From positions 1 through 39,405 of the forward strand of contig JANQHJ010000007.1 of NCBI GenBank assembly GCA_028282745.1: a stretch of DNA of 39,405 nt. The letters run 5' to 3'. A model generated the notes under the pieces. The model saw nothing but the letters and a program-made list of their open reading frames with translations. It was not told where the DNA came from and ran no database searches. How positions within the stretch are numbered: position 1 is the stretch's first letter; each line of letters opens with the position of its first letter. Source of the stretch: Sedimentisphaerales bacterium. Its GTDB lineage: Bacteria > Planctomycetota > Phycisphaerae > Sedimentisphaerales > Anaerobacaceae. A program made the translations under genes and the position numbers. This document shows, one piece after another, positions 1-39,405 of the stretch.

Positions 1-215
1 TCGAAGGTCTCACGCTCGCGCTGCATGCAGCCCATTGCGGTCTCGACCAGGTTCGGGATAAGGACGTGACGACGCTTGAGCTGGACGTCGATCTGGGACC
101 AGGCGTTGTCAACCTGGTTACGAAGTCTTACCAGTGCGTTGTAGATACCGATGATCGAAACAACGACGAAAAATAAAATGACAAGAATAACAATTAATAT
201 GATCCAGCCTATCAT
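1..215 (-). CDS. lemA: LemA family protein, N-terminal part (cut by window edge)
   Basis: Only about 71 N-terminal codons lie in the window; the rest runs off the left edge. Reading leftward from the ATG at 215, the protein opens with one hydrophobic helix (residues about 3-24, rich in I/L/V/F). A polar helix follows with the pattern [20 protein letters not shown], then [14 protein letters not shown]. This N-out membrane anchor followed by a helix with an [13 protein letters not shown]-type motif is characteristic of LemA proteins, which form membrane-anchored helical bundles of unsettled function. The start is supported by an AAGGAGAG ribosome site at about 219-228. The zinc-ribbon gene to the right has the same orientation and may be co-transcribed. 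Confidence 0.85.
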
Positions 216-231
216 GATCGCTCTCCTTAAT

Positions 232-255
232 TTGGTTAATTGGTTAAATGGTTAA
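232..255. repeat. Three tandem 8-bp units, TTGGTTAA-like
   Basis: Units at 232-239 and 240-247 are identical (TTGGTTAA). The unit at 248-255 is ATGGTTAA. The array fills the short gap between the lemA ribosome site and the stop codon of the zinc-ribbon gene. It may be slipped-strand expansion with no function. Confidence 0.7.
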
Positions 256-257
256 TT

Positions 258-653
258 TTATTGATTACTTGCTTTGAACATCTCAGCTAAAAGCTGTTGA
301 ATTTTACTGTCCTCGCCAAGCTGGGCCCGTTTGAGGATGTCCTGCAGCTCTCCGCCGTCGAACCATAGGCCGTGCATTCTTGAGCACTGGTCGATGAGCA
401 GCTGCGGCTTTTCATAGCCGATGACGACCTTGTCCATCTTCCTGTCGCAGATGGGGCATCTTCGCCTGGCCTCAGTGCATTGCGGGTCAGCCTTAAAGGC
501 TTTGAGCAGGGCGGCGGCTTTGTCGGCGTCGTCGATGAGCATTTCCAGCTCGCCGGCGTCGAGCCATATACCGCTGCAGCCGAAGCAGTAGTCTATCTCG
601 ACATCCTGCAACTCAAGCACTACCATTGCATCTTTACAAACGGGACAATCCAT
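258..653 (-). CDS. Double zf-TFIIB-type zinc-ribbon protein
   Basis: This 131-residue protein contains two copies of the bacterial zf-TFIIB (transcription-factor-like zinc ribbon) module. Copy 1 runs from CPVC (residues 3-6) to CFGCSGIWLDAGELE. Copy 2 runs from CPIC to DQCSRMHGLWFDGGEL. Each copy pairs a CPxC knuckle with a C..(C/H)xG(I/L)W(L/F)D(A/G)GEL second half, so each can bind one zinc. In copy 2 the second knuckle is C-S-R-M-H, with His in place of the last Cys. Proteins of this family are small and cytosolic, and their role is unknown. The gene lies just upstream of the LemA gene on the same strand. The family assignment is firm; the function is unknown. Confidence 0.85.
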   Translation of the reverse strand: MDCPVCKDAMVVLELQDVEIDYCFGCSGIWLDAGELEMLIDDADKAAALLKAFKADPQCTEARRRCPICDRKMDKVVIGYEKPQLLIDQCSRMHGLWFDGGELQDILKRAQLGEDSKIQQLLAEMFKASNQ

Positions 654-911
654 ATTTTCACCGTAATAATTCTAAGAGTCTCTAACTTAATGAATAAAAA
701 GAACTTTTTTAATAGTCAAAACCGGCATTTGTCTTCTTTTTGTTATATACTATTAATAACAATACGCGTAATGACGCGGAAAATTCAAAAATATTACGGC
801 AAATGATACTTCGGATCGGCGCAAAGGTCAAGAAACCCTTGATATTTGTGCTTGACGGGGCTAATAGAATCAGGTATTGATTGTCGATATCTTCTTATAT
901 CCGGTGCAGAT

Positions 912-1676
912 ATGATAGTTGATTGCCATACACATATAGATTGTAAGACCGCTGAGCAGCTGGCTACGCAGGATAGTATCGATAAGTATATTGTTCTGGC
1001 GTGTGCCGGCGATCCGGCAGAGAAGGTCAATTCCGAGCTGTCCGAATACGTTAAGCAAAATGCCGATAAGATGATCGGTTTTGGTTTTGTCGATCCGACA
1101 GTGAAGGATTTCAAGCTCAAATATGTCAACACGATAGCTAAAAAGCTCGGGCTCAAAGGGCTGGTGGTCTATTGCAGTGACTGTGATTTTCATCCGTGTC
1201 ACTCTAAGGCCATGAACCTGTATGAAGCAGCAGAGAAGGCCCAGCTGCCGGTGTTTTTCCATAACAGCGGGAACCTGTGCGCGGAAGCGTCACTTCAATA
1301 CGCTCGGCCATTTTTGATCGATGAGATCGCCAGGACATTTAAGGGCCTGAAAATTATCATCGGCAATATGGGCGTGCCTTTTGTAGATCAGACGCTTGCA
1401 CTTATAGCCAAACAACCGAACGTTTATGCCGATCTGACCATCAGAGAAGAGCGGATCTGGCAGTTATATACTACTGTTCTAAGTGCTTATGAAGCCGGTG
1501 TTATGGATAAGCTGCTGTTCGGCAGCGGGTATCCACACGGCGAGCCGGGCATGTGCATCGAGGCGCTGCTTGGTTTTAATAAGCGGCTGGGCGACAGCAA
1601 TCTTCCGGCAGTGCCTCGCGATGAGCTAAAGAAAATAGTTGAACGTGACACGCTCGCGATACTCGGTGTAGAATAG
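912..1676 (+). CDS. Amidohydrolase-2 (TIM-barrel metal hydrolase) family protein
   Basis: A 254-residue protein is expected from the ATG at 912. An upstream in-frame TTG at 846 is less likely because the family usually begins right before its first strand and HxH motif, here MIVDCHTHID. Further family landmarks are FHNSG (third metal or substrate His), a LKIIIGNMG strand, and LLFGSGYPHGEPG near the C-terminus. In most amidohydrolase-2 enzymes this last motif is GSDYP with a catalytic Asp; here Gly replaces it. The protein may therefore use another residue or have altered activity. The gene reads toward the symporter gene 37 bp downstream and the two may form one unit. The substrate cannot be deduced. 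Confidence 0.8.
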   Translation: MIVDCHTHIDCKTAEQLATQDSIDKYIVLACAGDPAEKVNSELSEYVKQNADKMIGFGFVDPTVKDFKLKYVNTIAKKLGLKGLVVYCSDCDFHPCHSKAMNLYEAAEKAQLPVFFHNSGNLCAEASLQYARPFLIDEIARTFKGLKIIIGNMGVPFVDQTLALIAKQPNVYADLTIREERIWQLYTTVLSAYEAGVMDKLLFGSGYPHGEPGMCIEALLGFNKRLGDSNLPAVPRDELKKIVERDTLAILGVE

Positions 1677-1713
1677 TAGGGCGGTAATCCTGTTTGCATG
1701 GAGGTGAGCGGTT

Positions 1714-3771
1714 ATGGCGGAACTTTTAGAAGAACAGAGGGAAAGCTGGGGTACCAGGGGCGGTTTCATCTTAGCTGCGGTGGGCTCGGCAGTCGGGCTG
1801 GGTAATCTGTGGGGATTTCCATATAAACTATATAGTTACGGCGGCGGTGCGTTTCTTATACCTTATGTAATAGCCCTGTTTGTGATAGGTGCGCCTTTGA
1901 TGATACTGGAATTCAGTCTTGGACATTTTTCCCAAAGATCGGCGCCTGAGGCATATCGAAAGTGCAACCGTAAGTTCGAGATAGTCGGCTGGTGGGGAAT
2001 CCTGCTCGGCTTTGTTATTATTACATATTATCCTGTAATTTTAGCATATTGTTTTAGTTTTTTGGGTTGCAGTATTCAGGGGATGTTCAATGGCGGTGAG
2101 TTGCCGTGGGCGGGAGAAGGTATTGAAGGTGTTAATAATGCAAAGTCATTCTTTTTCGATAACTACCTCGGTTATCATGATAAGCTTGAGCTTGGAAGCG
2201 TGAGATGGAATATTTTGTTTACGCTGTTTATCGCGTGGGTGTGTATGTATTTCTGCATCTTTCGCGGGGTTAAATTAGTCGGGAAGATCGTGTGGTGGAC
2301 GGTACCGCTGCCGTGGTTGATGTTATTGATACTAACTATAAGAGGTTTAACTCTTGACGGCAGTATGCAGGGACTGGTTTACTATCTAAGTCCCGATTGG
2401 AACCAACTGGCTGAGCCGATGACCTGGCGGTTTGCATTTGGTCAAGTATTCTTTTCACTAAGCTTAGCGTTCGGCGTGATGCTAACTTATGCAAGCTTCC
2501 TCCATCGCAAAAGTGACATCAATAATAACGCAGCTATTATCAGCGTGGCGGATTTTGCGACAAGTTTTATGGCGGGTTTAGCTGTTTTCGCAACTTTGGG
2601 TGGAATGGCCTGGGCGACTCAGCAGGCGGGGAATCCTGTGCCTGTCGATAAGGTTGTCGATAGCGGGCCTTCATTAGCATTCGTGGCATTCCCATACGCG
2701 TTAGCTCAATTACCGTATTCGGCATGGTTTAGTTTTATATTTTTCTTTGCGCTGGTGACATTGGGTATTGATTCGGCGTTTTCGATTACCGAATCGGTAC
2801 TTGCTTCGATAGTCGATAAGACCGGCTGGCGAAGAGATATTGTTTTGCCGGCTATGAGTTTTATTGGTTTGGGCTTCGGCATATTTTATATTACCAACGG
2901 CGGGCTTAACTGGCTTGGTACTATCGATGGTTTTATAAACGGGACATGGGGCATAGCATTTCTGGGGCTTCTCGAGTGTATTGTTCTTGGCTGGTTATGG
3001 AAGATAGATATATTACGGAGACATGCAAACAGCAGGAGTGACTGGAAGCTTGGTAAGTGGTGGGATTACCTGATAAGACTTTTCATACCTTTGGTTCTTG
3101 GAACACTGTTTTTCTGGCAGCTTTTCGATGATATTAACACGGAAGGCGGATTCATTTGCAGCAGTGAAGGGCAATGGAATATAGCAAACTGCGTGGGGCT
3201 GTCGGTAGTTCTTTCGGTCCCGTTAATTGCGTTGGCATTCTCGCTTTATAAGAGGCGTGGGATAATGGAAAATGAATCAGAGAATCCCAAAACCGCTACA
3301 AAGGGAACCGCTGTTGGCTTTGTATGTCTTGTTGCTGGTTTTGGAGCAGCTGTTTTAATTATTCTTTGCTTAACAGGCGAAACGCATGTGGTGTTATTCG
3401 GCTGGACAGCACTGGGGATAAGTTGTTTAACAGTGCTTATTAGTAATTTGATCGTTCAAAAGTATCTTACTTCAGAGTCTAAGCCTTCGTGGTTCGCACG
3501 TTGGGCTGGTATTTTAGGCACTATGAATATAAGCGCCTGTGCGGCTATAAAACTATTTAATCTTGCTAAATCACTGCCAGAGAAATCTGAAGATGTTGTG
3601 ATTGATGGTGAGCTTGGTGTGGTTTGTTATATCATTCTGGCTGCGGTGTTTTTGTTAATAGTAGGTGGATTAAGTTGGTGTTTCTACCGTGCTCTGGCAG
3701 TCAACAGTAAAACACCTGAGTCACAGCTGCCTGATGAAATTGGAGATGAGCAGGAACAGCAGCAGGATTAA
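1714..3771 (+). CDS. Sodium:neurotransmitter symporter (NSS/SNF, LeuT-fold) family transporter
   Basis: This 685-residue polytopic membrane protein starts at an ATG preceded by a clear GGAGGTGAG ribosome site. The N-terminus carries the NSS signature: WGTRGGFILAAVGSAVGLGN followed by LWGFPYK and YGGGAFLIPY. These correspond to the unwound TM1 with its sodium and substrate ligands, and to TM2. Family members import amino acids or similar solutes with Na+. Typical bacterial NSS proteins are about 450-510 residues. This one has roughly 170 additional residues at the C-terminus with several more hydrophobic segments (for example around KGTAVGFVCLVAGFGAAV and VVCYIILAAVFLLIVGG), ending in an acidic, glutamine-rich tail. 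The transported solute cannot be inferred. Confidence 0.92.
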   Translation: MAELLEEQRESWGTRGGFILAAVGSAVGLGNLWGFPYKLYSYGGGAFLIPYVIALFVIGAPLMILEFSLGHFSQRSAPEAYRKCNRKFEIVGWWGILLGFVIITYYPVILAYCFSFLGCSIQGMFNGGELPWAGEGIEGVNNAKSFFFDNYLGYHDKLELGSVRWNILFTLFIAWVCMYFCIFRGVKLVGKIVWWTVPLPWLMLLILTIRGLTLDGSMQGLVYYLSPDWNQLAEPMTWRFAFGQVFFSLSLAFGVMLTYASFLHRKSDINNNAAIISVADFATSFMAGLAVFATLGGMAWATQQAGNPVPVDKVVDSGPSLAFVAFPYALAQLPYSAWFSFIFFFALVTLGIDSAFSITESVLASIVDKTGWRRDIVLPAMSFIGLGFGIFYITNGGLNWLGTIDGFINGTWGIAFLGLLECIVLGWLWKIDILRRHANSRSDWKLGKWWDYLIRLFIPLVLGTLFFWQLFDDINTEGGFICSSEGQWNIANCVGLSVVLSVPLIALAFSLYKRRGIMENESENPKTATKGTAVGFVCLVAGFGAAVLIILCLTGETHVVLFGWTALGISCLTVLISNLIVQKYLTSESKPSWFARWAGILGTMNISACAAIKLFNLAKSLPEKSEDVVIDGELGVVCYIILAAVFLLIVGGLSWCFYRALAVNSKTPESQLPDEIGDEQEQQQD

Positions 3772-3782
3772 AGGACTTCGAA

Positions 3783-4046
3783 TTATTTATAGCCTTGGAC
3801 GTGGTTCTTTGTGTATTTTTCGCAGGCTTTTGCTATATCAACGTCATTGATGTTTGCCAGCGTGCATAGCCATGCAAAAACATCGGCGAATTCTTCAATT
3901 TTGTTAGCTTGATCATCAGAAGCAAGGGCAGTAGCCAATTCCCCGACTTCCTCTATAAACCACATGAACGTTGCCTGGGTGCCGCGTTCCCGATCACGCC
4001 TGCCGTATTTTTCATTGATGAATTTTTGGAATTCGCCGATGTCCAT
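3783..4046 (-). CDS. MazG-like nucleotide pyrophosphohydrolase domain protein
   Basis: This 87-residue all-alpha protein carries the MazG/iMazG metal-binding pattern. EEVGELATAL provides the ExxE half, and EEFADVFAWL provides the second E-E-x-x-D half. Enzymes of this superfamily cleave nucleoside triphosphates to monophosphates and pyrophosphate and often clean up non-canonical nucleotides. The length fits a single-domain MazG-like protein. The start lies 12 bp after the stop of the Rrf2 regulator gene on the same strand, so the two are probably co-transcribed. The particular nucleotide substrate is not predictable. The gene converges on the symporter gene with only 11 bp between stops. Confidence 0.85.
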   Translation of the reverse strand: MDIGEFQKFINEKYGRRDRERGTQATFMWFIEEVGELATALASDDQANKIEEFADVFAWLCTLANINDVDIAKACEKYTKNHVQGYK

Positions 4047-4058
4047 ATTACAAATTAA

Positions 4059-4454
4059 TTAAGCAATAAGCTCAGAGAGCTTTGTTTTCTCGAATACAGA
4101 TTTAGCCTGACTAATAGCCCTGGCATAAACCTTCTCTACCTTATTTGTGTATCTGCCCTTGGCATTAGCTTCGAACATGGTGTTTTGGCCGCCGACCGGA
4201 CCATCAACCGCTTCAATAATCTGCAACATAGTGATCTTGTTTGCGTTCGCAGCCATGCTGAAACCACCGCGCGGTCCTCTTTTACTGCGAAGAATACCGG
4301 CACGTACCATCTGCTGCAGAATCTTCAGAAGATACTCAAGCGGGATATCGTATTCCCTGGATATCGTTTGTGACAAAATAATCTTCTGATCAGAATTCTT
4401 GGCGATGTAACCAAGAGCCAGAAGGGCATAACCTGTTGATCTTGTGATTTTCAT
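4059..4454 (-). CDS. Rrf2 family transcriptional regulator without cluster cysteines
   Basis: This 131-residue protein matches Rrf2/IscR regulators from the first residues: MKITRSTGYALLALGYIA, then the winged-helix recognition segment IPLEYLLKILQQMVRAGIL and the wing RSKRGPRGGF. A dimerisation helix follows. IscR, NsrR and RsrR ligate an Fe-S cluster through cysteines in the loop after the wing. This protein has no cysteine anywhere, so it should sense something other than a Cys-ligated cluster, as CymR-type members do. An AAGGAG ribosome site lies at about 4462-4467. A TATAAT box on the minus strand and two inverted repeats lie upstream, consistent with autoregulation. The MazG-like gene follows directly. 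Confidence 0.9.
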   Translation of the reverse strand: MKITRSTGYALLALGYIAKNSDQKIILSQTISREYDIPLEYLLKILQQMVRAGILRSKRGPRGGFSMAANANKITMLQIIEAVDGPVGGQNTMFEANAKGRYTNKVEKVYARAISQAKSVFEKTKLSELIA

Positions 4455-4514
4455 TACTGAACTCCTTCAAAAAAATTATAAAAGACTAAAACATATTCTA
4501 AGTTTGTAAACCGT

Positions 4515-4520
4515 ATTATA
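4515..4520 (-). promoter_or_regulatory. Candidate -10 box of the Rrf2-mazG operon
   Basis: Read on the minus strand, the sequence is a perfect TATAAT about 60 bp upstream of the Rrf2 start codon. No good -35 hexamer is found at 16-18 bp, which would suit a promoter that needs an activator or is repressor-controlled. Confidence 0.5.
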
Positions 4521-4530
4521 TCCATTTTCT

Positions 4531-4579
4531 AAAAATAAGCTATAGGGATATTCCTTATTTTTAAGGTGTAAATACCTTA
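4531..4579. promoter_or_regulatory. Two inverted repeats upstream of the Rrf2 gene (possible operators)
   Basis: AAAAATAAG at 4531-4539 pairs perfectly with CTTATTTTT at 4554-4562. Next to it is TAAGGT-gtaaat-ACCTTA at 4562-4579, a perfect 6+6+6 dyad. Both lie just upstream of the -10 box of the Rrf2 gene. The rest of the 4455-4850 intergenic stretch is AT-rich; it also holds the promoter of the STAS gene, and I see no further gene in it. Confidence 0.45.
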
Positions 4580-4784
4580 TTATCAAGTAAAAATAGGCAT
4601 ACATTATAACAGGAATATGTATATAAAATTGACTTGTATAGTATAGTAACTAAAAGGCAAAGATATTATATCTACATGCAAGTCAAAAAGCATGTTAATT
4701 TTGGCAGATGTGGCAATATGGGTAAACTTAGAGCTGTTTTTAGCGAGAAAAACATCGTTAAGAGCCTTAAATTTCCCAAAAAAC

Positions 4785-4813
4785 TTGACAGTCGGGCCGA
4801 GCTCTAATACGAT
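4785..4813 (+). promoter_or_regulatory. Sigma-70-type promoter for the STAS/RsbW-like genes
   Basis: TTGACA at 4785-4790 is a consensus -35 hexamer. It is separated by 17 bp from TACGAT at 4808-4813, which has four of six -10 positions including the conserved TA...T. The predicted start near 4820 gives a short leader before the ATG at 4851. Confidence 0.55.
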
Positions 4814-4850
4814 TTTGCAAACTTTTACAAACATTCTTATGGAGAAAATG

Positions 4851-5213
4851 ATGGCGGATATATGCCCAAGAATAAAGATAGAGTATCAGGATGAAGCAAC
4901 TATAGTAGAATTTACCGATGACAAAATCCTTGAAGAGAAAGATATTCGAGATCTTGACAAAGCTTTATCGGCAATTATTGGCCAGGCCACCGGCATAAAT
5001 ATGATCCTTGATTTTTCTAATGTAAAATTTCTTTCGTCAGCTGTGCTTGGAATGTTGATCAGGCTGAGCAAGAGGATCTATGAAAATGAAGGCCAGTTAG
5101 CACTTTGTGGTATCAATCCTAAAATTTATGAAATTTTTAAGATAACGCGACTTAACAAAGTGTTCGATATCTATAAAAACATCGATGCGGCGATAGATAG
5201 ATTAGCAGAATAG
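4851..5213 (+). CDS. STAS-domain anti-sigma factor antagonist
   Basis: The ATG at 4851 is preferred because GGAG at 4841-4844 sits six bases upstream. An in-frame ATG at 4848 is possible, and longer in-frame starts run into non-coding-looking sequence. The 120-residue product is a single STAS domain. It has the central strand INMILDFSNVKFLSSAVLGM, with the conserved D-F-S-x-V-x-F-L-S-S pattern around the serine that partner kinases phosphorylate in SpoIIAA/RsbV proteins. Further on are LCGINPKIYEIFKITRL and NKVFDIYKNIDAAI. In the partner-switching scheme the unphosphorylated protein binds the RsbW-like kinase encoded 21 bp downstream and frees its target. No sigma factor gene is present in the window. 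Confidence 0.9.
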   Translation: MADICPRIKIEYQDEATIVEFTDDKILEEKDIRDLDKALSAIIGQATGINMILDFSNVKFLSSAVLGMLIRLSKRIYENEGQLALCGINPKIYEIFKITRLNKVFDIYKNIDAAIDRLAE

Positions 5214-5234
5214 GACGTTAGATAGACAAAGAAA

Positions 5235-5675
5235 ATGACTGATATTCATACTCATAAAGTAACGGTTCAAAGCAATTCAGAGGCCCTGAAAGAGTCATGG
5301 CAGTGGCTGTTGAAACAATTCGAGAGTATGGATTATAGCGATCATGACAGCTTTGCCGTTCACCTTGCCCTTGAGGAGGCGTTTTATAACGCGATCTCTC
5401 ATGGGCATAAAATGAATATAGAGAAAAAGGTTGATATAGAGTTTAATGTTAGTCCTGAGAAGGTGGATATATATTTGACCGATAGCGGCCCCGGGTTTGA
5501 TCCCAATACGATACCTGATTGCCGGCTGCCCGAAAACCTTTATAAGACCGAAGGCAGAGGTATCTTTTTGATGAAGGCTTATATGGACCTGGTTGAATAT
5601 AATAAAAGCGGCAACTGTGTGCACATGGTGAGGCATCGAAACAGCAGTAAGGGTGTTACGGCTAAAAATAACTAA
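5235..5675 (+). CDS. RsbW/SpoIIAB-like anti-sigma factor serine kinase
   Basis: This 146-residue protein is a GHKL-type ATPase domain. It contains the N box (ALEEAFYNAISHGHK), the G1 box (DSGPGFDP) and the G2 box (TEGRGIFLMKAYMD) that form the ATP site in RsbW/SpoIIAB and histidine kinases. There is no sensor or phospho-acceptor histidine domain, which makes it an anti-sigma-type kinase. It is encoded directly after its probable partner, the STAS antagonist, in the same orientation and probably from the same promoter at 4785. Its target sigma factor or other output protein is not in the window; planctomycetes also use such pairs outside sigma control. Confidence 0.9.
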   Translation: MTDIHTHKVTVQSNSEALKESWQWLLKQFESMDYSDHDSFAVHLALEEAFYNAISHGHKMNIEKKVDIEFNVSPEKVDIYLTDSGPGFDPNTIPDCRLPENLYKTEGRGIFLMKAYMDLVEYNKSGNCVHMVRHRNSSKGVTAKNN

Positions 5676-5780
5676 GCCGAAAGTATAAGCTATAAGAGCG
5701 GCAATCCTGGCCGCAGGAAGTTACAAGCGGAGCGGTTTTCGTCCAATAATTTTATCCAGTCAGCGATTTCTACAGATATT

Positions 5781-5808
5781 TTGCCAAATATTTGGAAAAT
5801 TTTACATA
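5781..5808 (+). promoter_or_regulatory. Possible promoter with embedded 12-bp palindrome
   Basis: TTGCCA (5781-5786) and TACATA (5803-5808) are spaced by 16 bp, a weak sigma-70 match. The perfect palindrome CCAAATATTTGG at 5784-5795 overlaps the -35 hexamer and spacer, an ideal place for a repressor dimer. The gap 5676-5879 holds nothing else clear apart from a small GCGGC...GCCGC hairpin near 5698-5715. Confidence 0.35.
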
Positions 5809-5879
5809 CCTGACTAAGTCTCTCCCCGTGGTGTCCGATTTTATTACTGTCGGATAATGTTATGATTTAAGGATAAAAA

Positions 5880-6359
5880 ATGAACTTCTACGAAAACATG
5901 TTTTCACCACACTATCAGTTGAACGAACAAATCGCCAGGCAAGTGTTTGAGGCTTTGCCTGAAGGCAGCCCGCTAATGGTTATAATGGACAGGGAATCGA
6001 ATACCTGGCCAAGTGAATCGCAGGCTTTTGTCGAGTTGGGTATTGGACAGGAATATCTCGATAAGCTTCGCAGTAAAATAGATGACGGCCAGGAGCCGGT
6101 CATTGCACGCTACAACAATAATATGATTGCCTGCTCATCGATCACAACAGATAAAAGCAATGCCGGGTATATTGCGATAATCTGTCCTGAGGATGAGCCG
6201 GAAAAGGCTATGGCGAATATCGACCTTATCGAGATCATACTCAGTCAGATCAATCTTATAGCCAGGCTGATCGAGAAAAATACCCTGCTGTATGAACTAC
6301 AGATGAGGCACCAGCCGGGCTCTATGGGCTATCTGGAGACCGAGGCGGCCTACAACTAA
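5880..6359 (+). CDS. Uncharacterised 159-residue protein, possibly GAF-like
   Basis: I do not recognise this protein. It starts at an ATG preceded by AAGGAT. There is no signal peptide or membrane helix. A mixed alpha/beta stretch includes VIARYNNNMIACSSITT then NAGYIAIICPEDEPEKAM, and ends in a long amphipathic helix (IDLIEIILSQINLIARLIEK). This layout of a strand, a variable loop, a strand and a final helix resembles a divergent GAF-type sensor domain, but the likeness is only structural and weak. The gene follows the STAS/RsbW-like pair after 204 bp and may belong to the same regulatory module. A palindrome lies in front of it. Confidence 0.6.
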   Translation: MNFYENMFSPHYQLNEQIARQVFEALPEGSPLMVIMDRESNTWPSESQAFVELGIGQEYLDKLRSKIDDGQEPVIARYNNNMIACSSITTDKSNAGYIAIICPEDEPEKAMANIDLIEIILSQINLIARLIEKNTLLYELQMRHQPGSMGYLETEAAYN

Positions 6360-6390
6360 ATTCGAACAGGCGCTCCATAAATTGTAAAGT

Positions 6391-6403
6391 GTGATTAAAT
6401 CAC
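6391..6403. promoter_or_regulatory. 13-bp perfect dyad upstream of the GH10-like gene
   Basis: GTGATT-A-AATCAC is a perfect 6+1+6 inverted repeat 21 bp upstream of the -35 hexamer at 6424. It could be an activator or repressor site; with only one copy seen it may also be chance. Confidence 0.3.
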
Positions 6404-6423
6404 TCCAAAAGCACAACTTACGA

Positions 6424-6451
6424 TTGCTTTTGCGGCAATTATTGCTATAAT
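6424..6451 (+). promoter_or_regulatory. Sigma-70-type promoter for the GH10-like gene
   Basis: TTGCTT (6424-6429) and a perfect TATAAT (6446-6451) are spaced by 16 bp. The start of transcription would fall near 6459, leaving a leader of about 30 bases before the TTG start at 6491. Confidence 0.6.
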
Positions 6452-6490
6452 TCCCGTATCATAGATTGTTTAGATTATGAGGTACAGGAA

Positions 6491-7921
6491 TTGAAATTTC
6501 AGGTTTTCAAAGACGGCTCAACTGCCAAAGAAATGGATCTGGGGGGAACATATCTATTTGGTAGCGACGGCATTCCGCTACGTAGAGGCCAGGTCACATT
6601 TGAAAACGGTATTCTAAACTGCGATAAAGGCAATATCGAGACGGCAGGTATGGCTATTTTATGGCCCGTCAGGGGATATGGCAAAATAATGCTGCCTACG
6701 ACCTGCCTGCCTGAACGTGACAGGCCTTATATATTAAACGTCGAACTCGCACGCGGCAAGCTTATGCAAATCGTCAATAACTGCGAGGAGTGGTCCTTGT
6801 TCGGTAATAATTCGCTTGGGCTCGTTTATAAAGATGCCCGCCAGCTGTTTACCAGGGCATTGCAGAATATATCCGATCCTCCGAAGGCGGCTAAGTTGGC
6901 GGACGACGCTCTTCGCAAAGCCATTAAATTCAGCGATCATTTTACTTTAAAACAAGCCGACCTTATGCTCAAACACCGGGTCAACAATCGAAGCATAAGC
7001 AGAGCGGCGTTGGGTTGTATTGTCGATCCCAAACAGGTCGGCAAGGAAGAATATATTAAAACTATGCAGGAAATTGCCGGCTGTGCCTATGTCCCTGTGA
7101 ACTGGGCTGAAATCGAAAAAAGCAGGGGACAATATGATTTTGCGAAACTCGATAACTGTATCAAAGCTTTGATCCATAAGAGGTTCATGCTGACAGTTGG
7201 TCCGCTGCTACAGTTCGATAAACAGCATATCCCACAATGGTTAATAGGCCAAAAAGCAAGCTTTGAGAAGATACGTGAATGCGCCTACAGGTTTGTTTAT
7301 GAGATGGTAGAGAGATATTCTTCCGTCATAAAGAACTGGGTGGTTGCCGGCGGATTCAACTGTAAGAATTATTTTGGTTTCAATTTCGAACAGATACTCG
7401 AGATGACCCGGGCGGCGTGTATGTCTGCAAAGGATGGTGATGCCAGGGCAAGAAAGATCATCGAGATACATGATCCGTGGGGACAGTACTATGCTACAAC
7501 GCAGGGTACGATCCCGCCTTTGGTTTATATGGATATGGTCATACAAAGCGGTGTGAATTTTGATGTGTTCGCGCTTCAGATGGATTTGAGCTCGACAAAA
7601 AGGGATATGATGCAGGTCTCGTCATTGCTCGATTATATGGCGCCGGTTGCAAAGACATTCTATATAACTTCACTTAACGTTCCAAGGGGCTATGCTAATG
7701 AGCATAGCCAGGAACAGATAAACAGCCAACAGGGCCAGTGGTTGGAGTGTTTGTACAGGATCAGTCTCAGCAAGCCGTTGGTGGATACCGTAATTTATTC
7801 GCTCCTCGCAGATGAGCCTGAAAATGCGGCGGGACACAGCGGGCTAATAACCGAGAAGCTCGAACCAAAGGATGCTTTTCTAAGACTGCGAAAGCTTCGA
7901 AAAATAATATGCACTAAATAG
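6491..7921 (+). CDS. GH10-like TIM-barrel protein lacking both catalytic glutamates
   Basis: The 476-residue protein begins at a TTG served by a GAGG site at 6479-6482; the next ATG, 6533, is a weaker option. There is no signal peptide. Residues 1 to about 160 form a planctomycete-style N-terminal region. From about residue 165 the protein follows the xylanase GH10 fold: FVNNRSIS/AALG entry, NWAEIEKSRGQYDF (GH10 W-x-x-x-E-x-x-x-G-x-Y-x-F pattern), MSAKDGDARARKIIEIHDPW (the GH10 'AR-ADP-A-L-x-x-ND' region) and YMDMVIQSGVNFDVFALQMD. The acid/base site expected as WDVVNE reads WVVAGG (283-288). The nucleophile site expected as ITELD reads ITSLN (392-396). It is therefore likely a non-hydrolytic, perhaps carbohydrate-binding, relative. 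The fold call is good; the function is open. Confidence 0.75.
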   Translation: MKFQVFKDGSTAKEMDLGGTYLFGSDGIPLRRGQVTFENGILNCDKGNIETAGMAILWPVRGYGKIMLPTTCLPERDRPYILNVELARGKLMQIVNNCEEWSLFGNNSLGLVYKDARQLFTRALQNISDPPKAAKLADDALRKAIKFSDHFTLKQADLMLKHRVNNRSISRAALGCIVDPKQVGKEEYIKTMQEIAGCAYVPVNWAEIEKSRGQYDFAKLDNCIKALIHKRFMLTVGPLLQFDKQHIPQWLIGQKASFEKIRECAYRFVYEMVERYSSVIKNWVVAGGFNCKNYFGFNFEQILEMTRAACMSAKDGDARARKIIEIHDPWGQYYATTQGTIPPLVYMDMVIQSGVNFDVFALQMDLSSTKRDMMQVSSLLDYMAPVAKTFYITSLNVPRGYANEHSQEQINSQQGQWLECLYRISLSKPLVDTVIYSLLADEPENAAGHSGLITEKLEPKDAFLRLRKLRKIICTK

Positions 7922-7962
7922 CATGGGGCAGTTGTAATAATACAAATGGATAATCCAAGGGT

Positions 7963-8286
7963 ATGGATGCTCAGAAGAACAATATAAACATTTCAGCCTT
8001 TTTTCTGGTAATTGTTTCAGCGTCATTATCTACACTGGTTCTTTCTTACGGTATTTTATCATGCGGCAATGAAGCTCTTAATATCAGCCTTGAAAGCAGG
8101 ATAAACCCGAATGTAGCCGAAGCAGCGAGTATGGTAAGACTGCCGCAAATAGGATTAAGCAGGGCGGCGGCTATTATAGAATACAGAAAAACGGCTCGAT
8201 TCGAATCGTGGCGGGATCTGCAGAATGTAAAAGGCATTGGGCCTAAAATAAGTGAGCGATTAAAAGGCTATCTCAAATTCGATTAG
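7963..8286 (+). CDS. ComEA-like membrane-anchored helix-hairpin-helix protein
   Basis: This 107-residue protein has one N-terminal membrane helix (residues about 11-31, ISAFFLVIVSASLSTLVLSY) and a C-terminal helix-hairpin-helix DNA-binding domain. The latter opens with INPNVAEAASMVRLPQIGLS and continues with AAAIIEYRKTARFESWRDLQ and VKGIGPKISERLKGYL. The paired LPQIG and VKGIG hairpins are diagnostic of ComEA-type domains, which bind DNA outside the membrane during natural transformation. Many planctomycete copies are stand-alone and unlinked to uptake genes, so a role in DNA uptake is only an option here. The SD match (AAGG) is very close to the ATG. The gene lies 41 bp after the GH10-like gene. 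Confidence 0.85.
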   Translation: MDAQKNNINISAFFLVIVSASLSTLVLSYGILSCGNEALNISLESRINPNVAEAASMVRLPQIGLSRAAAIIEYRKTARFESWRDLQNVKGIGPKISERLKGYLKFD

Positions 8287-8300
8287 GATAAGTATAAAAT

Positions 8301-8789
8301 ATGAGTGACTGGGAAATCAAAAAACCATTGGGGCAATGTTCCGGGACCGAGAAAGAGATCGAACCCGGGCAGGAATTTTATGCGGCGCTGGTCGAGACGA
8401 CGGAAGGATTGCAACGACGTGATTTTTGCGCCGAATACTGGGAAGAAAATCAGCCTGAGGTGTTCTGCTATTGGAAGAGCAAACTGCCTGATCCGGATGA
8501 GAAGAAGCAGATATTCGTGAATGATGAAATGCTTATGGCTTTTTTTGAAAGGCTCGAAAAAGAATCCGAGCAGGATAAGATCAATTTCCGATTCGTTATA
8601 ATGCTCGTTCTTATGCGAAAGAGAAAACTCAAATATGACTCGACAAAAACAGAGGATGGTAAAGAATTATGGCGGTTAAGAGTAGTCGGCTCGGATCAGT
8701 ATGTTGAAGTGGTCAATCCGCATCTTAATGAAGAACAGATCGAACAGCTGTCGTCACAGATCGGTGAAATTTTACAGGTAGAATTATGA
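8301..8789 (+). CDS. Conserved-looking hypothetical protein (162 aa) with N-terminal Cys pairs
   Basis: I cannot assign a family. The N-terminal third reads like a zinc-binding or ribbon module: CSGTEKEIEPGQEFYAALVE then RRDFCAEYW and FCYW. The rest is charged and helical, with FRFVIMLVLMRKRKLKYDST and a final acidic helix. There is no signal peptide. A GGATAAG ribosome site precedes the ATG. The stop codon overlaps the start of the downstream lipoprotein gene (ATGA), so translation of the two is coupled. Together with the ComEA-like gene 14 bp upstream they form one transcription unit. A zinc role is only inferred from spacing of Cys and aromatic residues. Confidence 0.7.
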   Translation: MSDWEIKKPLGQCSGTEKEIEPGQEFYAALVETTEGLQRRDFCAEYWEENQPEVFCYWKSKLPDPDEKKQIFVNDEMLMAFFERLEKESEQDKINFRFVIMLVLMRKRKLKYDSTKTEDGKELWRLRVVGSDQYVEVVNPHLNEEQIEQLSSQIGEILQVEL

Positions 8790-9649
8790 CCATGAAACCT
8801 GATTGGCAAAAATATTATTTGTTAGCCCTTTTGATCTCTATGATGTTTCTTATTGGTTGTGAGCCGGCTGATGTAGTTCCACCATTAAGGCGATGTCCCG
8901 GTAAAAGTGCTCCTGCCGAAGCCCTGGCACAACTAAAAACAAACACAGCTGGTATTGTGGAATTCAAGGCTAACGGTAAATGTAAAGCCCAGTATTATGA
9001 TGCCAAAGGAAATGTGAGAAAAGAGCAGTTTAATGTAATGGCGTTCGTTGATCCGCCTGACCAGATACGTTTTTTCGGTGATATTGCATTTAACGCACGA
9101 GGGCTCGATGTCGGCGCCAATACAGATGATTTCTGGTTCGCGGCTAAGCCAAAAGAGCTTGGTAATATCTATATCTGGGGGCAATGGTCACAGCGGCAAA
9201 GAGGGTCCCAGATACTGATGAGCCCGCAGGTACTGCTGGAGGCGTTCGGGCTTATTTTTTCTGAAGCTGATATAAAATGGCAACTGGAAAATAAAGATGA
9301 GTATGACATTTTGACACGGTTGGATGAGCATGGCAAAACCGCCGAAAAGATCCATATATATAACTGTAATTACACTGTGAGCAAGATCGAATATTACGAT
9401 GTCAATCAACAGCCGATCATGTCGGTCGCGATGGCGGATTATCAGGAATTTAATGAAAAAAATATACTGCCTAATGAAATTACTATTGCTCATTATAAAT
9501 CTGACGGTAAGATGGACACCTTTAATATTAAATTGAGTTCGCTCAAGCCTTTACGAAAGAAGAATGCTAAGAGATATGAACGGCCGAAGTCGAAGGGATT
9601 TAAAGAGATTTATAAACTTATTCGCGGCGAGGCAATAAAACAGCAATAA
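8786..9649 (+). CDS. Lipoprotein with LolA/LolB-like features
   Basis: The 287-residue product starts inside the ATGA overlap with the previous gene. Residues about 10-25 form a lipoprotein signal (LLALLISMMFLIGC, lipobox L-I-G-C), followed by EPADVVPP. The mature part is rich in beta-strand. The order is: a repeated 'GIVEFKANGKCKAQYYDAKG' strand pair, FVDPPDQIRFFGDI, a glycine-rich loop, DDFWFAAKPKELGNIYIWG, and PNEITIAHYKSDGKMDTFN near the end. The alternation of 'does the polymer/lipid look right' strands with no catalytic motif resembles the outer-membrane lipoprotein carrier fold (LolA/LolB, DUF4292-like). That likeness is structural inference. The position next to metH-like and waaA genes does not define a role. 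Confidence 0.7.
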   Translation: MTMKPDWQKYYLLALLISMMFLIGCEPADVVPPLRRCPGKSAPAEALAQLKTNTAGIVEFKANGKCKAQYYDAKGNVRKEQFNVMAFVDPPDQIRFFGDIAFNARGLDVGANTDDFWFAAKPKELGNIYIWGQWSQRQRGSQILMSPQVLLEAFGLIFSEADIKWQLENKDEYDILTRLDEHGKTAEKIHIYNCNYTVSKIEYYDVNQQPIMSVAMADYQEFNEKNILPNEITIAHYKSDGKMDTFNIKLSSLKPLRKKNAKRYERPKSKGFKEIYKLIRGEAIKQQ

Positions 9650-9658
9650 GGAAAAACA

Positions 9659-10567
9659 ATGATTAGACCTGCCTTGAAAGAAAAAATTGGATCAGGAATA
9701 TTAGTGCTCGATGGAGCAATGGGAACCCAGCTGATCGCCCGTGGAGCGCCGGTTGGTGTATGCAATGATTACCTCTGTGTTGAGTCACCTGAAATAGTAA
9801 AATCAGTTCACCAGGCTTATATCGATGCAGAGAGCGATGCTGTGTTGACAAATACGTTTGGAGCGAATAGCTTCACATTAAAGCGTCACGGCTATGCTGG
9901 TGAAGTGCAACAGATTAATTCTGCGGCTGTTAAGATCGCCCGGGAAGCAGCTGGTGATAATAACTATGTGCTCGGTGATATCGGGCCGACTGGGGAACTT
10001 TTAAAACCGCTTGGAATGACGGAGCCACAGGACGTACAGGATGCCTTTAGGGAACAGGCAGCAGCTTTAGTCAAAGCCGGCGTTGACGGGCTTATTATCG
10101 AGACTATGACTGCTATCGAGGAGATCGAACTGGCTGTAAAAGCGGCTAAGTCGATCGCCGGTGACCTGCCGGTTTTCGCGTCGATGTCGTTTGAGGCTGT
10201 AAAAAATGATTTTAGAACCATGATGGGAATTAGCGTTGATGCTGCTGTCGCAAAGTTAGTGCCTCTTGATATAGATGCGGTAGGTTTTAACTGCGGTAAG
10301 GCAAGTCTGGAAGACTATATCGCGCTGACGGAGAAATTCGCCTCAGCTATAAAGGCATCGGGTGGGGCGGTTAAACTGTTAGCTGAGCCCAATGCCGGCT
10401 TGCCGGAGATTGTTGGTACAGAGGCGGTCTATAGAGTTACACCTGACGAATACGCTACTGCTATAGAAAAGATCAAAGCTGCTGGCGCTTCTATAATTGG
10501 AGGTTGTTGCGGTACGACTCCAGAGCACTTAAAGGCTGCTGCTGATAAGTTGAAGAATAATTCATAA
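9659..10567 (+). CDS. Stand-alone homocysteine S-methyltransferase domain (MetH N-terminal module)
   Basis: The 302-residue protein equals one Pfam S-methyltransferase barrel. It has the start signature VLDGAMGTQLIARGAP, then LTNTFGANSFTLKRHGY, DIGPTGELL, and the zinc ligands in AVGFNCGKAS and IGGCCGTTPEHL. In cobalamin-dependent methionine synthase this module transfers a methyl group to homocysteine bound at the Cys-Cys-Cys zinc site. The folate, cobalamin and reactivation modules of a full MetH (about 1,200 residues) are absent here. The enzyme could work with split partners elsewhere, or use another methyl donor such as S-methylmethionine or betaine. The ATG has an AAGGAAA ribosome site. 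It is the last gene of a plus-strand cluster. Confidence 0.88.
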   Translation: MIRPALKEKIGSGILVLDGAMGTQLIARGAPVGVCNDYLCVESPEIVKSVHQAYIDAESDAVLTNTFGANSFTLKRHGYAGEVQQINSAAVKIAREAAGDNNYVLGDIGPTGELLKPLGMTEPQDVQDAFREQAAALVKAGVDGLIIETMTAIEEIELAVKAAKSIAGDLPVFASMSFEAVKNDFRTMMGISVDAAVAKLVPLDIDAVGFNCGKASLEDYIALTEKFASAIKASGGAVKLLAEPNAGLPEIVGTEAVYRVTPDEYATAIEKIKAAGASIIGGCCGTTPEHLKAAADKLKNNS

Positions 10568-10572
10568 CATCC

Positions 10573-10605
10573 AAGCAAGATTGCTTCGCCTTGCTCGCAA
10601 TGACA
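10573..10605. repeat. REP-like palindromic intergenic element
   Basis: GCAAGATTGCTTCGCCTTGC at 10575-10594 and the following TCGCAATGACA form two overlapping hairpins. GCAAG pairs with CTTGC, and ATTGC (10580-10584) pairs with GCAAT (10597-10601). I recall very similar 'GATTGCTTCG...CTCGCAATGAC' units from intergenic regions of many bacterial genomes. It sits between the convergent metH-like and waaA genes, where it could also act as a weak terminator. Confidence 0.45.
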
Positions 10606-10636
10606 TTAAGCGTTTCTTCAATTTTTAGAAGTCACC

Positions 10637-11944
10637 TTAACCATTCAGCAGATTTCCTATCAACTCGATGGTTTTTTCTGTTGCGCCCTGGTTATCTTTA
10701 ATTACCTGTCGGCCGTTGTCGGCGATTTGCTGACGGTAGCTATCATCGGATAGGCATTTCTGTAGAGCAGCTAATAGTTCGTCTTTATCCCCTACCTGGA
10801 TGGCTCCGTTACCATCGAGCAGTGCGTCAACGGTCTGTTTGAAGTTAAACGCACCCGTTCCGAAGATTGTACATTTGCCTAAAGCGGCTGATTCCATCAT
10901 ATCCGAGCCGCCCATAGGCACTAGGCTTCGCCCAACGAAAATAATCGTCGCGAGAGAATAAAACTTCCTCAGATCGCCCATAGTGTCGCCGAGAACAATT
11001 CGTCGCTTGTCGCTCGTGACTTGTCGCTCGTTTGTTGAATTGCTTGCTGATTTTATCTTGCTGTAACGGATCAGGGGGAATCCATTGTCTTCTATAAGCT
11101 GAGCAACTTCGTCGAATCGTTCGGGCTTGCGAGGAACAATGACCAGCCTGATGTCTTTGAACCTGTCATCTTTAATAAGCTCTTTGTAAACTTCGATGAT
11201 GGGCTTTTCTTCGTCGTTGCCTGTTCCACCAACAACCCAGAGTTTGTCACCTGCAATATTTAATTTATCAGCAAGTTCATTTGCGCCATCTATTTTTTCC
11301 GCTACCTGTGCGGTATCATATTTCAATGAGCCGGTGACAACAACCTTATTGTCATCACAACCAAGTTCTCTGAATCGCTGGGCATATTGCTCGGTCTGGG
11401 CCAATATCAGGTCGATACGCTTAAACATTCTCGCCGCGATGGTTTTGATCTTTTTATACCTGCCGTAGCTTCTGTCGCTTATCCTGCCATTGGCAACTAT
11501 TATCGGCACTTTTCGTTCATGGGCTGTCTTGGCAAAGTTAGGCCAGACTTCGAGCTCCATCAATATACAAATACCCGGATTTATATTCACAAATGCCCGG
11601 TACATGGTCCATGAAAAGTCGAATGGGAAATAGCAAATCTGTAACTTATTACCATATAACGAATCTGCCCGGGCGTAGCCGGTATCGGTAGTAGTTGTGA
11701 TGAGGATTTCATGATCGGGGAATTGCTGTTGGAGTTTTGTTACAATGGTTCGCGTTGCGTTTACTTCGCCAACGCTGACTGCGTGTATCCAGATACATTT
11801 TTTGTCGGGATTTTTTCTTGTTATACGTCCCCTGCGGTCGGCAAAGCCTTTGTTATAACGGCCGTGACGCAACCGCCTATAAATGACAACCGGGCTATAA
11901 AGAGCTGCGGCCAATAGATATGCAACGTTCAATAAGTATTTCAT
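10637..11944 (-). CDS. waaA: 3-deoxy-D-manno-octulosonic acid (Kdo) transferase
   Basis: This 435-residue enzyme adds Kdo from CMP-Kdo to the lipid A precursor on the inner face of the inner membrane. An N-terminal membrane anchor (about residues 4-22, LLNVAYLLAAALYSPVVIYR) is followed by a GT-B glycosyltransferase. The first domain has IWIHAVSVGEVNATRTIV, the family's S-V-G-E loop with the catalytic Glu. The second domain has VVGGTGNDEEKPII, IVPRKPERF and SDMMESAALGKCTIFGT. Its presence implies a lipopolysaccharide outer membrane. Residues encoded near 11001-11040 (ERQVTSDKRR) come from a 12-bp direct repeat and look like a recent insertion in the acceptor domain. The ATG has an AGGA site seven bases upstream. 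Confidence 0.95.
   Translation of the reverse strand: MKYLLNVAYLLAAALYSPVVIYRRLRHGRYNKGFADRRGRITRKNPDKKCIWIHAVSVGEVNATRTIVTKLQQQFPDHEILITTTTDTGYARADSLYGNKLQICYFPFDFSWTMYRAFVNINPGICILMELEVWPNFAKTAHERKVPIIVANGRISDRSYGRYKKIKTIAARMFKRIDLILAQTEQYAQRFRELGCDDNKVVVTGSLKYDTAQVAEKIDGANELADKLNIAGDKLWVVGGTGNDEEKPIIEVYKELIKDDRFKDIRLVIVPRKPERFDEVAQLIEDNGFPLIRYSKIKSASNSTNERQVTSDKRRIVLGDTMGDLRKFYSLATIIFVGRSLVPMGGSDMMESAALGKCTIFGTGAFNFKQTVDALLDGNGAIQVGDKDELLAALQKCLSDDSYRQQIADNGRQVIKDNQGATEKTIELIGNLLNG
11006..11031. repeat. 12-bp direct repeat inside waaA
   Basis: CTTGTCGCTCGT occurs at 11006-11017 and again at 11020-11031, a 14-bp period. The period is not a multiple of three, so the two copies encode different peptides in the Kdo transferase. 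The region codes for charged residues absent from the core fold. Confidence 0.6.
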
Positions 11945-12036
11945 AGATAAATCCTGCTCATTTGTTGAAACATCATATTGGCAAGGCGTTGATATGTCAA
12001 ATGGTTGATGCGGGTATTACTTAATGTGTAAAAATC

Positions 12037-13656
12037 TTAATTGGCAGTATCAAACCAATAATGTGCTATTAGTGCTATATCGTATAAATTTATTACACCG
12101 TCTCTCACGGCTGGTGCAACATCATATTTATTGTGCCAGTTACTGCTGCTGGCAGTTTCCAGCCAATGACTGATTAATTCGGCAAGATCTAATCCATCGA
12201 CAAAACCATCACCGTCGCCCGGTGCAACATCGACAACCTCAGCATAATTAATTGGTTCGAATTCTAATGCTGGATCATCTTGAGTAAAGAATCCGCCGCC
12301 TCTAAGAACGAGATTGAAATTAATGAACAAATTCATGCCAATTATGCCATCCAGCGTTCCGCCTTCAGGTGAAGCGATATCGAGCCATATAGCTGGGACA
12401 TTTTCGAAACTTAGCCATTGGCCAATAGCAGGGATCTCCAACTTGTCGATGTAATAGCCTGGAGCCATAGTTACTTCACCAGTGACCCCAATAATTTCTA
12501 CTTCAAATTCAGGCTCGCATGGATCGAGCTCTAACATTGCTGCCATTCTACTTCCGATGACAGTGACCTGCGCACCGGTATCGAGCATAAATCGATCCTG
12601 ATCTATAGCTGTTCTTAGCCCGTCATATAAGCTGACACTGTGCACAAAATAGATGCTTTGAGACTGATTGCCGATAATAGTCGAAGGACTGCCCGGGTCA
12701 AAATCAAGATCCAATGTGTCTATTACATAAGCCACATTTGCAGCTCCAAGAGGACGAAGTTCCAGAGGGATCCAGTTTGAATAGCTTGGACAGTTACTAT
12801 CATTGTAATCGTAAAGCCTAATGTCCGGCGAAGTATATTGGTTACTGTCTCTAATAACTGTAACTTGTGTATCATTTTTTATTGAGGTATCAAAGAAAAC
12901 TGATAAAGGGGTCCCGATCGCTGTTATAAGGTCTGGATTATTTTCGAACGGTGCATCACCAACTGCAACAGAAACATTCGTTTCGCCTACCATGTTAGAC
13001 CTGTCCCATACAAGGTCGTTAGGCTCGATAACTCCTAAGCCATCTATGAAAAGGCCAAGTGGCTGACTTACATAAGCATCAACGGTCCCTGTTACGCCGG
13101 ATATGGGGATGAAATTGTCGGTTAAATATTGTTGCTTTGGTAGTCCGCCGGAATCAAATAATCCCATTTGAACAGCGTTATTATAACCTATAACACTGGC
13201 ACTGGCACCGGTATCAAAAATACCAATAGAGTAATTTGCTTCGGGATTGCTGACAGGATAACCTCCAACAACTTCATCTTGTGGATAAGCGAATAAGTCC
13301 AGTTCCGCTGCCCTTTCATTTGTGACCGTCACTACAATCCAGGGTACAAATCCATCAACAGGTGGTGAATATATTGTAAATGCAGTTACAGAATTGTTCT
13401 GTTGAGAATTAGTTGCACTTTCTTCTTCGCTGGGATTTCGTCTAAGTTCAATTGTTTTAGAGCTTAATTTTTGATTCGTGTATTTTACGTTATTACTGCG
13501 AGGCACTGGTTCACCAGGTTGCTCTATGATTCTGCGAATCTTCAGGCTTGCCGGCCCCAGTATATCCACTTTTTCACTATGGCCGAAATTAATTTCAGCT
13601 CCTGCGTGGAAACATAAACCAGCTATTGAAATTAAAATTAGAAAACACTGCCACAT
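12037..13656 (-). CDS. Secreted two-lobed retropepsin/pepsin-like aspartic protein with C-terminal dockerin
   Basis: The ATG at 13656 is preferred because GGGGTGGA lies about nine bases upstream and the hydrophobic signal peptide (MWQCFLILISIAGLCFHAGA) then starts at residue 1; in-frame GTGs at 13683 and 13686 are alternatives. The 539-residue product has two aspartic-protease half-sites: FDTGASASVIG (Asp148) and LDTGAQVTVIG (Asp359). These mark two retropepsin-like lobes in one chain, as in pepsins. Residues 477-539 form a dockerin-like module with two calcium-type loops, PGDGDGFVDGLDLAELI and AVRDGVINLYDIALIAHYW. It is expected outside the cytoplasm, perhaps bound to a cohesin-bearing partner or surface. 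Protease activity is inferred from the two DTG motifs. Confidence 0.85.
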   Translation of the reverse strand: MWQCFLILISIAGLCFHAGAEINFGHSEKVDILGPASLKIRRIIEQPGEPVPRSNNVKYTNQKLSSKTIELRRNPSEEESATNSQQNNSVTAFTIYSPPVDGFVPWIVVTVTNERAAELDLFAYPQDEVVGGYPVSNPEANYSIGIFDTGASASVIGYNNAVQMGLFDSGGLPKQQYLTDNFIPISGVTGTVDAYVSQPLGLFIDGLGVIEPNDLVWDRSNMVGETNVSVAVGDAPFENNPDLITAIGTPLSVFFDTSIKNDTQVTVIRDSNQYTSPDIRLYDYNDSNCPSYSNWIPLELRPLGAANVAYVIDTLDLDFDPGSPSTIIGNQSQSIYFVHSVSLYDGLRTAIDQDRFMLDTGAQVTVIGSRMAAMLELDPCEPEFEVEIIGVTGEVTMAPGYYIDKLEIPAIGQWLSFENVPAIWLDIASPEGGTLDGIIGMNLFINFNLVLRGGGFFTQDDPALEFEPINYAEVVDVAPGDGDGFVDGLDLAELISHWLETASSSNWHNKYDVAPAVRDGVINLYDIALIAHYWFDTAN

Positions 13657-13698
13657 TAACAAATGTCCACCCCGATCATACACCACCCATAATTTATG

Positions 13699-13713
13699 AT
13701 GATATTATATCAT
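13699..13713. promoter_or_regulatory. 15-bp perfect palindrome over a possible -10 box of the aspartic-protein gene
   Basis: ATGATAT-T-ATATCAT is a perfect dyad. On the minus strand it contains TATAAT (13704-13709), about 45 bp upstream of the start at 13656. The matching -35 (TCGTAA) is poor. A repressor site over the -10 box is one reading; an AT-rich chance palindrome is another. Confidence 0.4.
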
Positions 13714-13808
13714 ATAAGGCATTCTATTACGATAAAAAAACGGCCATGCTGCTGCAAAAGTATGTAATGTAAGGAGTTATCTTAAAGCGGATATTACATT
13801 GAGGTAAA

Positions 13809-13865
13809 ATGAACCATGTTTTGGGATGGCTTCTAGTAGTATTAATCGCCTGTACATTTTATTAA
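13809..13865 (+). CDS. Possible 18-residue hydrophobic peptide
   Basis: ATG at 13809 is preceded by GAGGTAAA and opens an 18-codon frame encoding MNHVLGWLLVVLIACTFY, then TAA. Nearly all of it could span a membrane. It lies in the gap before the Rrf2 gene and could be a small membrane peptide or a leader peptide. With such a short frame, chance is a real possibility. Confidence 0.25.
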   Translation: MNHVLGWLLVVLIACTFY

Positions 13866-13910
13866 TATAATCTGTTATGCCAACATTTTTGAGAAATCTG
13901 AAAATTCTAT

Positions 13911-13938
13911 TTGACAATATTTCAATTCAGGCTATAAT
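13911..13938 (+). promoter_or_regulatory. Consensus sigma-70 promoter of the sulfate/siroheme operon
   Basis: A perfect TTGACA (13911-13916) and a perfect TATAAT (13933-13938) are spaced by 16 bp. Transcription should start near 13945, inside a palindrome and 24 bases before the chosen start codon of the Rrf2 gene. This is the only clear promoter found before the 11-kb gene string. Confidence 0.75.
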
Positions 13939-13941
13939 ACT

Positions 13942-13955
13942 ATTCCGATTGGAAT
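13942..13955. promoter_or_regulatory. Candidate Rrf2 operator over the transcription start
   Basis: ATTCC-GATT-GGAAT is a perfect 5+4+5 inverted repeat directly after the -10 box. A dimer bound here would block transcription from the promoter at 13911-13938. The adjacent gene encodes an Rrf2 regulator, so autoregulation and control of the whole operon is the natural reading. Confidence 0.5.
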
Positions 13956-13968
13956 GGTGATATATGAA

Positions 13969-14394
13969 ATGAAAGTATCAAAAAGAAGCCAATATGCTTT
14001 GAGAGCGATTTTAGAGCTTTCTATACGAAACAGCGGTAAACCGCTTAAAGCTAAAGATATAGCTAAATCACAGGGTATTTCACTGAGATTCCTTGAAATT
14101 ATATTAAATGATCTAAAACACGCCGGTTTCGTGATATCCCGTCGTGGAAATGAAGGGGGGTATATTCTCTCTAAAGAACCGGCTGAGATATATCCTAGGG
14201 ATATTATTGAGTATATAGAAGGTTCTACTATCGTAGGGCCGGCAGAATCTGAATTTCGTAATGGAGCCATAAAAAGACTTTGGGATAATATAAATGGGGC
14301 TATTGCAAAGGTGTGTACTGATACAAATTTTGCAGAAATGGTTGAATATGAAACCTTTTTGAGAGAATCAGAATCGCCATCTTACTGTATATAA
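13969..14394 (+). CDS. Rrf2 family regulator heading the sulfur-assimilation operon (CymR-like)
   Basis: The ATG at 13969 (MKVSKRSQYALRAILELSIR) is preferred over the in-frame ATG at 13954, which would lie only about nine bases from the predicted transcript start. The 141-residue product has the Rrf2 winged helix (LKAKDIAKSQGISLRFLEII then NDLKHAGFVISRRGNEGGY) and the DIIEYIEG dimer helix. Two cysteines are present but they do not form the three-Cys cluster loop of IscR. CymR, the Rrf2 regulator of cysteine supply in Firmicutes, also lacks a cluster and acts with cysteine synthase. By position this protein probably senses sulfur status and controls the operon through the palindrome at 13942. 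Confidence 0.88.
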   Translation: MKVSKRSQYALRAILELSIRNSGKPLKAKDIAKSQGISLRFLEIILNDLKHAGFVISRRGNEGGYILSKEPAEIYPRDIIEYIEGSTIVGPAESEFRNGAIKRLWDNINGAIAKVCTDTNFAEMVEYETFLRESESPSYCI

Positions 14395-14451
14395 ATAAGG
14401 ATTTTTTTGATTTAAAACTATAGTGAAGCTATAGGTAAAGTGGGAAAATAA

Positions 14452-15177
14452 ATGGGCATTGATATTAAACAAATCTTAGAAGAGACGGATAAGCTGAAAC
14501 CCCCAGGTTTCCTTGAAGTATGTTTAAATCTTTTTGGTGAAAAAATTGCCTTGGCTTCAAGTTTTAGCGCTGAAGATCAGGTTATAACCGACATGCTCTT
14601 CAGGGTTACTGATAATCCAAGAATATTTACGTTAGATACAGGCAGGCTGCCGCAAGAAACGTATGACGTTATGGAAGAAACCAGACAAAGGTACAAAGCG
14701 AATATTCAAATCCTGTTTCCAGATCATGAGCAGGTAGAAGAAATGGTGGCTGAGTATGGACCGAATCTGTTTTATGAAAGTGTTGAAAATCGGAAACTAT
14801 GCTGTCGGGTAAGGAAGATAGAGCCGCTCAAGCGGGCATTGAAAGAACTTGACGCATGGATATGTGGGCTAAGATCAGAGCAATCACCTACGAGGCAGAA
14901 GCTTGAAAAAATCGAATGGGATGAATCGTTTGGTTTAATAAAAGTTAATCCGCTTGTGGACTGGACAACTGAACAGGTGTGGCAATACATCGAAGATAAT
15001 AACGTACCTTACAATAAGCTCCACGATAAAGGGTATCCAAGTATAGGCTGTGCTCCCTGTACAAGAGCAATTGAGCAGGGACAGGATATTAGAGCGGGGC
15101 GCTGGTGGTGGGAAGAGCCGGAACATAAAGAATGTGGATTGCATTTGCATGAAAAAAAGAGTCAGGTGAAACAATAA
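14452..15177 (+). CDS. cysH: Adenylyl-sulfate (APS) reductase, CysH family with Fe-S motif
   Basis: The 241-residue enzyme belongs to the PAPS/APS reductase family: [16 protein letters not shown] (P-loop-like binding segment), [26 protein letters not shown], and the catalytic KECGLH near the C-terminus. It also carries the CC...CxxC ligand set ([11 protein letters not shown], then [10 protein letters not shown]) that binds a [4Fe-4S] cluster and marks APS-using enzymes rather than the PAPS-only E. coli type. It reduces APS to sulfite and AMP, probably with thioredoxin. That makes an APS kinase step unnecessary, in keeping with the decayed kinase domain in the CysN protein. Its stop overlaps the cysD start by one base. 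The 57-bp gap from the Rrf2 gene shows no terminator. Confidence 0.93.
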
Positions 15178-16058
15178 TGGATCATTTAGAAGAATTAGAA
15201 TCACAAAGTGTTTTTATATTTCGAGAGGCATACAGATCATTTAAAGACCTGGTGATGCTCTGGTCGATAGGCAAAGACAGTACAGTCTTGTTATGGTTAG
15301 CCAGAAAAGCGTTTTTCGGTCATGTGCCGTTTCCTCTTATGCATATTGATACATGCTTTAAGATCCCAAAAATGATCGAGTACAGAGACCGCTTTGCCTT
15401 AGAGTGGAAGCTTAATTTGATTGTCGGTAAAAACGAAACAGCATTAGAAAGAAAAGAGACTTTTCCTGACGGTAATCTGACAAGAATTCAATGCTGCTCA
15501 AGTTTAAAGAGTGAAGCTCTTAAGCATACCCTCAGTGGTGAATGGCCCCGTTGGATAATTAATCATAAAACCGGGAAATATGACCGACATGAAAATGGTA
15601 AGCCATTTACCGGTGTAATAGTCGGTGCAAGATCGGATGAAGAAGGGAGCCGAAGTAAGGAGCGGTATTTTTCTCCGAGAGATCAGCATAATGACTGGGA
15701 TGTCGGAGATCAGCCGCCAGAGCTATGGAACCAGTTTAAGACTGATTTCGCGCCGGGAACGCATGTAAGGATACATCCGTTACTGGATTGGACAGAGCTG
15801 AACATCTGGGAGTATATAGACAGAGAGAATATCCCTATCGTCGATCTATATTTTGATCATGGACAAGGGCGGCGATATCGTTCTCTCGGCTGCTCTCCAT
15901 GTACAACTCCGGTCGAATCGACAGCAAAGAATACTAAAGAGATCATTGAAGAGCTAAGAAGCGGCAAGTTCGCAAATATCGCTGAACGCTCCGGCAGACA
16001 GCAGGATAAAGAAGACGGGGCAGGTTTAGAGACACTGCGTCGTAGTGGATATATGTAG
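15177..16058 (+). CDS. cysD: Sulfate adenylyltransferase small subunit
   Basis: The 293-residue protein is the catalytic subunit of the heterodimeric ATP sulfurylase, which makes APS from sulfate and ATP with energy from GTP hydrolysis by CysN. Family features are the PP-loop [31 protein letters not shown] and the C-terminal [16 protein letters not shown] then [14 protein letters not shown] with a final LRRSGYM. Length and termini match complete CysD proteins (about 300 residues). The ATG overlaps the cysH stop (TAATG), so translation is coupled. cysN follows after 18 bp. Confidence 0.96.
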
Positions 16059-16076
16059 TTTAACAGGTTTATTATT

Positions 16077-17897
16077 ATGCAAAACACAAAACATTTAAAA
16101 GATGAATCCCGTGAGCAGATGAATATTGTAGTGATCGGTCATGTAGATCACGGTAAAAGTACGGTAATCGGCAGATTGCTTGCCGATACTGATTCGCTGC
16201 CCGAGGGCAAGCTGGAAGATGTCAAAGCAATGTGCTCTTATAATGCAAGGCCTTTCGAATATGCCTTTCTGCTTGACGCATTAAAAGACGAACAGGCACA
16301 GGGTATAACCATTGATTCGGCAAGGTGCTTTTTTAAATCAGCTAAAAGGGAGTATATAATTATTGATGCACCCGGCCATATTGAGTTTTTGAAAAATATG
16401 ATCTCCGGTGCCGCAAGAGCTGAAGCGGGACTTCTTGTTATAGATGCAAAAGAAGGGGTACAGGAAAATTCCCGTCGACACGGCTATTTACTCAACATGC
16501 TCGGGATTAAGCAGGTAGTCGTTCTCGTTAATAAAATGGATCTGGTAGATTATTCAGAGGATGCTTACCGGCAGGTTGAGCAGCAATACCGTGAATTTCT
16601 GAATCAAATTGGCACCAGCCCAAGAGCATTTATACCTGTTAGTGCAAGGGATGGAGTAAATATAGCCCAAAATTCTTCCGAGACGCCATGGTTTGAAGGC
16701 TTGTCAGTGCTTGATGCTCTTGATAGTTTTGAAAAAGAACCTTTGCCGGTTGATCTGCCATTGCGGCTTCCAGTTCAGGATGTTTATAAATTTACCGAAG
16801 AAGGTGACGACCGCAGAATAGTTGCCGGCAGAATAGAAACCGGTACTTTAAATATCGAAGATGAGGTAATATTTCTTCCATCCGGCAAACGAACTAAGGT
16901 TAAAAGTATTGAAGGATTTAATGTTAAAGCTCAAAACACCACAAAAGCAGGGCAATCAACCGGTATAACTCTTGAAAAGCAAATATACGTAACCTCAGGT
17001 GAACTTATGTGCAAAGTTAGCCAGGAACAGGTTAGTGTCGGTACCCATTTGAAGGTAAATGTTTTCTGGATGGGCAGACAGCCCATGGTTAAAGGCAAAC
17101 GATATAAGCTTAAATTAGGTACTGCTCGTGTTCCGGTCTGGCTTCGTGATATAGTTACTGTTCTTGACGCATCTGAGTTAACAACCGATTCAAACAGACA
17201 GCAGATAGAGCGACATGATGTAGCGGAATGTGTTCTTGAAACTTTAAAGCCAATAGCTTTTGATCTGAATACAAATATCGCGCAAACGGGGCGATTTGTG
17301 GTAATTGATAATTATGAGATAGCCGGAGGCGGTGTAGTTCTTGAAGGGTTGCAGAAGCAAAAAGATATGACAACTGAAAGGGTCGAGCAGCGGGAGAAAA
17401 ACTGGGAGAGAAGCAGGATTACGCCCGTTAATCGAGCTAATAGATACAGCCAGAGATCAACGTTAGTTTTGATAAGCGGCCCTGCAGGTGTAGGCAAAAA
17501 GCAATTAGCGAAAGCGCTTGAGGAAGATTTGTTTAACAGTGGAAGGCTTGTCTATTACTTAGGATTAGCCAACAGGGAGCTTAGTTTTGAATCTGACATT
17601 GATGTGAATAATTACAGAGATGAACAAATAAAAAGGCTGGGCGAAGTATCACATCTCTTTACGGATGCGGGCTTGATCCTTATTACAACAATAAGCGGGT
17701 TGGATAATTATGAGTTAGATATTATAAAACAGCTTAACCAGCCTAATGACTGCAGAGTAATAAATATAGGCGAGAATATTTTTACTAATAGTCAAATCGA
17801 TCTGCAATTGGATGAAATGACAGACACGGCCGATGCGCTGAGACAGATAAGAGAGCTTCTTGCAGAGAAGAAATATATTATTGAGTATTACTTGTAG
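16077..17897 (+). CDS. cysN: Sulfate adenylyltransferase GTPase subunit with degenerate APS kinase domain (CysNC-type)
   Basis: Residues 15-240 form the GTPase: GHVDHGKST (P-loop, 21-29), [19 protein letters not shown] and VNKMDLV. The EF-Tu-like beta-barrels follow to about residue 440. CysN proteins often read VDDGKS; this one has the elongation-factor-like VDHGKS. Residues about 455-606 align with a CysC APS kinase ([20 protein letters not shown], then [18 protein letters not shown]). The Walker A there is GPAGVGKK (468-475), with Lys where Ser/Thr must bind magnesium, and the DGDxxR substrate loop is missing. The kinase half is therefore very probably inactive. It pairs with CysD to make APS for the APS reductase encoded upstream. 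Confidence 0.92.
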
Positions 17898-17908
17898 CCG
17901 GTGAAATA

Positions 17909-19564
17909 ATGAATAGACAAGAGCCAATTTTGCAAATACCTGAAAGTGTTAAAAAGGATACATTAGGGTATCGTGAAAAGGTGAATGAGTTTCTTAAAGG
18001 AAAAACTTCACCGGCGGAATTTCGCGCTTATAGAGTGCCTATGGGTATATATGAGCAGCGAAATGCCGGTAAATATATGGTTCGCATACGGATAGGAGCT
18101 GGCATACTTACTTCTCAACAGGGGCGGAAAATAGCCCGTTTGAGCAAACGATATGGAAACGGTATTATTCATGTTACTACAAGGCAGGATATTCAAATAC
18201 ATGCGGTTGATATCGAGCATACATGCGATATATTAGAGCAGCTTCTTAAAGTCGATTTGAGCACTAGGGGCGGAGGAGGGAATACAGTACGCAACGTCAC
18301 GGCGTGCTCTCGTTGTGGTGTATGTCCCCAAGAAGTATTTAATGTCGGCCCTTATGCGATCGCAACCGCTGAATATCTTCTTCAGAATAAGGACTCTTTC
18401 AATTTGCCGCGAAAATACAAGATAGTTTTTTCAGGATGTAGTGAGGATTGCTCACTTGCCTCAGTTGCTGATCTGGGTTTTTTTGCAAAGAAACGAAATG
18501 GCACAATGGGTTTTTCAGTTTATGCAGCAGGCGGTTTAGGTTCCAGCCCTAATGTGGCAATTCGAATTGAAGATTTTATTGAAGCTAAAGATGTTTTTCT
18601 GGTTGCTGAAACTATAAGAAAACTCTTCGACGAACATGGTGACCGTACGAATCGCAACAGAGCCAGATTACGTTATGTGCTAAAGAGGCTGGGAGAAGGA
18701 GAATTTATCCAGTTATACAAGTCATATAAAGAAAAAGTCATTGAACAGGGACTTTTGGGGCAAATACCAGTCATAAGGGAAATGCCTTTATTTAGCGAGC
18801 AAAAGCGACCTAATGAAGATAGAGTATTACTGAATATTAAATCCGGGATATTAAAAGAAAAACAAGATGGTTTATTTTCAGTCAACCTTAATCTTCAGCT
18901 TGGTGATATACCAGCAGGAGATCTATTAGTTGTTGCAGATATTTCAGAAAAATATGGCAATTCAATTATCAGAACAAGCCAGCTTCAAAATTTGATAATT
19001 ACCTCTGTTCCTGCAGATAATTTAAAAAATGTTGACAATGTTTTGGGCAACTTGAGCATTGATATTAGCGGTAGAGCAAAGAACAATATTGTCCCATGTA
19101 CAGGAGCATCTACTTGTAAACTTGGATTTTGTCTTTCGAGAGGATTGGCTTCTGCGATATCGGACAAGTTAAATGAAAATGGTATCTCAATACATGGTAC
19201 TGTCATAAGAATAAGCGGATGCCCCAACTCATGCGCCCAGCATCATATTGCGGAGATTGGCTTACAGGGCAGAGCAAAGAGAGTTAATGACAGGTTGATG
19301 CCTTGTTATGATATTCTTGCCGGCGGTGCAACTGTAGAGGGCAAGGCAAAATTGGCAGAAAAAATTGCGACAGTACCTGCGAAATCGATCCCTGATGCCT
19401 TAGCGAAGGTTTTCGAAAATAAATCTACTGAGATTCGTCAATTGAAAGAAGTGCTATCAGATTATGAAAATTTTTCGGCCGAGTTTCCAGATGAATATTT
19501 TTATGACTACGGAGCAAAAGAGCCTTTTACATTGCTTACTAAAGGCTCGGTTAAGGGAAAATGA
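17909..19564 (+). CDS. Siroheme-dependent sulfite reductase (ferredoxin-type nitrite/sulfite reductase family)
   Basis: The 551-residue hemoprotein has the two-fold repeated layout of assimilatory sulfite/nitrite reductases. The siroheme-[4Fe-4S] ligands are C397-x5-C403 (CTGASTCKLGF) and C438-x3-C442 (SGCPNSCAQHH). The substrate-binding N-terminal half has IIHVTTRQDIQIHAVD and RNVTACSRCGVCPQEVF. It would reduce sulfite to sulfide with six electrons, probably from ferredoxin, as no flavoprotein partner is encoded. Context favours sulfite over nitrite. The N-half also carries C133-x2-C136-x2-C139 and C177-x3-C181, more cysteines than I expect in this lobe. The stop overlaps the next gene's start by four bases (ATGA). 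Confidence 0.92.
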   Translation: MNRQEPILQIPESVKKDTLGYREKVNEFLKGKTSPAEFRAYRVPMGIYEQRNAGKYMVRIRIGAGILTSQQGRKIARLSKRYGNGIIHVTTRQDIQIHAVDIEHTCDILEQLLKVDLSTRGGGGNTVRNVTACSRCGVCPQEVFNVGPYAIATAEYLLQNKDSFNLPRKYKIVFSGCSEDCSLASVADLGFFAKKRNGTMGFSVYAAGGLGSSPNVAIRIEDFIEAKDVFLVAETIRKLFDEHGDRTNRNRARLRYVLKRLGEGEFIQLYKSYKEKVIEQGLLGQIPVIREMPLFSEQKRPNEDRVLLNIKSGILKEKQDGLFSVNLNLQLGDIPAGDLLVVADISEKYGNSIIRTSQLQNLIITSVPADNLKNVDNVLGNLSIDISGRAKNNIVPCTGASTCKLGFCLSRGLASAISDKLNENGISIHGTVIRISGCPNSCAQHHIAEIGLQGRAKRVNDRLMPCYDILAGGATVEGKAKLAEKIATVPAKSIPDALAKVFENKSTEIRQLKEVLSDYENFSAEFPDEYFYDYGAKEPFTLLTKGSVKGK

Positions 19565-21675
19565 ATCATGTAATTAAAGAAATCTACGCTTATGATGAGA
19601 GTGATACTTCAAGCATTGTTGAAGATATTACTTTTTTGCCTCTTGCGGTTAATGTGAATGGTCTCAAATGTCTTGTTGTCGGCGGCGGCAGAGTTGCTTT
19701 AAGAAAGGTTAAGACTTTATTAAACGCCGGTGCTCTTATAACTATAATTGCTCCAGATGTTCATGAAGAGCTCCAGGATTTAGTTGATAATAATACAATT
19801 ACGTGGCTCTCGAATGAATATCAGCCAAAGCAGATTACTAATTATGATTTCATTATAGCAGCAACTTCTGATAAGGTTCTCAATGTCAGAATCGGCAAAG
19901 ATGCTAAACGATTGAAGAAATTATATTGTATCGTCTCGTCTGGACAGCATTCACAAGTAATCTTTCCTGCGATACATAGCCAGGATGGAATAATGCTTGC
20001 TGTACATTCAAACGGCCTTAATTGCCGTCGTTCTAAGCAGGTGCGTGACGATATCGCCCGCTATTTACAAGGTAAACATCATTTGAATGAAGAGTTTCTT
20101 GTATTCGGTTTTAAGCATTGTGAGCTTCCTGCAGAAATTTCGAGAGGTTTAAATCATTTTGCTCGTAAGGCTGATTTACAGGATTCATTATCTAATACAC
20201 TTATAATTTCTACATGTCAGCGATGGGAATGCTATATTAGCAGCAAGACGCCAAGAAAAGATTTAAGAAAGATATTTTCGTTATTAGAAAGCAAATTAAA
20301 TGCTGAGATAACCCAATATCTACCCAATGCTTACTTTAGGTATGACAACGCAGCATATCATCATCTCCTGAGTATTCTGGTTGGGCTGGATTCACCACTG
20401 ATTGGAGAAACCGAGATAATTTCACAAGTGCGTTCGGCAATGTCTCGATATCTAAGCCAGACGAAAAATCTGCTAACAGGGATATTTGAGAGTACGATAC
20501 TGGCTTCACGTAAGATCAGAAATTCATGCGGACTGGAACCAACCCAGATCAGCTGGGCAGATGTTGTAGTTTCAGCTATTCTCGAAAAAATAAACATCCA
20601 GAAAGCACCAAATGTTCTCATTATTGGAACTGGAAAACTGGCAGAGTCGATCATTAATAAATGTTCCCAGGCAACAATGAAGATAAAGAGCTTATCGGAT
20701 CGTTTAGAAGATACTCTTCTTGATGTGATAGTGATTTGTTCAGAGCTATCCCATGGTGGATTTGATCTGTCCGATTTTAAATGTTCGTCTGGAATGATAA
20801 TATTAGACATGGAAGGTAATAACGATTCCCTGTTTAAAAATAATAACAATATTCGTTACTATAAAGCTAAAGACATTGCGTATAGGCCCATTGACAACAA
20901 TTTAGCTGGGATCATTGCTTCTGCCAGGATCAAAACTATAGAACAATCTTTGGTAAGGTATGGTCTTACGAAAAAACTTTCTATACCCGCGGATGAATTG
21001 AAAATTGGAACAAGAGCAAGTGATCTGGCTATAGCTCAGACGGATGAATTTATGCGAATGCTCAAATCTCTTGCGCCAGAGGTGAGTTGTTCAATTGAAA
21101 CTTTTAATTCGCCCGGCGATCGAGATAAAATTACTCCTCTGCCAAAGGTAAAGGATGATGACTTCTTTACCTGCGACATTGACTCTGCCTTGCTTTCAGG
21201 TAAAATAGATATTGCATTACATAGCGCAAAGGATATGCCGCAAAAGATTCGAAATGAATTGTATGTAGCTGGAGTAACACCAAGTATTGCGAACTGGGAA
21301 TGCCTTGTATCCAAGTCCGGCTTGAAATTGATGGAATTACCTGCGGGCTCTGCTGTGGGTATTTCAAGTGAGCGTAGGCGCAAGCAAATAGAAGAGTTAA
21401 GGCCTGACCTTAAAGCAGTTGATATAAGGGGAAATGTGCCCAATCGAATAGCACAAATGAATAGCGGGAAATATGATGCACTGATCCTGGCAGCGGTTGG
21501 TCTGATCCGACTTGGTATGCAGCAGCATATTACTGAAATATTTAGAGAAAGCGTTTTTCCTTCGACTCAGGGGCAAGGATCCCTCGCTATTGTTATAAGA
21601 GAAGAGGATGAGCAATTACGCAGATTCTTAAAGCCGTTGGATCTGGGGAATAAGGAGGGGCTTCCATGGCGATAG
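19561..21675 (+). CDS. hemA: SirC-HemA-HemC triple fusion: precorrin-2 dehydrogenase, glutamyl-tRNA reductase, truncated hydroxymethylbilane synthase
   Basis: Residues 25-175 are a SirC/CysG-N precorrin-2 dehydrogenase (LVVGGGRVALRKVKTLLNAG; ATSD with Asp104 at the expected catalytic site). Residues 178-470 are glutamyl-tRNA reductase: LIISTCQRWECY with catalytic Cys219, LIGETEIISQVRSA, and the NADPH site VLIIGTGKL. Only a short piece of the C-terminal dimer helix remains. Residues 478-695 are hydroxymethylbilane synthase: KIGTRASDLAIAQT, IDIALHSAKDMP with catalytic Asp558, ISSERRRKQI, and STQGQGSLAI. The chain ends where domain 3 of HemC should start, so the cysteine that carries the dipyrromethane cofactor (Cys242 in E. 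coli) is missing. The 704-residue protein overlaps both neighbours. It covers the first, fourth and last steps around sirohydrochlorin synthesis. Confidence 0.92.
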   Translation: MNHVIKEIYAYDESDTSSIVEDITFLPLAVNVNGLKCLVVGGGRVALRKVKTLLNAGALITIIAPDVHEELQDLVDNNTITWLSNEYQPKQITNYDFIIAATSDKVLNVRIGKDAKRLKKLYCIVSSGQHSQVIFPAIHSQDGIMLAVHSNGLNCRRSKQVRDDIARYLQGKHHLNEEFLVFGFKHCELPAEISRGLNHFARKADLQDSLSNTLIISTCQRWECYISSKTPRKDLRKIFSLLESKLNAEITQYLPNAYFRYDNAAYHHLLSILVGLDSPLIGETEIISQVRSAMSRYLSQTKNLLTGIFESTILASRKIRNSCGLEPTQISWADVVVSAILEKINIQKAPNVLIIGTGKLAESIINKCSQATMKIKSLSDRLEDTLLDVIVICSELSHGGFDLSDFKCSSGMIILDMEGNNDSLFKNNNNIRYYKAKDIAYRPIDNNLAGIIASARIKTIEQSLVRYGLTKKLSIPADELKIGTRASDLAIAQTDEFMRMLKSLAPEVSCSIETFNSPGDRDKITPLPKVKDDDFFTCDIDSALLSGKIDIALHSAKDMPQKIRNELYVAGVTPSIANWECLVSKSGLKLMELPAGSAVGISSERRRKQIEELRPDLKAVDIRGNVPNRIAQMNSGKYDALILAAVGLIRLGMQQHITEIFRESVFPSTQGQGSLAIVIREEDEQLRRFLKPLDLGNKEGLPWR

Positions 21676-23054
21676 GGAAAGTTTATCTTATTGGCGCAGG
21701 CCCCGGTGCAGCAGATCTCATTACATTAAGAGGCATCAGGGCTATTCGGAAATCTCAAGTTTTGATTTTGGATTATCTTCTTCCGAATCATTTCCTGGAT
21801 GAGTTACTAATTGATATTAAGAATAAGCAAGTTGAATGGTTAAAAAACGATAGTCAACGTAAGGGGCAGGGTCAGATCAATGATATGATGTTAAAGGCCT
21901 CATTAGAAGGCAAATCGGTTGCAAGAATTAAGACAGGCGATCCTCATATATTTGGCAGGGGGATGGAAGAGCTTGAATTCCTGGTAAATAATGGTATTGC
22001 AACTGAAGTCATACCAGGATTATCAGCTGCTACAGCATTTTCATCATTGACTGATTATGCTTTAACTCAAAGAGTAAAGGGGAGTTCTTTTGCCGCAGTT
22101 ACAGCAAGGTGTGTTGGTGGAGAAATAAATGAAAAATTTCCCAAAGCGGATTCGCTTATAATTTTTATGGGCGTAGCTGTATTTGAGAAAGTTGTGGAAA
22201 AGCTTCTCGCCGATGAATGGTCACCTGAAACGCCGACATTAATACTGGAAAAAGTCAGTATGCCGTGGCAAAGGCAAGTAAAGGGGACTTTGTCTTCGAT
22301 TGCTGCTGATATGAGGCATGCCAATATAGAAGCTCCAGCGATATTAATTGTTGGACAGGCGGCGAGTTTGGACGAGCAACAATCATTAAGACCAAGAATA
22401 TTATTTACCGGATTAGATCCTGCAAACTTTTTGGCTTTAGGGGTCATAGTTCATTGGCCTGCAATCAAAGTCGTAAGAAATAAGGTTGACTTTGAAAAGC
22501 TGCCCGCACTTGCAAAACAGCTTTTAGATGGAAATCTTGAATATGTCATATTTACCAGCAGAACAACCGTTCGGATGTTTTTCGAAGGACTCGGAGATTT
22601 AGGACGAGATTGCCGTGTTCTTGCCAATGCCAAAGTTGTTGCGTGCGGTGCCGGAACAAGCAGCCTGCTGAAAGAAAATGGAATCATAGCCGACCTTACT
22701 CCCGAAGGTATGGGCTCGAAAGCAATATTATCTACTGTAAACGATACATCAAAAAATATATTGCTGATACAAAGTGGCACAGCTACCGAAGCTCTTGCCA
22801 ACAAATTAGCGTCGAAGCTCGGCAGGATTACTCGTTTGTGCCTGCATAAAGTAGTTCCACACCATGAGCTTGGTAAACAATTACCGGAGCATGATGTGAT
22901 TTATTTTACTTGCCCATCCGGAGTAAGAGCTTACTGGCAAAAGTATGGTAAGGGCGCTTTTGAAAAAGAAGTCTGGTGCATAGGTGATGTGACTATGGAT
23001 CAGATAAATGAATATGGAATTGAAGCAAAGGTAGTGAATCCTTATGTTTCCTAA
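21666..23054 (+). CDS. cobA: CobA-HemD fusion: uroporphyrinogen-III C-methyltransferase / uroporphyrinogen-III synthase
   Basis: Residues 1-245 form the SAM-dependent uroporphyrinogen-III methyltransferase: GKVYLIGAGPGAADLITLRG, ARIKTGDPHIFGRGMEEL, VIPGLSAATAFSSL and SLIIFMGV. It makes precorrin-2. Residues about 252-462 form the HemD synthase that closes and inverts the tetrapyrrole: RILFTGLDPANF, EYVIFTSRTTVRMFFEGL, VVACGAGTSSLLKENG and VIYFTCPSGVRAYW. The same two-part fusion is known from Clostridia and others. The ATG lies inside the last codons of the SirC-HemA-HemC gene (10-bp overlap), leaving no space for a missing HemC domain 3 between them. The hemB start overlaps the end by 11 bp. 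Confidence 0.93.
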   Translation: MAIGKVYLIGAGPGAADLITLRGIRAIRKSQVLILDYLLPNHFLDELLIDIKNKQVEWLKNDSQRKGQGQINDMMLKASLEGKSVARIKTGDPHIFGRGMEELEFLVNNGIATEVIPGLSAATAFSSLTDYALTQRVKGSSFAAVTARCVGGEINEKFPKADSLIIFMGVAVFEKVVEKLLADEWSPETPTLILEKVSMPWQRQVKGTLSSIAADMRHANIEAPAILIVGQAASLDEQQSLRPRILFTGLDPANFLALGVIVHWPAIKVVRNKVDFEKLPALAKQLLDGNLEYVIFTSRTTVRMFFEGLGDLGRDCRVLANAKVVACGAGTSSLLKENGIIADLTPEGMGSKAILSTVNDTSKNILLIQSGTATEALANKLASKLGRITRLCLHKVVPHHELGKQLPEHDVIYFTCPSGVRAYWQKYGKGAFEKEVWCIGDVTMDQINEYGIEAKVVNPYVS

Positions 23055-24012
23055 AATAAGAATGCGACGAATCAGAGATAATGAAAGATTACGTAAACTC
23101 AGTCTTGAGACTACTCTTGGTGTCAACGACCTGATTTTGCCGTTATTTATAATAGATGGTAAAAATGAAGCTCAGAATATCCCGTCAATGCCGGGAGTTC
23201 AGAGAATAACTGTCGATTTGATCGAGAAGTTCCTGGATAAAACACGGGTTCCTGCGGTGCTTCTATTTGGTGTTCCGGGGCCGGAGAAAAAAAGTAGTTT
23301 GCCAAGCGCCGCATTTGATGATACCGGCTTAATCCCTCGGGCGATACATACTGTTAAGCAAGTACGTCCTGACATAGCTATTATTACTGATATTTGTCTT
23401 TGTGCTTATACAGATCACGGGCATTGCGGGATTGTTGACGCGGGCTCTGTGGACAATGATAAAACATTGCCGCTTTTATCTAAGATGGCATTGACTCATG
23501 CCAGGGCAGGGGCTGATATGGTCGCACCTTCGGCAATGATGGACGGTCAGGTTGCGGCTATCAGGAAGGTTTTGGATAGTCATAATTTCACCGAAACGGC
23601 TATAATGTCATATGCTGCAAAGTTTGCTTCAAGCTTCTACGGCCCTTTTCGCGATGCCGCTAAATCTGCTCCATCATCCGGCGATAGAAGTTCGTACCAA
23701 CTTCCAGCAGGTAATAGACAGGAAGCTATTCGTGATGCTCTGTTAGATGAATCGGAAGGGGCTGATTGGCTAATGGTTAAACCGGCCATGCTTTATCTCG
23801 ATGTCATACAAGAATTGAGACAAAAGACTCATCTGCCAATAGCGGCTTATCAGGTCAGCGGTGAATATGCAATGATAAAATTTGCGTCGAATTCCGGGGC
23901 TTTGGATGAGCGCAAAGTGGTTATGGAGTCACTTATAAGTATCAAACGTGCCGGGGCTAACGCCATTATTACATACTACGCAAAAGAGGCTGCACAATGG
24001 CTGAGCAGTTAA
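23044..24012 (+). CDS. hemB: Porphobilinogen synthase (5-aminolevulinate dehydratase)
   Basis: The 322-residue enzyme joins two 5-aminolevulinate molecules to porphobilinogen. The zinc-type active site is visible as TDICLCAYTDHGHCGIVD, with the three cysteines that bind catalytic zinc in HemB of E. coli. The two active-site lysines lie in SYAAKFASSFYGPFRDAAKS and WLMVKPAMLYLDVI, and AYQVSGEYAMIKFA follows. Length and order match typical HemB. It starts 11 bp inside cobA-hemD and overlaps hemL by 16 bp, so the whole set is translationally coupled. Confidence 0.97.
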   Translation: MFPKIRMRRIRDNERLRKLSLETTLGVNDLILPLFIIDGKNEAQNIPSMPGVQRITVDLIEKFLDKTRVPAVLLFGVPGPEKKSSLPSAAFDDTGLIPRAIHTVKQVRPDIAIITDICLCAYTDHGHCGIVDAGSVDNDKTLPLLSKMALTHARAGADMVAPSAMMDGQVAAIRKVLDSHNFTETAIMSYAAKFASSFYGPFRDAAKSAPSSGDRSSYQLPAGNRQEAIRDALLDESEGADWLMVKPAMLYLDVIQELRQKTHLPIAAYQVSGEYAMIKFASNSGALDERKVVMESLISIKRAGANAIITYYAKEAAQWLSS

Positions 24013-25280
24013 ATATACAATTATATAAAAAAGCAGTGCAATCGATACCTGGGGGTGTGAACAGTCCGGTGCGGGCTTTCAATGCGGTTAGAGGCGAACC
24101 GCTGTTTGTCGATAATGCAAGTGGAGCCTACTTATATGACGCCGACGGGAACAAATACATTGATTATATCCAGTCATGGGGGGCCAATATACTTGGGCAT
24201 GCTCATCCTTTAGTAGTTAATGCAATTCAGAAAGCTGCTGTTAAAGGCACAAACTATGGTCTTTCAACTGTATTAGAAAGTGAACTTGCGGAACTAATAA
24301 AAAAGGCTTTTCCCTCGGTAGAGCTTTTGAGGATGGTGAACTCCGGCACTGAAGCAGTGATGAGTGCTGTCAGATTGGCACGAGGCTATACCGAAAGAGA
24401 TAAAATCATCAAATTCCAAGGCTGCTATCACGGCCATAGTGATTGTCTGTTAGCCAAGGCTGGTTCCGGTTTAACAACATTCGGGATTTCTGATAGTGCA
24501 GGTGTACCTGACTCTATGACTTCAAATACTTTGATAGTGCCGTATAATAACCTTGATGCTGTAAAAGCAGTAGTACAGAAATATGGGGATGATATTGCAT
24601 GTGTGCTTGTAGAGCCAATTGCAGCAAACATGGGAGTAATACCACCGGCAGAAGGATTTCTTGAAGGGTTAAGGCAAATATGTGACTCGATTGATGCGAT
24701 ATTAATTTTCGATGAAGTAATAACAGGATTTCGAATAGCTCTCGGAGGTGCCCAGGAAAAATATGATGTAAAAGCAGACTTGACGACGCTTGGCAAGGTC
24801 ATTGGTGGCGGCCTCCCTGTTGGTGCATTTGGGGGCAGACGAGAAATCATGGAATATTTAGCTCCTGGCGGCCCGGTATATCAAGCGGGTACATTGTCCG
24901 GCAATCCGATTGTAGCCAGCGCCGGAATTGCTGTATTGAAATATCTATTTGAGGAAAATCCATATAATAAAATTGATCGTCTGGCTGAAGTCTTGGAAGA
25001 CAAACTACGAAATGCTTTTAAAAATATCGCCGGGGATACTAGTATAAACCGGGTTGGTTCGATGTTTACGATTTTCTTCTGCAAAGGCCCAGTCACTGAT
25101 TATCTTTCAGCGAAGAATTCAGACACTTCAGAGTACGCTTTATTCTTCACAGCTATGCGGAATTCGGGGATACTCTTTCCTCCTTCTCAATTCGAAGCAT
25201 CTTTTTTATCTACTGCTCATACAACTGATGATATAGAAACCACTGTAAGGGCCTTGGTTAATTGGGATAGAAATGAATAG
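23997..25280 (+). CDS. hemL: Glutamate-1-semialdehyde 2,1-aminomutase
   Basis: The 427-residue PLP enzyme converts glutamate-1-semialdehyde, the product of HemA, to 5-aminolevulinate. Family markers are the N-terminal IPGGVNSPVRAF, MVNSGTEAVMSAVRLARGYT, FQGCYHGHSDCLL, the PLP aspartate segment LIFDEVITGFR, and the Schiff-base lysine in TTLGKVIGGGLPVGAFGG. Length is standard. Together with HemA, HemB, HemC and HemD it completes the C5 route to uroporphyrinogen III within one operon. The ATG lies inside hemB, and a 56-codon frame overlaps its own stop. Confidence 0.97.
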   Translation: MAEQLNIQLYKKAVQSIPGGVNSPVRAFNAVRGEPLFVDNASGAYLYDADGNKYIDYIQSWGANILGHAHPLVVNAIQKAAVKGTNYGLSTVLESELAELIKKAFPSVELLRMVNSGTEAVMSAVRLARGYTERDKIIKFQGCYHGHSDCLLAKAGSGLTTFGISDSAGVPDSMTSNTLIVPYNNLDAVKAVVQKYGDDIACVLVEPIAANMGVIPPAEGFLEGLRQICDSIDAILIFDEVITGFRIALGGAQEKYDVKADLTTLGKVIGGGLPVGAFGGRREIMEYLAPGGPVYQAGTLSGNPIVASAGIAVLKYLFEENPYNKIDRLAEVLEDKLRNAFKNIAGDTSINRVGSMFTIFFCKGPVTDYLSAKNSDTSEYALFFTAMRNSGILFPPSQFEASFLSTAHTTDDIETTVRALVNWDRNE

Positions 25281-25443
25281 CTATTTATACGATGAGAGTA
25301 ACTGGAACGGGATAATCAAACCTCTAAAAACTATAGCGCCATCGGTAGGGCCTTTTCAGGTAGAAAAAACGAAAACCAACTGGAAAAAACTGGAATTTCC
25401 AATAAATCCAAAGATAATAGAAATGCTGATTATGAACAAATAA
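25273..25443 (+). CDS. Small uncharacterised protein (56 aa) at the end of the siroheme operon
   Basis: The ATG at 25273 lies eight bases before the end of hemL, matching the overlap style of the operon. The frame runs 56 codons to TAA at 25441. The product is hydrophilic and basic in the middle, begins MNSYLYDESNWNGIIKP, has no cysteine or histidine and no membrane segment, and ends in IIEMLIMNK. I recognise no family. The sirohydrochlorin ferrochelatase is missing from the operon, but this peptide is too short and lacks the metal-binding His residues to fill that gap. Coupling supports expression; homologs would be needed to be sure. Confidence 0.45.
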   Translation: MNSYLYDESNWNGIIKPLKTIAPSVGPFQVEKTKTNWKKLEFPINPKIIEMLIMNK

Positions 25444-25461
25444 CAGCGATTGATAATAAAT

Positions 25462-25534
<73 letters not shown>

Positions 25535-25541
25535 TTTGTAA

Positions 25542-25619
25542 GCTGAGGTGCTAAAAGAATTTGGAGCAGAGTATAGGCAATACATGAAAGAAGCTAAAAG
25601 GATTTTTCCTAAATTATAG
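25542..25619 (+). pseudogene. C-terminal remnant of an ICMT/PEMT-like membrane methyltransferase
   Basis: Eight bases after tRNA-Arg an open stretch reads AEVLKEFGAEYRQYMKEAKR then IFPKL and TAG. The pattern EFGxEYxxYMKxxKRxxPKL is the usual C-terminus of isoprenylcysteine methyltransferase-like proteins. The codon just before is TAA and no start or upstream domain exists, so only about 25 codons of a decayed gene survive. It may be a scar of a past insertion or deletion beside the tRNA. Confidence 0.6.
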
Positions 25620-25714
25620 GGAGTGTTCAATAAACTGCGTGTATTAATCACTCCGGTTATAGTTCCTCATAAAACTGGGATAGATAAAAGAAAAGCATTT
25701 TCAGGAAATTTAAA

Positions 25715-26332
25715 ATGGAAAAAAACTGGTCTGAACTGTCAAAAGATTTTGATGAACGCCAAAAATATGTAGCTGGTGAGGAAGTAGTTAATTTAATTAC
25801 TGACAAGATTCAAACATTGAAATATCTTGGAGAAGTTTTAGAATTGGGATGCGGCAATGGCTTTTACACACAATTTTTAATAAAATCTGCTTCCCACATA
25901 ACCGCGACAGATATTTCAAAAGACATGGTTACCGTTGCCCTGGAAAAACTGGCGGATTACAAGAATATCAAAGTTGAAATTAAGGATGCGTATAAAACTG
26001 AATATGAAAGCTGCTCTTTTGATACAATTTTTATGGCGAATCTCATCCATGTTGTTGAGCACCCGGACATAATGCTGCAGGAAGCGAAAAGAATTCTTAA
26101 ACCACAGGGCAGATTAATAATTTCTACCTTCACAACTTACGGAATGGATGAGGAGGAAGTAGAAAAGATGATTGAAAGATATCTTAAAGCATTTGGTCAA
26201 CCTCCCAAAAGTGGAAAAAGTTATACTTTGGATTCTTTGAAGGAGTTGTTGGGCTCTTGCGGTTTTAAAATTCAAGAAGCTGAATTAATTGGAGATAAAA
26301 CAAAGTCAATTTTCATAATATCGGCAAAGTAA
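25715..26332 (+). CDS. Class I SAM-dependent methyltransferase (Methyltransf_11 type)
   Basis: The 205-residue protein has the Rossmann methyltransferase motifs in order: motif I VLELGCGNGFYTQFL (residues about 41-55), motif II acidic ITATDISKDMVTVAL, FDTIFMANLIHVVEHPD (motif IV), and LKPQGRLIISTF (motif post-IV). There is no membrane segment. The substrate is unknown; the family methylates small metabolites, quinones and others. An AGGAAATTTAAA stretch upstream provides a modest ribosome site. It is an isolated gene between the tRNA-Arg/remnant region and the U32-family gene, and its A-rich codon use resembles its neighbours only loosely, so acquisition is possible. Confidence 0.88.
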   Translation: MEKNWSELSKDFDERQKYVAGEEVVNLITDKIQTLKYLGEVLELGCGNGFYTQFLIKSASHITATDISKDMVTVALEKLADYKNIKVEIKDAYKTEYESCSFDTIFMANLIHVVEHPDIMLQEAKRILKPQGRLIISTFTTYGMDEEEVEKMIERYLKAFGQPPKSGKSYTLDSLKELLGSCGFKIQEAELIGDKTKSIFIISAK

Positions 26333-26417
26333 ATGAAACCACTGACAATCAAAATAGACGTTTTTTTCGAAATTTTATGTTTTTGCAAGTTTAGTTCATT
26401 TTAATTTGGGAATTTTG

Positions 26418-27617
26418 ATGTGTGAATTATTAGCTCCTGTACGAGATGAGACGTCTTTCTCGGCAGTTTTGAATGCCGGGGCCGATTCTATTTATGTCGG
26501 GCTGGGCACACTTAATATGCGCGTCAATTCCAAAGGCATCGCCCCAAAGATACTCAATGATATTGTGCAACAAGCACATCATAATAATGTCAAGGTTTAT
26601 GTTGCGCTAAATGCTATTGTCTATGACGATGAGCTTGAACTTGTCGATGAACTGCTTGATCAAGTCAAGTCTGCCGGTGCTGATGCTGTTATCTGCTGGG
26701 ACTTTGCAGTGATCAATAAGGCCCGCGAAAAGAATATTCCTATCCATATCTCCACTCAGGCGAATATTTCTAATATCGAATCCGTAAAATTCTTCGAGTC
26801 GCTCGGGGCCAGGCGGGTGGTGTTAGCGAGGGAGCTTTCCTTAGAACAGATCAAGGCTATCAAGACTCAGACTGCGGTAGAGATAGAAACCTTTGTACAT
26901 GGCGCGATGTGTATTTCGGTATCTGGGCGATGTTTTATTTCACAGCATTTATTCGATGCTTCGGCTAATAGAGGTGACTGTTATCAGCCATGCCGGCGAG
27001 AATATACCATAACTGATAAGGACTCCAATAAAACACTGGATGTCGGCAGAAATTATGTGCTCAGTCCTAAAGACATCTGTACCATCGAAATAATGGACAA
27101 GCTCATGGATGCAGGTATCGATTGCTTTAAAATCGAAGGGCGCAGCCGTTCGCCGGAATATATTAAAACTGTCACCGCCGCATATAGAGAGGCTATCGAC
27201 GCAATCAAGACTGGGACCTTTAATAAAGAACTTATTGAAAAGTTGATGGCCGAATTGAAAAGCGTTTATAATCGTGGATTCTCAAAGGGTTTTTATCTTA
27301 ATACTCCAAGCGATAAAGATTTTTCGCAAGTTGAGGGTTCAGCGGCTACTCATAAAAAAGTAATCGTCGGCAGGGTGCTGAATTATTATTCGAAAGTGGG
27401 AGTGGCCTTCGCTTCGATAGAGAGTGCCCCTATTTCTATAAATGATACAATTCAAATCCATGGCCCGACGACCGGCGTGCTCGAATTTCAAATTACAAAC
27501 CTAAGAACGGATGACAAACAGCCGACGCGGAGCCTTGAAAAACAAAAGGGCACTTTCCCATGTCCTTCAAATGTAAGGCTAAATGATGTCATCTATAAGA
27601 TCATCGAAAGTGATTAG
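26418..27617 (+). CDS. U32 family protein (peptidase U32 / RNA hydroxylation TrhP-RlhA group)
   Basis: The ATG at 26418 is chosen since the family begins with a short 'ELLAPA' start, here MCELLAPVRDETSFSAVLNA; the in-frame TTG at 26406 adds only four residues. Further signs are GADSIYVGLGTLNMR, PIHISTQANISNIESVKF, and the family signature ETFVHGAMCISVSGRCFISQ with the cysteine series DCYQPCRREY, and CFKIEGRSRSPEYI. Characterised members (TrhP, RlhA, UbiU/V) are Fe-S proteins for oxygen-independent hydroxylation of RNA or ubiquinone rather than proteases. The 399-residue length is close to TrhP. It converges with the glycyl radical enzyme gene, overlapping by four bases. Confidence 0.9.
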   Translation: MCELLAPVRDETSFSAVLNAGADSIYVGLGTLNMRVNSKGIAPKILNDIVQQAHHNNVKVYVALNAIVYDDELELVDELLDQVKSAGADAVICWDFAVINKAREKNIPIHISTQANISNIESVKFFESLGARRVVLARELSLEQIKAIKTQTAVEIETFVHGAMCISVSGRCFISQHLFDASANRGDCYQPCRREYTITDKDSNKTLDVGRNYVLSPKDICTIEIMDKLMDAGIDCFKIEGRSRSPEYIKTVTAAYREAIDAIKTGTFNKELIEKLMAELKSVYNRGFSKGFYLNTPSDKDFSQVEGSAATHKKVIVGRVLNYYSKVGVAFASIESAPISINDTIQIHGPTTGVLEFQITNLRTDDKQPTRSLEKQKGTFPCPSNVRLNDVIYKIIESD

Positions 27618-29977
27618 AATAACTGCTGCTCGGTACGGGCGATAATTTCATCTTGAAGCTCTTTGCCGACATCGACAAAGTAATCGCTATAACCTGCCAC
27701 GCGGATTATCAGGTCACGGTTTTCTTCCGGCTTTTTCTGGGCGTGTTTGAGTGTCTCAGCCGAGATTACATTGAATTGTACATGATGGCCACCGAGATTG
27801 AAATATGTGCGGATCAGATGGGCTAGTTTTTTGATCCTGTCCTCGTCTTTCAATACCTGAGGATTGAACTTCATGTTCAAAAGCGTTCCGCCTGTCCTGC
27901 AATGGTCGATGCGCGAAGCTGACTTTAAGACAGCTGTTGGACCTTGAATGTCGGCACCTTTTTCCGGCGATATGCCGTCGGACAACGGCATCTTTGCTCT
28001 TCGGCCACTCGGCAGCGCTCCAACAACCGAACCGAAATAAATATGGCACGTTGTTGGCAAAAGATTCACACGGTATTTGCCGCCTTTCGTATTGGGCCGG
28101 CTGTTTAGGTTTTCATAATAAATCTCAAAGATCTGCTCGGTAATAGAATCGGCGTACTCATCGTCGTTACCGTACTTGGGCGTATGATTCAGCAATACGT
28201 TCCTCATCGATTCATAGCCTTTGAAGTTGGCATCCATAGCAGTGAACAGTTCGTCCATCGAATATTTCTTTTTGTCGAAGACATGATATTTGACCGCGGC
28301 TAAGGCATCGGTCACAGAGCCCAGGCCAACACCCTGTATATAAGTTGGATTGTATCTCGCACCGCCATTGTGATAGTCAAGGCCTTTTTCGATGCAGTCA
28401 TTCATGACAAGTGACATGAACGGTGAAGGCATGAAATTGGCATACAGTCGTTCGATTATATTATTGCCCTCTATCTTGAGATCGAGGAAATATTTCATCT
28501 GTTCGGTGTAGGCTTTAAGAAAATCATCAAAGTTTTCGAAGTTACAGGCCTTGCCGGTTCGAGGGCCGATCTGAATACCCGTTTCGGGATCGACACCATT
28601 GAAACATGCCAACTCTAGTATTTTTGCCCAGTTGATATAGCCGGTTAAGGTGCAGCTTTCCTTGCCGAATGCGCTAATTGTAACACAGCCGCTTGGTCCG
28701 CCTGCCAGAGCGTCTTGCATTGATTTACCGTCGTGCAGCATTTCTTTGATGATAACATCTGTATTGAAAACACTCGGTTGGCCGAATCCCTGCTGGACAA
28801 TGTGGCAGGCCTTTACCAAAAAATCAAATGGATTTTTATCGCTGATCTGGATGCAACTGCTCGGTTGTGTAAGATGCATTTCGCCAACCACATCGAGCAT
28901 CATATATGAAAGCTCGTTAACAGCGTCGCTGCCGTCAGGAGCGAGACCGCCAATATTAATAAGAGCAAAATCCGTATAAGTGCCGCTTTGTTCTTCGGTC
29001 ACGCCGACCTTTGGCGGGGCGGGCTGATTATTGAACTTCACCCAGAAGCACTGCAGTAACTCTTTCGCCTGCTTTTTTGTCAGGCTGTTATCGGTGAGCC
29101 CTTTTTTATAGAAGGGCATTAAATGCTGATCGAGCCTGCCGGGATTGAATGAGTCCCAGACGTTAAGTTCGGTTATGACAGATAGATGTACGAACCAGTA
29201 CATCTGCAGCGCTTCATGAAAATTCCTCGGCGCGTTGGCGGGGACATAGTCGCAAACTTCGGCAATATATTTTAGTTCTTTAACTCTATCGGGATCGGTT
29301 TCGATCTCGGCTAATTCCAGGGCTTTCTCTGCATATCTATGGGCATGAGTAATAGTAGCATCGGCTACGATCTCCATGGCTTGATACTCTTGGTCTTTGT
29401 CATAAGCTCCTGGGTCGTTGTAGAAATCAAGCTCAGCACGTTTTTGTGAAATTTGTACTTTAAGGTCAAGCAAGCCTTTGTGATATATCTTGTCGTCGAG
29501 GATAGCATGGCCGGGCGAGCGCTGTTCCATAAACTCAGTGTAAACACCAGCCTCGAATGCCTGGTGCCATTTTTCATTCATGGCGGCGAAGACCTTCTCA
29601 CGCATAGTCTTGCCTGACCAGAACGGTATTATTTTTTCTTCGAATGTTTTGATGACCTGCGGCGCGACATCGTAGCTGGTCTTTTCCCTAGTTGAGAGTA
29701 TGCGCAAATCTTCAGTATCGTGACAGCAAAGCTCCGGGAAGGTCGAAACTGCCTTAGGTGCCGGGCCTCGTTCGCCAACTATCAGTTCACCGTCATTGAT
29801 ACAGATGGTTTTGTTCTCGATAATATATTTAAAGCACAGCGCGCGACAAACAGCGGGCGAAACCTTCATAGCAATCTCGTCCTGGTAGAACTCTGTAACA
29901 AGCTCAGCGCGCTCGGAAGAAATATAAGGCTTGATGCTTACGCTTTGATCTCTAAGCTTTTCTATTCTCTTATTCAT
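27614..29977 (-). CDS. Glycyl radical enzyme of the HypD/PflD-like dehydratase group, with GCVT in place of GCVE
   Basis: The 787-residue protein has both parts of a glycyl radical enzyme. The thiyl cysteine loop is GGPSGCVTISAFGKES (Cys431, Thr433). The C-terminal glycyl radical motif is IRVAGYSDYFVD, with Gly762. From memory, the stretches KYGNDDEYAD, LLPTTCHIYFGSV and ALPSGRR-x6-SDGISPEKGAD most resemble trans-4-hydroxy-L-proline dehydratase (HypD) and its unassigned relatives. In characterised dehydratases the residue two after Cys is a catalytic Glu (GCVE); Thr here argues for another reaction. Substrate is unknown. The gene lies five bases after its activating enzyme gene and is the last of a four-gene minus-strand operon. 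These enzymes are oxygen-sensitive, so they indicate anaerobic life. Confidence 0.9.
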   Translation of the reverse strand: MNKRIEKLRDQSVSIKPYISSERAELVTEFYQDEIAMKVSPAVCRALCFKYIIENKTICINDGELIVGERGPAPKAVSTFPELCCHDTEDLRILSTREKTSYDVAPQVIKTFEEKIIPFWSGKTMREKVFAAMNEKWHQAFEAGVYTEFMEQRSPGHAILDDKIYHKGLLDLKVQISQKRAELDFYNDPGAYDKDQEYQAMEIVADATITHAHRYAEKALELAEIETDPDRVKELKYIAEVCDYVPANAPRNFHEALQMYWFVHLSVITELNVWDSFNPGRLDQHLMPFYKKGLTDNSLTKKQAKELLQCFWVKFNNQPAPPKVGVTEEQSGTYTDFALINIGGLAPDGSDAVNELSYMMLDVVGEMHLTQPSSCIQISDKNPFDFLVKACHIVQQGFGQPSVFNTDVIIKEMLHDGKSMQDALAGGPSGCVTISAFGKESCTLTGYINWAKILELACFNGVDPETGIQIGPRTGKACNFENFDDFLKAYTEQMKYFLDLKIEGNNIIERLYANFMPSPFMSLVMNDCIEKGLDYHNGGARYNPTYIQGVGLGSVTDALAAVKYHVFDKKKYSMDELFTAMDANFKGYESMRNVLLNHTPKYGNDDEYADSITEQIFEIYYENLNSRPNTKGGKYRVNLLPTTCHIYFGSVVGALPSGRRAKMPLSDGISPEKGADIQGPTAVLKSASRIDHCRTGGTLLNMKFNPQVLKDEDRIKKLAHLIRTYFNLGGHHVQFNVISAETLKHAQKKPEENRDLIIRVAGYSDYFVDVGKELQDEIIARTEQQLF

Positions 29978-29982
29978 ATCCG

Positions 29983-30900
29983 TTAATATTCAACTGTTAC
30001 ATTAAGGCCGTATTCTTTACTGTAAATACTGACGATTTCATCTATCTGTTCATCCGTAGGCTGAGTCGTCGTAATTATATGCGTTTCATAAGCTAATCGC
30101 TTGGCTTTTTCCACACCTCCACTGTGATAGAGCAGTAAATTCACAGCCTTGACTCTCTCCAGGCTGCAAATCCACTGAGCCATTTGGCGAAGATTCTCTA
30201 AATCATCATTATAACCGACTATTATTGGAATTCGGATGATAATCGGCAGAATTTTTGCCAATTTTTCGATATTTTCCAGGATTATTTTGTTGTCAACCCC
30301 GGTAAGTTCCCGGTGTTTTTCGGGCTCTATATATTTGATGTCGCACAGAAAAAGATCCACTTTTTGGGCCAGTTCCAGCAGTTTGGCCTGCTCACCAAAG
30401 CAGGTACTGTCAACTGTTACATGCAGTTTTTCTTTATGACACTGATCGACAAGGGCACTTAAAAAATCGAGTTGCATCAACGGCTCTCCGCCGGAGAAAG
30501 TCACACCGCCGCCCGATTGCTCATAGAAAGGGATGTCTTTTCGAACCTCAGCCATGACTTCTTCGACGGTCATTTCCCGGCCGACTATTTCCCTGGCAGA
30601 GACAGGGCAAACGAGTCCGCAATCTCCGCAGCGGACACATTTTTCCGTGTCAGTAATGACATGGCTACCTTCTAAGCTTATAGCTCCCTGCTCACAGGCT
30701 TCGATACACCTTCCGCACACCTGACATCGGCTGATACGCACCGTGGGCTCCGGCCTATGACGGATACTCTCTGGATTATGGCACCAAAGGCAGCGTAACG
30801 GACAACCTTTAAGAAAGACCGTTGTACGGATACCAGGGCCGTCATGGACAGCGTATCTCTTAAAATCAAATACTATACCTGTTATAAGCTCTTTTGACAT
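29983..30900 (-). CDS. Glycyl radical enzyme activating protein (radical SAM)
   Basis: The ATG at 30900 gives a typical N-terminus (MSKELITGIVFDFKRYAVHD); an upstream ATG at 30942 would add 14 residues and cannot be excluded. The radical SAM cluster is FLKGCPLRCLWCHNPES (CxxxCxxC). An insert with two ferredoxin-like clusters follows: CQVCGRCIEAC and CVRCGDCGLVCP. Such an insert is typical of activases of glycerol/choline/hydroxyproline-type glycyl radical enzymes rather than of PflA. Then come GGGVTFSGGEPLMQ and DLFLCDIKYIEPEKHRELTG. It uses SAM to place the radical on Gly762 of the enzyme encoded immediately downstream. Confidence 0.94.
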   Translation of the reverse strand: MSKELITGIVFDFKRYAVHDGPGIRTTVFLKGCPLRCLWCHNPESIRHRPEPTVRISRCQVCGRCIEACEQGAISLEGSHVITDTEKCVRCGDCGLVCPVSAREIVGREMTVEEVMAEVRKDIPFYEQSGGGVTFSGGEPLMQLDFLSALVDQCHKEKLHVTVDSTCFGEQAKLLELAQKVDLFLCDIKYIEPEKHRELTGVDNKIILENIEKLAKILPIIIRIPIIVGYNDDLENLRQMAQWICSLERVKAVNLLLYHSGGVEKAKRLAYETHIITTTQPTDEQIDEIVSIYSKEYGLNVTVEY

Positions 30901-30956
30901 AATAACAGGATACCAAAAACCCCCGGAAAAACCAATCGCCATACTAACCGAACAGC

Positions 30957-31964
30957 CTATTTATACCTTTTTAAAGCCGTTCTAATGATGCATTCGATGA
31001 GATTTTCATAAGAAATGCCTGTTTTTTCAGCGGCCTCGGCCACTTCCTCGCCATAAGCAAGATCGGGATTGGGGTTGGCTTCGAGAATGACTATTTTGTT
31101 ATTCGGCGTCAGACGAAGGTCGATTCTTCCGTAATCTCTCATCTGTAAAATGCGGTAAACTTTTTTGCATACCCGTTTGATATTCTCAAATACTCCATCT
31201 TCAAGGCTTGCAAATCCAAAGTTGACATTCCATTTCTCCCTAAACTTTTCATCCCACTTAACCTTCCATGTGGCCATTAATGGCCCGCCGTCTTCTTTTG
31301 AGTCGAACGAACATTCTCGTACCGGCAGCACATTAAGTTGTTTATTGCCAAGGATTGCAACGTATAGTTCTCTGCCTTCGATATATTCTTCAGCTATCGC
31401 AGGTTGGCCCCAATTATCATGTACAAAAGCGGCCCGGTTATTTAACGCTTCTTCGTCATTGACAACTGAAGCATTCGATATGCCTTCGCTGCTGTCCTCT
31501 AACGCGGGTTTGACCACCAAGGGCCAGTTTATATTTTTATGAACCTTAACAGCTTTGCCTACAGGAAGAGACTGAAAGCCGGGTACCTTGATCTTATGAA
31601 GGCTAAGCAATTCTTTGCAGAGATTTTTATCGCGGCAGAGCATTAAAGCGTTCGGCCCACAGCCGGTAACGGGAATATCGAGAAGTTCCAGCAGCCCGAC
31701 AAGGTTTTTATCGTTCTTTCGTTCGCCCCCAAACTCTTCGGTCAGGTTAAAAACCAGCCCAGGCTGCTGCTGTGACAAAGTACCAACTAATTCTTTTATA
31801 TCCTTACCCGGGCTCGCAATGCTCACCCTATAGCCGATCTTGCGAAGGGCCTCGATGACATGATACTCGGTATCAGCTTTTTCAGGCGGATTCTCAAAAA
31901 GCGGGTCCTGTTCCGGGATTGCCGATGCGTCAACAAGAACACTTATCTTTAGTTTCTTAGCCAC
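30957..31964 (-). CDS. D-alanine-D-alanine ligase-like ATP-grasp protein
   Basis: The GTG at 31964 is chosen: AGGAAGG lies five bases upstream, it overlaps the stop of the previous gene (TAGTG), and the family's first strand KLKISVLVDAS begins there. The longer in-frame start would overlap the neighbour by 78 bp. The 335-residue protein has the ATP-grasp pattern: LTEEFGGERKNDKNLVGLLE, WPLVVKPALEDSSEGISNAS, IAEEYIEGRELYVAILG, and RIDLRLTPNNKIVILEANPN with the metal-binding E-x-N. Such enzymes form an amide or ester bond between a carboxylate and an amine using ATP. Divergence from true Ddl and the neighbours argue for a substrate other than D-alanine. It is the second gene of the glycyl radical operon. 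Confidence 0.87.
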   Translation of the reverse strand: MAKKLKISVLVDASAIPEQDPLFENPPEKADTEYHVIEALRKIGYRVSIASPGKDIKELVGTLSQQQPGLVFNLTEEFGGERKNDKNLVGLLELLDIPVTGCGPNALMLCRDKNLCKELLSLHKIKVPGFQSLPVGKAVKVHKNINWPLVVKPALEDSSEGISNASVVNDEEALNNRAAFVHDNWGQPAIAEEYIEGRELYVAILGNKQLNVLPVRECSFDSKEDGGPLMATWKVKWDEKFREKWNVNFGFASLEDGVFENIKRVCKKVYRILQMRDYGRIDLRLTPNNKIVILEANPNPDLAYGEEVAEAAEKTGISYENLIECIIRTALKRYK

Positions 31965-33007
31965 TATCGCCTTCCTTTCAAGCCGCCCCTGAATGTATTG
32001 CTTGCTATCGAAGTGAGCAGGGCGGTCACTGCTATTATGCACTTACTTTGATCAGGATGTGTGTAAAGGCCAAGCGCATTACAACGCATAATAAACTTAT
32101 TTAGAAGTTGTCCGATGTCATATTTACGATGTCCCGTCCACATGGAAACGCCGTCTATTATCCTTTTGCGATGCTGACGCAAAAAACCGGATGCTTTGAC
32201 CTGGTCGGGCCCATCTTCTTTATCAGTGAAAAGTTTTCGGAGGCTGTCGTCATAGTATCCCTGGAATTCGGGCCCGAGGGCAAGGCGTTTACGTTCGTAA
32301 TAAGAACTCAGTGTGCTGGTCATACGGTTAGCCGAGAAGGGGGGCTTACCGTCTATCGTATATACGACAGGCTCACTGCCGATACGTTTCATCAACTGAT
32401 CCACATAAAGCAGCTTTTTAATAGCCAGCCAGCCGGAGTATTTTTTAATCCAGTCAATTTCGGGATTCAGCCAAACAGCGAAAGTCTCAGCGAAATCGTC
32501 ATCAGGATGGGACTGTGCGTAATAATCGGCAAGATGAACCACAAATCTTTTCGAATATGGCTGAAAATCATAGCTATTGGTGTATGCCGATGAGAACAGG
32601 CCGAAATGCTCACGCCATTGCGTCCTGTGATAGAGGCCGTAGGCATAATTGATAGCGTGTCCACATTCATGCCTTAATAATTTCATAAAGGTTTTTTCCG
32701 TTCCACCCTCAACCTCAAGCATCATCTTCTGCTCGATCTTTTTCAGCCTCGGATGGGCAAGAACAAAAGGTATTCCTATAATGGGCGTCTTATCAGGACA
32801 GAGCCATTCATCGGAAAGATAGCAGTCGGGCCGATACCCTATCCCATTAGCGCCAAGCTCTTCAATAAGACGCTCGATAAAAGGTTTGATGGGAGAACCC
32901 TCTACCCGCAAGCACATATCACGGATGCGCATCTGGAGTATTTCGTCATCCGAGAATCTTTCCAGGTCAACGGTTTTATGTTTTCTTGCAGCCGACACTT
33001 GTAACAC
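31964..33007 (-). CDS. Putative zinc metallopeptidase (HExxH), first gene of the glycyl radical operon
   Basis: AGGAGGT at 33011-33017 favours the GTG at 33007 (a second GTG at 32998 and a TTG at 33025 are alternatives). The product has about 347 residues and no signal peptide. The zinc motif is MKLLRHECGHAINYAYGLY, where HECGH supplies two His and the catalytic Glu. A later DDDFAETFAVWLNPEIDW supplies the third acidic ligand, as in gluzincin-type 'putative zinc-binding metallo-peptidase' proteins of planctomycetes and proteobacteria. The C-terminal third is basic. Its stop overlaps the GTG of the ATP-grasp gene by one base, so the two proteins are made together. Substrate unknown. Confidence 0.82.
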   Translation of the reverse strand: MLQVSAARKHKTVDLERFSDDEILQMRIRDMCLRVEGSPIKPFIERLIEELGANGIGYRPDCYLSDEWLCPDKTPIIGIPFVLAHPRLKKIEQKMMLEVEGGTEKTFMKLLRHECGHAINYAYGLYHRTQWREHFGLFSSAYTNSYDFQPYSKRFVVHLADYYAQSHPDDDFAETFAVWLNPEIDWIKKYSGWLAIKKLLYVDQLMKRIGSEPVVYTIDGKPPFSANRMTSTLSSYYERKRLALGPEFQGYYDDSLRKLFTDKEDGPDQVKASGFLRQHRKRIIDGVSMWTGHRKYDIGQLLNKFIMRCNALGLYTHPDQSKCIIAVTALLTSIASNTFRGGLKGRR

Positions 33008-33038
33008 ATTACCTCCTGCAACCAAAACTCTTTAGATA

Positions 33039-33067
33039 TGTATATCAAAACTTTCAGCTAAGTACAA
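33039..33067 (-). promoter_or_regulatory. Possible promoter of the glycyl radical operon
   Basis: On the minus strand TTGTAC (33067-33062) and TATACA (33044-33039) are separated by 17 bp and lie about 35 bp upstream of the GTG start at 33007. Both hexamers are partial matches. No terminator or second promoter is seen further down the four genes. Confidence 0.35.
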
Positions 33068-33091
33068 CCGCTTTATAGATTGAATGTATCT

Positions 33092-33120
33092 TTGACTAAT
33101 ATACAAAACTGAATTATAAT
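33092..33120 (+). promoter_or_regulatory. Sigma-70 promoter of the RNase HII-like gene
   Basis: TTGACT (33092-33097) and a perfect TATAAT (33115-33120) are separated by 17 bp. The start of transcription near 33127 gives a leader of about 33 bases with a GGAGGAT ribosome site before the ATG at 33160. Confidence 0.7.
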
Positions 33121-33159
33121 AAAGCTTTAAAAAACAAAGATGTTCATGGAGGATGACAG

Positions 33160-34119
33160 ATGGCTGTTTTAGCAGGGATAGATGAAGCCGGCTATGGCCC
33201 GTTAATGGGGCCGCTGGTTATATCCGCTTCTGCCTTTACACTGCCTGATGAACTGTTGAAAGAAGACCTCTACCAGATACTAAAAAAAAGCATTGCTAAC
33301 CGGCGCAAACACCTGGCGGGGCGGTTGCTGATTTCAGATAGTAAAAAAGCATACTCCAAATCTATCGGCATTAAACATCTCGAAAGAACGACGCTAACAG
33401 CCCTTAAGTGTCTAAATCAAACCCCTGAAAGTCTTTCCGGGCTGCTTGATTTTCTGTGCCCCGACTCTCTGGCAAGGCTTAAAGGTTATAATTGGTACGA
33501 AAACTGTGACGGTCTTGACAGAATTTGTAATGATGCTGACATCAGAATAGCCTGCAAAGTCTTTAAAGAAGACATGGGCAAAAATAATATTGCCTTGCAG
33601 GGCTTGCAAACTCACTGTCTCGATGTGGCTCATTATAACAAGCTTGTCACTAACACGAACAACAAGGCGGCTGTTCTTTTTTCAAGCACCTGCTCACTTA
33701 TAAAATCTATCTGGGATAACAGCCACGACCCTAATATCCAGATAATCATCGACCGACAGGGCGGCAGAACCCATTATCGAAAGCATCTGCTCAGGATGTT
33801 CGGCTATCTGGAATTAGCTGTTTTAAAAGAAAGCAATGACAACAGCAGCTATGAACTAACCGGGCGAAACAAGAAAATGAGGCTTCACTTCGTGACCAAA
33901 GCGGATAAAAAATATATGCCGGTCAGTCTTTCATCAATGCTAAGTAAATACATACGAGAAATACTTATACACAAGATAAACGCCTATTTTCTAAAGCACC
34001 ATCAGGCCCTAAAACCAACGGCAGGCTACTGGAAAGACGGCCTACGTTTTATTTCTGATTTGAAAGAACACATCCCTCATGTGAAATACGATGAGAATAG
34101 GCTGATAAGGTGTCGTTAA
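33160..34119 (+). CDS. Divergent RNase HII-like protein
   Basis: The 319-residue protein opens with AGIDEAGYGPLMGPLVISAS, which parallels the RNase HII start GxDEAGRGPLxGPVV including the two metal-binding acids. Later RNase HII landmarks are LISDSKKAY (parallels DSKxLS), IIIDRQGGRTHYRKHL (strand with third Asp) and TKADKKYMPVSLSSMLSKYI, which parallels KGDxKxxxIAAASxxAKV. RNase HII proteins are usually about 200-220 residues; this one has an inserted segment of roughly 100 residues in the middle (around KGYNWYENCDGLDRICNDAD). The Arg of DEAGRG, important for ribonucleotide recognition, is Tyr here. It may act on a different nucleic-acid junction or be a planctomycete-specific relative. It has its own promoter. 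Confidence 0.75.
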   Translation: MAVLAGIDEAGYGPLMGPLVISASAFTLPDELLKEDLYQILKKSIANRRKHLAGRLLISDSKKAYSKSIGIKHLERTTLTALKCLNQTPESLSGLLDFLCPDSLARLKGYNWYENCDGLDRICNDADIRIACKVFKEDMGKNNIALQGLQTHCLDVAHYNKLVTNTNNKAAVLFSSTCSLIKSIWDNSHDPNIQIIIDRQGGRTHYRKHLLRMFGYLELAVLKESNDNSSYELTGRNKKMRLHFVTKADKKYMPVSLSSMLSKYIREILIHKINAYFLKHHQALKPTAGYWKDGLRFISDLKEHIPHVKYDENRLIRCR

Positions 34120-34150
34120 GATATGTCGAAAGAAAACTGTTCAGCAACGG

Positions 34151-35038
34151 TTAATCAGTGTTAAATTCAAACTTCTTTTTGCCATCCGGAAAATGATCAT
34201 AGGCCCACTTTAGATCACGATTTCTTGCTGCCGGCATTAATTCATTAGCAGGTTTGTTCCCCGCAAAATATTTCACTGTTTCATTGTGAATCCACTTATG
34301 GCTTTCAGCGTGTCCATCCGCATAAGAGAAAGATGCTTTTCTGCGGTGGTAAGCTCCTATTGGATGGTACCACCCACCTCTGCTCAAAGCTTTCTCGGGA
34401 TAAATTGTCCAACTGCCATACTCAAAATTCTTTTGGGCGTCACTGCCCTTAGAGGCCCCCTCAACAAAGATATATTTTTCAGCAGGCCTTTTGATTCGTG
34501 TGAATTTAGTAATAATTTTGTCATAACTATTTTTATACAGCTTTTCCCTGCGGCTTATTCCATCAAGATCACCACCTAAGGCCCCGGGGACAACATAAGT
34601 TCTATAAATTTGTTGTTGTGGTGTAGCGCCTTTCTTAAATCTGTAGTCAGAGGGGCAGTGATAAAGTTTAAATTCTTTCGCATATTTATAGAGTTGTCCT
34701 TTTTTAATTCCATTCTGACGGTGTTTTAAAGTTGCATTTCCATGCACCTTGTTGCCATTATCATCTTGTGGGGCTTCGACCCATGATGACCGATGTGATT
34801 CGTTTAACGGGTTGCTGCTTGTTCTATTTGACACAAAGCCGTTAGGTATGAGATCTCCGCTGGTCGTAGTATAGGAAATATAAGCAAGAGCCAACTGCTT
34901 CATATTGGCAACACAATAAGTTTGCCGGGCTGATTCTCTCGCGAGGCTAAGCGTAGGAATTAATATCGACATTAGCAAAGCAATAATCGATATAACAACT
35001 AACAACTCGATTAGTGTGAATCCATTTCGCTTTTTCAC
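34151..35038 (-). CDS. Type II/IV pseudopilin-like protein with prepilin N-terminal cleavage motif
   Basis: The GTG at 35038 gives a short leader (VKKRNG) before the prepilin site [26 protein letters not shown] eight bases upstream supports this start over an in-frame ATG at 35068. Prepilin peptidase would cut after Gly and methylate Phe. The 295-residue protein continues with [20 protein letters not shown] and [12 protein letters not shown]. The C-terminal [15 protein letters not shown] is the 'FxDGHxE' motif of the abundant planctomycete pseudopilins. Such proteins occur in dozens per genome in Planctomycetota and may build surface or secretion fibres. No secretion genes lie nearby. Confidence 0.93.
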
Positions 35039-35285
35039 TATGCAAACCTCTCTCGTGCACGGAATCACTTCATATCCCCCCGTCTGGCATCAGCCCCAAA
35101 AAGCATGAACAAAACAAGCCATGACGGCCCAGGATTATTGCATCTAATATACTTCAAAATTAAGGGATAAAAGACCAAAATGCAAGAGATTTTTGTGATT
35201 AATCGTGCAAAAAACGCAAAAAATCGCTTTTTTAGTCAGTTGAAGCCCTTTATTAGAGAAAATTAATATAATCTACAAAAAATAC

Positions 35286-35516
35286 TTACATTCTCAAAAC
35301 CGCAGCAGCTTTTAACTCGCTGTTTTTTATCTTCTGCAGAACTTCATTTGCCTGCTCAAGATCAAATTCCTCAACTGTTGATTTGATACCGATTTCAGCC
35401 GCTAATGGCAAAAAATCCAACGTGTCAGCCTTGGTGACGTTAGCAATACTCTTTATCTCTTTTTCCTGCCATAGATACTTGGCATAATCCATCGGTGGTA
35501 TAGGCGTTTCTTTCAT
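35286..35516 (-). pseudogene. C-terminal fragment of a zinc alcohol dehydrogenase, coupled to the macro-domain gene
   Basis: The 76-residue frame reads IPPMDYAKYLWQEKEIKSIA, NVTKADTLDFLPLAAEIGIK, FDLEQANEVLQKIKNSELKA and AVLRM. This is the tail of zinc-containing medium-chain alcohol dehydrogenases, from the strand after the NAD domain to the end of the catalytic lobe. The catalytic zinc site and Rossmann fold, about 260 residues, are absent. The ATG lies in an ATGA overlap with the macro-domain stop, so it may still be translated. I read it as a deletion scar that joined an ADH tail to the macro gene, rather than a functional enzyme. Confidence 0.7.
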
Positions 35517-36031
35517 TGATTAAACTCCTGCTCGAAGACTCGGTAATCCGCTTCAGTGAACAGACAAAACACAACCTTATCAATACCTGTCTTGCCTTGG
35601 ATATATTCCATAACAGTCGATAACATTATTTTTGCGCATCGCTGTATCGGAAAACCGAACAGACCTGTACTGATGGCTGGAAATGATATACTTTTTATCT
35701 TGCCTGCATCAGCCAGTTTTAATGAATTTAGAGTTGCGTTTCTTAGTTTATTATCTTCGTCACCTTCACCCATTCGGGGTCCAACCGCATGAATCACCCA
35801 TTTAGCTTTTAGATTACCGCCGGTCGTTTTGACAGCGCCTCCCACAAAGGTCTCTCCGGCCTCGTAACATTGCTGTTGAATAGATGAGCCTCCTTTGGCC
35901 CGGATGGCGCCGGCCACTCCACTGCCGAGAATTAGTTGACAGTTAGCCGTATTGACTATAGCGTCGGTTTGCTGTTCTGTAATATCGCCGCGAGTAAGCT
36001 CTAAGACTGTTTTATTGATCATTTTTTGCAA
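35513..36031 (-). CDS. Macro-domain (ADP-ribose/Appr-1''-p processing) protein
   Basis: The 172-residue protein is one macro domain: LTRGDITEQQTDAIVNTANC (the family's GDIT...DAIVNAAN start), LILGSGVAGAIRAKGG (the binding loop), KWVIHAVGPRMG, and ISFPAISTGLFGFPIQRCA (phosphate loop). Such domains bind ADP-ribose and often hydrolyse O-acetyl-ADP-ribose or remove ADP-ribose from proteins or DNA. The start is either the TTG at 36031, with AAGGG eight bases upstream, or the ATG at 36022 with no clear site. No ADP-ribosyltransferase or DarT-like toxin lies beside it, so a general role is more likely than an antitoxin role. The ADH tail fragment is coupled to its end. Confidence 0.93.
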   Translation of the reverse strand: MQKMINKTVLELTRGDITEQQTDAIVNTANCQLILGSGVAGAIRAKGGSSIQQQCYEAGETFVGGAVKTTGGNLKAKWVIHAVGPRMGEGDEDNKLRNATLNSLKLADAGKIKSISFPAISTGLFGFPIQRCAKIMLSTVMEYIQGKTGIDKVVFCLFTEADYRVFEQEFNQ

Positions 36032-36175
36032 TTAATTTGCCCTTAATTCAAACCTATTATTGGCATATTAAGGTATAAATCAACAAAAACTATTTAGAAT
36101 GCGGTACTCATTTTGCCTTGTTAAGAAACCGATTTTTCGTCCATTCCTAATTTGAAGGCTGCAACCGGATTTTTC

Positions 36176-36203
36176 TTGCTTTCTACAGTTTTATTTATAA
36201 AAT
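36176..36203 (+). promoter_or_regulatory. Possible promoter of the lipoprotein gene
   Basis: TTGCTT (36176-36181) and TAAAAT (36198-36203) are separated by 16 bp, upstream of the strong AAAAGGAGC ribosome site of the gene at 36245. The rest of the 36032-36244 gap shows nothing further. Confidence 0.4.
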
Positions 36204-36244
36204 TTAACATTCACGGAATTTTTTTGTTTAAAAAGGAGCAATTT

Positions 36245-37207
36245 ATGAAGGCGTTTAAGTTGTTTATAAGCATTACTATGATTTCATCTTTTTTGCTTTT
36301 CTGCAATAGTTGCGCTCCAGAGGCGAACATTGCTCTTAATTTTGCGAACAATCAGAGCAATACCTACCAGCAATCGATCTATGCCAGAAAAGACTACCTG
36401 TTTGACAGGCCAACCGCCGGAAGTAAAAAGGTAAAAATGAATGAATCAAAGATCGATGTAACTTTTGACCAGATAGTTACCAGCGTTGATGAAAATGGCA
36501 CCGCTACAGCTGACATTACCATCAAAGCAGTAAAGTTTATGGCAAAAGATCAAGAAGGGGTGAGTCTTGATTATGATAGTGTAAAATCACAAGATAATAA
36601 AAATGCCTTGGGCAAACTAATAGGGCAGACTTATACAATAAAAATTTCATCTACTGGTAAGGTTACGAAAATTGTAAATGTCGCTAAGGCAAGGAATGCG
36701 GTAAAAAGAGGGAATTTTAATGCCCAAGCAAAAAGCCTTGTTAGTGATAAAGTTATAAAAGAAAGGCATAATGTTCTGGCATTACCAGACCCGGAAAAAT
36801 CTATGCTGAAAAAGGGTGACCAATGGTCAAGAGTTGTTCTTTCTCCGCCTGGAATGTTGATACCCAAAAGATATGAAAAAGTTTATACTGTCACAAATAT
36901 TGATTCCGGTAAAGATATTGCTATAGCGGCAGTAAATATGAAAGCAATGCCAACATCAAAAACTTCTGCTGAAGCTGCTACAACTGAGTTCTCACCAATG
37001 GCAATGATGGGCGGATTTGATAGTGTTGACAAGTATGAAGGTAAGTTTGTAACAAATCTGAAGACGGGCAAGATCATCGACTATTATGAGAACATTAAGG
37101 TTGAATATGTAGCTATTCAACAACCACCAGATCAGGATCCTGACAAGGGCCCGGATACCCTGAAGCTTGGTTTCACGAAGAATATATCATTAAAGGCCGT
37201 TAACTAA
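36245..37207 (+). CDS. Lipoprotein, possibly DUF6263-like
   Basis: The ATG at 36245 has AAAAGGAGC nine bases upstream; the longer in-frame start at 36152 is not supported. The 320-residue product starts with a lipoprotein signal (FISITMISSFLLFCNSC, cleavage probably between Ser and Cys). The mature part is beta-rich and low in cysteine: SKIDVTFDQIVTSVDENGTA, a central GKLIGQTYTIKISSTGKVTK, LKKGDQWSRVVLSP and a final KFVTNLKTGKIIDYYENIKV then LKLGFTKNISLKAVN. The order of a 'Q-T-Y-x-I-x-I' strand, then 'GDxW' and 'TNLKTGKI' is like secreted DUF6263 proteins, as far as I recall. The function is unknown. A strong terminator follows 25 bp after the stop. Confidence 0.75.
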   Translation: MKAFKLFISITMISSFLLFCNSCAPEANIALNFANNQSNTYQQSIYARKDYLFDRPTAGSKKVKMNESKIDVTFDQIVTSVDENGTATADITIKAVKFMAKDQEGVSLDYDSVKSQDNKNALGKLIGQTYTIKISSTGKVTKIVNVAKARNAVKRGNFNAQAKSLVSDKVIKERHNVLALPDPEKSMLKKGDQWSRVVLSPPGMLIPKRYEKVYTVTNIDSGKDIAIAAVNMKAMPTSKTSAEAATTEFSPMAMMGGFDSVDKYEGKFVTNLKTGKIIDYYENIKVEYVAIQQPPDQDPDKGPDTLKLGFTKNISLKAVN

Positions 37208-37232
37208 CATTAAGCATAAGTAGCTAATAACC

Positions 37233-37269
37233 AAAAAGGCTTCTCTGTATTCACAGAGAAGCCTTTTTT
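37233..37269. terminator. Bidirectional Rho-independent terminator
   Basis: AAAAAGGCTTCTCTGT (37233-37248) and ACAGAGAAGCCTTTTT (37253-37268) form a perfect 16-bp stem with a four-base loop, and runs of A and T on both sides. It ends the lipoprotein transcript (plus) and the tRNA-Cys transcript (minus). Confidence 0.93.
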
Positions 37270-37274
37270 AATAG

Positions 37275-37348
37275 AGGCGGCGGTGGGATTCGAACCCACG
37301 AATAACGGTTTTGCAAACCGTCGCCTTGGGCCACTTGGCTACGCCGCC
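37275..37348 (-). tRNA. tRNA-Cys (anticodon GCA)
   Basis: Read on the minus strand, GGCGGCG and CGCCGCC form the acceptor stem with U as discriminator base, the identity base of tRNA-Cys. The anticodon arm ACGGT-TTGCAAA-ACCGT shows GCA. T-arm GTGGGTTCGAATCCCAC is canonical. CCA is not encoded. Confidence 0.96.
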
Positions 37349-37431
37349 AAAAGTAAAAATCACAGTTTATACTTTTTTTCCCAATTTGCAACAGTTTTCA
37401 TGGAATGAAATTAACTGATCCTGCGTCTATT

Positions 37432-37507
37432 TATTATGGGACGATGCTTGAGGTCTAACCTTACTACGCCCCTAATGCCGGATTAGGCTTCTTTGGGGCC
37501 CTTTTTT
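37432..37507 (+). ncRNA. Possible short terminated RNA upstream of the efflux genes
   Basis: TTAACT (37411-37416) and TATTAT (37432-37437) could drive a transcript of roughly 60 bases starting near 37444. It would hold a small AGGT-cta-ACCT hairpin (37451-37461). A terminator-like fold follows: CCTAAT/ATTAGG at 37471-37487, or GCCCC/GGGGC at 37468-37499, then six T at 37502-37507. No open frame lies on the plus strand between tRNA-Cys and the efflux gene, so this terminator needs a substrate. The promoter match is weak; an attenuator is an alternative. Confidence 0.35.
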
Positions 37508-37508
37508 G

Positions 37509-37517
37509 TGGTATAAT
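37509..37517 (+). promoter_or_regulatory. Extended -10 promoter of the efflux operon
   Basis: TGG-TATAAT (TG at 37509-37510, TATAAT at 37512-37517) is a full extended -10 element; the -35 is poor, as is usual for this type. It begins directly after the terminator-like T run, about 45 bp upstream of the ATG at 37571, so the efflux genes are insulated from upstream transcription. A GAGGGT ribosome site follows. Confidence 0.6.
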
Positions 37518-37570
37518 CATATGTACCTAAATGGGGCGCAATGGAGGAGCCACTCTATAGAGGGTAATTT

Positions 37571-39181
37571 ATGACCGGAAGGATATATGGTAATCTTGTA
37601 TCGATATCTTACCGGCTTATCTTGGCCGGTACGCTCATCGTCTGCGGTTGCAGTAGTACTAAGCATTACAAGCAGCAGGCCGACAAGGAAGCTTACCAGA
37701 TAATCGAAGAAAAATGGGACGAATCTTTCGGCAAGAAGGCTAACTATCGCATCAGCGACGTGGAGCCTTCGCCTAACGACATCATCTTTGATATTAATAA
37801 TCTGCCATCCGGCATTGTTACATTACCCCGGGCTGTAGCTATAGCAACTGCTAACAACAGAGATTATCAATCACGGAAAGAGGACCTCTACCTGACGGCC
37901 ATGGATTTGACTTTGGTCAGGCACGACTTCGCTAAAAAATGGTTCGGCACTATCGACGGCACATATCTAAAGCAGGGCGAGACGGATCTGTTCGGTTCGG
38001 AGGAAAGATACGGTTTTTCCCAGTTACTTGCCGACGGTGCTCAGATTTCCACGAGCATTGCTATCGACTGGACAAGATTTTTTATTGGCGATCCTTCAAG
38101 GTCATTGCAGTCCGTCTTGGTTGCTACAGTAACACAGCCTTTACTTAGAGGAGCAGGGCGAAAGGTAGTTCAGGAACAGCTCACGCAAAGCGAGCGAAAT
38201 GTTCTTTACGAGATACGTCAATTCAGCCGCTTTAGAAAATCGTTTGTTGTTTCTATCGTAAATGAGTACCTGCGTGTTCTCCAGAGGCGTGATGAAGTGA
38301 AAAACGCACAGGCCAACTTCGAAAGAAGGGCCGAATCGAAAAAACGGCTTGAAATGGAAGAAAATGCGGGGCGAAGGAACCGCGTCGAAGTTGATCAGGC
38401 AGTTCAGGACTGGCTGCGGGCAAGGGATTCGCTTGTCAGGACAAAACAGCGTTACCAGCAGAGCCTTGATGAATTCAAGCTTACCCTTGCTCTGCCAATG
38501 GATGTTAACATATTACTTGATCCCAATGCACTGAACTATCTTGAAAAGATGGGCGTCACCGAGATAAAATATACACTCACGCAGGCTATCGATACCGCCC
38601 TGACACACAGGCTTGATCTTATGAACAGCCTGGATCGTATAGACGATGCAACCAGAAAGGCTATGGTGGCAGAAGACAATCTCGGAGCCGAGTTGAACCT
38701 AATAGGCTCGGCCTCGGTGCCAACGGATGATACAACGGCTCATAACAGTCTGCGTCTGGTTGACGGCAGATATTCTATAGGGATCGAAGCTGATTTGCCT
38801 TTTGATCGAAAAAGAGAGAGAAACGCGTACCGTGAAAGCCTTATCGCTTTGACCCGGCAGCAAAGAAATTACACTCTCGACTATGATAATGTTATATTAG
38901 ATGTCAGACAAGCATACAGAGAGTTAGACGAAGCAGCCGAGCGTTATAAAATCCAGGAAAACAGTTTGAAGCTGGCTAAAAAGCGTGTTCACAGCACCTC
39001 AATGCTTCTTAACGAAGGCCGGGTTACAACTCGTGACCTGCTCGAATCGCAGGACGCTTTGCTCGAGGCCCAGAACAGTCTGACAGCTGCGCTGATCGAC
39101 CACACAATAGCCAAGCTAAACTTCTTTAAAGATATCGGTGTCTTGCAGGTCAAGCCCGATGGAATGTGGCAGGTAGAATAA
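37571..39181 (+). CDS. TolC-like outer-membrane efflux lipoprotein
   Basis: The 536-residue protein begins with a lipoprotein signal (LILAGTLIVCGC, lipobox Val-Cys-Gly-Cys27) and contains the repeated helical hairpins of outer-membrane efflux proteins. GIVTLPRAVAIATANNRDYQ (first OEP repeat start) is followed by VTQPLLRGAGRKVVQEQLTQ. A long coiled-coil stretch comes next, with TLTQAIDTALTHRLDLMNSL (second OEP repeat), FDRKRERNAYRESLI and LLNEGRVTTRDLLESQDALL near the end. TolC-type trimers form the outer duct of tripartite pumps. The stop overlaps the start of an inner-membrane adaptor gene (TAATG), which fits an export operon. Confidence 0.92.
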   Translation: MTGRIYGNLVSISYRLILAGTLIVCGCSSTKHYKQQADKEAYQIIEEKWDESFGKKANYRISDVEPSPNDIIFDINNLPSGIVTLPRAVAIATANNRDYQSRKEDLYLTAMDLTLVRHDFAKKWFGTIDGTYLKQGETDLFGSEERYGFSQLLADGAQISTSIAIDWTRFFIGDPSRSLQSVLVATVTQPLLRGAGRKVVQEQLTQSERNVLYEIRQFSRFRKSFVVSIVNEYLRVLQRRDEVKNAQANFERRAESKKRLEMEENAGRRNRVEVDQAVQDWLRARDSLVRTKQRYQQSLDEFKLTLALPMDVNILLDPNALNYLEKMGVTEIKYTLTQAIDTALTHRLDLMNSLDRIDDATRKAMVAEDNLGAELNLIGSASVPTDDTTAHNSLRLVDGRYSIGIEADLPFDRKRERNAYRESLIALTRQQRNYTLDYDNVILDVRQAYRELDEAAERYKIQENSLKLAKKRVHSTSMLLNEGRVTTRDLLESQDALLEAQNSLTAALIDHTIAKLNFFKDIGVLQVKPDGMWQVE

Positions 39182-39405
39182 TGAGCGAGAAAAACTTAAA
39201 AAAGAAAAAGCGTAAAAATTTCATTTTAAACAAGATCATCATATTGATCCTGATCCTGGCAGCAGCCGGCTCGGCTACAGCTGTTTACTATATGAAGTTC
39301 AGAAAAAAGCCGACAAGCTTCAATGATCAGAACCTCGCCCTGCATACTGTGCAGCGGGGTGATCTTGTCGTTAGTATCACCGAGGCCGGTGATATAAAAG
39401 CCATC
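39181..39405 (+). CDS. RND/ABC-type periplasmic adaptor (HlyD-like), N-terminal part cut by window edge
   Basis: The 75 visible codons start at the ATG that overlaps the TolC-like stop by one base. A basic N-terminus (SEKNLKKKKRKNF) is followed by one membrane helix (ILNKIIILILILAAAGSATA), and by LHTVQRGDLVVSITEAGDIK. The last stretch is the typical first strand of membrane-fusion adaptors ('V-x-R-G-D-L-x-x-x-I-x-x-x-G'). The membrane-anchored form links an inner-membrane transporter to the TolC-like duct. The rest, and the transporter itself, lie beyond the right edge. Confidence 0.88.
   Translation, partial: MSEKNLKKKKRKNFILNKIIILILILAAAGSATAVYYMKFRKKPTSFNDQNLALHTVQRGDLVVSITEAGDIKAI

Follow-up and report, generated by a model that had tools for sequence, protein, structure and literature searches.

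The window, the 39,405-nucleotide stretch of contig JANQHJ010000007.1 of a Sedimentisphaerales bacterium, contains a gene for a protein with the fold of a family 10 glycoside hydrolase (GH10) xylanase in which both catalytic glutamates are replaced, and we put at roughly 0.55 the probability that this pseudo-GH10 protein is non-hydrolytic and is also coupled in function to a ComEA-like protein encoded directly downstream. Taken separately, the absence of GH10 hydrolysis is very likely on the evidence of the aligned residues, and coupling to the ComEA-like protein is the likelier state of affairs. A catalytically dead xylanase fold would then be encoded by a gene close to universal in an entire bacterial class, which we infer to be the Phycisphaerae, the class that includes Sedimentisphaerales; the protein is probably retained for a non-cutting job inside the cell, and, if its pairing with the ComEA-like gene is functional, the pair offers a tangible starting point for the study of DNA uptake, or of some other membrane process, in Planctomycetota. 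The features on which the argument rests are as follows.

6491-7921, + strand: pseudo-GH10 protein, an open reading frame of 476 aa with a TTG start; Pfam GH10 match at E 3.9e-5, AlphaFold (AF2) model at pLDDT 92.7, GH10 fold at Z 32.0
6491-6985, + strand: family-specific N-terminal domain, residues 1-165, made of a small beta domain (1-80) and helices (82-165); AF2 model of residues 1-168 alone at pLDDT 93.5
6986-7915, + strand: (beta/alpha)8 barrel of GH10 type, residues 166-475, placed by the AF2 strands and a VIA-align range of 159-476
7352-7354, + strand: codon of Gly288, at the GH10 acid/base Glu position in the profile alignment to PDB 3niy
7670-7672, + strand: codon of Ser394, at the GH10 nucleophile Glu position in the same alignment
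7963-8286, + strand: ComEA-like protein of 107 aa with an N-terminal hydrophobic segment (hydropathy peak 2.25) and a helix-hairpin-helix domain (PF12836, E 4.9e-14)

The TTG start of the pseudo-GH10 gene is preceded, 8 nt upstream, by GAGG at 6479-6482, and its start residue is common to most of the extracted relatives, where the codon is GTG, ATG or TTG. A sequence-only reading that recognized a GH10 likeness had quoted the motifs NWAEIEKSRGQYDF (from residue 204), WVVAGG (283-288), LQMD (362-365) and ITSLN (392-396); these are present, and Pfam, profile and predicted-structure matches agree with the assignment. The PF00331 match of the single window protein (23.5 bits) lies a little above the cut-off of 22.1; a Pfam scan at E 1 returned GH10 and GH42 matches only, with no anti-sigma domain found, and the sole NCBIfam match, to GH35, scored 19 bits, far below its cut-off of 500. 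Structure prediction, which the same reading had proposed as a check, gave a confident model (pTM 0.91) in which a beta domain (residues 1-80) and long helices (82-165) are followed by a barrel with all eight strands (at 174-177, 198-202, 233-237, 282-287, 321-327, 359-363, 389-395 and 431-436). In VIA-align its best PDB match was the GH10 xylanase 8b73, Acetivibrio AcXyn10A (rmsd 2.7 over 300 residues, 19% identity), and nearly all matches listed were titled xylanase or GH10; Foldseek gave a best E of 1.2e-15, and the best 50 matches listed were xylanases or Kemp eliminases. The family profile matched GH10 xylanases in the PDB, 8b73 at E 3.2e-25, and PF00331 was found at E 0.01 or better in 70 of 73 aligned sequences scanned singly, two of the 73 being a catalytic outgroup. 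The model, the PDB profile search and the Pfam count share one 73-row alignment (A2), whose two catalytic outgroup sequences (L099 and L100) may inflate the resemblance to GH10; the Pfam match of the window protein itself is independent of them. Because so many single sequences match Pfam GH10, totals of GH10 proteins in the class may, for many genomes, count in one that is non-hydrolytic.

What sets the family apart from GH10 xylanases, besides the residues discussed below and the lack of any visible signal peptide, is its N-terminal domain. The sequence-only reading had described about 160 N-terminal residues of unknown type, and the description holds for the 165 residues delimited here: they had no clear match in the PDB (Foldseek best E 0.74), and the best VIA-align score, Z 9.2 over residues 81-168, is in the range of common helical arrangements. 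Four of its residues (T70, L82, E85 and R88) occur in 94/94 class sequences. A profile of the domain matched 24 of 199 phylum-sample genomes (13 in the class, 11 outside it) in the same places as the barrel; thus, the domain marks the pseudo-GH10 family. The open reading frame reaches 844 aa at one locus (L107) and 815 aa at another (L129), and in family f10 (L092-L095) the profile matches in two pieces of proteins of about 548 aa, which suggests an insertion between the domains or an overlong frame.

The protein is probably cytosolic. No hydrophobic segment was present in the first 45 residues of any of the 94 class sequences, in agreement with the earlier statement that a signal peptide is lacking, and none was seen at the modelled start; the starts of these 94 proteins were picked near the profile start, so that a start further upstream would be missed. 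The maximum 17-residue hydropathy of the window protein is 1.24, and a hydrophobic stretch of at least 1.6 occurs anywhere in the chain in 6/94 class proteins. Between 4000 and 11000 no Rfam match exceeded its gathering score; promoter-like sites (26 against 16.5 expected) and terminator-like sites (5 against 5.9 expected) were not used as evidence.

The case against GH10 hydrolysis rests on an alignment of 107 rows, 6 of 113 extracted sequences having been excluded at <100 bits (L101-L104 and two from L144); subtraction of 11 outside-class rows and 2 catalytic rows leaves the 94 class rows, of which 61 come from one order with no down-weighting. Catalytic columns were set by profile alignment to PDB 3niy, which pairs the acid/base Glu (VVNEA) with the g of VVsgl and the nucleophile Glu (ITE) with the variable residue that follows IT. 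GH10 enzymes carry the acid/base Glu at the end of strand 4 (W-x-x-x-N-E) and the nucleophile Glu at the end of strand 7 (I-T-E); the window protein has Gly288 and Ser394 in these places. The claim of the sequence-only reading that both glutamates are replaced is borne out by this alignment; there is, moreover, no D or E among residues 284-293 or 392-398 and hence no other acid at those strand ends in the window protein. The search for the same substitutions across the class, also proposed there, found the acid/base Glu in 0/94 sequences (Gly 84, Ser 7, Ala 2, Asn 1) and the nucleophile Glu in 7/94 (L007, L012, L015, L020, L026, L029 and L037), the remainder of the latter column being Ala 22, Gly 15, Ser 13, Asp 13, Asn 9 and 15 others (5 gaps). 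In the 11 outside-class relatives the acid/base Glu was found in 0/11, and the nucleophile column was a gap with no D or E in the surrounding segment; the distant relatives L099 and L100 both keep the acid/base Glu, and L099 keeps the nucleophile as well.

The subsite residues have fared little better. In Cex numbering, the -1 subsite residues H80, W84, N126 and H205 correspond in the window protein to Pro238, Phe242, Gly287 and Asp365. Across the class the H80 column is Pro in 85/94 sequences and the W84 column Phe in 84/94, never His or Trp there; the N126 column, the Asn of the N-E pair, is Asn in 1/94 and the H205 column His in 5/94, while the equivalent of Gln203 is retained in 51/94. GH10 hydrolysis is unlikely because both glutamates and most subsite residues are lost; some class members have Glu (7 of 94) or Asp (13 of 94) at the nucleophile column, so that an acid is not wholly absent there. 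On these alignments the loss of the catalytic glutamates is old and family-wide, not specific to the window genome. Loss from a catalytic GH10 enzyme is the presumed direction of change, no more than presumed because a very long branch (3.76) leads to the catalytic pair in the tree.

Among near relatives the pseudo-GH10 protein occurs in 91/99 genomes, including 50/50 good ones, with a single match in 89 of the 91; in the class sample it occurs in 193/198 genomes and in 153/155 good ones, two of the 193 matches being weak (G222 at 5.0e-8 and G249 at 2.9e-12) and possibly other GH10 proteins or fragments. In the phylum sample 32/199 genomes match, 13 of them in the class and 19 elsewhere; of the 19, one family supplies 9 and two further families that have the N-terminal domain supply 2, the other 8 being weak or general matches to GH10. 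The pseudo-GH10 tree, computed by a quick method with a midpoint root, broadly follows taxonomy, with SH-aLRT support of 99 for the class rows, 96 for the order and 97 for the outside group, and with most families, f4 excepted, held together. An oddity of one genome or a decaying gene is ruled out by the near-relative and class counts together with the tree.

The neighbourhood of the gene was compared in 63 loci with flanks, 56 in the class and 7 outside it, and the small same-strand gene downstream is the sole neighbour conserved class-wide; other real neighbour clusters are confined to the order or occur in at most 12/63 loci. This ComEA-like partner lies directly downstream on the same strand at 43/56 class loci (42 by BLAST clustering and L105 by profile) and at 0/7 outside, and in six loci (L107, L111, L112, L125, L128 and L133) the longest frames of the two genes overlap by 4 nt. 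In the window the partner has an HHH_3 domain (PF12836, 52.6 bits against a cut-off of 27), and a hydrophobic segment is present in 42/42 clustered partners. It resembles ComEA in both of these features and differs in scoring below both NCBIfam cut-offs (TIGR01259, 44.9 against 152.35 bits; TIGR00426, 36.9 against 53.1 bits), and in the window genome ComEC is on another contig than the pair. Of the 7 HHH_3 matches in that genome, the partner ranks first (53.1 bits) and is alone in lying in a short frame (110 aa).

A partner profile, which was built from adjacent partners and is biased toward them as best matches, found a match in 192/198 class genomes; its best match was directly downstream on the same strand in 123/136 genomes that had both genes placed among the matches listed, four of these places coming from the phylum-sample search, with 9-348 nt between match ends, and elsewhere in 13/136, some of these perhaps at contig ends. 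In 18 more genomes a barrel place is listed and no partner place is among the matches listed, weaker partners being those left off. The 11 outside-class genomes with the pseudo-GH10 protein all have ComEA-like matches, none beside the barrel, so that the barrel can exist unlinked from the ComEA-like gene. Five genomes (G123, G134, G169, G237 and G264) are without both genes and G233 without the partner only; the joint absence is not independent evidence, because neighbours drop out together from incomplete assemblies. Thus, in the class the pseudo-GH10 gene is mostly found in a conserved two-gene unit with the ComEA-like gene. An antisense cluster over the pseudo-GH10 gene (53 loci) and the L132|5779 cluster were dropped because by position they are shadow frames of that same gene.

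We suggest that the two catalytic glutamates of a GH10 barrel disappeared before the class radiated or early in that process, and that the resulting pseudo-glycosidase is an ancient, mostly vertically inherited protein retained in nearly all class members. It would stay in the cytosol and work alongside the ComEA-like protein as a subunit for binding or assembly; their shared job may be DNA uptake at the inner membrane, with a ComEA-like receptor outside and the pseudo-GH10 partner inside. DNA uptake is the leading guess because of the pairing with the ComEA-like gene, the presence of ComEC in the window genome and the rank of the partner as best HHH_3 match; it is the most economical reading of the pair, and we give it well below even odds. 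ComEC itself was uninformative as a discriminating test, being present in 189/198 class genomes. A more specific and slightly more speculative version would build a class-specific DNA-uptake apparatus around the unit formed by the cytosolic pseudo-GH10 protein and the membrane ComEA-like protein, with the dead barrel as a core subunit that works on the inner side as an adaptor or as a ligand-binding switch for incoming DNA. In the predicted topology the HHH domain lies outside the membrane and the barrel inside, and this placement makes contact through the HHH domain unlikely. Both domains of the pseudo-GH10 protein are conserved (mean entropies 1.86 and 1.91 bits), with no clear excess at the active-site face, a pattern no less compatible with assembly or interaction than with ligand binding.

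Ligand binding is central to the proposal of the sequence-only reading, a cytosolic sugar or oligosaccharide sensor in which the dead barrel would bind a glycan and signal on, possibly to RsbW/STAS partner-switching proteins. GH10 barrels do bind xylo-oligosaccharides, as PDB titles attest, and aromatic residues after strand 5 are conserved (W330 in 83/94 and Y333 in 93/94 class sequences); most GH10 subsite residues are nevertheless lost, with the Gln203 equivalent kept in little more than half of the class, and high conservation is not clearly commoner at positions just past the strands, on the active-site face, than at positions ahead of them (12/48 against 4/48 highly conserved, Fisher p 0.053; 13/64 against 7/64, p 0.22, with mean entropies alike). 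The closest precedent is RsgI6 of Clostridium thermocellum, described in the part of the source covered (PMC4711584) as a membrane anti-sigma factor whose extracellular GH10 module has very low catalytic activity and serves as a polysaccharide-binding sensor. That is the nearest known use of a weakly catalytic GH10 module for another purpose that we found; RsgI6, as described in that part of the source, carries its module outside the cell on a membrane protein, whereas the pseudo-GH10 protein looks cytosolic, stands alone, has no anti-sigma domain by Pfam and, at a maximum hydropathy of 1.24, lacks the transmembrane segment of RsgI-type proteins. The link that the sequence-only reading drew to a nearby RsbW-like cluster does not hold as functional context: STAS and HATPase genes lie upstream in only 8/63 loci, all within the order, and the conserved neighbour is the ComEA-like gene, which that reading passed over. 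We consider a sensor of this kind unlikely. The barrel might alternatively house a different active site for another reaction, built from residues such as Glu332, Asp372 and Asp441, and the whole protein has been conserved over the long term, with Asp372 in 94/94, Asp441 in 92/94 and Glu332 in 84/94 class sequences. Glu332 and Asp372 could form such a site, but the window protein itself has Gln at position 332; moreover, Asp372 lies nine residues past strand 6, where it may cap a helix, and no conserved pair occupies the two lost positions. We consider a new enzyme unlikely.

Pseudoenzymes often act on active relatives, and strong matches to GH10 also occur in many genomes of the order, as would suit a regulator, chaperone or decoy of active xylanases in the same cell. 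The window genome (94% complete), however, has a single PF00331 match, a weak one at E 2.4e-4, and the pseudo-GH10 protein seems to be its only GH10 match, so that regulation of an active xylanase is unlikely there; 50/148 order genomes, some of them incomplete assemblies, likewise have just one match, weaker than 1e-20 and taken as the pseudo-GH10 protein. We consider a role of this kind highly improbable. It might also be that adjacency to the ComEA-like gene has no functional meaning and that the barrel protein serves some housekeeping purpose of another sort. In the outside-class relatives the barrel is present and has no adjacent partner, and an old purine-gene neighbourhood exists too: a SAICAR synthase gene is divergent near the barrel inside and outside the class (a cluster of 12 loci, 8 within 500 bp, some frames overlong; identified by Pfam at L118:4748-5683, L135:4431-5318 and L141:7821-8681), and its persistence supports common descent of the class and outside-class groups. 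Against mere adjacency, the pair persists among the matches listed at the frequency given above while the surrounding genes change, with overlapping frames in several loci; we regard a housekeeping role unconnected with the partner as rather doubtful, and prefer the coupling of a non-hydrolytic barrel to the ComEA-like protein.

Glycosidase folds that have lost catalysis are already known as a kind. Chitinase-like lectins and heparanase 2 are examples in the parts of the sources covered, and they belong to other glycoside hydrolase families than the pseudo-GH10 protein, the lectins to GH18. The heparanase family is GH79, and we know of no link of either to a ComEA-like protein. In the literature searched, which covered few subscription papers, we found no report of the pseudo-GH10 family or its role and nothing relevant on competence in Planctomycetes; a survey of Planctomycetota CAZymes leaves the family unmentioned in the parts covered (PMC11131199). 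That literature yielded no class-wide, cytosolic, dead GH10 protein that has an N-terminal domain of its own and is paired with a ComEA-like partner; we take the family to be a new one among pseudo-glycosidases.

Several neighbours are specific to the order, namely the STAS and HATPase genes (8 loci each of the 63), a 159-aa gene (11) and a 162-aa gene (19). In the window the 159-aa protein (5880-6359, + strand) has no Pfam or NCBIfam match and lies upstream of the pseudo-GH10 gene, and the 162-aa protein (8301-8789, + strand) accompanies the pseudo-GH10/ComEA-like pair. A gene at 8786-9649 (+ strand), with a DUF4292 match just under the cut-off, is beside the pair in 16/63 loci, again in the order only. 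Elsewhere in the window, a retropepsin-like aspartyl protease with a C-terminal dockerin type I match is encoded at 12037-13686 (- strand), and for a 319-aa open reading frame at 33160-34119 (+ strand) a Pfam scan at E 0.001 gives a single match, to the opening 27 positions of RNase HII. A single open reading frame at 19561-21675 (+ strand) combines an NAD-binding domain, a glutamyl-tRNA reductase N-terminal domain and porphobilinogen deaminase, and more tetrapyrrole genes follow it.
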